From positions 248,001 through 312,000 of the forward strand of contig NZ_JACHDA010000001.1 of the NCBI RefSeq assembly GCF_014207235.1: DNA of 64,000 nucleotides, given 5' to 3'. A program made the position numbers and the translations under genes. This document shows positions 1-64,000 of the stretch, in pieces. Origin of the DNA: Sphingopyxis sp. JAI128 (lineage in GTDB: Bacteria > Pseudomonadota > Alphaproteobacteria > Sphingomonadales > Sphingomonadaceae). How positions within the stretch are numbered: the stretch's first letter is position 1; the number at the start of each line of letters is the position of its first letter. The notes under the pieces are model-generated. The model made no database searches and was not told the DNA's origin. It saw only the letters and a program-made list of their open reading frames with translations.

Positions 1-2
1 AA

Positions 3-689
3 GGCGGCCTGAAAACCCAGTTCCTCGATCGTCGCGTCCAGCTTAACCTCGCCGGTTTCTATTACGATTATTCGAACCAGCAGACGACACAGGTCGTCGG
101 CGCCACCACCTTCACCCGCAGCGCCAACGGCCGCGTGTGGGGCGGCGAGGCCGAACTGACCGTCGCGCCGGTCAATGGGCTGCAACTCAATGCCTCGTTC
201 GGCTATCTCAACAGCAAATATAAGGGCAATGTCGTCGACCCGAACGATCCGGCGACGCAGTTCACGCGCAACGTCAACGGCAATCCCTTCCCCAACGCGC
301 CGAAGGTCACTTTCAACGCCGGGTTCGACTGGGATATCTTCGACAAGGGCGACAGCAAGCTGACGCTGCGCGGCGACGCCAGCTATATGGGCAAATATTA
401 TTTCGATGCGTTCGGGGATTACGGGCTCGATCCGTGCGACAAGCCCGGCGCGCCCGGCGCGGTCCGGCCCGCGGGCGTTGCCTTCACCTGCGGCAATCCG
501 GGTTACTGGCTGCTCAACAGCCGCCTGACTTACAAGGCCAACGACAATCTGTCGGTCAGCGCGTGGGTCAAGAACCTGACCAACAAATATTATTACACCT
601 ACGGTCTCAACATCGACGTCTTCGGGCTCGATTATCTGAACCGCGGGACACCGCGCACCTACGGCGTCGAAGCGACGTTCAGCTTCTGA
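3..689 (+). CDS. TonB-dependent receptor, C-terminal part (5' end outside window)
   Basis: The reading frame is open from the first bases of the window to a TGA at 687-689, so only about the last 228 residues are present. The protein shows alternating aromatic and polar strands typical of an outer-membrane beta-barrel, with the recurrent GGEAEL turn and a NASFGYLNSKY strand seen in the C-terminal half of TonB-dependent receptors. It ends in the aromatic terminus TFSF recognised by the barrel assembly machinery. The family imports siderophores, vitamins or other large substrates across the outer membrane using TonB energy. The substrate cannot be read from this piece. Catabolic genes follow 71 bp downstream, which fits uptake of their substrate, but that is inference. 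Confidence 0.88.
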   Translation, partial: GGLKTQFLDRRVQLNLAGFYYDYSNQQTTQVVGATTFTRSANGRVWGGEAELTVAPVNGLQLNASFGYLNSKYKGNVVDPNDPATQFTRNVNGNPFPNAPKVTFNAGFDWDIFDKGDSKLTLRGDASYMGKYYFDAFGDYGLDPCDKPGAPGAVRPAGVAFTCGNPGYWLLNSRLTYKANDNLSVSAWVKNLTNKYYYTYGLNIDVFGLDYLNRGTPRTYGVEATFSF

Positions 690-760
690 ACCTCCCGAGC
701 AGGGAACGGCGGCTCCCCCGCCCGTCCCTCGTTTCCCGAAATTAGACAGAGGAGCGTCGT

Positions 761-1531
761 ATGATGCGATTTAAGGGCAAGAGCGTATTGATCACGGGGG
801 CGGCGAGAGGCATCGGGCTCGCCGCCGCACGGGAATTTGCGCGCGAAGGCGCTTCGGTGACGATCACCGATATCGACGGTGACGAAGCCGAAGTTGCCGC
901 CGCAGCAATCCGAGCGGACGGACTGAAAGCCGCAGCGCGGCGGCAGGACGTCGCCGACGAAGCGGGATGGACGGGGCTGATCGCCGACGTCGTGGCGCGC
1001 GAGGGCAAGCTCGACATCCTCGTCAACAATGCCGGCATGGGTTTCCTGAAATCGGTCGTCGATACCAACCTTGCCGAATGGCAACGGCTGATGGCGGTCA
1101 ATCTGGAGAGCGTCTTCCTCGGCGTGCGCGCCGGCATCGGGGCGATGAAGGAGAGGGGCGGGGTGATCGTCAACGTCGCCTCGATCGCCGCGAACGTCGC
1201 CGAGCCGCTCTTCCCCGCATATAATGCCAGCAAGGCGGGGGTTGCGATGCTGACCAAGGCGGTCGCGGTCGATTGCGCGCGCAAGGGCTGGCCGGTGCGG
1301 ATCAATTCGCTGCATCCCGGCTATTGCGAGACCAAACTGGTCGCCGATGCAGTCGGCGCGCTGGGCGACGAAGCGGCGGGTTTTGCCGCCGCGACCGCCG
1401 CCGCCATTCCATTGGGCCGGATGGCGACGACGCGCGAGATCGCGCGTCCGCTGCTGTTCCTCGCCAGCGACGACGCCGCCTACATGTGCGGCAGCGAGTT
1501 GATCGTCGACGGCGGCTACACCGCGGTCTGA
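761..1531 (+). CDS. SDR family NAD(P)-dependent oxidoreductase
   Basis: 256 residues, the normal size for a classical short-chain dehydrogenase. The cofactor motif TGAARGIG is at residues 12-19, the structural NNAG at 89-92, and the catalytic triad is Ser141, Tyr154 and Lys158 (YNASK). An acidic ITDID after strand 2 suggests NAD(H) rather than NADP(H). The C-terminal SELIVDGGYTAV matches the usual SDR tail. A purine-rich GAGGAG lies 7-12 bases before the ATG. It is the first gene of a three-gene plus-strand set with the saccharopine-dehydrogenase-like gene (34 bp on) and an acyl-CoA ligase. It probably oxidises a hydroxyl in a degraded lipid, terpenoid or aromatic acid; the substrate is unknown. 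Confidence 0.93.
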   Translation: MMRFKGKSVLITGAARGIGLAAAREFAREGASVTITDIDGDEAEVAAAAIRADGLKAAARRQDVADEAGWTGLIADVVAREGKLDILVNNAGMGFLKSVVDTNLAEWQRLMAVNLESVFLGVRAGIGAMKERGGVIVNVASIAANVAEPLFPAYNASKAGVAMLTKAVAVDCARKGWPVRINSLHPGYCETKLVADAVGALGDEAAGFAAATAAAIPLGRMATTREIARPLLFLASDDAAYMCGSELIVDGGYTAV

Positions 1532-1565
1532 CTGAACACATTATCCAGAGAAGGATTGGGGTATC

Positions 1566-2687
1566 ATGAGCAAGAAACCGGTTATCGTCTATGGTGCCTC
1601 CGGCTACACCGGCCGCCTCGTCTGCGAATATCTGCGCGAGCTGGGCATTCCCTTCATCGCCGCCGGACGCGACAAGAAACGCGTGCAGGAGGTAATGGAC
1701 AAGGTCCCCGGCATCGAGACCGCCGACTATGAGGTCGCCGAAGTCGAACATGGCGTCGAGGCGCTGACCAAACTGTTCAAGGGAGCGAAGGTCGTGTGCA
1801 ACATGGTCGGCCCCTTCATCAAATATGGTCCCGAAACGGTCGAGGCGTGCCTGGCCGCCGGCGTCCATTATCTCGACACGACCGGCGAGCAGGACTGGAT
1901 GCTGGCGGCTCAAGAGAAATGGAGCGAGGCCTTTGCGAAGAAGGGACTGCTGCTGTCGCCGTGCATCGCGCAAATGTATACGACAGGCGAGATCGCGGCG
2001 AACATCGCGCTCGAACAGGCGCCAGGGCTCGACACGCTCGACATGCTCGTTTTGTGGAAGGGGTTTCCGACCTATGCCTCGGTCCAGACGATCTTCACGA
2101 TCCTGAAGGCCGACTGGTACTATCTTGAAAATAATCAATATGTCCAATGGCCGACGATGACCGCGACCGAGTGCCATGTCCCTGGCCAGCACGCGACTGC
2201 GCTGACGCTGCCGTGGGGCGGGACGTCGCACCCGATCTGGTTCAAGCAGGATCCGCGCGTGTCGACGGTGAAAGTTTATGGCGGCGTCTTCGCCCGCGAG
2301 GTGATGGACAATGTCGTCAATATGACGAAGATGATCGATACCGACATCAAGCCGCTGCCCTTTGCCGAGCAGGAGGCGGCGCTGTCGAAGATGGCGGAGA
2401 CCGTGCAGGGCGACATGCCGCCGCGCGAAAATCCGCGGCTCAACACCAGCATCGATTCGGTCCACGCATCGGGCCCGCTCGGCCGCGCGCATGTACTGAT
2501 CCACGGCAATTGCAATTACAAGCAGACGGGGTTGATGCAGGCCTGGTGCGCGATGAACCTGCTCCAGCAACCCCCGCGCCGCACCGGCTTCGCCTCCGCC
2601 TGTCAGGCGTTCGGGCATCACGAGCTGCTCGGCGTGCTGCGCCAGTTCGGTCTGGTGCTGAAACCGATCGTCACGGTCCACGACTGA
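1566..2687 (+). CDS. Saccharopine dehydrogenase-like NAD(P)-binding protein
   Basis: 373 residues. The N-terminus VIVYGASGYTGRLVCEYL is a Rossmann nucleotide-binding motif of the saccharopine dehydrogenase/trans-acting enoyl reductase type. It is followed by the family's CNMVGPF and the HYLDTTGEQ segment around residues 80-115. The C-terminal half is alpha/beta and ends in a segment (FASACQAFGHHELL) that I do not recognise as a separate domain. The family includes lysine-pathway enzymes but also many reductases acting on lipids or CoA esters. With an SDR before it and a CoA ligase 11 bp after it, a redox step on a carboxylic acid or its CoA ester is more likely than lysine metabolism. That is inference. 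Confidence 0.85.
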   Translation: MSKKPVIVYGASGYTGRLVCEYLRELGIPFIAAGRDKKRVQEVMDKVPGIETADYEVAEVEHGVEALTKLFKGAKVVCNMVGPFIKYGPETVEACLAAGVHYLDTTGEQDWMLAAQEKWSEAFAKKGLLLSPCIAQMYTTGEIAANIALEQAPGLDTLDMLVLWKGFPTYASVQTIFTILKADWYYLENNQYVQWPTMTATECHVPGQHATALTLPWGGTSHPIWFKQDPRVSTVKVYGGVFAREVMDNVVNMTKMIDTDIKPLPFAEQEAALSKMAETVQGDMPPRENPRLNTSIDSVHASGPLGRAHVLIHGNCNYKQTGLMQAWCAMNLLQQPPRRTGFASACQAFGHHELLGVLRQFGLVLKPIVTVHD

Positions 2688-2698
2688 GGGGGGGGGCA

Positions 2699-4237
2699 AT
2701 GCGGCTCGTTGACTGGCTCGACAAGGGGGCCTCGCTGGGGCCTGACGCACCCTGCCTGACGATGGACGGCAAGAGCCTGTCCTACGCCGAGGTACGGGCG
2801 CTGACGCACCGCGTCGCACGCGGGCTGAACGGCGCCGGGATTACACCCGGCAAGCATGTCGCGATCCTGTCGGGCAACGATCCAATTGCTTTCGCCTGCG
2901 TCTTCGCCATCTCGCGCGCCGCCGCCGTGTGGTGCCCGATCAACCCGCGCAACGAGGCGGCCGAGAACGCCTATGTGCTCGACAATTTCGACTGCGCAGC
3001 GCTGCTTTTTCACAGCAAATTTGCAGATCTTGTCGATGCGCTGCGCAAGGAACTGCCGAAGCTCGAGCAACTCGTCTGCCTCGATGCCGAGCAGAGCTTC
3101 GCCCCTTCGCTCGACCAGTGGCTGGCGGGCGTTGCCGAAGTCCCGTTCGCCGCGACGCCCGTCAGCGACCTTGCGATGCTGCCCGGCACCGGCGGCACGA
3201 CGGGGCACCCCAAGGGGGTGATGCTAACCAATCGCAACCTCGAGGCGATGACCGCACTGACGCTGATGGGCTATCCGTTCGAGGGGCGGCCGGTCTATCT
3301 TGCGATGGCCCCGCTCACCCATGCTGCGGGGGTGCTGGCCTTTCCGATCATGGCGCATGGCGGCGAGATCGTGATCATGCCCACTCCCGACATCGGCGAA
3401 TTCCTGACATTGGCGTCAAGGCACCGCGCGACGCACGCCTTCCTGCCGCCTACGCTGGTCTATATGCTGCTCGACCATCCGGCGCTGCCCGCGACCGATC
3501 TGTCGGCTTTGCAATGTTTCTGGTACGGAGCGGCGCCGATTTCGGCGGCGCGGCTCGAAGAGGCGATCGGCAAGATCGGGCCCGTTATGGCGCAATTGTT
3601 CGGCCAGACCGAGGCGCCGATGATGATATCGATGATGGCGCCCAGGGATCATTTCAACCCCGACGGATCGGTCGCGCGCCATCGCCTGTCGTCGGCGGGC
3701 AAGCCCGGCCCGCTCGTCCGCGTGGCGATTGTCGACGCCGAGGGCGAGGAATTGCCACACGGCGAGCGCGGCGAGATCGTCGTGCGCGGCAGCCTCGTCA
3801 TGGAAGGCTATTACAAAAATCCCGAGGCGACCGCCGAGGCGACGGTGAACGGATGGCACCGCACCGGCGACATCGGCTATCTCGACCCCGACAATTTCCT
3901 CTTCATCGTCGACCGCGCCAAAGACATGATCATCACCGGTGGCTTCAACGTCTATTCGGCCGAAGTCGAACAGGCGCTGCTCGCGCAGCCCGCCGTGCAG
4001 GACGGCGCAGTGTTCGGCCTGCCCGACGACAAATGGGGCGAACGCGTGTGCGCGGTGGTGCAATTACGGGCAGGGCATCGGGCCGACCCCGACGAACTAA
4101 TCGCCGCGGTCAAGGCTACGATCGGCAGCGTCAAGGCGCCGAAAGAGCTCGAAATCTGGGACGACCTGCCGCGATCGAAGGTAGGAAAGGTGCTGAAGAA
4201 GGATATCCGGGCGGCGAAGTTGGCGGAGATGTCTTGA
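2699..4237 (+). CDS. AMP-dependent acyl-CoA synthetase/ligase
   Basis: 512 residues from an ATG at 2699 preceded by a G-rich stretch at 2687-2696; the frame is open far upstream but that part overlaps the previous gene. Adenylate-forming motifs are in order: the P-loop GTGGTTGHPKG near residue 163, YGAAPIS near 280, GQTE near 301, HRTGDIGYLD near 386 and the hinge DRAKDMIITGGFN near 404. The catalytic lysine of PRSKVGKVLKK is near 495. It activates a carboxylic acid with ATP and transfers it to CoA. The substrate could be a fatty, aromatic or polycyclic acid; the sequence does not decide. As last gene of the set it suggests entry into beta-oxidation-like catabolism. Confidence 0.93.
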   Translation: MRLVDWLDKGASLGPDAPCLTMDGKSLSYAEVRALTHRVARGLNGAGITPGKHVAILSGNDPIAFACVFAISRAAAVWCPINPRNEAAENAYVLDNFDCAALLFHSKFADLVDALRKELPKLEQLVCLDAEQSFAPSLDQWLAGVAEVPFAATPVSDLAMLPGTGGTTGHPKGVMLTNRNLEAMTALTLMGYPFEGRPVYLAMAPLTHAAGVLAFPIMAHGGEIVIMPTPDIGEFLTLASRHRATHAFLPPTLVYMLLDHPALPATDLSALQCFWYGAAPISAARLEEAIGKIGPVMAQLFGQTEAPMMISMMAPRDHFNPDGSVARHRLSSAGKPGPLVRVAIVDAEGEELPHGERGEIVVRGSLVMEGYYKNPEATAEATVNGWHRTGDIGYLDPDNFLFIVDRAKDMIITGGFNVYSAEVEQALLAQPAVQDGAVFGLPDDKWGERVCAVVQLRAGHRADPDELIAAVKATIGSVKAPKELEIWDDLPRSKVGKVLKKDIRAAKLAEMS

Positions 4238-4416
4238 ACCATCGAGAAAAGGCGGCCGATGCCACTCACCAGTTTTTCCATACCACACAGAGCACCACCG
4301 CTAGCGCTGACCCCAATAGCAATTTGACAATAACATAGGTGATGACTTCTCGGCTTTGGGTTGGGTTGGCTCCCATCCATTATTCTTTTTCCCGGAAGAT
4401 CAAAAATGAGGCTATT

Positions 4417-4506
4417 TGGCGGACAGGGTGGGATTCGAACCCACGGTGAGCTTGCGCCCACGGCGGTTTTCAAGACCGCTGCCTTAAACCACTCGGCCAC
4501 CTGTCC
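4417..4506 (-). tRNA. tRNA-Ser (anticodon UGA)
   Basis: Read on the minus strand, a class II tRNA of 90 nt with the acceptor GGACAGG pairing with CCTGTCC. It has a D-arm GGCCGAGTGG, an anticodon loop CTTGAAA (anticodon TGA), a long variable arm and the T-loop GGTTCGAATCC. An encoded CCA is present at its 3' end (4417-4419). The long variable arm and anticodon identify serine. The 179 bp between the ligase gene and this tRNA hold no gene I can support. Confidence 0.96.
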
Positions 4507-4654
4507 TATGCCCGCCGCCATAGCGGCCGCGCGCCGGGCGGCAAGCAAAAGATGACGGCATTCCGTCCATCGCGCGAATGACTCCGCCCGTCTCGCGCCG
4601 GGGTGGCCAAGCCGCTCGCATCTGTGCGAGACACGCCTTATGGGTGGGGACATC

Positions 4655-5716
4655 ATGCACGCTATCATTTTCAGAATCAGACGCCTTTTTGCCTTTGCCA
4701 TCGCCTTTCTTTCGGCGTGGCTGCTCACCGCGTCGGTACCGCTGCACGCGCAGGGCGGCGACAGCGGCTTCGACGCCTATGTCCAATCGCTGTGGCCGAA
4801 GGCGCAGGCGCGCGGCGTGTCGCGCGCGACATTCGACCGGGTGACCGCGGGACTGAGCTACAACGCCCGCGTCGTTGCGCTCGACCGTGACAATTTGGGC
4901 AGTCCGCCGAGCCCGAATACGCCGATCCCGGCCTTTACGCCGTACCGGATCAAACATGTCGATGCCGCGCGCATCGGCGGCGGACGCCGTGTCCACGACC
5001 GGCTGCTCCCGCTCTTGTCGCGCATCGAGCAACGCACCGGCGTGCCGACGAGCATCATGATCGCGATTTACGGCCATGAAACCGCCTATGGGCAGGTAAC
5101 GGGCAATTTCGACCTGCCCGAGGCGCTGGCGACGCTTGCCTATGAAGGGCGCCGCCGGTCGCTGTTCGAACCCGAATTGATCGCGACGATGGTGATGGTC
5201 GAACGCGGCGTGCCGCGCAGCGCGCTAAAAGGCAGCTGGGCGGGAGCGTTCGGCTATCCGCAATTCTTGCCGTCGGTCTATCTGCGCGTCGCCGAGGACG
5301 GCGACGGCGACGGCGTCGCGCGCATCTGGTCGAGCGAGGCCGACGCGATCGAATCGATCGGATCCTATCTCCGCAACGCCGGCTGGCGCGCCGGCCAGCC
5401 GTGGGGCGTCGCGGTGACCGTTCCCGCGGGCTTCGATCGCGCGCGCTATGCCAACCGGTTGACGCCCACGCGCTGCCCGCGCGTTTTCGAACGCCACAGC
5501 CGCTGGCGCTCGATGGCCGAATGGCGCGCGGCGGGCATCCAGCCGGTGACCGGACGCTGGCCAGACGGCCAAATCCAGGCAACCTTGCTCGAACCCGACG
5601 GCCCGGGCCGGACCGCTTATTTGCTCACTGGTAATTATCGTGCGATATTGGACTATAATTGTTCCAATTTTTACGCACTATCTGTGGGGTTGCTGGCGGA
5701 TGAAATCGATCGTTAG
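4655..5716 (+). CDS. Lytic murein transglycosylase, MltB/SltB family
   Basis: 353 residues from the ATG at 4655; an ATG at 4640 would add five residues. The N-terminus is a signal peptide (positively charged start, hydrophobic FAIAFLSAWLLTASV, cleavage near HAQG), so it acts in the periplasm. The SLT family 3 signature follows: IYGHETAYGQVTGNFDLPEAL with the catalytic Glu near residue 145, LKGSWAGAFGYPQFLPS, and an Asp/Gly-rich DGDGDG segment. It cuts the glycan chain of peptidoglycan, forming 1,6-anhydro ends. It overlaps rlpA by 17 bp, and dacC follows, making a wall-remodelling trio. Confidence 0.92.
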   Translation: MHAIIFRIRRLFAFAIAFLSAWLLTASVPLHAQGGDSGFDAYVQSLWPKAQARGVSRATFDRVTAGLSYNARVVALDRDNLGSPPSPNTPIPAFTPYRIKHVDAARIGGGRRVHDRLLPLLSRIEQRTGVPTSIMIAIYGHETAYGQVTGNFDLPEALATLAYEGRRRSLFEPELIATMVMVERGVPRSALKGSWAGAFGYPQFLPSVYLRVAEDGDGDGVARIWSSEADAIESIGSYLRNAGWRAGQPWGVAVTVPAGFDRARYANRLTPTRCPRVFERHSRWRSMAEWRAAGIQPVTGRWPDGQIQATLLEPDGPGRTAYLLTGNYRAILDYNCSNFYALSVGLLADEIDR

Positions 5717-6674
5717 GGGCGGGGGCCTTTTGGCCGGAGCGATGTTGACGCTCGCGGGCTGTGGCAGTTTCGATGGCAAGCGCGAAGGCGGACTGGCGCC
5801 GGTATCGAGCGCGCCGGGCGTCGTCGACGGGCCGGTCAAGATCGGCGATCCGTACAAGGTCGGCGACAAGACCTATACCCCCGCCGACATCGCCGATTAT
5901 GACGAGGTCGGCTATGCGGGCTGGTATGGCGAGGAGCTTGCCGGGCAGCCGACCGCGAATGGCGAGACTTTCGATCCCGCCGGAGTCAGTGCGGCGCACA
6001 AGACGCTGCCGTTACCGAGCTATGTCGAGGTCACTGCGCTCGATACCGGACGTACGATCCTGGTACGCGTCAACGACCGGGGACCGATGGCGAACGACCG
6101 GCTGATCGACCTGTCGCGCGGCGCCGCCGAACAGTTGGGCCTCAGCGAAGGTGTGAGCGCGGTGCGCGTGCGCCGGACCAGCCCACCCGCCGCCGAACGT
6201 GCGCAGCTTCGCGCCGGACAGCCGGCTCGCGAGCGCATCGCGACGCCCGGCTCGCTGCTGGCGATCCTCCGCGGCAAGATGAAGGACCTGCCCGTTCCCA
6301 AGGGCGTGGCGGCCCCCGCAACACCCGTCGCGACGCAGCCCGCGGCGCCGATCGCCTCGGGCAAAGCCAAGCCTGGCGACGACCGGTTCATTGTCGAGGG
6401 GCCCGGAGCAAAGAAGCCAGACACCAGGCCCGCGCCGGCCAAGCCCGCAGACGCCAAAGCCGCCCCCGGTGGCTTTTACGTCCAGGTCGGCGCCTTCAGC
6501 AACGAAGCGCGCGCCAATAGCGCGGCCAAGTCGGTTGGCGGATCCGTATCGAAGGCCGGCAGATACTGGCGCGTGCGTATGGGCCCCTTTGCCGGAGAAG
6601 CCGAAGCGCAGGGTGCGCTCGGCAAGGCGAAGGCCAAGGGTTTTCGCGACGCAGTGGTCCAGCGCGACCGGTGA
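5700..6674 (+). CDS. rlpA: Septal ring lytic transglycosylase RlpA (lipoprotein with SPOR domain)
   Basis: 324 residues from the ATG at 5700, chosen because it gives a lipoprotein signal ending in the lipobox LAGC (Cys about residue 21). The double-psi beta-barrel domain (about residues 65-160) contains GYAGWYGEELAGQPTANGE, AAHKTLP and VRVNDRGP, matching the RlpA catalytic region. After an Ala/Pro/Lys-rich linker, a C-terminal SPOR domain (YVQVGAFSNEARA to RMGPFAG) should bind denuded glycan strands at the septum. RlpA proteins cleave such strands and help daughter cells separate. The 5' end overlaps the upstream transglycosylase, and its stop overlaps the start of dacC as GTGA. Confidence 0.93.
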   Translation: MKSIVRGGGLLAGAMLTLAGCGSFDGKREGGLAPVSSAPGVVDGPVKIGDPYKVGDKTYTPADIADYDEVGYAGWYGEELAGQPTANGETFDPAGVSAAHKTLPLPSYVEVTALDTGRTILVRVNDRGPMANDRLIDLSRGAAEQLGLSEGVSAVRVRRTSPPAAERAQLRAGQPARERIATPGSLLAILRGKMKDLPVPKGVAAPATPVATQPAAPIASGKAKPGDDRFIVEGPGAKKPDTRPAPAKPADAKAAPGGFYVQVGAFSNEARANSAAKSVGGSVSKAGRYWRVRMGPFAGEAEAQGALGKAKAKGFRDAVVQRDR

Positions 6675-7942
6675 CGCGCCGACCGATGCGGCAACGGCGA
6701 TTACGGACGAAAGGCGGGAAGGCGGTGCTGACACTCGCCGCGCTGGCGGTCGCCCTTCCGGCGGCGTCGGCTGGCGACGCGCGGTCCGAAAATGGCCCGG
6801 TCCATAACGCCCCTGCCAAAAATGGTCCGGTCAGCCGGCCGCTTTACGTCACGCAGGCGCCGATCGTGATGCTGAAGGATCTCGATTCAGGCGCGATCCT
6901 CTTTTCGCGCGGCGCCGACAAGCGCTTTGCCCCCGCGTCGATGGCGAAGGTGATGACCGCTTATGTCGTGCTCGACCTGATCAAGAAGGGCGAACTCGAC
7001 CGCGACCGGCAATTCACGGTCAGCGAGGCGACGTGGAAGAAATGGAACGGCAGCAACGGCGGATCGACGATGTTCCTGCGGCCCAACGAAAAAATCTCGG
7101 TCGATGCGTTGCTGAAGGGGCTAATCACCGTTTCGGGTAATGACGCCGCGGCGGCGCTGGCGGTCGGGATCGACGGAAGCGAAGAAGAATTCGTAAAAAG
7201 AATGAACGTAGTAGCGACCGAAATTGGAATGAAGTCGAGTCGGTTCGGGACGCCTAATGGCTGGCCTGATGGCGGCGTAACCAAGGTCAGTGCCGCCGAC
7301 CTGATCACGCTCGCCGACCGGCTGATCCGCGACCATCCGGGCGGCTATGCACGCTATTTTTCGCTGCCGAAGCTCCAGCATGGCACGTCGCCCGACGGCA
7401 AGCCGATCGTCCAGCCCAACCGCAACCCGATCCTCGGCCGCTTCGAGGGCGCCGACGGGCTGAAAACGGGGCATACGAGTGAGGCGGGCTATTGCTTCCT
7501 CGGCTCGGCGAAGCGCGGCGGCCGGCGGCTGATCATGGTCGTCGCTGGAATGCGCAGCGAAAAGGCGCGACGCGACGAAGCCGAACGGCTGATGACATGG
7601 GGTTTCGAAGCGTGGGAGGGCAGGGAATTGCTCCCCGCCGGCGCAAGCGTCGGGCGCCTCGATGTCGGCAGCGGCGCCAAGCCCGCGGTCGCAACCGAAA
7701 CCGGCATGGCAGTGCGGATGACGGTTCCCAAAGGCTATGCGGGCGGCTACCGCGCGATCATGCGCTCCCATGCTCCCCTGACCGCGCCCGTCGCGCGCGG
7801 CGCGCGGGTGGCCGACCTTGTCGTCCGGCCCGATGGCCTGCCGCCGCAGACGACACCGCTGCTCGCCGCCGCGGACGTTGGCGAAGGCGGCGGATGGTGG
7901 GCGCGCGCGCGGACGGGATTCTACCGGCTGACCGGGCTGTGA
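6671..7942 (+). CDS. dacC: D-alanyl-D-alanine carboxypeptidase (PBP5/6 family)
   Basis: 423 residues from a GTG that overlaps the rlpA stop (GTGA); an ATG five codons later is also possible. A signal peptide with hydrophobic VLTLAALAVALPAASA directs it to the periplasm. The three penicillin-binding motifs are present: SMAK with the nucleophile Ser90, SGN at 155-157 and KTG at 265-267. The C-terminal third (from about residue 330) fits the PBP5 C-terminal beta-domain that positions the enzyme at the membrane. It removes the terminal D-Ala of muropeptide stems, limiting cross-linking. Its TGA overlaps the GTG of tmk. Confidence 0.94.
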   Translation: MTRRPMRQRRLRTKGGKAVLTLAALAVALPAASAGDARSENGPVHNAPAKNGPVSRPLYVTQAPIVMLKDLDSGAILFSRGADKRFAPASMAKVMTAYVVLDLIKKGELDRDRQFTVSEATWKKWNGSNGGSTMFLRPNEKISVDALLKGLITVSGNDAAAALAVGIDGSEEEFVKRMNVVATEIGMKSSRFGTPNGWPDGGVTKVSAADLITLADRLIRDHPGGYARYFSLPKLQHGTSPDGKPIVQPNRNPILGRFEGADGLKTGHTSEAGYCFLGSAKRGGRRLIMVVAGMRSEKARRDEAERLMTWGFEAWEGRELLPAGASVGRLDVGSGAKPAVATETGMAVRMTVPKGYAGGYRAIMRSHAPLTAPVARGARVADLVVRPDGLPPQTTPLLAAADVGEGGGWWARARTGFYRLTGL

Positions 7943-8559
7943 CCGGGCGTTTCATCACGCTGGAGGGCGGCGAGGGGGTCGGCAAATCGACGCAGATCGA
8001 TGCGCTCACCGCCGAAATCGAAGCGCACGGGATCGAGGTCGTGGCGACTCGCGAGCCGGGTGGCAGCGCAGGCGCCGAAGCGATCCGGTCGCTGCTGATG
8101 GAAGGCGCCGACGACCGCTGGGACGCGCGGAGCGAGGCGCTGCTCTTCGCCGCAGCGCGGGCCGACCATGTCGCGCGGTCGATCCGCCCGGCGTTGGCAC
8201 GCGGCGCGTGGGTCTTGTGCGACCGCTTCGTCGATTCGAGCCGCGCCTATCAGGGCGGCGGCGGCGGGATCACCGACGCCGACCTGATGATGCTGCACCG
8301 CTTCGGATCCGAAGGACTGATGCCTGACCGCACTTTCCTGCTCACCGTGAGCGCGGACGAGGCGGCGCGGCGGCTGGCCGAACGTGGCGGCAACGATCGT
8401 ATGGGGAGCAAGCCCGCCGATTATCAAGCACGCCTTGCCGCGCGTTTCGTCGACATGGCGCACGCCGAACCCGCGCGCTGGCGGATAATCGATGCCGACG
8501 CGCCCGCGCGGCAGGTAACGGCGGCAATCCTCGCTCAACTGGCCGGGTGGCTGCCATGA
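7939..8559 (+). CDS. tmk: Thymidylate kinase
   Basis: 206 residues from the GTG at 7939, which overlaps the dacC stop as GTGA and places the P-loop GGEGVGKST near residue 10 as in the family. The DR(F/Y) motif CDRFVDSSRAYQG and the TREPGGS segment are characteristic of dTMP kinase. It phosphorylates dTMP to dTDP with ATP in the cytoplasm. It overlaps the next gene, holB, by ATGA at 8556-8559; the tmk-holB pairing is common in bacteria. Confidence 0.95.
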   Translation: MTGRFITLEGGEGVGKSTQIDALTAEIEAHGIEVVATREPGGSAGAEAIRSLLMEGADDRWDARSEALLFAAARADHVARSIRPALARGAWVLCDRFVDSSRAYQGGGGGITDADLMMLHRFGSEGLMPDRTFLLTVSADEAARRLAERGGNDRMGSKPADYQARLAARFVDMAHAEPARWRIIDADAPARQVTAAILAQLAGWLP

Positions 8560-9530
8560 TCGGGCACGGCGACGCCCAAAAGGCATTCCTCGAAGCGTGG
8601 CAGAGCGGCCGGCTGCACCACGCTTGGCTTCTTGCCGGTCCACAGGGGATGGGCAAAGGCGCCTTTGCCGATCACGTCGCACGGTTCCTCGTAACGCATG
8701 GCGCCTCGGGCGAGGCGGACTCGCTCGACGACCGCGGCGACGAAGCGGCGGCGCGGTTGGTCGATGCGGGAAACCATCCCGAAATTCTGCGTCTCGTTCG
8801 GCAGGCGAAAGAGAAAGCGAAGGATCTCGCACGCAACATCACGATCGAGCAGGTTCGCGAACTCAAGGCGCGGCTTCATTTTTCGCTCTCGCTTGGCGAA
8901 TGGCGCGTGATCATCGTCGATGCGATCGACGATCTCGAAGCCTCGGCATCGAACGCGCTGCTCAAGACGCTCGAGGAGCCACCGGCCAAGACGCTGTTTC
9001 TACTTGTCAGCCATTCCCCCGGACGCTTGCTGCCGACCATCCGATCGCGGTGTAGAAACCTTCGTTTTCAACCGGTTGATCATGACGTCATGACGGCGTG
9101 GCTGCACGAAATACGGCCGATGCTCGAAATGGCCGAGGTGCGCGCGATCGTCGCTGCGTCGGGCGGGGTCCCAGGCAAGGCGCTGGCGCTGATCGACAGC
9201 GACGTGGCGACGATGGAAAAGAAGCTGCTGGCTATTGCCAATTCGGGAGATCCCGAAAACCGGCTTCGCGAAGCGCTCGCCCGCGAAGTCGGCGGAACGA
9301 GCAATCGTGCGCGGCTCGAACTGGTGATCGATATCGTTCCCGGGCTTCTCGCGCGTCTCGCGCGCGAGAAGCCCGTTGCCGAGCTCTCGCCGGTCCTTGC
9401 GCAATGGGACCGCGTCCAGCGCACCGTGCGCGATGCGATCCGTGGCTCCTACGACGGATCGATGGTGGGGTTCGAAATCGGCAATTGCCTTGCCGAACTC
9501 GCACCGCGGCACGCGCGCCCGCCGCAGTAG
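8556..9530 (+). CDS. holB: DNA polymerase III delta' subunit
   Basis: 324 residues from the ATG overlapping the tmk stop. The N-terminal AAA+ fold has a P-loop-like GPQGMGKG at residues 28-35. It also has IIVDAIDDLEASASNALLKTLEEPP (split here into its Walker B-like and sensor parts) and the SRC motif in PTIRSRCRNL that supplies the arginine finger of clamp loaders. The cysteine zinc module seen in many delta' proteins is not evident. Delta' is part of the clamp-loader complex that opens the beta sliding clamp. metG starts 50 bp downstream. Confidence 0.9.
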   Translation: MIGHGDAQKAFLEAWQSGRLHHAWLLAGPQGMGKGAFADHVARFLVTHGASGEADSLDDRGDEAAARLVDAGNHPEILRLVRQAKEKAKDLARNITIEQVRELKARLHFSLSLGEWRVIIVDAIDDLEASASNALLKTLEEPPAKTLFLLVSHSPGRLLPTIRSRCRNLRFQPVDHDVMTAWLHEIRPMLEMAEVRAIVAASGGVPGKALALIDSDVATMEKKLLAIANSGDPENRLREALAREVGGTSNRARLELVIDIVPGLLARLAREKPVAELSPVLAQWDRVQRTVRDAIRGSYDGSMVGFEIGNCLAELAPRHARPPQ

Positions 9531-9580
9531 CCGGCACGCTGACGCTTTCCCTCACGCGCGCCAGCGGCTAAGGCGCGCGC

Positions 9581-11158
9581 ATGTCCGAAAACAACGCCCC
9601 CTTCTATATCACCACCGCGATCAGCTATCCCAATGGCCGTCCGCATATCGGCCACGCCTATGAAGCAATTGCTACCGATGTCATGGCGCGGTTCGAGCGC
9701 GCGCGCGGCCGCGACGTGCGGTTGACCACCGGCACCGACGAACATGGCCTCAAAATGTATCAGACGGCGCGCGACCAGGGCCGCGCCACCATCGAACTCG
9801 CCGATGAAATGTCGGGATATTTCCGTGAGATGTACGGCAAGCTGAATATCAGTTTCGATCATTTCATGCGCACGTCGGACCCCGCGCATCATGCCGCATC
9901 GCAGGCGCTGTGGCGCGCGATGGAGGCCAATGGCGATCTGTATCTCGACCGCTACGAAGGCTGGTATTCGGTTCGCGACGAGGCTTTCTACGACGAAAGC
10001 GAACTGGTGCAGGGGGAAGGGGAGGCCAAGCTCTCGCCGCAGGGCACGCCCGTCGAATGGACCGTCGAGGAAAGCTGGTTCTTCCGCTTGTCAGCCTACC
10101 AGGACAGGCTGCTCGCGCTCTACAACGAGAACCCCGATTTCATCCGCCCCGAAAGCCGCCGGAACGAGGTGATGCGCTTCGTCGAGGGCGGGCTCAAGGA
10201 CCTCAGCGTCTCGCGCACCAGTTTCGACTGGGGGGTGCCGGTGCCGGACTCGCCCGGCCATGTCATGTATGTTTGGGTCGACGCGCTCACCACCTATATG
10301 TCGGCGCTCGGTTTTCCCGATCAGGACGGCGAATGGGGCCAGTTCTGGCCTGCAGACATCCACATGATCGGCAAGGATATCGTTCGTTTTCATGCCGTTT
10401 ACTGGCCAGCTTTCCTGATGAGCGCGAAGCTTCCGCTGCCCAAGCAGGTGTTCGGCCACGGCTTCCTGCTCAACCGCGGCGAAAAAATGTCGAAGTCGCT
10501 CGGCAATGTCGTCGATCCAATGGAACTCGCGGAGCGTTTCGGCGTCGATGCGTTGCGCTATTATCTTCTCCGCGAAGTGAGCTTCGGACAGGACGGCAGC
10601 TATTCCGCCGAGGCGATCGTGCGCACCGCCAACGCCGATCTTGCGAACAGCTTCGGCAATCTAGCCCAGCGCAGTTTGTCTATGATTTTCAAGAATTTAG
10701 ATGGTAATCTTTCGGCAGATCATGCGCCTGCGCAGGCGGACAGCGACCTCCTCGCCGATCTCGCCGCAATGGCGACCGAACGCCTGCCGCGCGAATTCGA
10801 ACAGCTCGCTTTCTCGGTGGGGATAGAGGACTGGATCCGCGCCGTTTTCGCGTGCAACCAATATGTCGACACGCAAGCACCCTGGGCGCTGCGAAAGACC
10901 GATCCCGACCGCATGCGCGCGGTGCTGATGACGCTGTTCCAGGCGGTGCGCACGCTGGCAATCGCGATCCGTCCGGTCGTGCCGGCCGCCGCCGACAAGT
11001 TACTCGACCAGATGGGCATCGCAGAAAATGCGCGCGATTTTGCAGCGCTCGCCGACGCCGACTGGTTTGCGAATCTCGCCGCCAGCGGCTTCACCGTCGG
11101 CCAGCCGGTTCCGGTCTTCCCGCGCCTCGAACTTCCCGAAGGAGAGGGGGAGGCGTAA
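9581..11158 (+). CDS. metG: Methionyl-tRNA synthetase
   Basis: 525 residues. Class I synthetase motifs are clear: HIGH as HIGHAYEA at residues 22-25, the TGTDEHGLK segment, WVDALTTYMSALGFPD and the KMSKS loop at 302-306. The length and the direct end after the anticodon-binding helical domain (AIRPVVPAAADKLLDQMG) indicate the shorter form without a C-terminal EMAP-like dimerisation domain. It charges elongator and initiator tRNA with methionine. The stop TAA shares one base with the tatD start (TAATG). Confidence 0.96.
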   Translation: MSENNAPFYITTAISYPNGRPHIGHAYEAIATDVMARFERARGRDVRLTTGTDEHGLKMYQTARDQGRATIELADEMSGYFREMYGKLNISFDHFMRTSDPAHHAASQALWRAMEANGDLYLDRYEGWYSVRDEAFYDESELVQGEGEAKLSPQGTPVEWTVEESWFFRLSAYQDRLLALYNENPDFIRPESRRNEVMRFVEGGLKDLSVSRTSFDWGVPVPDSPGHVMYVWVDALTTYMSALGFPDQDGEWGQFWPADIHMIGKDIVRFHAVYWPAFLMSAKLPLPKQVFGHGFLLNRGEKMSKSLGNVVDPMELAERFGVDALRYYLLREVSFGQDGSYSAEAIVRTANADLANSFGNLAQRSLSMIFKNLDGNLSADHAPAQADSDLLADLAAMATERLPREFEQLAFSVGIEDWIRAVFACNQYVDTQAPWALRKTDPDRMRAVLMTLFQAVRTLAIAIRPVVPAAADKLLDQMGIAENARDFAALADADWFANLAASGFTVGQPVPVFPRLELPEGEGEA

Positions 11159-11934
11159 TGCTCGTCGATTCGCACTGCCACCTCAATTACAAAGGGCTCG
11201 CCGAACAGCAGGGCGACGTGCTGGCGCGCGCGCGCGCCAGAGGCGTCACCGCGATGCTCAACATCGCGACGCGCGAAAGCGAGTGGGACGACGTGCTCGC
11301 CGCCGCCGAAGCCAATGCCGATGTCTGGGCCAGCGTCGGCATCCATCCACACGATGCCGACAATCATCCCGATATCGACACCGCGAAGCTGGTCGAGCGC
11401 GCCGCGCATCCCCGGGTCATCGGGATCGGCGAGACCGGGCTCGATTATTATTACGACAAGAGCGATCGCGTGCGGCAGCAGGACAGTTTCCGCCGCCATA
11501 TCCGCGCATCGCAGGCAACCGGATTGCCGGTCATCGTCCACACCCGCGACGCCGAGGCCGACACGCTAGCGCTGCTGGGCGAGGAGATGGGCAGGGCGAT
11601 CTTCCCCGGCGTGATTCACTGCTTCACCGCCAGCGACGATTTCGCGCGCAAGGCGCTCGACCTCGGCCTGTTCATTTCGATCTCGGGCATCGTGACCTTC
11701 AAAAATGCCGCGGAGCTTCAGGCGACCGCCAAATGGCTGCCGCAGGATCGGCTGCTCATCGAAACCGATTCCCCTTTCCTTGCTCCCGTCCCGCACCGCG
11801 GCAAGACTGGCGAGCCGGCGTTCGTCGCCGACACGCTCGCCTTCCTCGCCGACCTGCGCGGCGATGACGAGGAGGCGCTTTCGGCGGCAACAAGCGCCAA
11901 TTTCTATGCGCTTTTCAACAAGGCGGCGCCATGA
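11158..11934 (+). CDS. tatD: TatD family metal-dependent hydrolase (DNase)
   Basis: 258 residues from the ATG at 11158. The metal ligands of TatD enzymes are visible in order: DSHCHLN (His6, His8), IGETGLDYYY, VIVHTRDA, GVIHCFTAS and IETDSPF. The family folds as a TIM barrel and removes nucleotides from DNA 3' ends; some members have other hydrolase roles. It sits between metG and an MBL hydrolase, an arrangement frequent in alphaproteobacteria. The next gene begins 13 bp later. Confidence 0.94.
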   Translation: MLVDSHCHLNYKGLAEQQGDVLARARARGVTAMLNIATRESEWDDVLAAAEANADVWASVGIHPHDADNHPDIDTAKLVERAAHPRVIGIGETGLDYYYDKSDRVRQQDSFRRHIRASQATGLPVIVHTRDAEADTLALLGEEMGRAIFPGVIHCFTASDDFARKALDLGLFISISGIVTFKNAAELQATAKWLPQDRLLIETDSPFLAPVPHRGKTGEPAFVADTLAFLADLRGDDEEALSAATSANFYALFNKAAP

Positions 11935-11947
11935 CGCCAGGCGCGAT

Positions 11948-12712
11948 ATGAAGGTCCGGATCCTGGGCTGTGGCACGTCTTCGGGCGTCCCGCGCATTGG
12001 TAATGATTGGGGGCAGTGCGACTCCGACAATGTGCGCAACCTGCGTAGCCGCGCGTCGATCATGGTCTCGCTCGGCGGCTTTCGTATCCTCGTCGACACT
12101 AGCCCCGACATGCGGCTCCAACTGCTCGACGCCGGGGTCGGCGAACTCGACGCCGTCATCTGGACGCACGAACATGCCGATCACACGCACGGTCTCGACG
12201 ACCTGCGGCAGGTCATGCACCTGCGCCGCTCGCCGGTCCCGGTTTATGCCCGCAACCATGTTCTCGACATCCTCAAATGGCGCTTCACTTATGCCTTTGC
12301 GGGAAATGCGGGTTATCCCGCGTCGGTCGATCCGATCGATCTGCACGATCACCAGTCGATCGGCCCGATCGAAGTGTCGGCGATCGAAATGCCGCATGGT
12401 CCGATCAAGGCAACCGGCCTGATCTTCAGCGACGGCGCGCACAAGGTCGCCTATGCTACTGATTTCTCTAAATTTACTGACGAGATGGTCGAATTTTTCC
12501 AGGGCGTGGACCTGTTCGTGATCGACGCGCTGCGCCGCTATCCGCATCCGACGCATCCGCATCTCGCCATGACGCTCGAAGGGCTTGCGAAGGTCGGTCA
12601 TCCACGCGCGATCATCACGCATATGGACAACACGATGGATTATGACGACCTTGCGGCCGAATTGCCGCCGGGCGTCGAGCCCGGGTACGACGGATTGGAG
12701 GTGCAGCTATGA
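11948..12712 (+). CDS. MBL fold metallohydrolase (PhnP-like)
   Basis: 254 residues from the ATG at 11948, whose product starts MKVRILGCGTSSGVPRIG, a typical PhnP/RNase Z-like beginning. The metal motif is H74-x-H76-x-D78-H79 (THEHADHTHG). Further ligand-bearing segments are MPHG near residue 145, ATDFSKFTDE and ITHMDNT near the end. Related proteins act as cyclic phosphodiesterases, but without a phn context here the substrate is open. The stop overlaps the small downstream gene by ATGA. Confidence 0.9.
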   Translation: MKVRILGCGTSSGVPRIGNDWGQCDSDNVRNLRSRASIMVSLGGFRILVDTSPDMRLQLLDAGVGELDAVIWTHEHADHTHGLDDLRQVMHLRRSPVPVYARNHVLDILKWRFTYAFAGNAGYPASVDPIDLHDHQSIGPIEVSAIEMPHGPIKATGLIFSDGAHKVAYATDFSKFTDEMVEFFQGVDLFVIDALRRYPHPTHPHLAMTLEGLAKVGHPRAIITHMDNTMDYDDLAAELPPGVEPGYDGLEVQL

Positions 12713-12885
12713 CCGGTGACACGACCGTCCAGATCCTGTGGTTCGCCGGCGCGTTCGCGCTGGTGCTGAGTTCGCTGCTCGCGCGGCGCTTGCCGATGGC
12801 CGACTGGGTCAAAATGGCGCTCGCGTGGGTCGCGATCTTTGGACTGGTATTCCTCGTCATCCGGGCGTGGCAGGCGGCGACGTAA
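12709..12885 (+). CDS. Small membrane protein, 58 residues
   Basis: An ATG at 12709 overlaps the stop of the MBL hydrolase gene (ATGA) and the frame runs to TAA at 12883-12885. The product has two hydrophobic segments, ILWFAGAFALVLSSLLA (residues 9-25) and MALAWVAIFGLVFLVI (36-51), separated by RRLPMADWVK. The pattern resembles the two-helix N-terminal region of TIGR02281-type aspartic protease proteins of alphaproteobacteria, but here no protease domain follows. It may be a free-standing small membrane protein or the remnant of such a gene; I cannot tell which. Overlap coupling supports real translation. Confidence 0.65.
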   Translation: MTGDTTVQILWFAGAFALVLSSLLARRLPMADWVKMALAWVAIFGLVFLVIRAWQAAT

Positions 12886-12950
12886 CGCTTGAGGGCCTCC
12901 TCCCTCGTTCACCATTCAATTTAACATAATATATATTATCGGATAATTAT

Positions 12951-13724
12951 ATGGCCGACGCCGAAATGCTGCCCCCCGTCGATCGCCTCCTCGCGATCAT
13001 GCGCCAACTGCGCAATCCCGAGGGCGGATGCGAATGGGATCTGGCGCAAAGCTTCGCGACGATCGCGCCTTATACGATCGAGGAAGCCTATGAGGTTTCC
13101 GACGCGATTGCCGACGGCGATCCGGCGGCGATTTGCGACGAGCTTGGCGACTTGTTGTTGCAGGTCGTCTTTCACAGCCAGATCGCAACCGACGAAGGCC
13201 TGTTCGGTTTCGACGACGTCGCCAACGCGATCAGCGACAAGATGGAGCGCCGCCACCCGCATATTTTCGGCGATGGCAAGACCGACGATGTTCGCCAGCA
13301 ATGGGAACAGATCAAGGCGGCCGAGCGATCGGCCGATGGTGCTGCGGGCGCGCTCGCGGGCGTCGCGTCATCCCTGCCCGCGCTGCTGCGCGCGCAAAAA
13401 CTCCAGGGCCGCGCCGCGCGCGTCGGCTTCGACTGGCCCGACACCGACGGACCGCGCGCGAAGATCGACGAGGAACTCGCCGAGGTCGCCAAGGCCGCCG
13501 ACGATGCCGAGCGTCATGAGGAGATCGGCGACCTGCTGTTCGCGGTGGTCAACTATGCCCGCAAACTCGGCATCGACGCCGAAGGTGCGCTGCGCGATGC
13601 CAATCTGAAATTCGCGCGGCGCTTTGCCGCCATGGAAGATCGCGCCGGCGGAAGCATCGCCGGACTATCGCTCGACGATCAGGAAGAGCATTGGGTTGCG
13701 GTCAAGGCCGCGGAGCGTCCTTAG
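12951..13724 (+). CDS. mazG: Nucleoside triphosphate pyrophosphohydrolase MazG
   Basis: 257 residues from the ATG at 12951, just after an AT-rich stretch (about 12918-12950) that stands out in this GC-rich DNA and could hold its promoter. Two MazG modules are visible: the first with CEWDLAQSF, EEAYEVSDAI and DELGDLLLQVVFHSQIA, the second with KIDEELAEVAKA and EEIGDLLFAVVN. The E-x-x-E and E-x-x-D ligands bind magnesium. MazG hydrolyses NTPs to NMP and PPi and lowers unwanted nucleotides. Its 3' end overlaps the convergent hflX by 23 bp. Confidence 0.94.
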   Translation: MADAEMLPPVDRLLAIMRQLRNPEGGCEWDLAQSFATIAPYTIEEAYEVSDAIADGDPAAICDELGDLLLQVVFHSQIATDEGLFGFDDVANAISDKMERRHPHIFGDGKTDDVRQQWEQIKAAERSADGAAGALAGVASSLPALLRAQKLQGRAARVGFDWPDTDGPRAKIDEELAEVAKAADDAERHEEIGDLLFAVVNYARKLGIDAEGALRDANLKFARRFAAMEDRAGGSIAGLSLDDQEEHWVAVKAAERP

Positions 13725-15054
13725 CCGGCCATAGCCGCTCGAACCGTGCGCTGTCGGCGGGATCGAGGCGGACGGTCAGGACATGACCTTCGCCCTGCTG
13801 TTCATCGGCGAGAACTTCGCCGCGTGCGTGAAGCCACGCCGCCGCCTCGCCCTCGCCATAGCCCAGATAAATGCGGCGTAGCTGATGCTGCGCGGTCAGT
13901 TGCGACGCCATCAGAACGCGCGCGGCTTCGACGCCTTCTCCCGTTACCGCAGAGATGACCGCGACGTCGGGCCGCCGCGCCGCCATCTCCTCGATCGCCG
14001 CGCGCTCATCGGCACCGGCGGTGTCGATCTTGTTCCAGATTTCGATCTGCGGAACCGCGACGGGGGCATCCCCCTCCCCGTCGTCCTGCGGGCCGTTTAC
14101 GCCGAGCGAGTCAAGAATGGCGCGCACATCGTCATATTGTGCCTCGCTGTCGGGATGGACGATGTCGCGGACGTGGACGATCAGATCTGCGGTCGTCACC
14201 TCTTCTAGCGTCGCGCGGAAAGCGGCAACCAGCTGCGTGGGCAGGTCGGACACGAAACCGACCGTGTCCGACAGGATCGCCTTTTCGATGCCGGGCAGCC
14301 CGATTTCGCGCATCGTCGGGTCAAGCGTGGCAAAGAGCATGTCTTCCGCCATGACGTCACTTCCCGTCAAGCGGTTGAAGAAGGTCGATTTTCCGGCATT
14401 GGTATATCCGACCAGCGCGACGACGGGCCAAGGTGCGCGCTGGCGTTTCGATCGCTGCAGTTGGCGGGTGCGCCGTGCATCATCGAGACTGCGGCGGATA
14501 CGCGCCATGCGGTTTCGGATCATCCGCCGGTCGGCCTCGATCTGCGTTTCGCCGGGGCCGCCGAGGAAACCGAAGCCGCCGCGCTGGCGTTCGAGGTGCG
14601 TCCAACTACGCACGAGCCGCCCCGCCTGATAGTCGAGATGCGCCAGTTCAACCTGCAACCGTCCTTCGGCCGTCGCAGCGCGCTCACCGAAGATTTCGAG
14701 GATCAGTCCGGTGCGGTCGATGACCTTGGTACCGAAGGCGGTCTCGAGATTGCGCTGCTGGATCGGGGTAAGCGCAGCATCGACGACGACAAGTTGGACG
14801 CCCTTCGCCGCAATTTCGGGCGCGATCGCATCGATCTGGCCGACGCCGAGCAGCGTCGCGGCGCGCGTCTGGCGCAATCGCAGCGTATGAACCGCAACGA
14901 CATCGAGCCCGATCGCTAGCGCCAGTCCCCGCGCCTCCTCGGCGCGCGCGTCAAGGTCGCGCGCCAGGCGCTGGCTATGCCATTCGGGCACCACGACGAG
15001 TGCGGCAGCGCCGCGGGTTACCTCGTCTTCATTGTCGATTGTCGGGTCGATCAG
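13702..15054 (-). CDS. hflX: GTPase HflX (apparent CTG start)
   Basis: A 50S-binding GTPase of the Obg-HflX superfamily. The N-terminal domain has [20 protein letters not shown] and the HflX signature [15 protein letters not shown]. The G domain follows with [22 protein letters not shown] and NKID. No ATG, GTG or TTG precedes the conserved strand ALVVVPEW: the first standard start is a GTG at 14994 that would cut this strand. The frame stays open upstream to a CTG at 15054-15052 overlapping the hfq stop (CTGA), giving 450 residues starting [16 protein letters not shown] annotate that start tentatively. The C-terminus overlaps convergent mazG. Confidence 0.88.
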
Positions 15055-15554
15055 GCGTCGTCCGCTTCGCCGTCAGCCTCGCCGCTGTCGGTCAGGTTGA
15101 TCGGACCGTTCGGCTGAACCGTCGAAATCGCGTGTTTGTAGACGAGCTGAACCTGCCGCTCGCGCTCGAGCAGCATGCAGAACAGGTCGAACGCCACGAT
15201 ATCGCCTTGCAGCATCACGCCGTTGACGAGGAACATCGTCACCGATTCGTCGGACCTGCGCACGGCGTTCAGGAAAACATCCTGAAGTGCCTTGCCCTTG
15301 CCGGCGGGCGCATCGCGCAGATTGTCGCCGAGCAGCGCAAGATCGAAGTCGTGCGACGGCATCACGGTCGAGATCGCATGCTTGTAAACAAGCTGCGACT
15401 GCCCGTCGCGACGAAGCAGCAACGAAAAATTGTCAAACCAGGTGATGATGCCCTGCAATTTGACGCCCTTGACCAGGAACATGGTCACCGGCGTCTTGCT
15501 GCGACGCACCGCATTGAGGAAGAGATCCTGGAGATTCTGATTCTTATCGGACAT
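15051..15554 (-). CDS. hfq: RNA chaperone Hfq with two tandem Sm domains
   Basis: 167 residues from the ATG at 15554, preceded by a strong Shine-Dalgarno (CAGGAGG on the minus strand). The protein carries two complete Hfq units instead of one. Unit 1 has [30 protein letters not shown] and VYKHAISTV; unit 2 repeats this with [30 protein letters not shown] and [30 protein letters not shown] linker joins them, and the tail is acidic. Hfq rings bind sRNAs and mRNAs. An 8-bp hairpin without a T-run (15623-15646) lies in the gap behind ntrX. The stop overlaps the proposed hflX start. Confidence 0.96.
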
Positions 15555-15673
15555 ATTTGCCTCCTGTTCTTGGCGGCGGAGCCGCGTTTCGATGCTCGGT
15601 AGCCCCGGCATCTTTGACCTTCTTTGCCGCGTCACTATGCGGCAAACCATAAAGGACGTCTAGCGCAAAGCCG

Positions 15674-17053
15674 TCAGCCTTCACCGTCCGAACTCTCGGT
15701 AAGCCCCAAAAGTTTCAGTTTTCGGTGCAGCGCGGATCTTTCCATCCCGATGAAGCTCGCGGTGCGCGAGATATTGCCCGAAAAGCGGTTGATCTGGATG
15801 CGTAGATATTCGCGCTCGAAATTCTCGCGCGCCTCCTTGAGCGGGATGGCCGTGATCGATTCCGAATTAGGAAGGATATCGGCCCCTCCGCGCACCAGTT
15901 CGGCGGGCAGCATGTCGGCGTCGATCCGGTTCAGTCGGTCGCTGGGTGCAAGGATCATCACGCGTTCGATGACGTTTCTGAGTTCGCGGACGTTACCAGG
16001 CCATTCATGCGCCTGGAGCGCTGCCATTGCTTCCGAGCTGATCTCGGGTGGCGGGACGCGGCGATCGGCAGCGTAGCGGCGAATATAATGGTCGCAAAGA
16101 CTCGCGATATCATCGCGCCGTTCGCGCAACGGCGGAATATGCACCGGGACGACGTTGAGCCGGTAATAAAGATCCTCGCGAAACCGGCTTTCGGCGATTT
16201 CGGTCATCAAGTCGCGCGCCGACCCCGAAATGATGCGTACATCGACGCGGATCATCGTGCGCCCCCCGACGCGCGTGAAGCTCTGATCGGTGAGGACACG
16301 CAGGACCTTTCCCTGCGTCGTGAGGGGCATGTCGGCAACCTCGTCGAGGAACAGCGTGCCGCCGTGCGCCTGTTCGAGCAACCCGACGCGGATCGAGCCG
16401 TCCTCAGCCTCCGACCCGAATAATTCGATCTCGACCGTTTCAGGGTCCATGCGCGCCGAGGAAATGACGCGGAATGGCGCATTCTGCCGCCCGCTCCAGC
16501 CGTGCAGGACGCGCGCGGCGACCTCCTTGCCGACGCCGGGCGCGCCGGTGATCAGCACGCGGCTACCCGTCCCCGCCACGCGCTTTAGCGTCGCGCGGAC
16601 ATTGTTGATCGCGGCGCTCGTCCCGGTGAGTTCGTCCGACGGCCCCGCTTTTTCGCGGAGTTGCTCATATTCGAATTTCAGCCGTTCGCTTTCGGTAGCG
16701 CGTGCGACGAGATGGAGCAGACGCGACGCCTCGAACGGCTTTTCGATAAAGTCGAACGCGCCGCGGCGGATCGCCGCCACCGCGGTGTCGAGCCCGCCGT
16801 GCCCTGAGATGACGATGATCGGCAGCGTCGGATCGAACGCCTTGATCGCCTCGACAAGACCCAGCCCGTCGAGTCGCGACCCCTGCAGCCAGACGTCGAT
16901 CAGCGCCAGCGAGGGACGTCGCTGGCGGATCGCTTCGAGCGCCGAATCGCTGTCGGAGGCGGTGCGCGCCTCATAGCCTTCGTCTTCCATGACCCCGGCG
17001 ACGAGGTCGCAGATGTCGCGTTCGTCGTCGACGATCAGAATATCAAGCGCCAT
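15674..17053 (-). CDS. ntrX: NtrX-type response regulator lacking the GAFTGA loop
   Basis: 459 residues from the ATG at 17053 (MALDILIVDDERD). The receiver domain (about 1-120) has the phosphoacceptor in ALIDVWL. The AAA+ domain has the Walker A GAPGVGKE and Walker [14 protein letters not shown], and a Fis-type helix-turn-helix ends the protein (NISRTASFIGMERSALHRKLK). Where sigma54 activators carry GAFTGA, this protein reads ELFGSEAEDGSIRVGLLEQA, so the sigma54-contact loop is absent. It probably regulates in another way than classical open-complex activation. The start overlaps the end of ntrY by 11 bp. Confidence 0.93.
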   Translation of the reverse strand: MALDILIVDDERDICDLVAGVMEDEGYEARTASDSDSALEAIRQRRPSLALIDVWLQGSRLDGLGLVEAIKAFDPTLPIIVISGHGGLDTAVAAIRRGAFDFIEKPFEASRLLHLVARATESERLKFEYEQLREKAGPSDELTGTSAAINNVRATLKRVAGTGSRVLITGAPGVGKEVAARVLHGWSGRQNAPFRVISSARMDPETVEIELFGSEAEDGSIRVGLLEQAHGGTLFLDEVADMPLTTQGKVLRVLTDQSFTRVGGRTMIRVDVRIISGSARDLMTEIAESRFREDLYYRLNVVPVHIPPLRERRDDIASLCDHYIRRYAADRRVPPPEISSEAMAALQAHEWPGNVRELRNVIERVMILAPSDRLNRIDADMLPAELVRGGADILPNSESITAIPLKEARENFEREYLRIQINRFSGNISRTASFIGMERSALHRKLKLLGLTESSDGEG

Positions 17054-19334
17054 GTTCTTCTCTGTCCTGCCGGTTCCGGATGCGTCCGGGAACCGATTCA
17101 CCCTGTCCCATGCCAGCCTCGCCGCCGCTTCCGGCCAGCGGTCGCAGGCGATCGGGATGGAGCGTCAGCGTAACGCGCGTTCCCTGCCCCGCCGGATTGT
17201 CGGAAAATTCGAGTTCGCCATAATGTTGCTCGACAATCTTCTTCACGATCGCCAGGCCGAGCCCGGTACCACCCTGCCGCGTCGTCATATAAGGTTCGGC
17301 GATGGCATCGCGCGCCTCGGGAAGACCGATGCCGTCGTCGCTGATCCGGATGACCAACGCGCCGCTCGCGGAGATAGCCAATTCGGCATCGACATGACCC
17401 ATGGGTATCTCGTCTGAGTTTTTCGATTTTTCTTCAATTGCTTCCACCGCATTTTTTACGATATTCGTCAGCGCTTGCGAGAGGAGGCGGCGGTCGCAGA
17501 CGAGCGGTTCGATTTCGTCAGGGATGCGGATCGCGAAAAGAATGTCCGGCTTGGCGACTTCGAACAGGAACACCGCCTGGCGCAGGATATCGCGGACATC
17601 CTCTACGCCGAACGTCGGTTTCGGCATCCGCGCGAAGCTCGAAAATTCGTCGACCATCCGGCGCATGTCGTGCACCTGGCGGATCACCGTGTCGGTGAGC
17701 TTGCGAAAGGTCGCGGCGTCGCCCTCAAGCTTGTCGCCAAAGCGGCGTTGGAGCCGCTCGGCAGCGAGCTGGATCGGGGTGAGCGGGTTCTTGATCTCAT
17801 GCGCGATGCGGCGCGCGACATCGGACCAGGCGGCGCGGCGCTGGTCGAGCAATTGCTGCGTAATATCTTCGAAACTCAGCACGAAACCATCGCCCTGCGC
17901 CACTGCCTTGGCCGCCAGTGTCGCGGGTTCGGCATCCTTGCGCGCGAGTTGGACGATTGCCTCGCGCTCGTCGCTAATCAGCAGTTGCGCCAGTTCGGGC
18001 GCGACATCGGCCAGCGGACGTCCAGTGAGGCATTCGGCCGACTGGCAGATCAGACGCTCGGCCGCGGAATTGGCGAGCAGGATGCGGTGATCGGCATCGA
18101 CCGAAACCACGGCCGACGACACACCGCTCAGCACCGCTTCGATAAAGCTGCGCCGCGCCTCCAGCTGTTCGTTGACGTTAACGAGCGCGCCGGTCTGCCC
18201 TTCCAACTGCTCGGTCATCCGGTTGAAGGCGCGCGTCAGCACCGAAATCTCGTCGTCCCGCGCCGGCGGCGTTACGCGGACCGACAAGTCGCCCCCCGCC
18301 GCGGTTTGCGTCGCACCGATCAATGTTCCAAGCGGCCGAACGATCCGGTCCGCCACGACGATCGCGGCGATGACAGCGAGCGCAAGCAACAGCAGCGAAC
18401 CGAGGTAGAGTGCGCCATTGAACTGCAATTGCAAAAGCTGCGAACGCTGGAACAGGGCATTATAATCGGCAAGCACCGCGCCTGCACGGATCGATTGTTG
18501 AAAGCCCGGAACATTGAAGTCGCGCGCAGCATAAAGATAAGCGCGAGGGACGCCTGGCAATCGCGTCACCGCTTCGATACGATCGGCTTCCCGCACGACC
18601 ACGACATCTTCGCCATCTTCCAGTCGCGCCATCATCGTCGGAGTGAGGCGCTTCTCCACCGACCGCCCATCGGGATCGATGGCGGCGGCCGTTCGTCCCA
18701 CGCCGTCAGCGCCAATTTCGATGATCGCCGTTTCGTTCAGGCTTCGAACTACGACTTGCTGGAAATAATAGTTCGAGAAAGACGGATCATTTATCGGCAC
18801 ACGGCGGAGGAAGCTCGCGAGATCAGAGGCCATTGCGATCGTGTTGTCGCCGACATTGCGTTGATTTTCCTGGTAATAGCCCTCGGCAAGGTTTGCCGCA
18901 TTCTCGAACATGCCACGCGAGCGATCGGAGAACCAGAAATCGACCCCGAACTGGAACAGCAATGAGGCGAAGATCACGACAAGTAGCGTCGGCGCCGCAG
19001 CGATCAGTGAAAAGAGCGCGACAAGCCGGACGTGGAGACGACCATTGCCGCCTGACATCGACCGGACCGCGCGGGCACGGGCAATACGGCTGCCAATGAG
19101 TACGATCAGCGCCATCGCCGGCACGAGATTGGCGACCATGATCGCCGCAACGAGCGCAGGGGTCAGCAGTCGTTCGCTCTGCGCATCGCCGGTGACGAAT
19201 ATATAGGTCGCGATTGCAACGCTGATGATGAGCGCAAGCGTATAATATTCGGGGGCGGCAAAGCGCCAAAAGCCCGTGCGCACGTCGCCGCTCTCTGAAT
19301 CCGCTTCGAAAGTCAGGGAAGACGATTGCGCCAT
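17043..19334 (-). CDS. ntrY: NtrY-type membrane sensor histidine kinase
   Basis: 763 residues from the ATG at 19334; an ATG at 19364 is an alternative. The N-terminal region has several membrane helices (LALIISVAIATYIFV, LVAAIMVANLVPAMALIVLI, LVALFSLIAAAPTLLVVIFA) and a periplasmic stretch before another helix near residue 300. HAMP, PAS, a dimerisation domain with the H-box [18 protein letters not shown], and a GHKL ATPase (NIVKNAVEAIE, SDDGIGL, GTGLGLAIVKKI) follow. It is the partner kinase of NtrX, linked to nitrogen, redox or envelope responses in alphaproteobacteria. The 80-bp gap to ntrC contains no gene. Confidence 0.94.
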   Translation of the reverse strand: MAQSSSLTFEADSESGDVRTGFWRFAAPEYYTLALIISVAIATYIFVTGDAQSERLLTPALVAAIMVANLVPAMALIVLIGSRIARARAVRSMSGGNGRLHVRLVALFSLIAAAPTLLVVIFASLLFQFGVDFWFSDRSRGMFENAANLAEGYYQENQRNVGDNTIAMASDLASFLRRVPINDPSFSNYYFQQVVVRSLNETAIIEIGADGVGRTAAAIDPDGRSVEKRLTPTMMARLEDGEDVVVVREADRIEAVTRLPGVPRAYLYAARDFNVPGFQQSIRAGAVLADYNALFQRSQLLQLQFNGALYLGSLLLLALAVIAAIVVADRIVRPLGTLIGATQTAAGGDLSVRVTPPARDDEISVLTRAFNRMTEQLEGQTGALVNVNEQLEARRSFIEAVLSGVSSAVVSVDADHRILLANSAAERLICQSAECLTGRPLADVAPELAQLLISDEREAIVQLARKDAEPATLAAKAVAQGDGFVLSFEDITQQLLDQRRAAWSDVARRIAHEIKNPLTPIQLAAERLQRRFGDKLEGDAATFRKLTDTVIRQVHDMRRMVDEFSSFARMPKPTFGVEDVRDILRQAVFLFEVAKPDILFAIRIPDEIEPLVCDRRLLSQALTNIVKNAVEAIEEKSKNSDEIPMGHVDAELAISASGALVIRISDDGIGLPEARDAIAEPYMTTRQGGTGLGLAIVKKIVEQHYGELEFSDNPAGQGTRVTLTLHPDRLRPLAGSGGEAGMGQGESVPGRIRNRQDREEHGA

Positions 19335-19414
19335 TGTTGCTGCGTTACGACAATCCTGTTGCATAGAAAACACACAACTTGCGCATGTGTCGCCCAAATG
19401 CCCCGATTTTGCGG

Positions 19415-20833
19415 TCAGGGATGTGCCGGGTCGATATCGAGCTGTCCCAACCGCTTGCGGAGCGTATTGCGATTGATCCCAAGACGCCGCGCGGCTTCGA
19501 GCTGGTTCCCGCGCACATCGCGCAGTACGCGCCGGAAAAGCGCCGCCTCGACGATCGCTTCCAACTTCTCGTGGATCGCTCCGTCGATTGCCGCGCTCGC
19601 CATTTCTTCGCGCGTCCAATCGTCCACCGCGCGGGCGATGAGCGCCGCCGGCTCCACCGCGCCGCCGTCCCCTCCGCCTTCCTGCAGGACCGTTTCGACG
19701 TCGCGCACGGTAACGACCGTGTCGCGCGACAGCACCGCGAGCCGCTGCACGACATTACCCAGTTCGCGCACATTGCCCGGCCAGTCATATCGTTCGAGCC
19801 ATTGCATCGCGGCGGGGGCGAATTGCCGGTCGGGAAGCCCCGAACGGCGCCCGGCATCGACGAAATGGCGGACGAGCGCAGCGATGTCGCTGCGCCGGTC
19901 GCGAAGCGGCGGCAAGGTGACCGGGATGACGTTGAGCCGGTAGAACAGATCCTCGCGGAAGCGCCCGTCGGCGACGAGCGTGCGCATGTCGCGATGCGTC
20001 GCCGCGATGACGCGCACATCGGCGCGTAGCGCCTGGCTGCCGCCGACGGTCGAATATTCGTTACTTTGCAGCACGCGGAGCAGGCGCGTCTGCGCCTCGA
20101 GCGGCATGTCGCCGATCTCGTCGAGGAACAGCGTCCCGCCCGCCGCCTGTTCGAAGCGTCCGGCATTACGGCTGTGCGCGCCGGTAAAGGCGCCCTTTTC
20201 GTGACCGAATAATTCGGCCTCAATCAATTCGCGCGGGATCGCGGCCATGTTGATCGCGACGAAAGGCCCCGCACGGCGCAGCCCGGTCGCGTGGATCGCG
20301 CGCGCGACCACCTCCTTGCCGGTGCCCGATTCGCCGAGGATCAGCACGGCAAGATCGTTCGATGCAAGTCGCGCGATCGTGCGATAGACGGCCTGCATTG
20401 CGGGCGCCCGCCCGACGAGGCCGTGGCTGTCAGCCTGCCCCGGATCAGTGCGGATCGCCGGTTCGGCCTGCCGCTGAAGCGCCGCACGGACGCTCGCGGT
20501 CAGTTCGTCGAGGTCGAACGGCTTGGGCAGATAATCATAGCTGCCGATCCCTGTCGCGCGCACAGCGGTGTCGAGCGTATTCTGCGCCGACAGGACGATC
20601 ACCGGTGTGTCCGCATCGACGCCCGCCCCGGGCAAGGAATCGATGCCGTCGCCGTCGGGCAGGACGACGTCCGAAATGACAAGGTCGGGCCGATTGTCGG
20701 CAAGCCACGCATTACGCTCGGCGATACTGGCGACCGATGCGAAATGCGCGCATTCGCCAACCAGCGTTTCGCGGATGATCATCGCGATCGCGGGATCGTC
20801 CTCGACCAGCAGGATGGTCTTGCCCTTGCTCAT
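19415..20833 (-). CDS. ntrC: Nitrogen regulation response regulator NtrC
   Basis: 472 residues. The receiver domain has VEDD and the phosphoacceptor in [12 protein letters not shown]. The AAA+ domain has the Walker A GESGTGKE, the sigma54-contact loop GAFTGA ([19 protein letters not shown]) and [14 protein letters not shown] Fis-like helix-turn-helix is at the C-terminus ([21 protein letters not shown]). Unlike the neighbouring NtrX it has every element of a sigma54-dependent activator. It is coupled to ntrB by an ATGA overlap (20830-20833). It should activate nitrogen-scavenging genes when phosphorylated by NtrB. Confidence 0.96.
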
Positions 20834-21921
20834 TCCGATCGTCCCTTTTGCGCGACGGGAAGGTGGACGCGAAAGCGCGTCCAGTCGCCGTCGCGGATAT
20901 GCTGGACCGTGCCGCCCATGTCGCGCGCCAGCTTGGCGACGAGCGCGAGGCCAAGCCCCCGCCCTTCGCGCTTCGTCGTGACGAACGGGTCGAACAGGTC
21001 GCCGCGAATATCGGCTGGAACGCCGGGACCATTGTCGCTGACGCTGACTTCGATCGGCAGCGCGATCCGCCCGCGGCCGTCGCCATTGTCGATCGACAGG
21101 CCATGCCGATAGGCTGTCGTCAGGCGTACGACGCCATCGTCGCGTCCGGTCAGCGCTTCGCAGCCATTGGTCACGAGATTGAGCAGGATCTGCACCAAGG
21201 CGTCATGGTTTCCATAGACCAGCGGCAATGACGGGTCGAAATCTTCGGCAAAGCGCACGCCGGGGAACTGGCGCGCGCGCGCCGTCTCCATCGCCTGATG
21301 GATCGGTTGATAGAGGTTGATCGGGCCGCAAGCGATCGGCTGTCCACGCGAAAAATGCTCCATCTGGTCGATCAGCGTCGCGATCCGGTCGACTTCGGCG
21401 CAAATCAGTGTCGTAAAGCGTTCGCCCGCGGCGTCGGTCTTGCGCGCGAGCAACTGCGCCGCGCCCTTGATTCCGGCGAGCGGATTCTTGATTTCGTGCG
21501 CCAGCATCGACGCCGCCGCCCCTGCAGCGCGCCCCGAGCGCCCGATTGCGCCGCCCATCAGTTCGGAATCGCTATGCGACGCCACCAGCGCGAGGATGCG
21601 ATGCCCACTATTCCCAAAGGGGACCATCTGCATATCGACGAAGATCGACTTGCGTCCGCCCGCCGAAATCTCGGTCCGATGCGCAAACAGCGCCGACGTC
21701 GACGCGTCGCTCATCCGTTGACGATAGCTCCGGTCCATCCGGATCACGTCATAGATGACGCGTCCGACCATGGCCGACCGGCTGATATTGCACAGTTGTT
21801 CGGCAGCCGCATTCACGAACAGCACCACCCCGCCGCCGTCGATCAGCAGCGTGGGAACGGGGTGCGACTGGATCAGTTCGTCATGGTCGAAGCTCGGGAT
21901 GCTCGAAGTGAGCGCGGTCAC
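20830..21921 (-). CDS. ntrB: Nitrogen regulation sensor kinase NtrB
   Basis: 363 residues, soluble. An N-terminal PAS domain ([22 protein letters not shown]) is followed by the H-box [18 protein letters not shown], the N-box LVTNGCEAL, the G1 box SDNGPGV and the G2 box [12 protein letters not shown]. NtrB is the cytoplasmic bifunctional kinase/phosphatase that is controlled by PII protein and acts on NtrC. It overlaps dusB upstream and ntrC downstream by 4 bp each, so the three genes are probably translated together. Confidence 0.95.
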
Positions 21922-22931
21922 GCGGCCGCCCTGACCAGATGCCCCTCGCGAAGATGCGGGCCGTAAAAGGCTTCGAGCGCGTCGAGCACGCCCTTGCTGT
22001 CGGGGATCTGGTTGACCTTGTTGCGGAACTCGGCTGACCCGTGAAGCCCTTTGACATACCAGCCGAGATGCTTGCGCGCCATATTGACCCCGGTCACCTC
22101 GCCATAATGATCGATCATCGCGCGGTAATGCGATGTAATGACGTCATATTGTTCGTCGAGGTCGGGGTCGGGCCGTTCGGCCTCGCCGCGCAATGCAGCC
22201 ATCACCTGCCCGAGCAGCCAGGGCCGGCCATAGGCACCGCGCCCGATCATCACGCCGTCGGCACCGCTCTGTGCGAGCGCGGTCCGGGCGTCGTCAGCCG
22301 AACAAATGTCGCCGTTCACGATCACCGGGATCGAAACCGCATCCTTGACCTTGCGCACGAAGCTCCAGTCGGCCTCGCCACGATACATCTGGTTGCGCGT
22401 GCGGCCATGAACGGTGACCAGCTTTGCTCCCAGGTCCTCGGCGATATGCGCCAGTTCGGGAGCGTTGAGGCTGTCGTGGCACCATCCCATGCGCATCTTG
22501 ACCGTCACCGGCACCGAAACTGCCTTCACGCAGCTATCGATCAGCGCGGCAGCGAGCTTCAGATCGCGCATCAGCGCCGAACCCGCGTCGCCGTTCGTCA
22601 CCTTGCGCACGGGGCAGCCCATGTTGATGTCGATGATCGATGCGCCGCGATCTTCGTTGAGTTTCGCCGCCTCGCCCATTTCATAGGGGGTGCAGCCGAC
22701 GAGTTGCATCGACACGGGCTCTTCGACCGGATCCCACGCAGCCTTCTGAATCGACTGGCGCGTTTCGCGGATCGCCGCCTGACTCGCGATCATCTCGGTC
22801 ACATTGAGCCCCGACCCGTAATAGCGCACGAGTTTGCGGAACGGCAGGTCGGTGACGCCCGTCATCGGCGCGAGGATCACGGGATCCGCGATGGTGATGT
22901 TACCGATCTGGATGGGCCGGAGCGGCGCCAT
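21918..22931 (-). CDS. dusB: tRNA-dihydrouridine synthase (DusB/NifR3 type)
   Basis: 337 residues from the ATG at 22931. The flavin-barrel family signature is present: [15 protein letters not shown] near residue 18 and [19 protein letters not shown] with the catalytic Cys near residue 107. [14 protein letters not shown] and [13 protein letters not shown] follow. It reduces uridines in tRNA D-loops using FMN and NADPH. It heads the dusB-ntrB-ntrC arrangement, the classical nifR3-ntrBC order of alphaproteobacteria. The 97-bp gap to divergent ispDF should hold promoters for both directions. Confidence 0.95.
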
Positions 22932-23028
22932 GGCGGGGAGCTTTCGTCGAAATTGCCTAAATTTTGAGCAGCCCCTACACGCTAAGCCGCTTTCCCGCAA
23001 GGCGCCGCTGCGCTAACCGGCGCGGCTG

Positions 23029-24207
23029 ATGACCGATTCCGCGCCTTCCCCCGCCCCACGCGTCGCGTCGATCCTGCTGGCCGGCGGCCGGGGAACCCGC
23101 GCCGGTTTCGCGCAGCCGAAGCAGCTGGCGCGGCTCGGCGACCGGCCGGTGCTGCGCTGGAGCCTCGATGCGCTGGCCGGGCATCGCGCCATCTCGGGCG
23201 GGGTGCTGGTGGCGGACCATGACGTCATGGCGGCGATCGCGCCCCTGCCCGACGGGTGGATTTCCGCCGATCCCGGCGCGGAACGACAGCAGTCGGTGAG
23301 CAATGCGCTCGCCGTCCTCGTCGGCTGGGAGGACGACGCCCTCGTCTTGGTCCACGACGCCGCCCGTCCTGGCTTGACCCCGGAGGTTATCGACCGCTTG
23401 CTCGCGGCGCTGACGGATTCCGATGCCGCAATCCCGACCCTGCCGGTGCCGGACACTCTCGTCGAGCAGTCGGACGATTGCGCGGGCGGGGCCGTCGACC
23501 GCGCCGCGCTCGCCCGCGTCCAGACGCCGCAGGCCTTCCGCCTCGGCACGCTGCGGCGCGCGCATGCCGAAGCTGCGGAATCGGCGGTCACCGACGATGC
23601 GCAGCTCGTGCGGCGACTGGGGGTTGCCGTGACGACGGTTGCGGGCGACGCGCGTCTCCACAAACTGACATATGCCGAGGATATGGCGATCCTTCGGGGA
23701 CTATTGGGAATGGACACGATGACACGAACCGCGGTTGGCATGGGATATGACGTCCATCGCCTCGTGGCGGGCAAGCCGCTGTGGATCGGCGGGATAGAAA
23801 TCGCGCATAGTCATGGGCTTGAAGGCCATAGCGACGCCGACGTCGCACTTCATGCGCTGACCGACGCGATCCTCGGTGCGCTTGCCGATGGCGACATCGG
23901 CGATCATTTCCCGCCCAGTGATCCGCAATGGCGCGGCGCCGCCTCGCACCGCTTCCTGGCATTTGCCGGGGATCGTGTTGCGGCGCGTGGCGGTCGGATC
24001 GACCATGTCGACCTGACGATCATCGCCGAGGCGCCCAAAATCGGTCCGCATCGGCCGGCTATCCGGGCGCGTATTGCCGAAATCCTTGCCATTCCGATCG
24101 AACGGATTAGTGTGAAGGCGACAACGACAGAGCGGCTGGGCTTTACCGGTCGCCGTGAGGGGATAGCGGCCCAGGCCCTCGCGACCTTGCAACTTCCGGA
24201 GAATTGA
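23029..24207 (+). CDS. ispDF: Bifunctional IspD/IspF isoprenoid enzyme
   Basis: 392 residues, a fusion of two MEP-pathway enzymes. The IspD part (about 1-228) has the CTP-binding ILLAGGRGTRAG, VLVHDAARP and the ARVQTPQAF motif. The IspF part (from about 231) has GMGYDVHRL, the metal-binding LEGHSDADV and the C-terminal KATTTERLGFTGRREGIAAQA. It makes CDP-methylerythritol and later cyclises CDP-ME phosphate to MEcPP. IspE is not in the window. Fusion of these two is common in alphaproteobacteria. A cinA-like gene follows after 3 bp. Confidence 0.96.
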   Translation: MTDSAPSPAPRVASILLAGGRGTRAGFAQPKQLARLGDRPVLRWSLDALAGHRAISGGVLVADHDVMAAIAPLPDGWISADPGAERQQSVSNALAVLVGWEDDALVLVHDAARPGLTPEVIDRLLAALTDSDAAIPTLPVPDTLVEQSDDCAGGAVDRAALARVQTPQAFRLGTLRRAHAEAAESAVTDDAQLVRRLGVAVTTVAGDARLHKLTYAEDMAILRGLLGMDTMTRTAVGMGYDVHRLVAGKPLWIGGIEIAHSHGLEGHSDADVALHALTDAILGALADGDIGDHFPPSDPQWRGAASHRFLAFAGDRVAARGGRIDHVDLTIIAEAPKIGPHRPAIRARIAEILAIPIERISVKATTTERLGFTGRREGIAAQALATLQLPEN

Positions 24208-24210
24208 ACC

Positions 24211-24768
24211 TTGCAGTCTGTCGAACAAACGCGCCTCGCGGCGCGCGACGATCTCGCTACGAGCGTGCTCGCTAACAATCGCACCGCAGGGCGGCGAGTC
24301 GCCGTGGCCGAAAGCTGCACGGGCGGCATGGTCAGTGCCGCGCTGACCGACATTGCGGGCAGCTCGGATGTTTTCTCGGCCGGGTTCATCACCTATTCGG
24401 GACACGCCAAGCAGACACAGCTCGACGTCAGCAGCGAGATTATCGAAACCTTCGGCGAAGTCTCGCTTGCGACCGCGTGGGCCATGGCGGCAGGTGCGCT
24501 GGCAAACAGCGATGCCGACGTCGCGGTCGCGATCACCGGCATCGCGGGCCCGGGCGGCGGCTCCGAAAAGAAACCCGTTGGCTTGGTCGTTTTCGCGCGC
24601 GCCCTGCGCGGACAGGATCCCGACGATTATTTCACCCAGCGCATCCAGTTCGATTCGACCGACCGCGCCACGATCCGCCATCACGCGACGCTCTTTGCGC
24701 TCAGCCTGCTTCAGCCCGAAAAGGACGGACTGCGGCCGTCGGAGGATGTCGTGTTGCCGGCCCCGTAG
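24211..24768 (+). CDS. CinA-like nicotinamide-nucleotide amidohydrolase (PncC type)
   Basis: 185 residues from a TTG at 24211, the only standard start before the conserved region; a GGAG lies about 10 bases upstream inside the end of ispDF. Family motifs are AESCTGGMVSAALTDIAGSS, the KQTQLDV segment and GIAGPGGGSEKKPVG. The enzyme deamidates nicotinamide mononucleotide, a salvage step for NAD. Only the C-terminal amidase domain of full CinA is present. The last 58 bp overlap the convergent ratA-like gene, so both C-termini are encoded by the same DNA. Confidence 0.88.
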   Translation: MQSVEQTRLAARDDLATSVLANNRTAGRRVAVAESCTGGMVSAALTDIAGSSDVFSAGFITYSGHAKQTQLDVSSEIIETFGEVSLATAWAMAAGALANSDADVAVAITGIAGPGGGSEKKPVGLVVFARALRGQDPDDYFTQRIQFDSTDRATIRHHATLFALSLLQPEKDGLRPSEDVVLPAP

Positions 24769-25190
24769 AGATCGTCGGCGCGCGTTTCGAACGCCGCGAT
24801 CATCTTTCTGAGCGCCTTGTCGAACATCTGCCCGGCGAGCGCCTCGAACATCCGGCTGCGGAACGAGAAATCGACCATGAAGTCGACACGGCAACCGCCA
24901 CCCTCGACAGGCCGGAAGTGCCATTCATTACCGAGATGCTTCATCGGGCCGTCGATGTAGCTGACGATGACCTCGTGCGGGCGCTGTTTGTGGACGCGGC
25001 ACGAGAAGCTTTCGCGCAGCCCCTTGAAGCCGACGATCATGTCGGCGACCGTCTCATGCTCGCTGTCGTCGCGGATGCGCAGCGCGACGACCCACGGCAG
25101 GAATTCGGGATAGCGCGCGATGTCGGTGACGAGCGCGAACATCTGTTCGTCGCTATACGGCAGCTCGCGCGTTTCGTGATGCCTTGGCAA
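24711..25190 (-). CDS. RatA/Coq10-like START domain protein
   Basis: 159 residues. Family features are ELPYSDEQMFALVTDIARYPEFLPW at the start (given as one helix and loop), IVGFKGLRESFSCRV, GNEWHFRP and the amphipathic C-terminal helix with FDKALRKMIAAFETRA. Such proteins form a lipid-binding START fold; members include mitochondrial Coq10, which assists ubiquinone function, and E. coli RatA, reported as a ribosome association inhibitor. In an aerobic ubiquinone-using bacterium the Coq10-like role is more likely. It follows lipA after 7 bp, suggesting one transcript. Its C-terminus overlaps cinA. Confidence 0.88.
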   Translation of the reverse strand: MPRHHETRELPYSDEQMFALVTDIARYPEFLPWVVALRIRDDSEHETVADMIVGFKGLRESFSCRVHKQRPHEVIVSYIDGPMKHLGNEWHFRPVEGGGCRVDFMVDFSFRSRMFEALAGQMFDKALRKMIAAFETRADDLYGAGNTTSSDGRSPSFSG

Positions 25191-25197
25191 CGGGCGC

Positions 25198-26142
25198 TCA
25201 GTCCGCCTTGACGCGCGCCAACTGCGCCTCGCGCGCGGCGCGCATCCGTTCGAAATCGTCGCCGGCGTGATAGCTCGACCGGGTCAGGGGCGACGAAGCG
25301 ACCTGCAGGAACCCCTTGGCGCGCGCGATCTGCGCATAGGCGTCGAAGGCCTGCGGCGTAACGAATTCGGCGACCTTCGCATGTTTCGGCGTCGGCTGGA
25401 GATATTGGCCCATCGTCATGAAATCGATGTCGGCGCTGCGCATGTCGTCCATCACCTGATGGACCTCCATCCGTTCCTCGCCAAGGCCGAGCATGATACC
25501 CGACTTGGTGAAAATCGACGGATCGCGACGCTTGACGCTTTCGAGCAAGCGCAACGACGCATAATAGCGCGCGCCGGGGCGGATCGTCGGATAGAGCCGC
25601 GGGACGGTTTCGAGATTATGGTTATAAACGTCGGGGCGCGCATCGACGATCGCGGCGACCGCGCTTTCGGGCTTGTTGCGAAAATCGGGGGTCAGGATCT
25701 CGATCGTCGTCTGCGGCGTTTCGCGGCGCAGCGCGTTGATGACTTTCACGAACTGGCTGGCGCCGCCGTCGGGCAGATCGTCGCGATCGACCGAGGTGAT
25801 GACGATATGCGTCAGCCCCATCTTCGCCGCCGCGATCGCCGTATGTTCGGGCTCGAGCAGGTCGACCGGGCGCGGCATCCCGGTCTTGACGTTGCAGAAG
25901 GCGCAGGCGCGCGTGCAGGTGTCGCCGAGGATCATCACCGTGGCATGCTTTTTGGTCCAGCATTCGCCGATGTTCGGACACGCCGCTTCCTCGCACACCG
26001 TATGCAGGTTCAGCTCGCGCATCAGCTTGCGCGTTTCGGCGTAGCCGGGGCTCGTCGGCGCCTTGACGCGGATCCAGTCGGGCTTGCGCGCGCGCTGGCT
26101 GGGAGTCGACGCGGGCTGTACGGGCGATGCGGGAGCGTTCAT
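25198..26142 (-). CDS. lipA: Lipoyl synthase
   Basis: 314 residues from the ATG at 26142; a GTG 21 bp upstream is less likely. Both iron-sulfur cluster motifs are present: the auxiliary cluster cysteines in [12 protein letters not shown] and the radical-SAM motif CTRACAFC. The [10 protein letters not shown] region near the C-terminus supplies the conserved serine ligand. It inserts two sulfurs into octanoyl groups on lipoyl domains of the 2-oxoacid dehydrogenases. The divergent carbonic anhydrase starts 62 bp away. Confidence 0.96.
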
Positions 26143-26204
26143 GGCGCCCACATAGTCTTGCACGCGCCTCTTCTCAACCTCTCTACCTATGCTAAGGCGC
26201 GTCC

Positions 26205-26843
26205 ATGACTCACTTTACCGACATGATCGACGGCTACCGGCGTTTCCGTAACGGCGGCTGGCAACAGCAACGCGAACGCTGGGACGAACTCGCCGTGGGC
26301 CAATCGCCCAAGGTGATGGTCATCGCCTGCTCCGACAGCCGCGTCGAACCCTCGCAGATCTTCGACACCAATCCGGGCGAAATCTTTGTCGTGCGCAACG
26401 TCGCGGCGCTGGTGCCGCCGTTCGAAACCACACCGGGCCGTCACGGCGTGTCGGCGGCGCTCGAATTCGCCGTCCAGTTCCTGAAGGTCGAGGAAATCGT
26501 CGTGATGGGCCACGGCCTGTGCGGCGGTTGCCACGCCGCGCTTCACAAGTCGATGGAGGGCGCCGAACCGGGCCGCGGCGGCTTCATCGCCGACTGGATC
26601 GCGATGCTCGACGAGGCAAGCGAAGAGGTGCGGAATACCCATGCCGACCTCGACACCCGCGACGCCGGCCGCGCCATGGAAATGGCAGCGGTGCGGGTAA
26701 GTATTGACAACCTAAGAACTTTTCCCTGCATTCAGGAAAAGGAACGGCGCGGGACGCTGACGCTGCGTGGAGCGTTTTTCGCGATCAGCGACGGCGTCTT
26801 GCATCTGATGGACGACGCGACGGGAGATTTTTCTCCCGCCTGA
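26205..26843 (+). CDS. Beta-class carbonic anhydrase
   Basis: 212 residues. Zinc ligands are seen in [11 protein letters not shown] (Cys and the Asp/Arg dyad) and in [12 protein letters not shown] (His and Cys). The [11 protein letters not shown] segment after strand 2 is typical. It interconverts CO2 and bicarbonate in the cytoplasm, supplying bicarbonate to carboxylases. A small membrane protein gene starts 13 bp downstream and is probably co-transcribed. Confidence 0.94.
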
Positions 26844-26856
26844 TCAGGAGGGCGAT

Positions 26857-27435
26857 ATGAGCAAGAATGCATTTTGGGTTGCGGTCATCATTGTCGCGGC
26901 GATCGTCGGCGCGCTTCTGGGGCCCACTCTTGCGCAATCGCTCTCGCCCGGCGCGATGTTGATTTTTTCGATAGTGACGCTGGTCGCGATCGTCGGGCTG
27001 ATCGCCTGGTCGCTGTCGGCCAATAAATCGGGAATAAAGGCGGGCCCCGAGGCGCTCGCCGATGCGCGCGCGATGCGGGTGCCCGACGGCAAGGCGCGCA
27101 TCTATGTCACGCGCCGCGGTTTCGTCGCCGCTTTGCAAGGAATGAATATCGTCCTCGACGATAGCGCAAGGGCCCAGATCAAGTCGGGCCAGATGTTGAT
27201 GGCCGACGTGGCGCCGGGCACCCACCGGCTGCACGCCGCGATGGCGAAAGGCATCATGGCGCACGCCGGCGCGATGGAGATCGAGGTTGCCGCCGGCGAC
27301 GTCGTCGTCGTCGACGCGATGTTCGAAATGAGCGCGCTCAAGGGCGATGCGAAGCTGACCCGGCTCGACGGCGCGAAAGCGCGCGAAAATGTCCATGCGA
27401 CCAAACTGGTCCTGTGGGAAGTCGCGCCGGACTGA
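26857..27435 (+). CDS. Membrane protein with DUF2846-like soluble domain
   Basis: 192 residues, function unknown. Two membrane helices occupy residues 6-27 (FWVAVIIVAAIVGALLG) and 33-53 (AMLIFSIVTLVAIVGLIAWSL). From about residue 78 a beta-rich domain begins with ARIYVTRRGFVAALQGMNIV and continues with a LMADVAPGTHRLHA motif. This pattern resembles DUF2846 proteins, in which a PGxH turn recurs; the match is by eye. The domain probably faces the periplasm or cytoplasm depending on topology. A good GGAGGG site lies 7 bases before the ATG. It follows the carbonic anhydrase closely. Confidence 0.75.
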   Translation: MSKNAFWVAVIIVAAIVGALLGPTLAQSLSPGAMLIFSIVTLVAIVGLIAWSLSANKSGIKAGPEALADARAMRVPDGKARIYVTRRGFVAALQGMNIVLDDSARAQIKSGQMLMADVAPGTHRLHAAMAKGIMAHAGAMEIEVAAGDVVVVDAMFEMSALKGDAKLTRLDGAKARENVHATKLVLWEVAPD

Positions 27436-27484
27436 AATCGGCCCGCGGGGTTGCGCCGCGCGGCGCCGCGGTCCATGCGGCCCC

Positions 27485-28810
27485 ATGCCCATCAAACCGA
27501 CTCTCCCCCGCTGGGTCCGGCTCTGGCGGTTGCGGATCAACCGCCGCGCGCGCAGCGAGGTTGTCGATATTCGCCGGCGCGTGGCGATGGTCGGCGGCGC
27601 CGTGTTGCTTGGCCTCGTCGCGCTCGCCTTTGCGACGGCGGGCGACCATGCACAGCGGTTGATCTTTCGCGTCACCGACCGGGTCTGGTGGCTGCCGCTC
27701 CTGATCACGCCGACGGCCTTTGCCTTGATCGTCTGGACCGCGGCACGCTTTTTTCCCGAATCGCGCGGGTCGGGGATTCCGCAGATCATCGCCGCCGGAC
27801 GCCGCCCCGACGAGTCCGTAAAAGGCCCGCTCGTCTCGTTGCGCACTGCGATCGCCAAGCTGGGCCTGACGCTGGCGACGCTTGCGGCGGGCGGTTCGGT
27901 CGGGCGCGAGGGGCCGACGGTCCAGGTCAGCGCCGCGATCATGGTCGCGGTCCACCGGTTGCTGAAGGTGCGCATCACCGCGGGCGTGTTCATTGCCGGC
28001 GGCGCCGCGGGCGTGGCGGCCGCGTTTAACACCCCGCTCGCCGGCATTGCCTTTGCCATCGAGGAACTCGCCTCGGCCTATGAACAGCGCGTCGCTGTGC
28101 TGACGATGGGCGCGGTCATGATCGCCGGCCTCGTCAGCCTCGCCATCGCGGGCGACTATGTCTATTTTGGTGTGATGCGTGAGACGTTGCCGGTGGCGGA
28201 CGTGCTGATCATCGCGCCGGTCGCGGGGGTCGGCGGCGGGCTCGCGGGCGGCCTGTTCGCGCGGATCGTCCTTGCAGCGAGCGCGCGGACCGCGGGTTGG
28301 GCGCGCTATGCCGCGCGGCGCCCCGTCGTGTTCGCGGCGGGATGCGGCCTCGTCGTCGCCATGGTCGGGGTCGCGACGAGCGGCGGCACCTGGGGCACGG
28401 GCTATGACGTCACCAAATTCCTCGTCGAAGGCAATCAGGGCAAGCTGTGGTTCTTCCCCGCCAAATTTGCCGCGGCGCTCGCCTCGACGCTGAGCGGCGC
28501 CCCCGGCGGCATCTTCGCCCCGTCGCTCGCCGTCGGCGCGGGCTTCGGCAATCTCCTTACCCCCGCCTTTCCCGAGAGCCCGGCGGGCGCGGTCGTGATG
28601 ATGGGGATGGTCGCCTATTTTGTCGGAGTCGTGCGGGCGCCGCTCACCGCCGTCATCATTCTGATCGAAGCGACCGCGGCGCGCGGCGTGATCCTGCCGC
28701 TGTTCATGACCGCGCTGATCGCCGACTGGACGAGTGCGCAAATTTGCCCGACGCGCCTCTATCACGGGCTCGCGATGCGGATGCTGCCGGGGAAGACCTC
28801 TGCGGCCTAA
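27485..28810 (+). CDS. CLC family chloride channel/antiporter
   Basis: 441 residues from the ATG at 27485. Selectivity-filter motifs are present: GSGIPQI near residue 97, GREGPTVQ near 141 with the gating glutamate, and GGIFAPSLAVGAG near 340. The segment AGIAFAIEELA has a glutamate pair where H+-coupled CLC exchangers carry their internal proton glutamate. Chloride/proton antiport is therefore more likely than a passive channel. There is no C-terminal CBS domain. The final bases overlap the convergent thioesterase gene by 4 bp. Confidence 0.93.
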   Translation: MPIKPTLPRWVRLWRLRINRRARSEVVDIRRRVAMVGGAVLLGLVALAFATAGDHAQRLIFRVTDRVWWLPLLITPTAFALIVWTAARFFPESRGSGIPQIIAAGRRPDESVKGPLVSLRTAIAKLGLTLATLAAGGSVGREGPTVQVSAAIMVAVHRLLKVRITAGVFIAGGAAGVAAAFNTPLAGIAFAIEELASAYEQRVAVLTMGAVMIAGLVSLAIAGDYVYFGVMRETLPVADVLIIAPVAGVGGGLAGGLFARIVLAASARTAGWARYAARRPVVFAAGCGLVVAMVGVATSGGTWGTGYDVTKFLVEGNQGKLWFFPAKFAAALASTLSGAPGGIFAPSLAVGAGFGNLLTPAFPESPAGAVVMMGMVAYFVGVVRAPLTAVIILIEATAARGVILPLFMTALIADWTSAQICPTRLYHGLAMRMLPGKTSAA

Positions 28811-29253
28811 GGAATAGCGTAGGTGACGTTCGCCTGACCGACGGGCTTATCGGCGGCGTCGGTCCAGATGCGGATATCCATTACCGCCAGCCGCTTGCCG
28901 AGGCGCAGCATATGCGCGTCGGCGAACAGCGGGCCCGGGCGGCACGGACGCAGAAATTGATAATTGAGCGCGCTCGTCACCGCCATCGCGACGGGGCCGA
29001 TATGGGCCAGGACGAGCGCATAGGCCGCCATGTCGGCAAAGCCCATCTGCGTCGGCCCCGAAATCAGCCCGCCAGGGCGGAGCGCCTGTTCATTGGGAAC
29101 GAGGCGCGCCTGAACATGGCCCGGAACCGCCGAGACCACGCGCCCGCGCGAGCCCGGCTGCGAATGCGGGAAGGCCTCCGCCATGAAGGCGTTGAGCGCG
29201 TCCGCGTCCATGCGGATCGCGCCCGACGAGATCGGAGCCGCCGCCTCCGCCAT
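28807..29253 (-). CDS. PaaI-like hotdog-fold thioesterase
   Basis: 148 residues. The central helix with RPGGLISGPTQMGFADMAAYAL and the following ALNYQFLRP strand match the hotdog fold of the PaaI/4HBT thioesterases. The Asp in ADMAAY takes the position of the catalytic acid. It should hydrolyse acyl-CoA thioesters in the cytoplasm; the substrate is unknown. It begins 5 bp after the ettA stop, so it is likely read from the ettA message. Its end overlaps the convergent CLC gene. Confidence 0.85.
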   Translation of the reverse strand: MAEAAAPISSGAIRMDADALNAFMAEAFPHSQPGSRGRVVSAVPGHVQARLVPNEQALRPGGLISGPTQMGFADMAAYALVLAHIGPVAMAVTSALNYQFLRPCRPGPLFADAHMLRLGKRLAVMDIRIWTDAADKPVGQANVTYAIP

Positions 29254-29258
29254 CGCCT

Positions 29259-30938
29259 TTAGCGCGACAGCTTCTTGTACGTCGTCGCGTGCGGGCGCGT
29301 CGCGCCTTCGCCGAGGCGACGGATCTTGTCTTCCTCATAGGATTCGAAGTTTCCTTCGAACCATTCGACGTGGCTGTCGCCTTCAAACGCCAGGATATGC
29401 GTCGCAAGGCGATCGAGGAAGAAGCGGTCGTGGCTGATGACCACGGCGCAGCCGGCGAAATTTTCGAGCGCTTCTTCGAGCGCGGCGAGCGTTTCGGTGT
29501 CGAGGTCGTTGGTCGGTTCGTCGAGCAGCAGGACGTTGCCGCCCTGCTTCAGCATCTTCGCCATATGGACGCGGTTGCGTTCGCCGCCCGACAACTGGCC
29601 AACCTTTTTCTGCTGGTCGGTGCCCTTGAAATTGAATGCGCCGACATAGGCACGCGTCTGCATCTCGTGCTTGCCGATATTCATCAGATCGTGGCCGCCC
29701 GAAATTTCTTCCCAGACATTCTTGTTCGGGTCGAGCGCGTCGCGGCTCTGGTCGACATAGCCCAGGCGGACGGTGTCGCCGATGCTGACGCTCCCGCTGT
29801 CGGGCTGTTCCTGCCCGGTGATCAGCTTGAACAGCGTCGACTTGCCCGCGCCGTTCGGGCCGATCACGCCGACGATGCCGCCCGGCGGCAGCGTGAAGGA
29901 CAGGTCCTCGAACAACAGCTTGTCGCCATAAGCCTTAGATATATTGTTGACCTCGATCACCTTGCCGCCGAGGCGTTCGGGGACTTGGATGACGATCTGC
30001 GCCTTGCCCGGCGCACGGTTTTCCTGCGCCTCGACGAGCTGGTCGAACGATTTGATACGCGCTTTCGACTTGGCCTGCCGTGCCTTTGGCGACTGCCGGA
30101 TCCACTCGAGCTCGTCCTTGATCGCCTTCTGGCGACCCTGGTCTTCGCGCGCTTCCTGTTCGAGGCGCTTACCCTTCTTTTCAAGATAGGTCGAATAATT
30201 GCCCTCGTAGACGAAATAGCGGCCGCGATCGAGTTCGAGGATCCAGTTCACGACATTGTCGAGGAAATAGCGGTCGTGGGTGACGAGGATAACGTTGCCA
30301 GGATAGTCGACGAGATGTTTTTCCAGCCACGCGACGCTTTCGGCGTCCAAATGGTTGGTCGGTTCGTCGAGCAGCAGAATCGATGGCTTTTCGAGCAACA
30401 GACGCGTCAGCGCGATGCGGCGCTTTTCACCGCCCGACAGATTCTCGACGCTCCAGTCGCCCGGCGGACAGCGCAGCGCCTCCATTGCGATTTCGAGCTG
30501 GTTGTCGAGCGTCCAGCCGTCGACCGCGTCGATCTTTTCCTGGAGCGTGCCCATTTCCTCCATCAGCGCGTCGAAATCGGCGTCAGCGGGCGGGTCCGCC
30601 ATCAGCGCGCTGATCTCGTTGAAACGGTCCATCATGTCGGCGACGGGGCGCACGCCGTCCATGACATTTTCCTTGACCGTCTTGGTCGGGTCGAGCTGCG
30701 GCTCCTGCGCCAGATAGCCGACGGTGATGCCTTCGCCGGGCCAGGCTTCGCCAGTAAAATCCTTGTCGATGCCGCCCATGATCTTCATCAGCGTCGATTT
30801 ACCCGTGCCGTTCGGGCCGACGATGCCGATCTTGGCGTCAGGATAGAATTGCAGGCTCAGATTGTTGAGCGTCGGCTTTTGTGCGCCAGGATAGGTCTTG
30901 GTCAGACCCTTCATCACGAAACTATATTGGGCGGCCAT
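29259..30938 (-). CDS. ettA: Energy-dependent translational throttle protein EttA (ABC-F)
   Basis: 559 residues from the ATG at 30938, close to the usual EttA length; the frame is open far upstream on the minus strand, but that part is only the shadow of the divergent peptidase gene. Two ABC domains have the P-loops GPNGTGKST and GPNGAGKST, the signatures LSGGEKRR and LSGGERNR, and LLLDEPTNHLD/LLLDEPTNDLD. There are no membrane helices. The arm and linker regions of EttA are present between them. It binds the ribosomal E site and gates translation according to ATP/ADP ratio. The PaaI-like thioesterase follows. Confidence 0.95.
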   Translation of the reverse strand: MAAQYSFVMKGLTKTYPGAQKPTLNNLSLQFYPDAKIGIVGPNGTGKSTLMKIMGGIDKDFTGEAWPGEGITVGYLAQEPQLDPTKTVKENVMDGVRPVADMMDRFNEISALMADPPADADFDALMEEMGTLQEKIDAVDGWTLDNQLEIAMEALRCPPGDWSVENLSGGEKRRIALTRLLLEKPSILLLDEPTNHLDAESVAWLEKHLVDYPGNVILVTHDRYFLDNVVNWILELDRGRYFVYEGNYSTYLEKKGKRLEQEAREDQGRQKAIKDELEWIRQSPKARQAKSKARIKSFDQLVEAQENRAPGKAQIVIQVPERLGGKVIEVNNISKAYGDKLLFEDLSFTLPPGGIVGVIGPNGAGKSTLFKLITGQEQPDSGSVSIGDTVRLGYVDQSRDALDPNKNVWEEISGGHDLMNIGKHEMQTRAYVGAFNFKGTDQQKKVGQLSGGERNRVHMAKMLKQGGNVLLLDEPTNDLDTETLAALEEALENFAGCAVVISHDRFFLDRLATHILAFEGDSHVEWFEGNFESYEEDKIRRLGEGATRPHATTYKKLSR

Positions 30939-31064
30939 GAAATGCTCCGGTATGGGCTGGGCCGCGGTGCGCGGCCGGGAGAGATGTTGCGCGCCGGTTA
31001 GCGAATGGGGGCGCGATTGGCAATCGACGCTTGCGCGGGCGAGGCGCGGCGTTACGACGACGGC

Positions 31065-32483
31065 ATGCCCCTTTTCCTTCCCCTGCCCCGCCTTGCCGGG
31101 ATCGCCGCCCTCATCCTTTCGACCACCGGCGCGTCGGCGTCGATTCCACCGCCGCCGGGCGCGGCCGAACTGGCCCAGCGCGGCGACGATATCGCCTGGA
31201 CGATCACCGAAGGCCTGACCACGGAAGTGGGGCCGCGCATGGCGGGGACCGAAGCCGAGGCGGCGGCGCGGCGCTGGGCTGTGGCGCGGCTGCAATCGAT
31301 GGGTTTTGCCAATGTGCGCGAAGAACCGTTCGACATGCCCGTCTGGGTACGCGGCGAGGAAGCGGCTTGGCTGACGAGCCCGTTCCAGCCGCAAAAGCTG
31401 GCGATCGCCGCGCTCGGCAATTCGGCATCGACGGGTACGAAAGGCATCGAGGGCGATATCGCCTATTTCAACAGCTTCGACGCGCTCGCCGCGGCGCCCG
31501 ACCATCGCGTGAAGGGCCGGATCGTCTTTATCGACCACAAGATGCAGCCGACACAGGACGGCAGCGGATACGGCTATTATGGCCGCGGGCGCTTCACCGG
31601 GCCCAATGTCGCGGCAAAGAAGGGCGCCGCCGGGATCGTCATCCGCTCGATCGGCACTGACGCGCACCGCAATCCGCATACCGGCGTGACCAATTTCGAG
31701 GCGGGGGTAAAGCCGATCCCGGCGGGCGCGATCTCGAATCCGGACGCCGATCAGCTGGTGCGCCAGTGGAAGCGCGCGCAGCAGATGCGCGCGAAGGAAA
31801 CGCCGCTCGGCTATATCGCCGAACCGCTGCGGATGAAGCTGGTCCTGACGCCGCAGGACACAGGAATCCGCAAATCGGGCAACGTCATTGCCGAAGTGCC
31901 GGGTAGCGATCCGGCCGCCAGCCCCATTATCGTCGCCTGCCACCTCGACAGCTGGGACCTCGGCACCGGCGCCATCGACGATGCGGCGGGCTGCGGCATC
32001 GTCACCGCCGCCGCGAAACATGTCATGAGCGCGGGCCAGCCGCGTCGCACGATCCGCATTCTGTGGGCCGGCGCCGAAGAGGTCGGCGTGTTCGGCGGCG
32101 AGGCCTATTTTGAAAAACATGGGACGGAAAAACATGCCGTTGCGCTCGAATCCGATTTCGGCGCCGACCGCGTGTGGCGGATCGATTTCAAACTGCCCGA
32201 CAGCGCGAAAGCGCTTGCCGACCAGCTGGCGGCGGCGGTGATGCCGCTCGGAGTCGTGCGCGGAAAACAGCCGGCAAACGGCGGCGCCGATATCGGCGCG
32301 CTGGTGCAAGCGGGGGTCCCCGCGATCGACCTTGTGCAAGATGGCACACGCTATTTTGACATCCACCACACGCCCGACGATACGCTGGACAAGATCGATC
32401 CCGCGCAGTTGCGGCAAAATGTTGTCGTTTGGTCGGCGGTGCTGGCGATTCTCGCGAACAGCGGAGCGGCCGAACTTCCATAA
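31065..32483 (+). CDS. M28 family metallopeptidase, secreted
   Basis: 472 residues from the ATG at 31065. A signal peptide (LPRLAGIAALILSTTGASA) directs export. After the first domain, a PA-like insert occupies roughly residues 110-250. Zinc-ligand motifs follow: CHLDSWD, IDDAAGCG, AGAEEVG with the catalytic Glu, ESDFGAD and DIHHTPDDT. The arrangement resembles carboxypeptidase Q-type M28 enzymes, which release amino acids from peptides. It is divergent from ettA across 126 bp that should hold both promoters. Confidence 0.92.
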   Translation: MPLFLPLPRLAGIAALILSTTGASASIPPPPGAAELAQRGDDIAWTITEGLTTEVGPRMAGTEAEAAARRWAVARLQSMGFANVREEPFDMPVWVRGEEAAWLTSPFQPQKLAIAALGNSASTGTKGIEGDIAYFNSFDALAAAPDHRVKGRIVFIDHKMQPTQDGSGYGYYGRGRFTGPNVAAKKGAAGIVIRSIGTDAHRNPHTGVTNFEAGVKPIPAGAISNPDADQLVRQWKRAQQMRAKETPLGYIAEPLRMKLVLTPQDTGIRKSGNVIAEVPGSDPAASPIIVACHLDSWDLGTGAIDDAAGCGIVTAAAKHVMSAGQPRRTIRILWAGAEEVGVFGGEAYFEKHGTEKHAVALESDFGADRVWRIDFKLPDSAKALADQLAAAVMPLGVVRGKQPANGGADIGALVQAGVPAIDLVQDGTRYFDIHHTPDDTLDKIDPAQLRQNVVVWSAVLAILANSGAAELP

Positions 32484-32540
32484 TCGTTACGGGGAAATGA
32501 CAGATTTCGGAGCACCGCCCCTCCATCTCAATTATTTTTG

Positions 32541-32568
32541 TTGACGATTCACGCGGAACAGCTAAATC
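32541..32568 (+). promoter_or_regulatory. Candidate sigma70-type promoter of the Ala-rich lipoprotein gene
   Basis: TTGACG (32541-32546) and TAAATC (32563-32568) are separated by 16 bp, in an otherwise gene-free 148-bp gap. They lie about 65 bp before the lipoprotein start, whose ribosome site AGGGAG is at 32615-32620. The AT-rich stretch just upstream (TTATTTTTG) would favour it. Predicted by eye only. Confidence 0.45.
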
Positions 32569-32631
32569 CCGCCGCTCGCGGAACGGGAAAGTTTCCGGGA
32601 CGCGAAAGGCATTTTAGGGAGCCCACACATC

Positions 32632-32910
32632 ATGAAGAAGTTTGCTGCTATCGCCGTTGCTGCCAGCATGTTCGCCCTCGCCGCTTGCGGTGAAAAGGCT
32701 GCTGAAGAAGCTACCACCGAAGCTCCGGCCGCTGAAGCGGTTGCCGAAGAAGGCGCCGACGCCGCTGCTGCTGGCGCCGAAGCCGCTGCCGCTGGTGCCG
32801 ACGCTGCCGCTGCTGGCGCCGAAGCCGCTGCTCCGGCCGACGCCGCTGCCGCTCCGGCCGCTGCTGCTCCGGCCGACGCCGCTGCCGCTCCGGCTGAAGA
32901 AAAGAAGTAA
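32632..32910 (+). CDS. Ala/Glu/Pro-rich small lipoprotein
   Basis: 92 residues. The N-terminus MKKFAAIAVAASMFALAACG is a lipoprotein signal with lipobox LAAC (Cys19). The rest is low complexity: repeats built from AEAAA, GADAAAAG and PADAAAAP, ending in AEEKK. No enzymatic domain is visible. The mature part is acidic and probably disordered, so it may act as a spacer or charge element in the periplasm. It has its own candidate promoter and a strong terminator, so it is a single-gene unit and possibly abundant. The codon choice is unusual in favouring GCT beside GCC. Confidence 0.85.
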   Translation: MKKFAAIAVAASMFALAACGEKAAEEATTEAPAAEAVAEEGADAAAAGAEAAAAGADAAAAGAEAAAPADAAAAPAAAAPADAAAAPAEEKK

Positions 32911-32947
32911 GTCTCAGCCCTTCGGGGCGATGACTGAAACGAAAAGG

Positions 32948-32978
32948 GCGGCCTTCCCTCGGGAAGGCCGCTTTTTTT
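32948..32978 (+). terminator. Rho-independent terminator after the lipoprotein gene
   Basis: A perfect 10-bp stem, GCGGCCTTCC (32948-32957) and GGAAGGCCGC (32962-32971), closes a CTCG loop. Seven T residues follow at 32972-32978. It lies 37 bp after the lipoprotein stop codon. Confidence 0.92.
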
Positions 32979-33069
32979 GTGTCCGCTTCCGGTATAGGCC
33001 GATCCCCCGTCTTGCAGGCCGCGCCGGGCTGTGAGACACCGCCGCGAAGCGATCGGAGTGCGCCGCGCG

Positions 33070-34308
33070 ATGGGAAAAAGGCCTGAAACCGCTCGCGGAA
33101 AACGCCTCATTCTGTTGCTCGACGGCACCTGGAACAGTTCGGCGGACAACACCAGCGTGTGGCGCCTCAGCCAGCTCGTCGCGCCGAGGGACGGCGCAGG
33201 GATCGAACAGCTTTGCTATTATACCGCCGGGGTCGGCACGCCGCGGGGCGAAGCAATCCGCGGCGGCATCTTCGGTCATGGGCTCGATCGCGATGTCATC
33301 GGCGCCTATCGCTGGCTGATGGGCCATTACGACCGGGGCGACCAGATCTTTCTCTTCGGTTTCAGCCGGGGCGCCTTCACAGCGCGCAGCGTCGCGGGGA
33401 TGATTGCCAGGTGCGGATTGCTGCGCCCCGGCTCGCCACTGTCGGTCGAGGAGCTTTACCAACGATATCGTCTCGATGCGAAGGCCGCCTCTTTCGTCGA
33501 GCTTCACCAGACGAAGGACCTGCCCCCGCAGGAAAAGCGCTTGCTGCGCCATTCGCGCCGTGTGCCGTTCAAAATGATCGGCGTATGGGATACCGTCGGG
33601 GCGCTCGGCGTCCCGTTCGGCAATATCCGCGGTATCAGCCGGCGGCGCTTCGGCTTCCACAATACGCGGCTTTCGGCGATTTTCGAACATGCCTATCACG
33701 CGCTCGCGCTCGACGAGCATCGCGCCGCCTTTGCCCCGACGCTGTGGACGCGTTTCACCCCCGCGCGTCCCGATCCGCCCGGCAAACGCCGCATTCGCCA
33801 GACGATCGTCGAACAACGGTGGTTCGCGGGCGCCCACGCCAACGTTGGCGGCGGCATCGCCGGCGACGACATGCCGCAATTGCCGCTGGCCTGGCTGATG
33901 GCAAAGGCCGGCGCGCTCGGCCTTGCCTACCGCGGCGACGTCGTCCCCACCGGCTATGAAGTCACCGCGCCGATTCACGACAGTTTTCGTCGCTTCCTGC
34001 ACGGGCTTTACCGGATATTGAAGCTCGGACGGCGGTTCCAGCGCCGTATCGCGGCGCCCGCGACGCCGGGTAACAAGGGATATTGGCTGACCGCCAACGA
34101 AACGATCGACGCCAGCGTCTTCGACCGCTGGCGCAAGATCCCCGCCTATCGCCCCGCCGGCCTGATCCGATGGGCGACAGCGCTGGGGATCGATCCCGGG
34201 ACATTGCACGGTGCCGTCGATGCGCGCACCGGGTCGGCGATCGCACCCCCTGCCCCACCCCAGGCTCGACCACGGCGCGGAAGGGCAGTGACAAAGAAGT
34301 TGAATTAG
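33070..34308 (+). CDS. DUF2235 alpha/beta-hydrolase domain protein
   Basis: 412 residues from the ATG at 33070 (GGAG 11 bases upstream); a GTG at 33031 would add 13 residues. The N-terminal KRLILLLDGTWN is the DUF2235 signature. The lipase-like nucleophile elbow GFSRGAF has Ser99, and later GVWDTVGALG and WFAGAHANVGGG could provide the acid and base. DUF2235 occurs in Tle1-type phospholipase effectors of type VI secretion, but I see no VgrG, immunity or secretion gene nearby and no signal peptide. It may be a housekeeping lipid hydrolase. Substrate unknown. Confidence 0.88.
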   Translation: MGKRPETARGKRLILLLDGTWNSSADNTSVWRLSQLVAPRDGAGIEQLCYYTAGVGTPRGEAIRGGIFGHGLDRDVIGAYRWLMGHYDRGDQIFLFGFSRGAFTARSVAGMIARCGLLRPGSPLSVEELYQRYRLDAKAASFVELHQTKDLPPQEKRLLRHSRRVPFKMIGVWDTVGALGVPFGNIRGISRRRFGFHNTRLSAIFEHAYHALALDEHRAAFAPTLWTRFTPARPDPPGKRRIRQTIVEQRWFAGAHANVGGGIAGDDMPQLPLAWLMAKAGALGLAYRGDVVPTGYEVTAPIHDSFRRFLHGLYRILKLGRRFQRRIAAPATPGNKGYWLTANETIDASVFDRWRKIPAYRPAGLIRWATALGIDPGTLHGAVDARTGSAIAPPAPPQARPRRGRAVTKKLN

Positions 34309-34315
34309 CGGGGAG

Positions 34316-34393
<78 letters not shown>

Positions 34394-34504
34394 ACGCTGC
34401 GGGCGCCTTAGGTTTGGCCCTGCAAAAGGGCAAGCGGAAACGATGGCGCGGACGCCTTTGTGATGCTTAACGGAAATTTTGCGCTCGCGATCTAAAGTCC
34501 CGGC

Positions 34505-35485
34505 ATGGGGGGTCGATTGACAGGGCTGGACGGGCTGCGCGGTGTCGCGGCATTCGCCGTGCTCGGCTATCACCTCCACATACTGGTGTTCGAGGCGTCG
34601 CGCGGCACCGCTTTTCTCGCGGTCGATTTCTTCTTCATGCTCAGCGGCTATGTCATGGCGCGCACTTATGAAGCACGTTGGGAAAGCCCTTCTCCGGCGG
34701 CGTATTTCATGACGAGCCGCTTGCAACGGCTTTGGCCCACCATGGCGGTTGGCGGCGCGATCGGCGCCGTCGCGGCCTTCATCCAATTGCCCGTCAGCGA
34801 CGTCCTGCCGATGCTGCTCAACCTCCTGCTTATCCCGTGGTTCGTCGGCATTCTTGCCTTTCCGCTCAACGTACCGGCCTGGTCGATCCTTTTCGAGCTT
34901 GCGGCCAATCTGGCCCATGTTTTTGTCCTGCGGCGCTTGCGAATGCGAAGCCTCGTCGCGATCGCGGCGCTCGCGGGTCTCGTCTTTGTAGTCGGTGGCC
35001 GGAGTCAGGGCCTCGACGTCGGCTCGCGGCCCGATAACTTCCTGCTCGGTCTGCCGCGTGTCCTGATGTCCTATACGATCGGGATCATCCTGTGGCGCAG
35101 CTGGCGCGACAAGCCGGCGATCACCGGCTCGCCCAGCTTCGCATTTCTGGCCATGCCGCTCATTTTCGGGACATCGCTGGTGATCCCCAATGCTTCCTGG
35201 ATTGCCAATCTCCTCTTCATCACGATCGTCTGTCCGATGATCATGGCCGGCGGCCTCCGCTTTCCGGCCGCTTCGCGCTGGTCGCCGGTCCTGTCGGTCG
35301 CGGGCGCGATGTCCTTCCCGCTTTACGCGGTGCATGTTCCCGCGATGGTGCTCGTCAAATATCTCGGCGGGCACTGGACGCTGAGCCTGGCCACTGCGAT
35401 CGCCACGGCCGCGCTATTCCCGTCGGTCCGCCGTGCGATCAGCGCGGCGATGACCCGACGCCGACCGATCGAAGCGGTCGCCTGA
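34505..35485 (+). CDS. Acyltransferase family 3 membrane protein
   Basis: 326 residues with about nine to ten hydrophobic helices. The N-terminal RLTGLDGLRGVAAFAVLGYH with the catalytic-type His of the family, and VDFFFMLSGYVMARTYE following, are characteristic of acyltransferase 3 enzymes. These move acyl groups, often O-acetyl, onto sugars or other envelope molecules in the inner membrane. No glycan biosynthesis genes adjoin it. The acceptor is unknown. It converges with the M20 peptidase gene, with only 8 bp between the stops. Confidence 0.9.
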   Translation: MGGRLTGLDGLRGVAAFAVLGYHLHILVFEASRGTAFLAVDFFFMLSGYVMARTYEARWESPSPAAYFMTSRLQRLWPTMAVGGAIGAVAAFIQLPVSDVLPMLLNLLLIPWFVGILAFPLNVPAWSILFELAANLAHVFVLRRLRMRSLVAIAALAGLVFVVGGRSQGLDVGSRPDNFLLGLPRVLMSYTIGIILWRSWRDKPAITGSPSFAFLAMPLIFGTSLVIPNASWIANLLFITIVCPMIMAGGLRFPAASRWSPVLSVAGAMSFPLYAVHVPAMVLVKYLGGHWTLSLATAIATAALFPSVRRAISAAMTRRRPIEAVA

Positions 35486-35493
35486 CCGGAATA

Positions 35494-36969
35494 TCATCCC
35501 GCAGACGTCGCAATCAGCCGCGCATAGAAGACAATCATGCGTCGAAAGCTGTCGATCGTCATATGCTCGTTGGTGCCGTGAATCATCGCCGTCTCTTTCA
35601 GCGTGAAATGCATCGGCATGAAACGATAGACGTCGGCCGATACCGGCTCCATGCTGCGGCTGTCGGTCGCCGCGACGACCAGATAGGGGGCGACGACCGC
35701 ATCGGGCGCGTCGGCGCGCGCGGCAGCCGCGACATATTTCCATCCCAGCGAATTGCTCGACGAGACGTGCGACGGTTCGTTCGGCGGCTTCACCCAGCTC
35801 AGCTTGACGGGCGCGTCGCCGACCGCGGCCCTGGCGCGCGCCATCACGTCGGCCGAGCGGTTCCACGGCGCGATGCGATAGTTGATGAGTGCGCTCGCCG
35901 ATTGCGGGAGGACATTTTCTTTGGGGCTACCCTGCAGCATCGTCGGCGCGATCGTCGTGTGGAAGGCGGCGGCGGCGGACGGCGAAGCCGACAATTGTCC
36001 TTGCAGAACCGGGCCGAGAAGCCACTGGTTGGCAACCGCGACCTTGGTCGCCCCGCCCTTGTGCGCGGCCAACGCCTCGACCATCGCCGCGCCGGGACCG
36101 CGCATTTCGATCGGAAACGGCTTGTCGGCGATCGCGAGCACCGCGCGCGCGAGCGTGGTGACCCCGGTCTCCGCGGGCGGCATCGAGCTGTGCCCCCCGG
36201 GCGCATCGGCGGTGACCTTCAGCGTCGCGTAGCCTTTTTCGGCGACCCCGATCAGGATCGCCGGGCCGTCGATGACCGGCGTGTCGCGCAGCACGACGCT
36301 GCCCTCGTCGAGCGTGAACAATGCCTTGACGCCGGCGGCCTTCAGCGTCGCGGCAGCCGCGACCGCGCCCGAGCCGCCAGCCTCTTCGTCGTGGCCCGAT
36401 ACCAGATAGATACCGCGTTTCGGCCGGAATCCCTGCACCGCCAGCGCCTCGATCGCCTCGAACAGTCCGACCAGCGAACCCTTGTCGTCGATCGTACCGC
36501 GCCCCCACACCGCCTGCTCCGCGATTGTTCCGGAAAAGGGCGGATATTTCCAGTCGCCTTCGGTACCTTCGGTGACGGGCACGACATCCTGATGCGCCAT
36601 GAGGATGATCGGCGCCAGCGAAGCATCGCTCCCCGGCCAGTGAAAGACGAGCGTCCGGTTCGGCAGGATGGTCCGCGCCATCGCGCGGTGCGTTGCGGGA
36701 TAGGTGGCGGCAAGCCAAGCGTGAAGACGATCCCATTCCGCGATGTCATTCTCCGCCGGGTCCTGATGCGATATTGTCCGGAACTGCGCCGCGACGCTCA
36801 GATGCGCGGTCGCGGCGTCAAGATCGAACGGCGGCGGCGCAGCGAGGCGGATATCGCTGCCATCGGCGATATCGCCGGGAGCAAAGGTCGCCGTGCGTAC
36901 TCCCACCACGCCTGCCGCAACCGCCACGATCGCCAAACCGCCCAGCAGGATCGTCCGCCGCTTCCCCAT
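35494..36969 (-). CDS. M20 family metallopeptidase with N-terminal membrane anchor
   Basis: 491 residues from the ATG at 36969, preceded by GGGAGAGGGA on the minus strand. An N-terminal hydrophobic helix (ILLGGLAIVAVAAGVVGV) serves as anchor or signal. Metal ligand motifs are present: LMAHQDVVPV, GTIDDKGSL, SGHDEEAGGSGAV, TLDEGS and the C-terminal IHGTNEH. The length and pattern fit the carboxypeptidase S/PM20D1-like group, which hydrolyses N-acyl amino acids or dipeptides. The dimerisation domain lies in the middle (EKGYATLKVTADAPGGHSS). Confidence 0.92.
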   Translation of the reverse strand: MGKRRTILLGGLAIVAVAAGVVGVRTATFAPGDIADGSDIRLAAPPPFDLDAATAHLSVAAQFRTISHQDPAENDIAEWDRLHAWLAATYPATHRAMARTILPNRTLVFHWPGSDASLAPIILMAHQDVVPVTEGTEGDWKYPPFSGTIAEQAVWGRGTIDDKGSLVGLFEAIEALAVQGFRPKRGIYLVSGHDEEAGGSGAVAAAATLKAAGVKALFTLDEGSVVLRDTPVIDGPAILIGVAEKGYATLKVTADAPGGHSSMPPAETGVTTLARAVLAIADKPFPIEMRGPGAAMVEALAAHKGGATKVAVANQWLLGPVLQGQLSASPSAAAAFHTTIAPTMLQGSPKENVLPQSASALINYRIAPWNRSADVMARARAAVGDAPVKLSWVKPPNEPSHVSSSNSLGWKYVAAAARADAPDAVVAPYLVVAATDSRSMEPVSADVYRFMPMHFTLKETAMIHGTNEHMTIDSFRRMIVFYARLIATSAG

Positions 36970-37090
36970 ATCCCTCTCCCTTTTCCTGGCGCCGCAATGG
37001 ATCGTCACCGGTTGCATTTTGCAAGGGAAATCCGGGCCAGCCACGGCCAATCGCAGGCAGGCGGTGGAGCGATGTCGCTACTGTTGAAAA

Positions 37091-37166
37091 TGGTGGGCCC
37101 GGCAGGACTCGAACCCGCAACCTAGCCGTTATGAGCGGCCAGCTCTAACCATTGAGCTACAGGCCC
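37091..37166 (-). tRNA. tRNA with CAU anticodon, probably tRNA-Ile2
   Basis: On the minus strand, a 76-nt cloverleaf with acceptor GGGCCTG pairing with CGGGCCC and a D-arm TAGCTCAATGGTTAGAGC. The anticodon loop is CTCATAA (anticodon CAT), the T-arm is GGTTCGAGTCC, and CCA is encoded at 37091-37093. A CAU anticodon can be initiator Met, elongator Met or the lysidine-modified Ile2. The acceptor starting GGGCC favours Ile2, but I cannot fully separate it from elongator Met. Confidence 0.93.
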
Positions 37167-37186
37167 CCCGTTGCAATCCCGGCGGG

Positions 37187-37608
37187 GATGTGCGGGCGAT
37201 AGCGGAGGCCGAGCCGCATTGGCAAGCCCAACGATCAGGACGCGGCCTTGCGTTCCGCCATCGCCAAAATCGCTTCCGCCGTCGTCGCCTCGACGCCGCG
37301 GCGCGCGAGATGATCGAGCACCACGTCCCACCAGCGATAGAAGAGGGCCAGATCGGCATCACTGCGCACATAGGGCGTGTTGCCCGGTTGCAGCGACGAT
37401 GTGCGGGCGATAGCGGAGGCCGAGCCGCATTGGCAAGCCCAACGATCAGGACGCGGCCTTGCGTTCCGCCATCGCCAAAATCGCTTCCGCCGTCGTCGCC
37501 TCGACGCCGCGGCGCGCGAGATGATCGAGCACCACGTCCCACCAGCGATAGAAGAGGGCCAGATCGGCATCACTGCGCACATAGGGCGTGTTGCCCGGTT
37601 GCAGCGAC
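37187..37608. repeat. 211-bp exact tandem duplication (two copies)
   Basis: Unit 1 (37187-37397) and unit 2 (37398-37608) appear identical over their whole length, beginning GATGTGCGGGCGATAGCGGA and ending GTTGCAGCGAC. Unit 2 contains the last 163 bases of the deacetylase-like gene plus 48 bp beyond its stop; unit 1 is an untranslated extra copy of the same. Unit 1 starts 20 bp from the tRNA gene. Exact identity implies a recent duplication or an assembly error. Confidence 0.95.
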
Positions 37609-38459
37609 GGCGAATGAAAGGAGAAGGTCAGGACGGGCAAGCGCGCCTCGATCGCGATGTCGATCGCTTGGCACGCCTTTTCGGCCGGTATGCCTTCGGG
37701 GGTCAGCGCGATCCGCTCGACCAGGCCGAGCCGCGCGAGCGCCGCATGGCTGTTCGACGAGGTGCGATGGTAGAGCCAGCGGCCCGCACGCCCGAAAAGA
37801 CCGGCAAAGACCGTCGTGACGGGCATTTCGAGCACCGCGCCCTGTCCGGTGCGGACCCACCAGGGGTGTAAAGGAGCATCGCGATAATTGGGACCATGTC
37901 CTGCGCGATAATCGAAACCGGCGCGCACCGACGTGTCGCAGCGGAAGCCCAGCTCGGCGAGCATCGTCCCCGTTTCGGGGCCAAGTCCGTAACGCCCGGC
38001 GCGATACGCTGTCGGCGCGACGCCGAAGCGATCGCGGATCGCGTCGCGCAGCGCGGTCATTTTCGCGCGCTGCAACGCGATGGGCAGATTGCCGGTATAG
38101 CTGTTGCGCGCGTTGACGTCTTCGTCGTGCGGCGGCGTCACCCACGGATGGAGCTGGGCGCCGATTTCGCAATATCCGGCCTGCTGCGCCGCGCCAAGAA
38201 TTTCCACGGCGCGGTCGTCGGCAACGATCGGCCAGTCGACAAGGTAGATCGGGCGAACCGCAGCGCGTTCGAAATAGCGCTGACAATCGCCGAGCGCCGG
38301 GACCGACCCCAACCCATAGCCCGTTTGCGAAAAGGGGGCGTCCCAATCGAAATCCTCTTCGGTATCGATCGTCACCCAGAAACGCGGACGCTCGTCCCCT
38401 TCCAGCTGGATCAGGTCCGGTGCAGCCGGATACGCAAAGAAATCGCCCGCAGGCTGCAC
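37446..38459 (-). CDS. Polysaccharide deacetylase-like (NodB homology) protein
   Basis: 337 residues from a GTG at 38459, preceded by GGGGAG on the minus strand. The N-terminal WVTIDTEEDFDWD supplies the acidic metal residues of a carbohydrate esterase 4-like barrel. EIGAQLHPWVTPP resembles its His motif, and RAGRYGLGPETGTMLAELGF the next conserved block. There is no signal peptide, so it may act in the cytoplasm on a nucleotide- or lipid-linked sugar. It follows the histidine kinase gene after 24 bp, suggesting an operon. Its 3' end is the source of the 211-bp tandem duplication. Confidence 0.82.
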   Translation of the reverse strand: MQPAGDFFAYPAAPDLIQLEGDERPRFWVTIDTEEDFDWDAPFSQTGYGLGSVPALGDCQRYFERAAVRPIYLVDWPIVADDRAVEILGAAQQAGYCEIGAQLHPWVTPPHDEDVNARNSYTGNLPIALQRAKMTALRDAIRDRFGVAPTAYRAGRYGLGPETGTMLAELGFRCDTSVRAGFDYRAGHGPNYRDAPLHPWWVRTGQGAVLEMPVTTVFAGLFGRAGRWLYHRTSSNSHAALARLGLVERIALTPEGIPAEKACQAIDIAIEARLPVLTFSFHSPSLQPGNTPYVRSDADLALFYRWWDVVLDHLARRGVEATTAEAILAMAERKAAS

Positions 38460-38483
38460 ATGCTCCCCTTCGCCCGCCCCGGG

Positions 38484-40160
38484 CTATTCGCCTTGCTGGA
38501 CTTCCAGCTCGACCTCGGCCTTCGAGTTGGCCGACGGCACATGCAAGGTCAAGGCGTTATGCCCGATATCGAGCCGTCCGCCCCCGGCGCGCGCCAGGCT
38601 GTCGACGAGCCGCAGCGAAAAACCGAGGCTGAGAACCGCGGCTCCCGGCGCCTCCCCTTCGGGGCTGAAGCCCGGGTCGAGCAGCTCGGAGGCGGTCGCG
38701 AAACGAATCGGTGCGGGACGGACGATACGCAGTTGCAGCATGTCGTCATGCGGCGATTCGGTCACCAATTGGCCGACGAGGATTGCACCCGGTTCGGATA
38801 TATCGACCAGCGCGGTCAGCATGCGGCCGACCATCCGCCGCGCGTTGGCATCGTCGGCCACCGCGACAAAGGGCCCCCCGACGCGCGAAATGCTGAGGTC
38901 GATCCGGCGTTCGGCGAGAAGCGCTCCCAGATCGCTTTCGACCTGCGCGACGATGGCGCCGACGTCGACGACGCTGTTCGAGGACGGGTCCGCAGCCACC
39001 GCATTGCTGCGTGCTGCGGTTTCCAGATCGTCGATGATCGACTGTACCGAAGCCGCATCGGCGACGATGGTTTCGGCCATCGCGCGGTAATCCTGGCTGA
39101 CCGGCCCGAACATCTGCCCCGAAATAATCTGTGCAAAGCCCGAAATGGCATTCAGCGGGCTGCGCAATTCATGGATCAGCTGGCGGATTGAGTCACCCGA
39201 ATCTCCGGACGCCTGCCGCCCATAAGGCGTTTCGTTGCGGTACGGACGGCGCGCGCTGGCGCGATAGCCGCGGAACTGCCCCGTCGCGGGATCGAACCAG
39301 GGCAAGGCCGAGAACCGCCACTCGCCCGCGTCTGCCTGTGTTCCTTCGAGGATCATCCGGGCGTTGATGATCTCCGCGCGCTGGCGGAAAGCGCCGGCGG
39401 CGACACCGTCGGTCCCCGGTTCGCCGGCAAAAGCCGCCTCGGCGATCGACAGGCCGATGACGGCGCCACGCGTAACGCCCTCGACCCAGTGAATCACCCC
39501 GTCGGGCCCGGTTTCGAACAGAAAGGCCGCGCGGGGCGGGCGCCCGGCAGGCGACTGGCCGCGCGAGGACTGATATTTGTCGATCCGGCGGACCAGCTCG
39601 CTGATCTGGCTTGGCCCGCTTTCGATCATAGGTTCGGTTTCTGGCTCGCCCCCGGCTTCGGCGGGTGCCAATGGCAAATCCTCCGCAGCGTTCGCGACCT
39701 CGGGCTGCGGCAACGCGACCGATGCGCTGCCAAGGCTGGCGAGCGCGCGATACACGCCCTCCGGCAAGTCGCCGCGCCCCGCCAGCACCGATCGCGCCAT
39801 CGCGTTTGTCGCGGGGAGCAGCGCCAGCCAGTCGGCCTCGCTGAGGCGAGTATCGCGCAGCATGATCGCGGAAACTGCCGGAACATCGTTGGCGTAAAAG
39901 GCGACAAGCGGCGCAAACCGGCCGTGCCGCGCCAGCGCACGCGCGCTGTCGCGCCGGACCGATTCGGGCACTTGCGGCCGCAGGACGGCAAGCGCGTGAA
40001 GGCTGCGGCGAATATCCTCATCGTCCAGTTGATTGCCGCGCTGCGCCAGAATATCGGAGAGCTGACGCCACGCCGCGATGCTCGCGCGGCGATCCGCGGG
40101 CGCCTGGCGCAAGATGGTGGCGATCATCGAGTCAGCAGTCACGCGAAGCCAGCCCCACAT
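38484..40160 (-). CDS. Soluble histidine kinase-like protein with degenerate ATPase domain
   Basis: 558 residues with no membrane segment. The N-terminal third is helical (about 1-150), then a Pro/Glu-rich linker, a PAS-like region (about 205-300), and a dimerisation domain with a good H-box, IHELRSPLNAISGFAQII, with His330. The following region is in the position of a GHKL ATPase, but the N-box reads MLTALVDISEPG without the usual Asn residues and no DxGxG box is evident; only SLGFSLRLVDSLARAGGG recalls the G2 box. It may be a pseudokinase or a receiver-type phosphotransfer protein. The partner is unknown. Confidence 0.8.
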   Translation of the reverse strand: MWGWLRVTADSMIATILRQAPADRRASIAAWRQLSDILAQRGNQLDDEDIRRSLHALAVLRPQVPESVRRDSARALARHGRFAPLVAFYANDVPAVSAIMLRDTRLSEADWLALLPATNAMARSVLAGRGDLPEGVYRALASLGSASVALPQPEVANAAEDLPLAPAEAGGEPETEPMIESGPSQISELVRRIDKYQSSRGQSPAGRPPRAAFLFETGPDGVIHWVEGVTRGAVIGLSIAEAAFAGEPGTDGVAAGAFRQRAEIINARMILEGTQADAGEWRFSALPWFDPATGQFRGYRASARRPYRNETPYGRQASGDSGDSIRQLIHELRSPLNAISGFAQIISGQMFGPVSQDYRAMAETIVADAASVQSIIDDLETAARSNAVAADPSSNSVVDVGAIVAQVESDLGALLAERRIDLSISRVGGPFVAVADDANARRMVGRMLTALVDISEPGAILVGQLVTESPHDDMLQLRIVRPAPIRFATASELLDPGFSPEGEAPGAAVLSLGFSLRLVDSLARAGGGRLDIGHNALTLHVPSANSKAEVELEVQQGE

Positions 40161-40311
40161 CTTCGGTCGTTGGTTACAATATGCTTACCGGCTAGCGTGA
40201 ATCATCCGGTCATGAAAGTGCCTTAACCATCCGCGTCGCATTGTGGGACAATTGCAATCGGCTGAAATAATATTATGGTCATCGCAGTTTTAGAAAGCGG
40301 ATGTTTCAACG

Positions 40312-40785
40312 ATGGCTAGTCAGAAATTCGATCAAATCGATTTGCAGATATTGGGCGAACTGCAGAAAAATGGGCGAATGACGAATGTCGAACTGGCGCA
40401 GATGGTGGGACTGACCGCGCCGCCCTGCCTCCGCCGCGTCCGCGCCCTCGAGGAAGCCGGCGTCATCCGCTCATACCACGCCGACCTCGACGCGGCGAAG
40501 CTCGGCTATGGCATCACCGTCTTCGCGATGGTCAGCCTGCGCAGCCAAGCCGAATCGGATTTGAAAGCATTTGAAGATTATGTCGGCGGACTTCCCGAAG
40601 TGCGCGAATGCTACATGCTGAACGGCGAGATCGACTTCCTGCTCAAGGTGGTCGCGCGCGACCTGCAGAGCTTCCAGTCCTTCCTGACCGCGCACCTGAC
40701 CTCGGCGCCGAATGTGACCAGCGTCAAGACCTCGCTGACGATCCGTACCGCAAAGCAACTGGCGGGAATCCCGGTCGAAACCTGA
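40312..40785 (+). CDS. Lrp/AsnC family transcriptional regulator
   Basis: 157 residues. The N-terminal helix-turn-helix (ILGELQKNGRMTNVELAQMV, then PPCLRRVRALEEAGVI) is followed by an RAM/AsnC effector domain with HADLDAAKLGYGITVFAMV and a VRECYMLNGEIDFLLKV strand. Such proteins sense amino acids and form octamers. It is divergent from the histidine kinase across 151 bp, which is AT-richer than its surroundings and probably carries both promoters. The target genes are not evident. Confidence 0.93.
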   Translation: MASQKFDQIDLQILGELQKNGRMTNVELAQMVGLTAPPCLRRVRALEEAGVIRSYHADLDAAKLGYGITVFAMVSLRSQAESDLKAFEDYVGGLPEVRECYMLNGEIDFLLKVVARDLQSFQSFLTAHLTSAPNVTSVKTSLTIRTAKQLAGIPVET

Positions 40786-40830
40786 TCATCCCCGCCCCTC
40801 CCCATCTTCGTTGACCTGTTTCCATAAAAA

Positions 40831-40858
40831 GGGCGCCGTTCCAACCGGAACGGCGCCC
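40831..40858 (-). terminator. Rho-independent terminator of the TPR protein gene
   Basis: A 12-bp perfect stem (GGGCGCCGTTCC at 40831-40842, GGAACGGCGCCC at 40847-40858) with a 4-nt loop. On the minus strand it is followed by TTTTTAT, so it terminates the TPR gene ending at 40885. It lies 46 bp past the Lrp gene too and could work weakly in that direction. Confidence 0.85.
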
Positions 40859-40884
40859 GGATTATTTATAAGAGCCCGAAAGGC

Positions 40885-42198
40885 TCAGTTGCTCGTGGCC
40901 GGCGCCGCCGCTGCTTCCGTCGTCGGTGCGGTGGGCGCGGCGCCGGCCTTGGCACGAATGGTCCACAGCTGGGCGAGGCGCTGGCGGTTGCCCTGCACCT
41001 TCGCGAAGCTGGCGGCCGCGGCGTCGGCCTGCCCTGCGAGCGCCTGGGCGACGCCAAGGCGATACTGGACAAGGCCATCACCCGGAGCAGCGTTCAGCGC
41101 CGCTTCGTAAAGCGGGATCGCCTTTGCCGGCTCGCCGTTGCCGACGAGCGCATCGCCGGTCGCGCGCGCGGCCTTCGGATTGGCGAGCGTCGCGGGCTTG
41201 CTGGCGTCCGCGGCGACGGCCGACGCGTCCGCGGCGGCCCGCGGTTCCTGCGATTCGAGAATCTTGTCGAAATGCGGGTCTTTCGCGGGGATCACGCCGG
41301 CCTTCTGGCCATGTCTGATGACCCCCACGACTTCGCCGGGGAATCCGGCCTCGACCGCCAGCGCCGAATATTCGAGATATTCGGGGCGCTGCAACATCGA
41401 ATTGGTCGCCTTCATCAGGCGCAGGATGTCGAGCGTCAGATCCTTGTCGCCGGCCGCCTGCTGGAGCACGATGTACAGCGTGTTGCGCCAGGTCGCCGGG
41501 GTTGGATAATCCTGCACGCGCATCGCCAGCACATCCAGCATCTCGTTCGTGCGGTTCGCCTTTTGGAAAGCCTGCGCCGGGCGCACATAAAGCTCTTCCG
41601 ACGGGCGTGTGCCCGCGGCACGCGCCGCATCGATACCGGCCTTGGCGATTTCCCAGCCCTTGTCGATCTGTCCGGCGCTGAGATAGCTGTCCATCAGCAT
41701 CGCCGACAGGCTCGCTTCGGTCGAACCCGCCGCCTTCGCGGCCTCGAGCCGCTGGATCGCCTTGGCGTAATCCTTGGCGCCATAAGCGAAATTACCCGAG
41801 TAGAAATTATAGATGGCTACGCTTTCGGCCGGCGTCTTGCCGCTTTCGAGCATCGCGTCGAGCCCCTGCGCCTGCAATCCTTGGTCCTTGTTCAGCAAAC
41901 CGAGCTGGAGCTGGTAGAAGCCGACCAGATATTTGTCGTCGGGCGTGGTCGCGGTCGACTGGCCTTCGGCGAGCGCCGCCTGCATCGCCGCGGCGTCTTT
42001 CGCCTTGCCCGCATCTTCCAGCTTCTTGGCCGCCGGCATGAAACCCTTGCTGACGGAAATCCCGCCGCCCTTGGCCTCTTCCTTCTTCTTTTCCTTTTTC
42101 GGCTTGTCCTGGGCGGCAACCGGGGCCGGCGTCATCAGCGCGCAGCCCAACAGTGCGGCCATCGCCGTCAAGGGCATCGAGCGGAAACGGGTGAACAT
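40885..42198 (-). CDS. Exported TPR-repeat protein
   Basis: 437 residues. A signal peptide (LTAMAALLGCALMTPAPVAAQ) is followed by a Lys/Glu-rich stretch and then helical repeats across about residues 60-400. Recognisable TPR-like units include AESVAIYNFYSGNFAYGAKD, the AKAIQRLEAAKAAG helix, and AKAIPLYEAALNAAPGDGLV with LVQYRLGVAQALAG. The C-terminus is Ala/Pro/Thr-rich. TPRs mediate protein contacts, so it is probably a periplasmic scaffold. I do not recognise a named family. It ends at a strong terminator and has a 171-bp leader without other genes. Confidence 0.85.
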   Translation of the reverse strand: MFTRFRSMPLTAMAALLGCALMTPAPVAAQDKPKKEKKKEEAKGGGISVSKGFMPAAKKLEDAGKAKDAAAMQAALAEGQSTATTPDDKYLVGFYQLQLGLLNKDQGLQAQGLDAMLESGKTPAESVAIYNFYSGNFAYGAKDYAKAIQRLEAAKAAGSTEASLSAMLMDSYLSAGQIDKGWEIAKAGIDAARAAGTRPSEELYVRPAQAFQKANRTNEMLDVLAMRVQDYPTPATWRNTLYIVLQQAAGDKDLTLDILRLMKATNSMLQRPEYLEYSALAVEAGFPGEVVGVIRHGQKAGVIPAKDPHFDKILESQEPRAAADASAVAADASKPATLANPKAARATGDALVGNGEPAKAIPLYEAALNAAPGDGLVQYRLGVAQALAGQADAAAASFAKVQGNRQRLAQLWTIRAKAGAAPTAPTTEAAAAPATSN

Positions 42199-42369
42199 CG
42201 AAATCTCTCCTCAGAATCGGTTGCCTCGCCCCGCCTGCACCAACGCAAAGGGGCTCGGCCGCGCGTCGTAAACGCGGCTAAACCCGTCGCGTTGCCAAGG
42301 CAAGACAGCCGGCATCGATATTTCATCTGGCGGAGGACGGCTGAACCGGAATTGAACCCGGCCCGGCCT

Positions 42370-42663
42370 TCAGATTTCGTCGATCGCCCGGTTGATCTGG
42401 CGGAGCACCGCAGGATCGCCGGGTGCTCCCGCCATCGCTTCTTCGGCGAGCTGGATCAGCGATATAATACCGAACGTTGCGGCCAGCCCCTTCAGGCGAA
42501 GCGCCGCGACGTCCCAATTGGCGTCGCAGCGCGCGCGCCGCATCAAGTCGGCAAGGTCGCGGGCGCTGCCGGTGAAGGCGCTGCGCAGGTCGAGCGCCAT
42601 CGCCCGATCGTCGCCGATCGCGGCGCTGAGGTAACGATCGAGAGGACCACTATCGAACGACAT
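42370..42663 (-). CDS. Hpt-like phosphotransfer protein lacking the phosphoacceptor His
   Basis: 97 residues, all helical. The stretch NWDVAALRLKGLAATFGI matches the core of Hpt domains, where the consensus is A-A-H-x-L-K-G. Here the histidine position is Leu55 (codon CTT, one base from CAT). The rest (LAEEAMAGAPGD, then a final helix) also fits. It may bind a receiver domain without phosphotransfer. It is divergent from the 785-residue coiled-coil gene, with 68 bp between starts. Alternatively it is a four-helix protein unrelated to Hpt. Confidence 0.68.
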   Translation of the reverse strand: MSFDSGPLDRYLSAAIGDDRAMALDLRSAFTGSARDLADLMRRARCDANWDVAALRLKGLAATFGIISLIQLAEEAMAGAPGDPAVLRQINRAIDEI

Positions 42664-42731
42664 TCCACAGCTTTGGCAGCGCGTGGTTAAGTTTCCGTTT
42701 CAAGACGGTCATTTGATGCTAAGATGGCCCG

Positions 42732-45089
42732 ATGACGGGGGAAAAGAAAATCGTCGGATTGTGGCGGGATTCCGCGGCAAACCCGGAAACAGACAGCGCC
42801 GCACAGACCGATGTCACAGCGGCGGAAACCGCGCGTGCGCCCGATGCGGAGGCCGCCGAACGCGATTGGCTCGACATGTCCCCGTTGACCGAGGCCGAAC
42901 CGGACGAGGATATCGCGCATCGGTCGCCGACCTGGCGTGACCGCATCGCCCCGACCCTCCTCCTCCTTCTCGCGATCGGCTGGACAGCTTTCGCTCTCTT
43001 CGTTGCCACCGGCGGCTTTGCGCGCAGCCCGGTGCTTGCAGACTGGCCGGGGCTGATTGCGACGGTCGCGATGCCGCTGACCCTGCTTGCGGTGCTCTGG
43101 ATGAGCCTGCTGCGGTCGAGCCGGTCCGAACAGGCGCGCTTCGCCCGCATAACCGACGCTCTTCGCGAGGAAAATCTGGCGCTGAACCAGTCGATGCACT
43201 CGCTCGGCCTGCACCTCGCCGATGCGCAAAAGCAGCTCGGCGAACAGGCGCGAATCGTCCAGCAGCTCGGCCTCGACACCGTGCTCAGGCTCAATGAAAG
43301 CAGCGACAAGCTCGCCAGCAACGCATCGGTGATCGCCAACGCGCACGACCAGCTCGCGCGGTCGGGCGACGTCGCGATGCAGCGGATGGACGGGCTGCTC
43401 GCCGGATTGCCTCGCATCGACGACGTGGCGCAGCGGCTGGCGGTGAACTTCCGTGAAGCCGGGCTTGTCGCGCATCAGCAGGGCGCCAATCTCGAAGCCC
43501 GGCTGGCCGCACTCGGCGAAGAAGCGGCAAAGACCGCACAAGCAGGCGAGGCTTCGACCGCGAGCATCCTCGAGGCGATCGTCGCCTTGCAGGGACAGAC
43601 GAAGGAAACCGAAGCCGATCTTCTGGCGGCATCGGCGCAAGTTGTCGACGCGCATGGCGCGGCGCTGGCACGGATGACCGAAGTTGCCGCGGCGGCGCAT
43701 AACGACATGACTTCGACCATCGCCGCGGTGACCGGTCAGATGGATCAGAGCTGGCAACAGTTTCGCGACGGGGTCGACAACGCCGCGGCGCAGATGGACC
43801 GGAAACTCGCGGCGGCGCGCGAAGCTGGCGATGCGATGGGCGCGCAACTTGCCGCGCACGCCGACGCCAGCGACGCGCTGGCCACGCGCATCACGTCGCA
43901 TGTCGCCGAAGTCAGCAAGCAACTCGAGATCCTCGACGTCGGCGTCGGTGCCAGCACCGGCGTCATCGGCCGCGCGATCGACGACACCAAGGCCCAGCTC
44001 GCCGCCTTCATGCAGGAAGTGCAAAACGGCAATGCTTCGGCGCACCAGCTGATCACCCACGCCGAATCGCTGCTCCTCGCGCTCGACGCGGTGACCCGCG
44101 AACTCGACGAAACCCTGCCGCACGCGCTCGACCGCATCGCCGCGCACGGCAAGACGACGCAGGGCTCGTTGTCGCAGCTGCGCCCCCTGCTCGATGCGTC
44201 CGAACTCGTTGCGCAGTCAACGGTGTCGCACGTCAACGCCGTCCAGGCGACGCTCAAATCGAATGAGGAGCAGATGGCGGGCCATGCGGCGAGCCAGCAG
44301 GAGTTGGTCGACCGCCTCAACGCATCGCTCGCCGCAGCCGAGACAGCACTTGCCAAGCTGCGCAACGGCGCCGACGAATTTGCCGAACAGGGCGGCGCGC
44401 GCATGATCGCGACGCTGGACGAAGTCCGCGCCACTGCCGATTCGGCCGCCGACGAAGCGCGGCTGACGCTCGAAAAGCTGGTGTCGGGTGCGCGCGACGC
44501 GATGCAGGCGACCGCGACGGGCGCCATCGATGCCGCGTTCAAGAATGAGGTGATGGCGCAGCTGGCGGCGATCGAAGAGGCATCGGCGCGCGCGGTTGCC
44601 GCCGCCAATGGCGCCGCCGACCGGCTGATGCGCCAGCTGATCACGATCATGGACACCAGCGCCAGCGTCGAACAGCGCGTAAGCGAAGCCGAGCAGGCGA
44701 TCGCCGCTTCGGATCGCGATTCGCTCGCGAAACAGGTCGGCCTGCTCACCGAAGCGCTCAAATCGACGGCGATCGACGTCACCAAGATCATGTCGAGCGA
44801 AGTCAGCGACACCGCGTGGGATGCTTACCTCAAGGGCGACCGCGGCGTCTTTGCCCGGCGCGCGGTCAAGCTGATCGAGAACAGCGAGGCCAAGGAAATC
44901 CTGCGCCTCTATCAGGCCGACGACACCTTCCACGCGTCGGTGAACCAGTTCATCCACGATTTCGAAGCGATGCTGCGTCTGCTCATCGGCGCGCGCGACG
45001 GGTCGGCGATCAGCGTCACATTGCTCTCCTCCGATATCGGAAAGCTTTATGTCGCGCTCGCCCAGGCGATCGACCGCCTGCGGAATTGA
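42732..45089 (+). CDS. Membrane-anchored long coiled-coil protein
   Basis: 785 residues. After an acidic N-terminal region (1-67), two membrane helices follow: TLLLLLAIGWTAFALFVATG (about 74-93) and the LIATVAMPLTLLAVLWMSLL segment (about 104-123). Residues 125 to about 690 are almost all helical, Ala/Gln/Glu/Leu-rich, with heptads and repeated Ala-x-Gln-x-Ala patterns resembling the cytoplasmic part of chemoreceptors or apolipoprotein-like proteins. The C-terminal ~100 residues (SDTAWDAYLKGDRGVFARRA to the end) look globular. No kinase-contact hairpin is obvious. Possible role: cell envelope or division scaffold; I do not recognise a family. Confidence 0.85.
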   Translation: MTGEKKIVGLWRDSAANPETDSAAQTDVTAAETARAPDAEAAERDWLDMSPLTEAEPDEDIAHRSPTWRDRIAPTLLLLLAIGWTAFALFVATGGFARSPVLADWPGLIATVAMPLTLLAVLWMSLLRSSRSEQARFARITDALREENLALNQSMHSLGLHLADAQKQLGEQARIVQQLGLDTVLRLNESSDKLASNASVIANAHDQLARSGDVAMQRMDGLLAGLPRIDDVAQRLAVNFREAGLVAHQQGANLEARLAALGEEAAKTAQAGEASTASILEAIVALQGQTKETEADLLAASAQVVDAHGAALARMTEVAAAAHNDMTSTIAAVTGQMDQSWQQFRDGVDNAAAQMDRKLAAAREAGDAMGAQLAAHADASDALATRITSHVAEVSKQLEILDVGVGASTGVIGRAIDDTKAQLAAFMQEVQNGNASAHQLITHAESLLLALDAVTRELDETLPHALDRIAAHGKTTQGSLSQLRPLLDASELVAQSTVSHVNAVQATLKSNEEQMAGHAASQQELVDRLNASLAAAETALAKLRNGADEFAEQGGARMIATLDEVRATADSAADEARLTLEKLVSGARDAMQATATGAIDAAFKNEVMAQLAAIEEASARAVAAANGAADRLMRQLITIMDTSASVEQRVSEAEQAIAASDRDSLAKQVGLLTEALKSTAIDVTKIMSSEVSDTAWDAYLKGDRGVFARRAVKLIENSEAKEILRLYQADDTFHASVNQFIHDFEAMLRLLIGARDGSAISVTLLSSDIGKLYVALAQAIDRLRN

Positions 45090-45205
45090 TCGACCAACGA
45101 CGGTCGAGGCCGTGGACCCGCGTGGCCGGTTGCGGACTCTCCCGCCTCCCTGACCCGTTCGCATCGAGCCCTTCGACTGTCCGCCGGGCGGGCGCTCAGG
45201 ATAAA

Positions 45206-45273
45206 CTTCGGCTTCGCCCGAAGTCGAGACACCCATCGGGCCAGGCATCGCGTCGATGGGTGTCTCGACTTCG
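45206..45273. repeat. REP-like palindromic element
   Basis: A 20-bp perfect inverted repeat (45219-45238 and 45254-45273) containing GTCGAGACACCCATC and its complement encloses a 15-nt spacer. A second small stem, CTTCGG/CCGAAG (45206-45211 and 45218-45223), nests against its left arm. The CTTCGACT-type sequence around it (45167 onward) resembles dispersed intergenic repeats of sphingomonads. It lies 117 bp after the coiled-coil gene and may stabilise its 3' end or act as a terminator. Confidence 0.75.
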
Positions 45274-45330
45274 CTCGACACGAACGGGAAAAGGGGTTCG
45301 TCGGCTAGCGAGCGGTTGTTGCCGTTCGCT

Positions 45331-45400
45331 CATCCCTGTCGCGAAGCGATGGGGAGGTGGCAGCGCACAGCGCTGACGGAAGGGCTGGCAGGAAGCCACC
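45331..45400. repeat. Hairpin-forming intergenic repeat
   Basis: Begins CATCCCTGTCGCGAAGCGATGGGG, split by pairing into short arms, then GGTGGC (45356-45361) pairs with GCCACC (45395-45400), enclosing AGCGC/GCGCT. The wording resembles dispersed repeats between genes in sphingomonad genomes. I cannot show other copies from this window. Confidence 0.4.
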
Positions 45401-45414
45401 GCTAGAGATTGTGC

Positions 45415-45620
45415 ACCAGGCGAAAGTCGGGGCCCAGAATTTCGACACGAACACAACAGGTTGCCACACTGGGCGGTGGCCCGAGTCACGTGCCTCCGGA
45501 CACCTTTCGCCGGGGTTCAGGAGAAGAGCTCTCCACCCCAAAGTCGGCGCCTGCAAAAAGGCCTTTCCTACATTATCCGGCTATGCCAGCCTTCGTCCCG
45601 GCTCTTTCATCCGGTAGATA
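45415..45620. ncRNA. Candidate structured RNA (6S RNA one possibility)
   Basis: Paired segments suggest a long interrupted hairpin: GGCGAAAG (45419-45426) with CTTTCGCC (45504-45511), and GCCCAG (45432-45437) with CTGGGC (45469-45474). A competing local hairpin, ACTGGGC/GCCC-G-AGT, lies at 45468-45486. The region sits between two convergent genes, has no protein signal, and on the minus strand a GGATAAT (-10 like) at about 45577-45583 precedes it. The long interrupted-hairpin shape recalls 6S RNA, but I cannot confirm family or strand. Confidence 0.32.
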
Positions 45621-45776
45621 AATGCGCTTGTCCGCCGATTGGCGCAAGCGATCGCGGACAGACGCGTTCCCGCATCCCCGCCGTCCAAATCGCGCAGCGC
45701 ACAAGGCTGACTTTTACTGACCTTTGGATAATGTCGCTGGCCGTGGCAGCAGACCGGCGATCGGGCCCGCCCCTAC

Positions 45777-46037
45777 TCAGGCCCGCCCGGTCAGCACGTC
45801 GGGATCGGCCCAGCCGGTCACATAGGCGATGTAATAGAGCACGAACGCTACCGTCGCGGCGATCGTCATCTGGAACAATATGCGCCCGGGGCGGAAGGTC
45901 GCGGGGGCGCCCGGTTCCTGTCCGCGCACCAACGGCGTTGCGTCATCGCCCGCGCGCCGGCCATGGAAGGGCAGCACGAAAAAGGCGCTGAACGCCCAGA
46001 AAAGCAGATAGATGGCGAGCGCCGAAGTCCACTTCAT
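45777..46037 (-). CDS. DUF1467 family small membrane protein
   Basis: 86 residues with two membrane helices: ALAIYLLFWAFSAFFVLPF near the start, and ILFQMTIAATVAFVLYYIAY near the end. The opening MKWTSALAIYLLFW and FRPGRI before the second helix fit the DUF1467 family of alphaproteobacteria. The function is unknown. It begins 16 bp after the RNase J stop and ends the long nuo-birA-coaX-rnj minus-strand chain. Confidence 0.85.
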   Translation of the reverse strand: MKWTSALAIYLLFWAFSAFFVLPFHGRRAGDDATPLVRGQEPGAPATFRPGRILFQMTIAATVAFVLYYIAYVTGWADPDVLTGRA

Positions 46038-46053
46038 CGCGTTCGTCTCCGGC

Positions 46054-47688
46054 TCAGATATCGACCAGCATCACGTCGACCACCGGCTTCTTGCCCGTCC
46101 AGTCGGTCGCGATGCGGCGCACGCCGAGGCGGATCGCTTCGCGCAGCTTTTCCTCGTCGCGCGCGGGCCCCGTCGCCGCCTGTTCGGCGGCTTCGCGCAT
46201 CTCGTCGATAAAGGCCTCGCGCTCGTCCTCGACGGGCACGCCGCGATAACTGATCGCGCTTTCGACGAAACGCTTGCCGGAAAAGATGACCGCGACGGTG
46301 ATATGGCCGTTCAGCGACAGTTTGCGCCGTTCGCCCATCGTCTCTCCGTCGGCGGGCAGGATGACGTCGCCGTCGAGGATCAGGCGTCCCGCGCGGACGC
46401 GCTCGACGATCTTCGCAGGGCCGGGTGCGAGCCGCACCAGATCGCCATTTTCCTGCACCAAAATGTCCGGCACACCCTTTTCGAGCGCGAAGCGCGCCTG
46501 TTCGTGCATATGGCGGATCTCGCCATGCACCGGGACGACCAGCTTCGGCCGCAGCCAGCCGTAAAGCGCCGCGAGCTCGGGCTGCCCCGGATGGCCGCTG
46601 ACGTGGATATGCGCCTGCTTTTCGGTGACGGTCAGCACGTCCTTTGCGGCGAGCTGGTTCATGATCCGCCCGATCGCGACTTCGTTGCCGGGGATCTGCT
46701 TCGATGAAAAGACGACGGTGTCGCCCGCCTCGAGCTTGATCTGGTGCATGTCGGCCGCCATGCGCGCGAGCGCGGCGCGCGGTTCGCCCTGCCCGCCCGT
46801 CGCGATCACCATCACCCTGTCGCGCGGCAGGCGCATCGCCTCGTCGAAATCGACCGTTGGCGGAAAATCCTTGAGGTAGCCCACCGAACGCGCGACGCCG
46901 AGGATGCGGTCGAGCGACCGCCCCGCAACGCAAAGCGTGCGCCCGGTCGCCTTCGCCACCGCGCCCAATGTCGCAAGCCGCGCGGCGTTCGAGGCAAAGG
47001 TGGTGACGACCACCCTCCCCTTCGCCGCGCCGACGGCTTGCTCGAGTCCCTTGCGCAGTCCGCCTTCGCTGCCCGATGCGTCGGGGTTGAAGGCATTGGT
47101 CGAATCGCAAACGAGCACATCGATGCCCTCGTCGCCGATCGCGGTCAGCGCCGCTGCGGTCGCGGGCTGCCCCAGGATCGGCTCCTCGTCGAGTTTCCAG
47201 TCGCCGGTGTGAAAAACCCGGCCATAGGGCGTGTCGATCACCACTGCGCTCATTTCGAGGATCGAGTGCGCAAGCGGAACAAGGTGGATGCCGAACGGCC
47301 CCAGCTGGAAACTGTCGTCGATATCGACGACCTTGATTTCGACTTCCTTTTCCAGCCCCTCTTCGGCCAGCTTGTGGGCGATCAGCCCCGCGGTGAAGCG
47401 GTTGGCATAGAGCGGCACGCCAAGATCGGCGGCGAGATAGGGAATCGCACCGATATGATCCTCATGCCCATGCGTCAGGACGATGCCAAGCAGGTCTCGC
47501 TTGCGATCCTCGATGAATTCAAGGTCGGGCATGACGATGTCGATGCCCGGATAATCATGGCTACCGAAGGTCACGCCCAGATCGGCCATGATCCATTTGC
47601 CGTCGCAGCCATAGAGATTGGCGTTCATGCCGATCTCGCCCGACCCGCCCAGCGCGAGGAAAAGCAGCTCCTTGCCCGGAGTCGTCAT
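46054..47688 (-). CDS. rnj: Ribonuclease J
   Basis: 544 residues from the ATG at 47688, which overlaps the coaX stop (ATGA). The metallo-beta-lactamase core has [14 protein letters not shown] and [15 protein letters not shown] with the zinc ligands. The beta-CASP region includes CDSTNAF and [16 protein letters not shown], the [11 protein letters not shown] His motif and the C-terminal [13 protein letters not shown]. RNase J degrades and matures RNA with endonuclease and 5' exonuclease activities. Overlap with coaX indicates coupled translation. Confidence 0.95.
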
Positions 47689-48482
47689 ATGTTTCCATTC
47701 CGTTGATGATAAAGGTGCATCAGCCCGTTCAACGTCAGGTCGGGCTCGATGCGGTCGAACAGATGCGCCTGTTCCTGGAAAAGCGTTGCAAGGCCGCCCG
47801 TTGCGATGACCGTCAGCGGCTTGACTATTTCGGCTTTCATGCGCGCGATCAGCCCCTCGATCATCGCGACATAGCCCCAATAGACCCCGATCAGCATCTG
47901 GCTTTCGGTCGTGCGGCCGATGACGCTCGCCGTCGCGGGCGCCTCGATCGCAATACGCGGCAGCTTTGCCGCGGCGGCGACCAGCGCTTCGAGCGACAGG
48001 TTGACTCCCGGCGCGATGATGCCGCCCAGATAGGCGCCGTCTGGCCCGATATGGTCGAGCGTCGTCGCGGTACCGAAGCTGATGACCAGCTTGTCCCGGC
48101 CTGGTTCGACCGCCTGCGCCGAGATGGCGTTGACCGCGCGATCGGCGCCGACCGATTGCGGCTCTGCGACCTTGAGCGCGATGCCCCAGGTTACCGGATC
48201 GCGCCCCGCGACGAGCGCATCGACGCCGAAATAGCGGTGGGCGAGCAGCTGGAGATTATGCAGCGCGCGCGGCACGACCGTCGAAATGATCACCGCTTCG
48301 ACGTGGGTGCGATCATAGCCCTCGATCCGCATCAGCTGGTCGAGCCAGACGATATATTCGTCGGCAGTGCGGCGGTCGTCGGTTGCGATGCGCCAGCGTG
48401 CGAGCAGGTCGGTACCGTGGAACAGGGCGAATTTGGCGTTGGTGTTGCCGACGTCGATGGCGAGCAGCATCTGATTGGACAT
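47685..48482 (-). CDS. coaX: Type III pantothenate kinase
   Basis: 265 residues. The ASKHA-fold motifs of CoaX are present: the phosphate-binding [27 protein letters not shown] with the catalytic Asp, [11 protein letters not shown] and [17 protein letters not shown]. It phosphorylates pantothenate, the first step of coenzyme A synthesis. It starts one base after the birA stop and overlaps rnj at its end, so it lies inside the coupled chain. Confidence 0.95.
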
Positions 48483-48483
48483 C

Positions 48484-49212
48484 CTAAATCCCCTCCTCGA
48501 CCGGACGCCGCAATTCCACGTCTCCTGCGTGGATTACCATGGTCTCACCGCTCTCGCGGCGCAAGCGCAGCGCGCCATCCTCTGCAAGACCGTCGAAATA
48601 ACCGTCGATGTCCTGTTCGGACACGCGAAGCGGTGTGCCGAGGGGGTGCGCCTGCGGCAGCCACGCGCGGACGATGCTCGCGACCCCTTCCTGCCGCCAG
48701 GTCCAGAGCGCGTCGATCATCGCAATTCCGAGCGCGTTGGCGAAATGGTCGCGGTCGATCGCGGCCCCCTTGCCCGCCAGCGTCGCGGTCGGCCGATCGG
48801 GCAATGGGGGGGCCGCGACCAAGTTGACGCCGATGCCGATGACCACCGAATTGCCCGTGCGCTCCATCAATATGCCCGCGCATTTGGCACCATCGACAAG
48901 CAGATCGTTCGGCCATTTGAGTTGCGCGCCGACGTTCGGGGCCAGCGCTGCCACGGTCTTTGCGAGCGCAACCCCGGCAACGAGCGCGAGCGTCGCTGCC
49001 AGCGGATCGCCGATGGTCAGGTGGACGACGGTCGAGCCCATGAAATTGCCCTGCCCGTCGTTCCAGCCACGCCCCAAGCGACCACGACCCGCCGTCTGGC
49101 GGTCGGCGACGAGCCAGTGGCCCTCGCCGACATGCTCGCCGCCTGCCAGCCGCGCCAGCAGGTCGGCGTTGGTCGAACCTGTCTGCGCTATCCGCTCGAT
49201 CGGCGGTATCAG
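48484..49212 (-). CDS. birA: Biotin-[acetyl-CoA-carboxylase] ligase (apparent CTG start)
   Basis: Core motifs of biotin protein ligase are clear: TGSTNADLL, the biotin/AMP-binding [28 protein letters not shown] and [10 protein letters not shown]. There is no N-terminal DNA-binding domain, so this is the monofunctional form. The only standard start is a GTG at 49287, deep inside nuoN. A CTG at 49212-49210 overlaps the nuoN stop (CTGA) and gives a natural 242-residue protein starting [15 protein letters not shown] annotate the CTG tentatively. Confidence 0.86.
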
Positions 49213-50639
49213 AACAGCACCGCCGCGGCGCTGGCCGAAAGGACCGCCAGCACGGGGATGAAGAGATAGCCGACCACCGACAGCCACAGCGCGCTTGCGG
49301 TAATCACCGCATCTTCCACGATCGCGCGGCCACCCGAAAACTCGGTTTCCGATTTATCGTCGAAGTACATCGTCTTGATGATCGCGATGTAATAGAACGC
49401 ACCGATCACCGAAGCGACGATACCCGCAACCGCCAGCGGCATGAGGTTCGCATTTACCGCCGCCTCGAACACCAGATATTTCGGCCAGAAGCCGAACAGC
49501 GGCGGGATACCGGCCAGGCTGAACAGGAAAACCGACATGGCTGCGGCAAGGCCCGGGCGGCGCTGCGACAGGCCGGCCATGGCGGGAATGCTTTCGACCT
49601 GGTTGCCGTCGGCATCGCGCAGCTGGAGCACGACGAGGAAAGCGCCCAATGTGGTCAGCATATAGACGAGCAGATAGGTCAGCACGGCTTCGACGCCCTG
49701 CTGCGTGCCTGCAGCAAGACCGACGAGCATGAAGCCGACATTGTTGATCGACGAATAGGCAAGCAGGCGCTTGATATTCTTCTGCCCGATCGCGCCGACC
49801 GCGCCGAGGATGATCGAGGCGAGCGACAGGAAGATGACGATCTGCTGCCACGCTCCAATCGCGGGCCCCATCGCGTCGATCACAACGCGCGTCATCAGCG
49901 CCATCGCAGCGACTTTCGGCGCGGTTGCGAAAAAGGTCGTTACGGGAGTCGGCGCGCCTTCATAAACGTCGGGCGTCCACATATGGAACGGCACAGCGCT
50001 GATCTTGAAGCCAAGCCCCGCAAGCACAAAGACGATCCCGAAGATCAGGCCGATGCCCGGCTCGCCGCCCATGACCTTTGCGATGCCCGCAAAATCGGTG
50101 GTGCCCGAAAAGCCGTAGAGCAGCGAAATGCCATAGAGCAGCATGCCCGACGCGAGCGCGCCGAGAACGAAATATTTGAGGCCGGCTTCGCTCGACCGCT
50201 CATCGGTGCGCATGAAGCTGGCGAGCACATAGGCGGCAAGGCTGTTGAGCTCGAGCCCGACATAGAGCGTCATCAGATCGCGTGCCGAGGCCATGATCCC
50301 CATGCCGAGGGCAGCAAACAGGATCAGCGTCGGATATTCGGCGCGCATCCCGCCGCTGAAGAAGCGCGGCGCGATGACGATGCAGACGAAGCTCGCGGCA
50401 TAGATCAGCAGTTTGGCGAAGCCGCCGAAGCTGTCGACCGAGAGCGTGCCTGAAAAGACCGTGGTCTCGACCCCGAACAGCGCGACCACGGCAGCCGCCG
50501 CCGCAGCGAGCGTCAGCAGAGCGCTGAGCTGATAGATGCCGACCTGCCGGTCACCCATGAAGGTGCCGAGCATCAGGGTGATCAGCCCGCCGATCGTCAG
50601 GATCAGTTCGGGCCAGATAAGGGCGAGATCCGCGGTCAT
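49209..50639 (-). CDS. nuoN: NADH-quinone oxidoreductase subunit N
   Basis: 476 residues and about 14 membrane helices. Antiporter-like signatures include MTLYVGLELNSLAAYVLASF with the conserved Glu, FKISAVPFHMWTPDVYEGAP with the Lys pair region and KRLLAYSSINNVGFMLVG. It is one of three proton-translocating membrane subunits of complex I. It overlaps nuoM upstream by ATGA and the birA start downstream. Confidence 0.96.
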   Translation of the reverse strand: MTADLALIWPELILTIGGLITLMLGTFMGDRQVGIYQLSALLTLAAAAAAVVALFGVETTVFSGTLSVDSFGGFAKLLIYAASFVCIVIAPRFFSGGMRAEYPTLILFAALGMGIMASARDLMTLYVGLELNSLAAYVLASFMRTDERSSEAGLKYFVLGALASGMLLYGISLLYGFSGTTDFAGIAKVMGGEPGIGLIFGIVFVLAGLGFKISAVPFHMWTPDVYEGAPTPVTTFFATAPKVAAMALMTRVVIDAMGPAIGAWQQIVIFLSLASIILGAVGAIGQKNIKRLLAYSSINNVGFMLVGLAAGTQQGVEAVLTYLLVYMLTTLGAFLVVLQLRDADGNQVESIPAMAGLSQRRPGLAAAMSVFLFSLAGIPPLFGFWPKYLVFEAAVNANLMPLAVAGIVASVIGAFYYIAIIKTMYFDDKSETEFSGGRAIVEDAVITASALWLSVVGYLFIPVLAVLSASAAAVLF

Positions 50640-52189
50640 TGGGCGCCTCCCGCATGGGCGGAGCCGTGGGCGGCTTCACCATGGGCCCGGGCGGGCTTCG
50701 GCTTGCCGGCGGCAAGATGCGCGTCGCCGGCAGGTTTCGCCGGAGCGAGACGCGCAACCACGGTGGTCACGTCGCCGCGCATCGGCGCAAGGAAGCTTTC
50801 GGGATAGACGCCCATCCACAGCGCCACAGCGGCGAGCGGCACCATGATCGTCCATTCGCGTGCGTTGAGATCGGGCATCGCCTTCACATCGTCCTTGGTG
50901 AGTTCGCCGAACACGACGCGGCGGTAGAGATAGAGCATGTACGCGGCGCCGAGAATGATGCCCGTCGTGCACACGAAGGCGACCCAGCTTGAAGCTTCGT
51001 AGATGCCCGCGAGGCTCAGGAACTCGCCGACGAACCCGCTGGTGCCCGGCAGCCCGATCGACGCCATGGTGAACAGCATGAAAAACAGCGCATAGGCCGG
51101 CATGTTTACCGCGAGCCCCCCATAACGGTCGATCTCACGCGTGTGGAGCCGATCGTAGATCACGCCGACGCAGAAGAAGAGCGCGGCCGAAACGACGCCA
51201 TGGCTAAGCATGATGATCAGCGCGCCTTCGATCCCCTGCTGGTTGAACGCGAAGAGGCCCGCGGTGACGATCGCCATATGCGCGACCGACGAGTAAGCAA
51301 TGAGCTTCTTCATGTCGTTCTGCACCAGCGCGACGAGGCTGGTGTAGACCACCGCGATCATCGACAGCGCGAAGACGATCCACATCAGCTGCCCCGACGC
51401 ATCGGGGAACATCGGCATCATGAAGCGCAGGAAGCCATAGGCGCCGAGCTTCAGCAGCACGCCCGCAAGAATCATCGAGCCTGCGGTTGGCGCCTGCACG
51501 TGCGCGTCGGGAAGCCAGGTGTGAACGGGCCACATCGGCATCTTGACGGCAAGGCTGGCGAAGAAGGCGAGCCAGAGCCACGTCTGCATTGCAGGCGGGA
51601 AATTATAGTTGAGCAGCGTGGGGATATCGGTCGTGCCGGCTTCCATGATCATCACGATCATCGCGATCAGCATCAGTACCGAACCAAGCAGCGTGTAGAG
51701 GAAGAATTTGAACGCCGCATATTTGCGGTTCGCACCGCCCCAGATGCCGATGATGAAATACATCGGGATGAGGCCCGCCTCGAAGAAGATGTAAAAGAGC
51801 AGCAGGTCCTGCGCCATGAAGACGCCGATCATCACGACTTCCATGATCAGGAACATCGCCATGTAGAGGCCGACACGGCTCTTGATCGCGTCCCAGCTCG
51901 CAAGGATGCACAGCGGCATCAGGAAGACGCTGAGCATGATCAGCATCAAGGCCATGCCGTCGATCCCGAGTGCCCATTGGAAGCGGCCGAACAGGTCGGC
52001 GCGTTCGGTGAACTGCCACTGCGCGCCGCCAATGTCGAAATTGGCCCAGAGGACGACCCCTAGCGCAAAATCGACCAAGGTCGCGACGAGCGCGATGACG
52101 CGCGCGTTGCGGTCGCCCGCATAGATACACAGGATGGCAGCGATCAGCGGGACCGCCAGCATCAGCGAAAGAATGGGAAAGCCACTCAC
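50636..52189 (-). CDS. nuoM: NADH-quinone oxidoreductase subunit M
   Basis: 517 residues, about 14 membrane helices. [20 protein letters not shown] includes the channel Glu, and [19 protein letters not shown] and [15 protein letters not shown] are the central antiporter motifs. The C-terminus is extended and Ala/His/Lys-rich ([20 protein letters not shown]), probably a flexible tail. It overlaps nuoL and nuoN by 4 bp each. Confidence 0.96.
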
Positions 52190-54222
52190 AGGAAATTCAC
52201 CATGGCCCAGCTGGCGAGGCCTACAAGACCGAGCAGCATCACAAACGCATATCCATAAACATAACCCGATTGCAGCCGGACCGCGAGACGGGTCCCCCCA
52301 GCGACGAGCGCGGCGGCGCCATCGGGACCGAAGCGGTCGATGGTGCCTTCATCGCCTTTCTTCCAGAAGAAGCGGCCGATCCAAAAGGCGGGCTTCACGA
52401 AGAGGACGTTATACAGCTCGTCGAAATACCATTTGTTGTACAGGAACTGGTGGAGCAGCTTGAACTGCGCCACGAAGCGCGCCGGCAACGTCGTGTTGCG
52501 AATATAGCTGTTCCACGCGAGGAACAGGCCGATAGCCATCACCGTGAACGGCGTCCATTTCACCCACAACGGCACTTCATGCGCGGCGTGCATCAGATGC
52601 TCGTCGAACGCGAGGCTGCCGTTCCAGAACGCCAAACCCTCTTCGGGGTAAATGAACGGATGGTGGAAGGCGATGCCCGCGAACACCGCGCCGATCGACA
52701 ATATGGCCAGCGGGATCAGCATCGTGATCGGGCTTTCGTGCGGGTGATACCCCGCTGTGCCGTCGCTGGGCGCGTCGTGGCCGTGGTCGGCGTGCGCATG
52801 ACCATCATGCCCGTGACCATGATCGTCGTGCACCGCATGCTGGATATGCTCGCTCTGTTCCCAGCGCGGCTTGCCGTGGAAGGTCAGGAAGACGAGGCGC
52901 CACGAATAGAAGCTGGTGAGGAAGGCGACGAAGACGCCGACCCAGAAAGCGATGACGCCGCCTCCGCCGCTCGCATAAGCCGCCTCGAGGATGCCGTCCT
53001 TCGAATAGAAGCCGGCAAAGCCCGCGACGCCTGCGATACCGACGCCGGTGATCGCCAGCGTGCCGAGCATCATCGCCCAATAGGTGATCGGGATCCGCTT
53101 CCGCAGCGCGCCATAATAACGCATGTCCTGCTCATGGTGCATGGCATGGATGACCGAACCGGCGCCAAGAAACAGCAGCGCCTTGAAGAAGGCGTGCGTG
53201 AACAGGTGGAACATCGCGGCGCCATAAGCGCCCGCACCCGCGGCGAAGAACATGTAGCCGAGCTGCGAACAGGTCGAATAAGCGATGACGCGCTTGATGT
53301 CCCACTGCGTCGTCGCGACCGTCGCGGCGAAGAAACAGGTCGCGGCGCCGACAAACATCACGACGCCCTGCGCAACGTCCGAGGTTTCGAACATCGGCGA
53401 CAGGCGGCACACCATGAACACGCCCGCGGTGACCATCGTCGCGGCGTGGATCAGCGCCGACACGGGGGTCGGGCCTTCCATCGCGTCGGGAAGCCATGTG
53501 TGCAGGCCAAGCTGCGCCGACTTGCCCATCGCGCCGATGAACAGCAGTAGGCAGAGGATCGTCATCGTATCGAGACGGAGCCCCAAGAAGCTGATCGTCG
53601 AACCCGCCATGCCCGGTGCGGCTGCAAGGATTTCGGGGATCGAGACGGTGCCGAAGACAAGGAAGGTGCCGAAAATGCCAAGCATGAAGCCCAAGTCACC
53701 CACACGGTTGACGACGAATGCCTTGATCGCCGCGGCATTGGCGCTCGGCTTCTTATACCAGAAACCGATGAGGAGGTACGACGCGAGACCGACGCCTTCC
53801 CAACCGAAGAACATCTGGACGAGATTGTTCGCAGTCACGAGCATCAGCATCGCGAAGGTGAAGAGCGAGAGATAGGCGAAGAAGCGCGGCTGATCCGGGT
53901 CTTCCTCCATATAGCCCCAGCTATAGAGGTGGACGAGCGCCGACACCGTCGTGATCACGACGAGCATCACCGCGGTCAGCGTATCGACGCGCAGTTCCCA
54001 ATTGAATTGGAGCGCGCCCGAACTGACCCAATGCAGCACGGTCATGACTTCCGCCTGCCCCGTCCCGAACACGAACGACAGGAAGATCGGCCAGCTCAGC
54101 GCGCAGCTGGTGAACAGCGCGCCCGTGGTGACCAGCTTCGATGCGAAGGGGCCGATGGCGCGCTGGCCAAGCCCTGCAACAAGCGCCGCCAGCAGCGGCA
54201 GGAAAACGATCGCCTGGATCAC
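52186..54222 (-). CDS. nuoL: NADH-quinone oxidoreductase subunit L
   Basis: 678 residues, the largest antiporter-like subunit, with the long C-terminal lateral helix region. Motifs are [40 protein letters not shown] and [20 protein letters not shown] very His/Asp-rich loop ([18 protein letters not shown], encoded at about 52766-52833) lies between membrane helices near residue 470. The gene starts 4 bp after nuoK ends. Confidence 0.96.
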
Positions 54223-54226
54223 CGGT

Positions 54227-54532
54227 TTACCCCTTCATCCGGTTGGCATCGTCGACGGCAATGGTGCCGCGGCCGCGGAAGTAAATGACGAGAATGGCAA
54301 GACCGATCGCGGCTTCACCCGCGGCGACGGTCAGCACGAACATCGAGAAGACCTGCCCAACAAGATCGTTCAGCGCCGCGCTGAACGCGACGAGGTTGAT
54401 GTTTACTGCCAGCAGGATCAGCTCGATCGCCATCAGGATGACGATGATATTCTTGCGGTTGATAAAGATGCCAAGCACGCCGAGCGTGAACAGCACCGCC
54501 GAAACGGCGAGATAGTGGCCGACCGAAATCAC
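54227..54532 (-). CDS. nuoK: NADH-quinone oxidoreductase subunit K
   Basis: 101 residues from a GTG at 54532 that overlaps the nuoJ stop (GTGA); the frame continues upstream only as a shadow of nuoJ. Three membrane helices are present with the conserved glutamates in [20 protein letters not shown] and [13 protein letters not shown]. The subunit is part of the proton path of complex I (like mitochondrial ND4L). The length matches the E. coli protein. Confidence 0.95.
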
Positions 54533-55140
54533 AATTCCATCCCCTGCCCGACGCCCGGATCGACAAGACGCGTCGCGTCCTGCGGACGGCGCTGGTTCTG
54601 CTTCGAGATATTCTGGGTGCGCACGCCGCCGCGCTGGCGATGCGTCAGCACGATCGCGCCGATCATCGCGACGAGCAGGACGATACCTGCCGCCTCGAAC
54701 AGAAAGATATAGCGCGTGTAAAGCAGCTCGCCGATCTGCTGGATATTGCTCTTGTCGCTGACCACCGGCGCGGCGCGCGCGGCGAGGTCGACTCCGCCCG
54801 CGCTCCATGCGCCAACCGCGAACACCAGTTCGGCGGCAAGGATGATCGCAACGAGCGCGCCCAGCGGCAGGTAACGCACGAAACCCGCGCGCAATTCGGC
54901 GAAATCGATGTCGAGCATCATCACGACGAACAGAAACAGCACCGCGACCGCGCCGACATAGACGATGACGAGCAGCATCGCGATGAACTCGGCGCCCGCG
55001 AGCAGCATCAGCCCCGCCGCGTTGAAGAAGGCGAGGATCAGCCACATGACGCTGTGGACCGGATTGCGCGCGAAAATCACCATGGCCGCGGAGGCGATGA
55101 CGATCGTCGCGAACAGGTAAAAGGCAAAGAGCTGGATCAT
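54529..55140 (-). CDS. nuoJ: NADH-quinone oxidoreductase subunit J
   Basis: 203 residues, five membrane helices. The central helix [19 protein letters not shown] has the conserved VGAVAVLF turn of the ND6 family. [20 protein letters not shown] is the last helix. The C-terminal tail ([20 protein letters not shown]) is hydrophilic. It overlaps nuoK by 4 bp and follows nuoI after 12 bp. Confidence 0.96.
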
Positions 55141-55152
55141 GTGCGCGCGCCC

Positions 55153-55638
55153 TTATCGATAGGGCGCGTCGGCGGCAAGATTCGCCGCGATCGCGCGTTC
55201 CCATTTGTCGCCATTGGCGAGCAGCTTGGCCTTGTCATAGAGCAGTTCTTCGCGCGTTTCGGTCGCAAACTCGAAGTTCGGCCCCTCGACCACCGCATCG
55301 ACCGGGCAGGCTTCCTGACAGAAACCGCAATAGATGCATTTGGTCATGTCGATGTCGTAGCGCGTCGTGCGGCGGCTGCCGTCGTCGCGCGGCTCGGCCT
55401 CGATCGTGATCGCCTGCGCCGGGCACACCGCTTCGCACAGCTTACACGCGATGCAGCGTTCCTCGCCGTTCGGATAGCGACGCAGCGCATGCTCGCCACG
55501 GAAGCGCGGCGACAGCGGGTTCTTCTCGAACGGATAGTTGATCGTCGCCTTGGGCTTGAAGAAATATTTGAGCGTGAGGGCGTGCGCCTTCACAAATTCC
55601 CACAAGGTGAAGCTTTTGACGAGATGGGCGATGGTCAT
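55153..55638 (-). CDS. nuoI: NADH-quinone oxidoreductase subunit I
   Basis: 161 residues from the ATG at 55638. Two ferredoxin motifs, [12 protein letters not shown] and [12 protein letters not shown], bind the N6a and N6b clusters that pass electrons toward quinone. The N-terminal amphipathic helix ([20 protein letters not shown]) places it at the membrane. The start overlaps the preceding 128-residue gene by ATGA rather than nuoH directly. Confidence 0.97.
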
Positions 55639-56021
55639 TGCACGCTCTCCTGCGGAGTCCTTTCGGATTCCTTCAATTGGCAAGTGCCCTTCGAGGTTTC
55701 AGTGAAGGTGTTCAACCCATCATCCTGGACATCGACCCAACCGATACGAATTCCGTACGCGAGCAAATCATCGGACAGACGAGCGATCATGAATCTACTT
55801 TCGGATTCCTTCTTCAGCCCCACGACCCATTCAGGCTCCGCATTTGGTTCGCCGACAAATAACATCGTCGGTCGAGACGTAACTCGTGTTGCCAAACTCG
55901 TTGTCAACTCGTTGGGGATTGGCACGTTGATCATAGCCACAGAGTCCTGCGGTACTGGAGTGCCATCAGGCGCAGCTGTAAGCCCACACGATAAGATGGC
56001 AGCGGCAATCGACAGGCTCAT
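55635..56021 (-). CDS. Unknown 128-residue protein inserted between nuoH and nuoI
   Basis: The ATG at 56021 overlaps the nuoH stop (ATGA, 56018-56021) and the stop overlaps the nuoI start (55635-55638). The N-terminus [20 protein letters not shown] resembles a short lipoprotein or signal sequence with Cys12. The rest is soluble, with [40 protein letters not shown] and a second Cys near the C-terminus (KGTCQLKE). I do not recognise a family. Third codon positions look clearly less GC-rich than in neighbouring nuo genes. An exported protein made from the complex I transcript is possible. Confidence 0.75.
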
Positions 56022-57064
56022 GCCCCATACCTCGTCAGCATCAGCCAGCCGGAAATCAGGAAGATCCAGATCAGCGAGATCGGCAGGAACACCTTCCAAC
56101 CCAGCCGCATCAGTTGGTCATAGCGGTAGCGCGGGACGGTCGCCTTGACCCAGCTGAAGACGAAGAAGAAGAACAGGATCTTCGCGAACAGCCAGATGAT
56201 GCCGGGAACGGCATAAAGCGGCGCCCAGTCGATCGGCGGCAGCCAGCCGCCCCAGAACAGCACCGCATTCAGCGTCGCCATCAGCAGCACATTGGCATAT
56301 TCGCCGAGCCAGAACAGCGCGAAGCTCATCGACGAATATTCGGTCTGATAGCCCGCGACGAGCTCCGATTCCGCTTCGGTCAAGTCGAACGGCGCGCGCG
56401 CGGTTTCGGCGAGCGACGAGATCAGGAACATCACCGCGAGCGGGAAAAGCAGCAGGTTGAATCCAAAGGCGTTGACGAAGCCGAGGCCATGGCCCTGCTG
56501 CGCTTTCACGATCTCGTTCATGTTGAAGCTGTCGGCGAAGAGCACGACGCCGATCAGGATGAACCCGATCGACACTTCATAGCTGATCATCTGTGCTGAG
56601 GCGCGCATCGCCGAAAAGAAGGGATATTTCGAGTTCGACGCCCAGCCCGACAGGATCACGCCATAGACGCCAAGCGACGAGATCGCGAGAATGTAGAGCA
56701 ATCCGACATTGATGTCGGCGAGCACCGCGCCCGAATTGAACGGGATCACCGCCCAGGCGAGCAGCGCGACGGTGAAGGTGATGATCGGCGCGATCAGAAA
56801 CAGGCCCCTGTTGGCGCCCGACGGGATGATCGTTTCCTGCAGGAACACCTTCAGACCGTCGGCGAACGACTGCAGCAGGCCAAAGGGGCCGACGACGTTC
56901 GGGCCGCGGCGCAGTGCGATCGCCGCCCAGATCTTGCGGTCGGCATAGATGATCATCGCGACCGCGAGCATCAGCGGCAGCGCGATGAGCAGGATGCCTG
57001 CAATCGTCGCGACACCCCACGCCCAGTTCGGGTCCATGCCCCACGAGATAAAGGTCTCGGTCAT
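56018..57064 (-). CDS. nuoH: NADH-quinone oxidoreductase subunit H
   Basis: 348 residues, eight membrane helices. Signatures are [30 protein letters not shown] and the [20 protein letters not shown] region, whose Glu residues line the quinone chamber. It connects the peripheral arm to the proton pumps. It is coupled upstream to a 45-residue gene (ATGA at 57061-57064) and downstream to the 128-residue gene. Confidence 0.97.
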
Positions 57065-57198
57065 TTCCGCGCCCCGTCCTCGTTGCGCCAGCCATTATGC
57101 GGGCCGGGCTTTTCGGACTTGCGCGGATTGAACCCGCGCCACACCGAATAGCCCATCCCGACCAGCAACACGCTGGCAATCGCATGCACCGGGGTCAT
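57061..57198 (-). CDS. Small 45-residue protein between nuoG and nuoH
   Basis: The ATG at 57198 overlaps the stop of the preceding 92-residue gene, and its TGA overlaps the nuoH start (57061-57064). The product has one hydrophobic stretch ([19 protein letters not shown]) followed by a basic, Pro/Asn-rich tail ([19 protein letters not shown]). A single-pass membrane protein is likely. It is too small to judge by composition alone, but the double 4-bp overlap supports translation. Unknown function. Confidence 0.6.
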
Positions 57199-57473
57199 TC
57201 CCCTGCTCCTCTAATTGGCAGTCGAGCGTCGAGAAGCCACAAAAGCGCCGCACCGAAGAAGGGCCAAGCAGCCGACGAAAGACCCGACGCCAGCGCCGTA
57301 AGCACCATCAAAATTGCGCTCGGACTATGTGATTCATAGGGCGAAGCAACGCCGCTGGACACCATGTCCCACTGGCTGCCAAGCACGCCAGCGAAGGTCA
57401 TCACGGCAACGATAATCGCTACCCAAAACAGGATCAGCGACCCATTTTGCATGGATTTTACGTAGAGGCTCAT
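57195..57473 (-). CDS. Unknown 92-residue membrane protein between nuoG and nuoH
   Basis: The ATG at 57473 overlaps the nuoG stop (57470-57473) and its stop overlaps the 45-residue gene. Two hydrophobic segments: LILFWVAIIVAVMTFAGVLG (about 13-32) and AILMVLTALASGLSSAAWPF, which continues to ALLWLL. Between them is a short polar loop (DMVSSGVASPYESHSPS). The gene is less GC-rich than nuoG and nuoH. I do not recognise a family. Confidence 0.72.
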   Translation of the reverse strand: MSLYVKSMQNGSLILFWVAIIVAVMTFAGVLGSQWDMVSSGVASPYESHSPSAILMVLTALASGLSSAAWPFFGAALLWLLDARLPIRGAGE

Positions 57474-59482
57474 TCCGCGGCCTCCGCAAAATCGACGCCA
57501 TGGATCAGCTCTTCCGAGCAGCGCTGCATCGTCGGCGACGCGCGGCAGATGGCGTTGGTGAGGTAGAAATCCTTGATCGGCGACGGAATTGCGCGCGCCT
57601 CGGGCTTCGCGGGCAGCTTCGGCACCGTCCAGCCATAGTCGGCAATCCCCTCGACACCGAGCGCCGGCACCGCCGCGATCATCGCCGCGCGGCATTCGTC
57701 GAAGCTATCGAAGCCGACCGACACGCCGAGCGCATCGGCGAGGGCGCGGAAAATGCTCCAGTCCTCGCGCGCGTCGCCGGGCGCAAACACCGCCTTTTCG
57801 CTGCGCTGGACGCGGCCTTCGGTATTGACCGTCGTGAAGTCCTTTTCGGTCCACGCGGCCGCCGGCAGGATGACGTCGGCGGCATGCGCGCCCTTGTCGC
57901 CGTGGTGGCCGACATAGACTTTGAACGTATCGGGCAGCGCCGCGAAATCGACTTCGTCGGCGCCGAGGAAGAAGGCGAGCTTCGGCTTCGCTGCGATCAC
58001 ATCCTTGATCCCGCGCGGCAGGCCATAGCCGAGCATCAGCGATCCCATGCGCGCGGCCGAGAAATGCACGACATTGTAGCCGTTCCAGCCGTCCCGGACC
58101 GCATTCACGGCCTTGGCGAGCGCGAGGCCCGCGCCATGGACGCCGGGAACCGACAAGGCGCCGCCGCCGAAGACCAGCATCGGCCGCTCGGCGCCCTTCA
58201 GCGCGTCGGTCACATGCTGCGGCAACTTCGCGACGAGCGAGGCGTCGTCGCCCAGCCATTCGGTCCTGTAGGTAAGATCGGTTTCAGGGCCGATCGCAAA
58301 GACCTTCGCGCCCTTCTTCCACACCGCCTTGCGGACGCGCGTATTGATCAGCGGCGCTTCCCACCGCAGGTTCGTACCGACGAGCAGGATCACGTCGGCA
58401 TTTTCCGCCTCGGCAATCGTCGTGTTGAAATTGACCGCCGACAGGCTGGTGACGTCATAATCGAGCCCCGTCTGGCGCCCCTCAAGCAGGGTGCCACCGA
58501 GCGCGTTGACGAGCGATTTCGCCGCGAACATCGTCTCGCAATCGACCAGATCGCCCGCGATCGCCGCGACCGACGATCCGGCGTTCACCGCCTTGATCGC
58601 CTCGAACGCCTCGGCCCATGTCGCTTCGACCATCTGGCCGCTCTTGCGCACATAGGGCCGGTCGAGGCGGCGGCGGACCAGGCCGTCGACATGGTGGCGC
58701 GTCTTGTCGCTCGCCCATTCCTCATTCACATCATCGTTGACGCGCGGCAGCACGCGCAGCACCTGCCGCCCGCGGCTGTCGATGCGGACATTGGTGCCGA
58801 CCGCATCCATCATGTCGATGCCCAGCGTCTTGGTCAGCTCCCACGGACGCGCTTCAAACGCATAGGGCTTCGACGTCAGCGCGCCAACGGGGCAGAGGTC
58901 GACGACATTGCCCGAAAGCTCGCTCTGGATGGCATGCTCCAGATACGACGTAATCTGCATATTCTCGCCGCGATAGATCGCGCCGATATCCTCGACGCCC
59001 GCGACTTCCTCCGCGAAGCGGACGCAGCGCGTGCACTGGATACAGCGGGTCATCACCGTCTTGACGATCGGTCCCATATATTTTTCGGTGACGGCGCGCT
59101 TGTTCTCGTCATAGCGCGTCGCGCCGCGGCCATAGGCGACCGACTGGTCCTGCAGGTCGCACTCGCCGCCCTGATCGCAGATCGGGCAGTCGAGCGGGTG
59201 GTTGATGAGCAGAAACTCCATCACCCCTTCGCGCGCCTTTTTGACCATCGGGCTGTCGGTGCGGATCACCTGCCCCTCGGCGGTCGGCAGCGCGCACGAC
59301 GCTTGCGGTTTCGGCGGGCCCGGTGCGACCTCGACAAGGCACATGCGGCAATTGCCGGCGATCGACAGGCGCTCATGGTAACAGAAGCGCGGAATTTCCT
59401 TCCCCGCCATCTCGCACGCCTGCAGGACGGTCGCGCCCTGCGGAACATCGAGTTCTACGCCATCTACGGTTACTTTAGGCAT
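57470..59482 (-). CDS. nuoG: NADH-quinone oxidoreductase subunit G
   Basis: 670 residues from the ATG at 59482, which shares one base with the nuoF stop (TAATG). The N-terminal 2Fe-2S domain has CYHERLSIAGNCRMC and the C in QASCALP. The following cluster motifs are HPLDCPICDQGGECDLQ and CIQCTRCVRFAEEVAG, with a further Cys in NVVDLCPVGAL. A molybdopterin-oxidoreductase-like domain fills the rest without a cofactor role. It carries the electron wire from NuoE/F. Confidence 0.96.
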   Translation of the reverse strand: MPKVTVDGVELDVPQGATVLQACEMAGKEIPRFCYHERLSIAGNCRMCLVEVAPGPPKPQASCALPTAEGQVIRTDSPMVKKAREGVMEFLLINHPLDCPICDQGGECDLQDQSVAYGRGATRYDENKRAVTEKYMGPIVKTVMTRCIQCTRCVRFAEEVAGVEDIGAIYRGENMQITSYLEHAIQSELSGNVVDLCPVGALTSKPYAFEARPWELTKTLGIDMMDAVGTNVRIDSRGRQVLRVLPRVNDDVNEEWASDKTRHHVDGLVRRRLDRPYVRKSGQMVEATWAEAFEAIKAVNAGSSVAAIAGDLVDCETMFAAKSLVNALGGTLLEGRQTGLDYDVTSLSAVNFNTTIAEAENADVILLVGTNLRWEAPLINTRVRKAVWKKGAKVFAIGPETDLTYRTEWLGDDASLVAKLPQHVTDALKGAERPMLVFGGGALSVPGVHGAGLALAKAVNAVRDGWNGYNVVHFSAARMGSLMLGYGLPRGIKDVIAAKPKLAFFLGADEVDFAALPDTFKVYVGHHGDKGAHAADVILPAAAWTEKDFTTVNTEGRVQRSEKAVFAPGDAREDWSIFRALADALGVSVGFDSFDECRAAMIAAVPALGVEGIADYGWTVPKLPAKPEARAIPSPIKDFYLTNAICRASPTMQRCSEELIHGVDFAEAAE

Positions 59483-60774
59483 TATTCGGCTGCCTCCAGC
59501 GCGCCGCCATTCTCGCGGATGCGGCGTTCGATTTCGGGGCGGAAATGCTTGATCAGGCCCTGGATCGGCCATGCCGCGGCATCGCCGAGCGCGCAGATGG
59601 TGTGGCCTTCGACCTGTTTGGTCACGTCGAACAAAGTGTCGATCTCGCTGATGTCGGCGTCGCCGGTGCGCAGCCGTTCCATCACGCGCCACATCCAGCC
59701 GGTGCCTTCGCGGCACGGCGTGCACTGGCCGCAGCTTTCATGCTTGTAGAAATAGCTGATGCGGCTGATCGCCTGGACGACGTCGGTCGACTTGTCCATC
59801 ACGATCGCGGCGGCGGTGCCCAGCCCCGACCCGACGGCCTTCAGCCCGTCGAAGTCCATCGGCGCGTCCATGATCTCGGCTGCGGGCACCAGCGGCACCG
59901 ACGATCCGCCGGGGATCACCGCGAGCAGATTATCCCAGCCGCCGCGAATCCCGCCGCAATGCGTGTCGATCAGCTCGCGGAAGGTGATGCCCATCTCTTC
60001 CTCGACGACGCAGGGCTTGTTCACATGGCCGCTGATCTGGAAGAGCTTGGTGCCCTTGTTATTCTCGCGCCCAAAGCTCGCGAACCACGGCGCGCCGCGG
60101 CGCAGGATCGTCGGGACGACCGCGATGCTCTCGACATTGTTCACCGTCGTCGGGCAGCCATAGAGGCCCGCCCCCGCCGGGAACGGCGGTTTCAGGCGCG
60201 GCTGGCCCTTCTTGCCCTCGAGGCTTTCGATCATCGCGGTTTCTTCGCCGCAGATATAGGCGCCCGCGCCGCGGTGGACGAAGACGTCGAAATCATAACC
60301 CGACTTCGCCGCATTCTTGCCGAGCAGCCCGGCGTCATACGCCTCTTGCACCGCCGCGAACAACGTCTCGGCCTCGCGGATGAACTCGCCGCGGATATAG
60401 ATATAGGCAGCGCGTGCGCGCATCGCGAAGCCCGCGATCAGTGCGCCTTCGATCAGCTTGTGCGGATCGTGGCGGATGATTTCGCGGTCCTTGCACGAAC
60501 CGGGTTCGGATTCGTCGGCGTTGATGACGAGGAAGCTCGGGCGGTCGGCGCGCGGCTCCTTCGGCATGAACGACCATTTGAGGCCGGTCGGGAAGCCCGC
60601 GCCGCCACGGCCGCGCAGCCCCGACGCCTTGATCTCCTCGATGATCGCGTCCTGGCCGCGGCTCATCAGATCCTTGGTATTGTCCCAATCGCCGCGCGCC
60701 TGCGCGCTTTTCAGGTTCCACGGCTGAAAGCCATAGAGATTGGTGAAGATGCGATCCTTGTCGGCGAGGCTCAT
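59482..60774 (-). CDS. nuoF: NADH-quinone oxidoreductase subunit F (NADH- and FMN-binding)
   Basis: 430 residues. The NADH-binding [16 protein letters not shown] near residue 54, the FMN-binding [15 protein letters not shown] region and the 4Fe-4S motif [17 protein letters not shown] near residue 350 (plus the later Cys in HTICALGD) are all present. This subunit accepts hydride from NADH. A palindromic repeat separates it from nuoE, unlike the overlapping joints elsewhere. Confidence 0.97.
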
Positions 60775-60784
60775 GCGACCTCTC

Positions 60785-60872
60785 CCAACTCGTCACCCCG
60801 GACTTGATCCGGGGTCCAAGCAACGCACGTGGTCATGGATGCCGGATCAAGTCCGGCATGACGAAGAGTTGG
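60785..60872. repeat. Palindromic REP-like element between nuoE and nuoF
   Basis: The 88-bp element begins CCAACTCGTCACCCCGGACT and ends in the complementary TGACGAAGAGTTGG. Inside, CGGACTTGATCCGG pairs with CCGGATCAAGTCCG. CCAACT (60785-60790) pairs with AGTTGG (60867-60872) at the base. The GGACTTGATCCGG-type arms are common in dispersed intergenic repeats of sphingomonads and related alphaproteobacteria. It fills most of the 106-bp nuoE-nuoF gap. Confidence 0.85.
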
Positions 60873-60880
60873 AACATGGA

Positions 60881-61555
60881 TCATGCCTCCCACTCCTTCC
60901 GATAGTCGTGGTTGGCCTTCACCATTTCCTTTAACGTCGTCGGGCCGCCCTCGGGCTCGCTCGTATGACGCCCGGCAATCTGCGTCCCCGCCTTCGGCGC
61001 ATCACCGGCGGCGAGCGCGTCAAGGATGCGCGTCATGCTATCGTAGTCGAGATCTTCGTAATTATCGTCGTTGATCTGGACCATCGGCGCGTTGGTGCAG
61101 GTGCCCATGCATTCGACCTCGGTCAGCGTGAACAGGCCGTCGGGCGTCGTCTTGCCCTTGGTCATGCCGCGGTTCTTGCACGCGGCCATGACATCGTCCG
61201 ACCCGCGCAGCAGGCACGGCGTCGTGCCGCACACCTGCACATGATAACGGCCGACGGGCACGAGATTGTACATCGTGTAGAAGGTCGCGACCTCATAGGC
61301 GCGCATGAACGGCATATCGAGCTGCGCCGCGACGAACTCGATAACCGGCACGGGCAGCCAGCCCTGCGTCTGCGTCTCGGCGCCGACCTGGCGCTGCGCG
61401 AGGTCGAGCAACGGCATTACCGCCGAACGCTGGCGTCCCGCGGGATAGCGTGCGATCACGGCCTTCGCCTTCTCGGCATTCTCCGCCGTCCACGCAAAAT
61501 TGCCCCAGCGGGCGCGGGTTTCGGCTTCGTCAGGAATTTGGGGTGCATCAGCCAT
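60881..61555 (-). CDS. nuoE: NADH-quinone oxidoreductase subunit E
   Basis: 224 residues. The thioredoxin-like 2Fe-2S domain has cysteines in VQVCGTTPCLLRGS and VECMGTCTNAPMV, binding the N1a cluster. N-terminal helices ARWGNFAWTAENAEKAKAVI precede. The C-terminus is longer than in E. coli and carries a Gly/Pro/Lys-rich tail ending NHDYRKEWEA. It forms the NADH module with NuoF and NuoG. The start overlaps the end of the 100-residue gene by 8 bp. Confidence 0.96.
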   Translation of the reverse strand: MADAPQIPDEAETRARWGNFAWTAENAEKAKAVIARYPAGRQRSAVMPLLDLAQRQVGAETQTQGWLPVPVIEFVAAQLDMPFMRAYEVATFYTMYNLVPVGRYHVQVCGTTPCLLRGSDDVMAACKNRGMTKGKTTPDGLFTLTEVECMGTCTNAPMVQINDDNYEDLDYDSMTRILDALAAGDAPKAGTQIAGRHTSEPEGGPTTLKEMVKANHDYRKEWEA

Positions 61556-61850
61556 TCGCTGTAATCTTTCCCGCGTAGAATGTCTTTTCGGCTCTGAGCA
61601 AACGCTGCCTCCGCTTACGCAGATAAAAGCCTGCGGCGGTCAGGAACAGGATTGCGGCCGAGTTTTGAAGGGCAGTGTTCATCGGCATCTGACCCAGTGC
61701 GTACAATTGCCAAATAGCCGTTGCAGCCACCACGGCAGCGCCGAGGAACAAATAGCGCTCCCAAAAAGCCGAAGGCGCCTGCTTTGGGGCGCGTCCGAAT
61801 TTCACGTCCTGCGCGTGAACCTGATTCCAGAAGCGGGGGAGATCGCTCAC
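61548..61850 (-). CDS. Unknown 100-residue membrane protein between nuoD and nuoE
   Basis: The ATG at 61850 overlaps the nuoD stop (61847-61850) and its 3' end overlaps nuoE by 8 bp. Two hydrophobic helices, [20 protein letters not shown] (about 33-52) and [18 protein letters not shown] (about 60-77), are followed by a basic stretch [12 protein letters not shown]. The N-terminus is soluble ([16 protein letters not shown]). Composition is less GC-rich than nuoD and nuoE. No family recognised. Confidence 0.75.
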
Positions 61851-63103
61851 CGATCACACTCCCCGAACACGACGTCGATCGCGCCGATGATTGCAGTGGT
61901 ATCGGCGAGCATGTGTCCCTTCGACATCATGTCCATCGCCTGAAGATGGCTGAACGCCGTTGGGCGGATCTTGCAACGGTACGGCTTGTTGGTGCCGTCG
62001 CTGACCAGATAGACGCCGAATTCGCCCTTCGGGCTTTCAGTCGCCACATAGACTTCGCCCGCGGGGACGTGGAAGCCCTCGGTGTAGAGTTTGAAGTGAT
62101 GGATCAGCGATTCCATCGACTGCTTCATCTCGCCGCGCTTCGGCGGCACGACCTTGCGGTCGAGGCTGGCGATCGGGCCGGTCGGCATGTCGCGCAGGCA
62201 CTGCTTGATGATCTTCGCGGACTGATAGACTTCCTCGACGCGCACCATGAAGCGGTCGTAGCAGTCGCCGCGCGTCCCCACAGGAATGTCGAACTCCATC
62301 GCGGCATAGGCGTCATAGGGCTGCGACTTGCGCAGATCCCATGCGATGCCGCTGCCGCGGATCATCGGGCCCGAGAAGCCCCACGCCAGCGCGTCTTCCT
62401 TGCTCACCGTCGCGATGTCGACGTTGCGCTGTTTGAAGATGCGGTTGTCGATAACGAGGCTCATCGCGTCGCCGAACAGCTTCGGCAGGCGCTTTTCGAC
62501 CCATTCGCCAATGTCGTAGAGCAGCCGTTCGGGGACATCCTGATGGACACCGCCGGGACGGAAGTATGCACTGTGCATCCGTGCGCCCGAGGCGCGCTCG
62601 AAGAAGTTCAGGCAATCCTCGCGCAGCTCGAACACCCACAGGTTCGGCGTCATCGCGCCGACGTCCATGACGTGCGACCCGATGTTGAGCATATGATTGC
62701 AGATGCGCGTCAGCTCGGCGAACAGCACGCGAAGATATTGCGCGCGCTCGGGCACCTCGAGGTCGAGCAGCTTTTCGATAGCCAGCACATAGCTGTGCTC
62801 CATTCCGAGCGGCGAGCAATAGTCGAGCCGGTCGAAATAAGGCAACGCCTGCAGATAGGTCTTGTACTCGATCAGCTTTTCGGTGCCGCGGTGGAGCAGC
62901 CCGACGTGCGGGTCGACGCGCTCGATGATTTCGCCGTCAAGCTCCATCACCATGCGCAGCACGCCGTGCGCCGCGGGGTGCTGCGGGCCGAAGTTGATCG
63001 TGTAATTGGTGACGACCTGATCGCCCGCGGTATTGGCGGTATCCACCGGATAGCCTTCGAACATGTCGCTGCCGTGGTGCTTGACCTGAGGAGCGTCGGT
63101 CAT
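61847..63103 (-). CDS. nuoD: NADH-quinone oxidoreductase subunit D
   Basis: 418 residues. The 49-kDa subunit signature [16 protein letters not shown] near the start and [17 protein letters not shown] are present, followed by [20 protein letters not shown] and the C-terminal DVVFGECDR. It forms the quinone pocket with NuoB and NuoH. The start overlaps the nuoC stop (63100-63103), and its end overlaps the 100-residue gene. Confidence 0.97.
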
Positions 63104-64000
63104 GCGTCACCTCCTGTTTTCCGCTTGCGCGGCGCGCGCGGCTTGGCCGGGGCTTTTGCGTTGGGGCTCGCCTTTTCTGCCTTCTTGGTCGCAGGCGTTT
63201 TGGATTCGCCGTCGGCCTTGGCCTTCGCGCCATCCTCGCTCGGCTTGGCCGCTTCCTTGTTCGCCTTGTTGCCGGCGCCGGTCTCCGCAGGCTTTTCGGT
63301 CGTTTTTGGCGTCGGCGGCGGCGGTGCCTTGGCCTTTTCGTCGGCCGCCTTCACTTCTTTCGACGTCATCGGCGTCGGGGCGCCCTTGCCCGGACCTTCA
63401 CCCGTCCCGCCGGCCTTTTCATCGCCCGGCAGCACATAGTCGGCGCCTTCCCACGGGGACAGGAAATCGAAATTGCGGAAATCCTGCGCGAGCTTGACCG
63501 GCTCGTAAACGACGCGCTTGTCCTCTTCCGAATAACGCAACTCGATATAGCCGGTCAGCGGGAAATCCTTGCGCTGCGGATGCCCCTGGAAACCATAATC
63601 GGTCAGGATGCGGCGCAGGTCGGGATTGCCCGCGAACAGCACACCATACATGTCGAACACTTCGCGCTCGAGCCAGCCGGCCACGGGCCAGACGGGAACG
63701 ATGCTAGGCACCGGCGTCGCCTCGTCGGTCGATACCCGCACGCGCAGACGATGGTTCTTCGTCACGCTAAGCAGGTGATAGACGACCTCGAACCGTTCGG
63801 CGCGGTCGGGATAGTCCACCCCGGCGATTTCCATCAGCTGCTGATATTCGAGGCTGTCGCGCAGCGCGACCATCACCCCGGCAACGGCTTCGCGGCGCAC
63901 GGTGATGCTGTCTTCGTCGGCCGCGAAGTCATGCGCGAGCAGGTCGCTGCCGAGCAGCTTTTCGAGTGCCGTCGCAAGCGAGGGCTGCGGCGCGACGAGG
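63100..64000 (-). CDS. nuoC: NADH-quinone oxidoreductase subunit C with long Lys/Ala/Pro tail (5' end outside window)
   Basis: The frame is open to the window edge, so the start is missing; about 299 residues are visible. The family core is clear: [40 protein letters not shown] and the [20 protein letters not shown] motif, then [13 protein letters not shown]. After that a low-complexity tail of about 110 residues follows, rich in Lys, Ala, Pro and Glu (for example [20 protein letters not shown] and [19 protein letters not shown]). Bacterial NuoC normally ends near the core. Confidence 0.95.

What the first reader, a model, noticed from the sequence alone, without database searches (positions are those of the whole stretch)
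55635..56021. Exported-looking unknown protein encoded inside the nuo operon between nuoH and nuoI
The 128-residue gene is joined by 4-bp overlaps to both nuoH and nuoI, so its translation is tied to complex I subunits. Its product has an N-terminal hydrophobic stretch with Cys12 and a second Cys near the C-terminus, unlike any canonical complex I subunit, and its codons are less GC-rich than its neighbours. This is the strongest candidate for an undescribed complex I-associated factor in the window.
Basis: partly seen in the sequence, partly recalled or inferred. Interest (0 to 1): 0.72.

Follow-up and report, generated by a model that had tools for sequence, protein, structure and literature searches.

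The report
Swappable exported-protein slot in complex-I operon
Between two core genes of its respiratory complex I operon this Sphingopyxis bacterium carries a small gene for a probably exported protein, and related species carry a different such protein, or none, at exactly the same spot, so the operon seems to serve as a plug-in site for a very diverse protein family that matches no catalogued one.

Summary
A 128-codon gene on the minus strand (55635-56021) overlaps nuoH and nuoI by ATGA at both ends and has a hydrophobic N-terminus, Cys12, Cys114 and low GC3. It is a real gene: dN/dS 0.15 against its one close relative. No Pfam, NCBIfam, PHROGs, PADLOC or PDB search gave a significant match. 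The surprise is the site. Of 75 genus genomes with nuoI, 54 join nuoH directly to nuoI and 21 carry one gap-filling ORF there. All 21 start on the nuoH stop; 14 of 21 have no BLAST partner among the others, yet nearly all share a leader and a Cys near each end. Presence is scattered over the nuoH-nuoI gene tree, and two alleles resemble same-junction alleles of other genera more than each other. The slot gene takes the ribosome-binding site that serves nuoI in empty genomes. Other nuo junctions are also variable, with different cargo; junctions after nuoI almost never are. A co-evolved complex I subunit is therefore unlikely. Best reading: an exchangeable periplasmic disulfide-closed beta protein expressed through nuo; its conflict or envelope role is inferred.

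The parts
55635..56021 (-). slot gene between nuoH and nuoI, 128 aa, ATG start, TGA stop
   Evidence: dN/dS 0.15 against the G092 copy
56018..56021 (-). ATGA: nuoH stop overlapping the slot gene's start
   Evidence: the slot ORF starts at this position in 21 of 21 filled genus genomes
55635..55638 (-). ATGA: slot-gene stop overlapping nuoI's start
56030..56033 (-). GAGG inside the last nuoH codons, Shine-Dalgarno-like site of the slot gene; serves nuoI in empty genomes
   Evidence: duplex energy with anti-SD -7.3 here
55647..55651 (-). AGGAG inside the 3' end of the slot gene, Shine-Dalgarno-like site for nuoI
   Evidence: duplex energy -7.4
55971..56021 (-). short hydrophobic leader, about residues 1-17, no Lys/Arg
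   Evidence: inferred export signal
55986..55988 (-). codon of Cys12
   Evidence: Cys near the N-terminus in 19 of 19 non-redundant genus slot proteins
55680..55682 (-). codon of Cys114
   Evidence: Cys near the C-terminus in 19 of 19
56018..57064 (-). nuoH, upstream neighbour
55153..55638 (-). nuoI, downstream neighbour
57195..57473 (-). another sporadic slot gene (92 aa, two hydrophobic segments) between nuoG and nuoH
   Evidence: matched in 5 of 80 genus genomes, the window's included
61548..61850 (-). another sporadic slot gene (100 aa) between nuoD and nuoE
   Evidence: matched in 4 of 80 genus genomes, the window's included

Best explanation
The gene is one allele of a plug-in slot at the nuoH-nuoI junction of sphingomonads. 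Shown from sequence: the slot is either empty (nuoH and nuoI overlap by ATGA) or holds one gap-filling ORF (three in one Sphingomonas) that begins on the nuoH stop codon and ends within about 10 bp of the nuoI start; the cargo is under purifying selection where it can be measured; it keeps a hydrophobic leader and a Cys near each end while the sequence between differs beyond BLAST recognition in most pairs; slot states are scattered over the nuoH-nuoI gene tree; allele lineages cross genera. Inferred: the protein is exported and folds as a beta domain closed by one disulfide; it is made from the nuo mRNA by the ribosome-binding site that otherwise serves nuoI, so nuoI translation comes to depend on an open slot frame, which protects the cargo from nonsense and frameshift loss and leaves precise excision or replacement as the easy way out; alleles move by homologous recombination through the conserved nuoH and nuoI flanks. 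Most likely role (inference, about 0.35): an envelope function under diversity-favouring selection, such as shielding the periplasm from foreign lytic enzymes, toxins or phage, rather than a complex I subunit.
For: 54 empty and 21 filled of 75 genus genomes with nuoI; all 21 ORFs start at -3 of the nuoH stop. dN/dS 0.15 and 0.03 for the two close pairs (Fisher 2e-11 and 6e-16). Cys near both ends in 19 of 19 non-redundant proteins, position-shuffle mean 2.7, 0 of 20000 as high; in the 80 named loci the same pattern in 10 of 12 nuoH-nuoI cargo proteins against 8 of 67 at other nuo junctions (p 1.6e-6). Presence needs 20 changes on the nuoH-nuoI tree against 22.4 for shuffled labels, 72 of 500 shuffles as low. 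A profile finds 8 of 397 family genomes, 7 of the 8 at the nuoH-nuoI junction, 4 of the 5 not used in the model at that junction, in four other genera. Sphingopyxis alleles L044 and L052 do not group together: log-likelihood difference 48.0, p-AU 1e-5. Anti-SD pairing: slot start -7.14 (n 21), nuoI in empty genomes -7.23 (n 54), nuoI in filled genomes -5.60 (n 21). NuoH ends in Ser in 46 of 46 empty and 0 of 21 filled genomes compared, with no strong association further into nuoH or nuoI.
Against: No measured export, disulfide, expression or phenotype. Leaders are short and mostly without Lys/Arg, so signal-peptide status is unsure. AlphaFold models are poor (mean pLDDT 54.9 and 56.7, pTM 0.48), with no fold match (best Foldseek E 0.31 and 0.35). 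Common ancestry of all slot proteins is not shown: several (L032, L058, L064, L087, L088, L091, L097, L104) have no good sequence link. Relatives exist outside the slot: L198/L199 in two Sphingopyxis genomes and L209 in another genus. No toxin, phage, plasmid or defence link, so the conflict role rests on the evolutionary pattern alone. Exchange by recombination is inferred; the window's allele and the G092 allele have dS 0.55, no lower than nuoH 0.39 or nuoI 0.31, which also fits old vertical descent with losses.
Confidence: 0.62

Rival explanations
1. Species-specific complex I accessory protein: a periplasm-side supernumerary subunit or assembly factor that docks on NuoH and its neighbours, analogous in position (not in ancestry) to the disulfide-bonded accessory subunits on the intermembrane-space side of mitochondrial complex I (recalled).
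For: Location and ATGA coupling to nuoH and nuoI; purifying selection; most profile hits in other genera are at the same junction; ATGA-coupled pairs often encode subunits of one complex according to the title of PMC10666635 (search listing only).
Against: Absent in 54 of 75 genus genomes; mutually unrecognisable proteins beside nearly invariant NuoH/NuoI; no strong association of slot state with nuoH or nuoI sites beyond the last codons (NuoA, J, K, L, M, N were not tested); non-slot relatives exist in two genomes whose own slot is empty.
Confidence: 0.2
2. Neutral passenger: an open frame that is kept intact only because nuoI translation depends on it, with no protein function of its own.
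For: The coupling would purge stops and frameshifts; sequences differ freely between species; low GC3 in 21 of 21.
Against: dN/dS 0.15 and 0.03 in the two close pairs; Cys at both ends in 19 of 19; recognisable homologues in other genera.
Confidence: 0.08
3. One very fast-evolving vertical gene with many independent losses, without horizontal exchange.
For: L030/L085 insert dS 0.55 against 0.39 and 0.31 for nuoH and nuoI; shared architecture; precise losses are easy between the two ATGA sites.
Against: L044 and L052 share about 96% NuoH but 23% slot protein, while each is 38% identical to an allele of another genus with NuoH about 80%; scattered distribution; all 49 empty core genomes seen share a Ser-ending nuoH, which fits one empty allele that spreads better than many separate deletions.
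Confidence: 0.2

Closest known systems
Unidentified reading frames (URFs) in the nuo/nqo operons of Paracoccus denitrificans and Rhodobacter capsulatus (recalled; not found by searches)
   Same: Extra genes of unknown function between complex I genes in Alphaproteobacteria.
   Different: As recalled they are described as fixed genes of single species; here the cargo at one exact junction differs or is missing between species of one genus. Homology to those URFs was not tested.
Mosaic operons and gene displacement in situ (terms found in citing papers; original work recalled)
   Same: Operon composition changed in place by horizontal exchange.
   Different: There a core gene is usually replaced by an orthologue or xenologue; here a dispensable slot between two conserved core genes is filled, emptied or refilled with unlike proteins.
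Translational coupling by termination-reinitiation at ATGA overlaps (PMC6728339; abstract start in listing)
   Same: ATGA overlaps at both ends of the slot gene and at empty nuoH-nuoI junctions.
   Different: Here an accessory gene stands between two coupled core genes and takes over the downstream core gene's ribosome-binding site.
Periplasmic disulfide-closed beta proteins such as MliC/PliC-type lysozyme inhibitors (recalled lead only)
   Same: Small exported beta domain with Cys near both ends.
   Different: No Pfam, NCBIfam or PDB match in any of 34 members at a meaningful score; models too poor for a fold comparison.

Membership tests
canonical complex I subunit | present in essentially all genomes with the enzyme | tested here: not met
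   slot filled in 21 of 75 genus genomes with nuoI; 15 of 80 named sphingomonad loci have a gap of 40 bp or more, 8 of them with the 2-Cys type
canonical complex I subunit | sequence or profile match to a known subunit or accessory family | tested here: not met
   no Pfam, NCBIfam or PHROGs family for P0001 at E up to 10; no significant PDB match
canonical complex I subunit | co-purifies with complex I | not testable with these tools
   needs proteomics
bacterial lipoprotein | Lys/Arg n-region and lipobox ending in Cys | tested here: not met
   ILSC12 at residues 9-12 with Leu at -2 and no Lys/Arg before it; of the 21 only L058 (LSAC with Arg) looks like a lipoprotein by eye; LipoP not available
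exported (Sec) protein | N-terminal signal peptide | tested here: inconclusive
   hydrophobic leader in 21 of 21 by a Kyte-Doolittle window, mostly without Lys/Arg; SignalP not available
disulfide-closed domain | conserved Cys pair | tested here: met
   19 of 19 non-redundant slot proteins have a Cys in the first 45 and one in the last 30 residues; 0 of 20000 shuffles as high. Bond formation itself not tested
anti-phage defence protein (PADLOC-DB) | match to a PADLOC model | tested here: not met
   34 members scanned; one match to Cas5 at E 0.037, taken as chance
MliC/PliC-type lysozyme inhibitor | Pfam profile match | tested here: not met
   34 members: best Pfam matches are single-member hits at E 0.022-0.089 to unrelated families
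MliC/PliC-type lysozyme inhibitor | fold | tested here: inconclusive
   models all-beta but pLDDT about 55, no Foldseek match with E below 0.3
slot family defined here | located at the nuoH-nuoI junction | tested here: met
   7 of 8 profile hits among 397 family genomes lie at that junction; 4 of the 5 not used in the model. The window gene's own close profile (A2) adds no further confident hit in 397

The most novel reading that the evidence does not exclude
In sphingomonads the peripheral-arm half of the nuo operon is a rack of independent plug-in sites. Each junction (D-E, F-G, G-H, H-I) accepts its own class of cargo, and the nuoH-nuoI site carries a pool of ancient, trans-generic allelic lineages of exported disulfide proteins kept diverse by conflict (toxins, lytic enzymes or phage), expressed constitutively through complex I and protected from decay because they capture the ribosome-binding site of nuoI.
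Probability: 0.33. Interest if true: 0.88.

Novelty: new variant of a known kind. Interest (0 to 1): 0.72.

Why it matters
Complex I operons are treated as compact core gene clusters. A junction in the middle of one that is filled, emptied and refilled with unlike exported proteins, at base-exact boundaries, would show how accessory genes can live inside essential operons without promoters or mobility genes and be protected by translational coupling. It also yields a protein family with no catalogued relatives and a ready natural experiment (empty and filled close relatives, for example genomes G016 and G061), so its function is directly testable.

Tried and rejected
Direct homologue search of P0001: genome-contig scan found none; 60 relatives gave only itself plus weak scattered matches at E 0.0016 or worse, not followed as homologues. 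Plasmids: none; phages: none. Class-wide profile search: 1 of 289 at E 0.0044 with two stops inside, taken as chance. The A2 profile in 397 family genomes: the two known copies plus one marginal match at E 0.0088 with a stop inside. L200 (E 0.0068, partial, 207-aa protein outside nuo) not counted as a relative.

Structure: two AlphaFold jobs, both low confidence; Foldseek PDB gave nothing significant; weak mentions of avidin-like and lipocalin-like barrels in the lists were not used. The VIA-align library was not available.

Lipoprotein reading of Cys12: rejected as the main reading, because the lipobox is poor, there is no n-region charge, and the first Cys lies at residues 12-44 in different members.

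First flank-association table was wrong because nuoH tails differ by one codon and were aligned from the stop; replaced. One search failed with a script error.

Literature: searches found no description of nuo-junction inserts in sphingomonads; the library lacks most subscription journals, so this is weak evidence of absence.

Dropped rows: 2 of 21 near-duplicates (L063, L085) in the Cys test; 8 of 75 genomes (5 divergent or odd ones, L095, L096, L100, L101, L103, left out by me; L039, L042, L090 lost for lack of an anchor motif). In one search, which kept those three, they also end in Ser; the five divergent empty ones end in a GCA codon, so the Ser rule holds for the core of the genus only. 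L105, L106, L107 and L175 were left out of the tree as records of genomes already there; only 11 of the 80 named loci were used in it, chosen by me. Only 40 of the 75 operons, those on long contigs, plus the window, were read in full.

Full report

THE SLOT IN THE GENUS. NuoI was found in 75 of 80 genus genomes, and the nuoH-nuoI junction was read in all 75. In 54 the two genes overlap directly. In 21 a gap of 364-793 bp is filled by one ORF of 122-265 codons. All 21 start at the same base, on the nuoH stop codon (12 ATG, 9 GTG), and end within about 10 bp of the nuoI start. Only three groups are linked by BLAST at E below 1e-5: the window's copy with G092 (83% identity); L031, L040 and L063; and L044 with L052 (26%). 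The other 14 of 21 have no such partner. Yet 17 of 19 non-redundant proteins have exactly two Cys (one has three, one four), and 19 of 19 have one within the first 45 and one within the last 30 residues; shuffled positions give 2.7 on average and never 19 in 20000 trials. In the 80 named loci the pattern holds for 10 of 12 cargo proteins of 100 aa or more at this junction and for 8 of 67 at other nuo junctions; those 8 are all nuoD-nuoE proteins (p 1.6e-6). GC3 of the insert is below both neighbours in 21 of 21 (mean 0.615 against 0.880 and 0.808).

SELECTION. Window copy against G092: dN/dS 0.15, with nuoH 0.13 and nuoI 0.09. L040 against L063: 0.027. L031 against L040 and L063: 0.31 and 0.44 at high divergence. 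L044 against L052: synonymous sites saturated. The first two are far from neutral.

GAIN, LOSS AND EXCHANGE. On a tree of nuoH plus nuoI (86 rows; it is a gene tree, not a species tree, and the chosen outgroup is not one clade) presence needs 20 changes; shuffled labels need 22.4 on average and 72 of 500 shuffles are as low. Close relatives differ, for example L034 (empty) and L076 (filled), with end branches 0.015 and 0.017. The window and G092, which share an allele, lie in different parts of the tree, but their slot dS (0.55) is not lower than that of nuoH (0.39) or nuoI (0.31), so old vertical descent with losses fits that pair as well. A profile built from eight slot proteins found 8 of 397 family genomes; 7 of the 8 hits lie between nuoH and nuoI, and of the five not used to build it, four (G313, G324, G522, G220, four genera) lie there and one (G352) does not. 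At most nine candidates were scored per genome, so 8 of 397 is a lower bound. Sphingopyxis L044 is 38% identical to the allele of G137 and Sphingopyxis L052 38% to that of G324, but they are 23% identical to each other; holding the two together costs 48.0 log-likelihood units (p-AU 1e-5; I had seen the pairwise scores before naming the group). So allele lineages cross genera at one fixed site. In the genus, a profile of ten slot proteins gave 12 matches in 11 of 80 genomes: nine model members, one partial match taken as chance, and two copies of a 203-aa relative outside nuo in G085 and G098, whose own slots are empty.

THE JUNCTION. NuoH ends TRYS in 46 of 46 empty and TRYG, TRYGA, TRYAA or TRYGG in 21 of 21 filled genomes (8 of 75 genomes not in that count, see Tried and rejected). 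Further inside, the smallest uncorrected p is 2.5e-4 in nuoH and 2.3e-4 in nuoI among several hundred variable sites. The boundary between the two states is thus the last one or two nuoH codons. The GAGG in those codons pairs with the anti-SD equally well at the slot start (mean -7.14, n 21) and at nuoI in empty genomes (-7.23, n 54); nuoI behind a slot gene has a weaker, variable site (-5.60, n 21) (the nuoI start was chosen by rule and is doubtful for L104). The slot gene therefore appears to take over nuoI's initiation site. ATGA overlaps are known to couple translation (PMC6728339, abstract start in the listing). That an early stop in the slot gene would lower NuoI is my inference.

OTHER JUNCTIONS. 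In 41 Sphingopyxis operons (40 on long contigs plus the window) inserts above 170 bp occur at nuoC-D in 0, D-E in 31, E-F in 4, F-G in 29, G-H in 11, H-I in 14, I-J in 1 (repeat-like) and J-K, K-L, L-M, M-N in 0. In 80 named sphingomonad loci inserts above 200 bp occur at C-D in 7 of 67, D-E in 32 of 69, E-F in 16 of 69, F-G in 29 of 73, G-H in 8 of 79, H-I in 10 of 80 and in 0 of 74-78 at each of the five junctions after nuoI. Some of the C-D and G-H cases look like gene extensions or repeats rather than genes. Cargo differs by junction: many exported-looking four-Cys proteins at F-G, small membrane proteins and a 'YNAQDADAYVALMTDD' family at D-E, the two-Cys type at H-I. The window itself has three such genes; the nuoG-H one is matched in 5 of 80 and the nuoD-E one in 4 of 80 genus genomes, the window's included. 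Where both positions are known these lie beside nuoI on the same contig, by coordinates.

FUNCTION. Shown: selection, architecture, placement, turnover. Inferred: export, disulfide, beta fold (two poor models, mean pLDDT 54.9 and 56.7, both mostly strands), expression through nuo, exchange by recombination. Diversity between species beside a nearly invariant complex I, a frequent empty state and lineages shared across genera argue against a co-adapted subunit and resemble loci under diversity-favouring selection; an envelope or conflict role is the best guess but has no direct support (no PADLOC, phage or plasmid match).

COMPARISON. Extra genes in alphaproteobacterial nuo operons (recalled) and mosaic operons (terms in papers listed) are known kinds. 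A recent survey of complex I clusters (PMC12361115, passages only) groups nuo hits with at most 250 bp between them and its text has no occurrence of 'insert', 'intervening' or 'hypothetical'. I found no description of this slot in searches.

Noticed in passing
L146 (Sphingomicrobium nitratireducens), nuoF-nuoG junction, 4276 bp: Five consecutive ORFs of 242-268 aa, each with a Cys-x35-Cys spacing repeated twice; similar four-Cys exported-looking proteins fill many nuoF-nuoG junctions.
   Followed up: partly
L134 (Sphingomonas caeni) 11050-12721: The nuoH-nuoI slot holds three tandem genes (246, 139 and 173 aa), the first with four Cys that look like two domain units.
   Followed up: partly
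nuoD-nuoE junction of many sphingomonads, e.g. L121, L123, L175: A recurrent 110-116 aa protein with the motif YNAQDADAYVALMTDD (SnoaL/NTF2-like by recall only) lies between nuoD and nuoE.
   Followed up: no
L198 131-739 and L199 1465-2073: A 203-aa relative of the slot proteins lies outside nuo in two Sphingopyxis genomes, in different neighbourhoods (malic enzyme; aldo-keto reductase by eye), and both genomes have an empty nuoH-nuoI slot.
   Followed up: partly
window 57195-57473 and 61548-61850: Two further sporadic small genes in the window's nuo operon, between nuoG and nuoH and between nuoD and nuoE.
   Followed up: partly
L148, L178 (nuoH-nuoI); L238, L245, L246 (nuoG-nuoH); L249 (nuoI-nuoJ): Some junction inserts look like short dispersed repeats read as ORFs rather than genes.
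   Followed up: no
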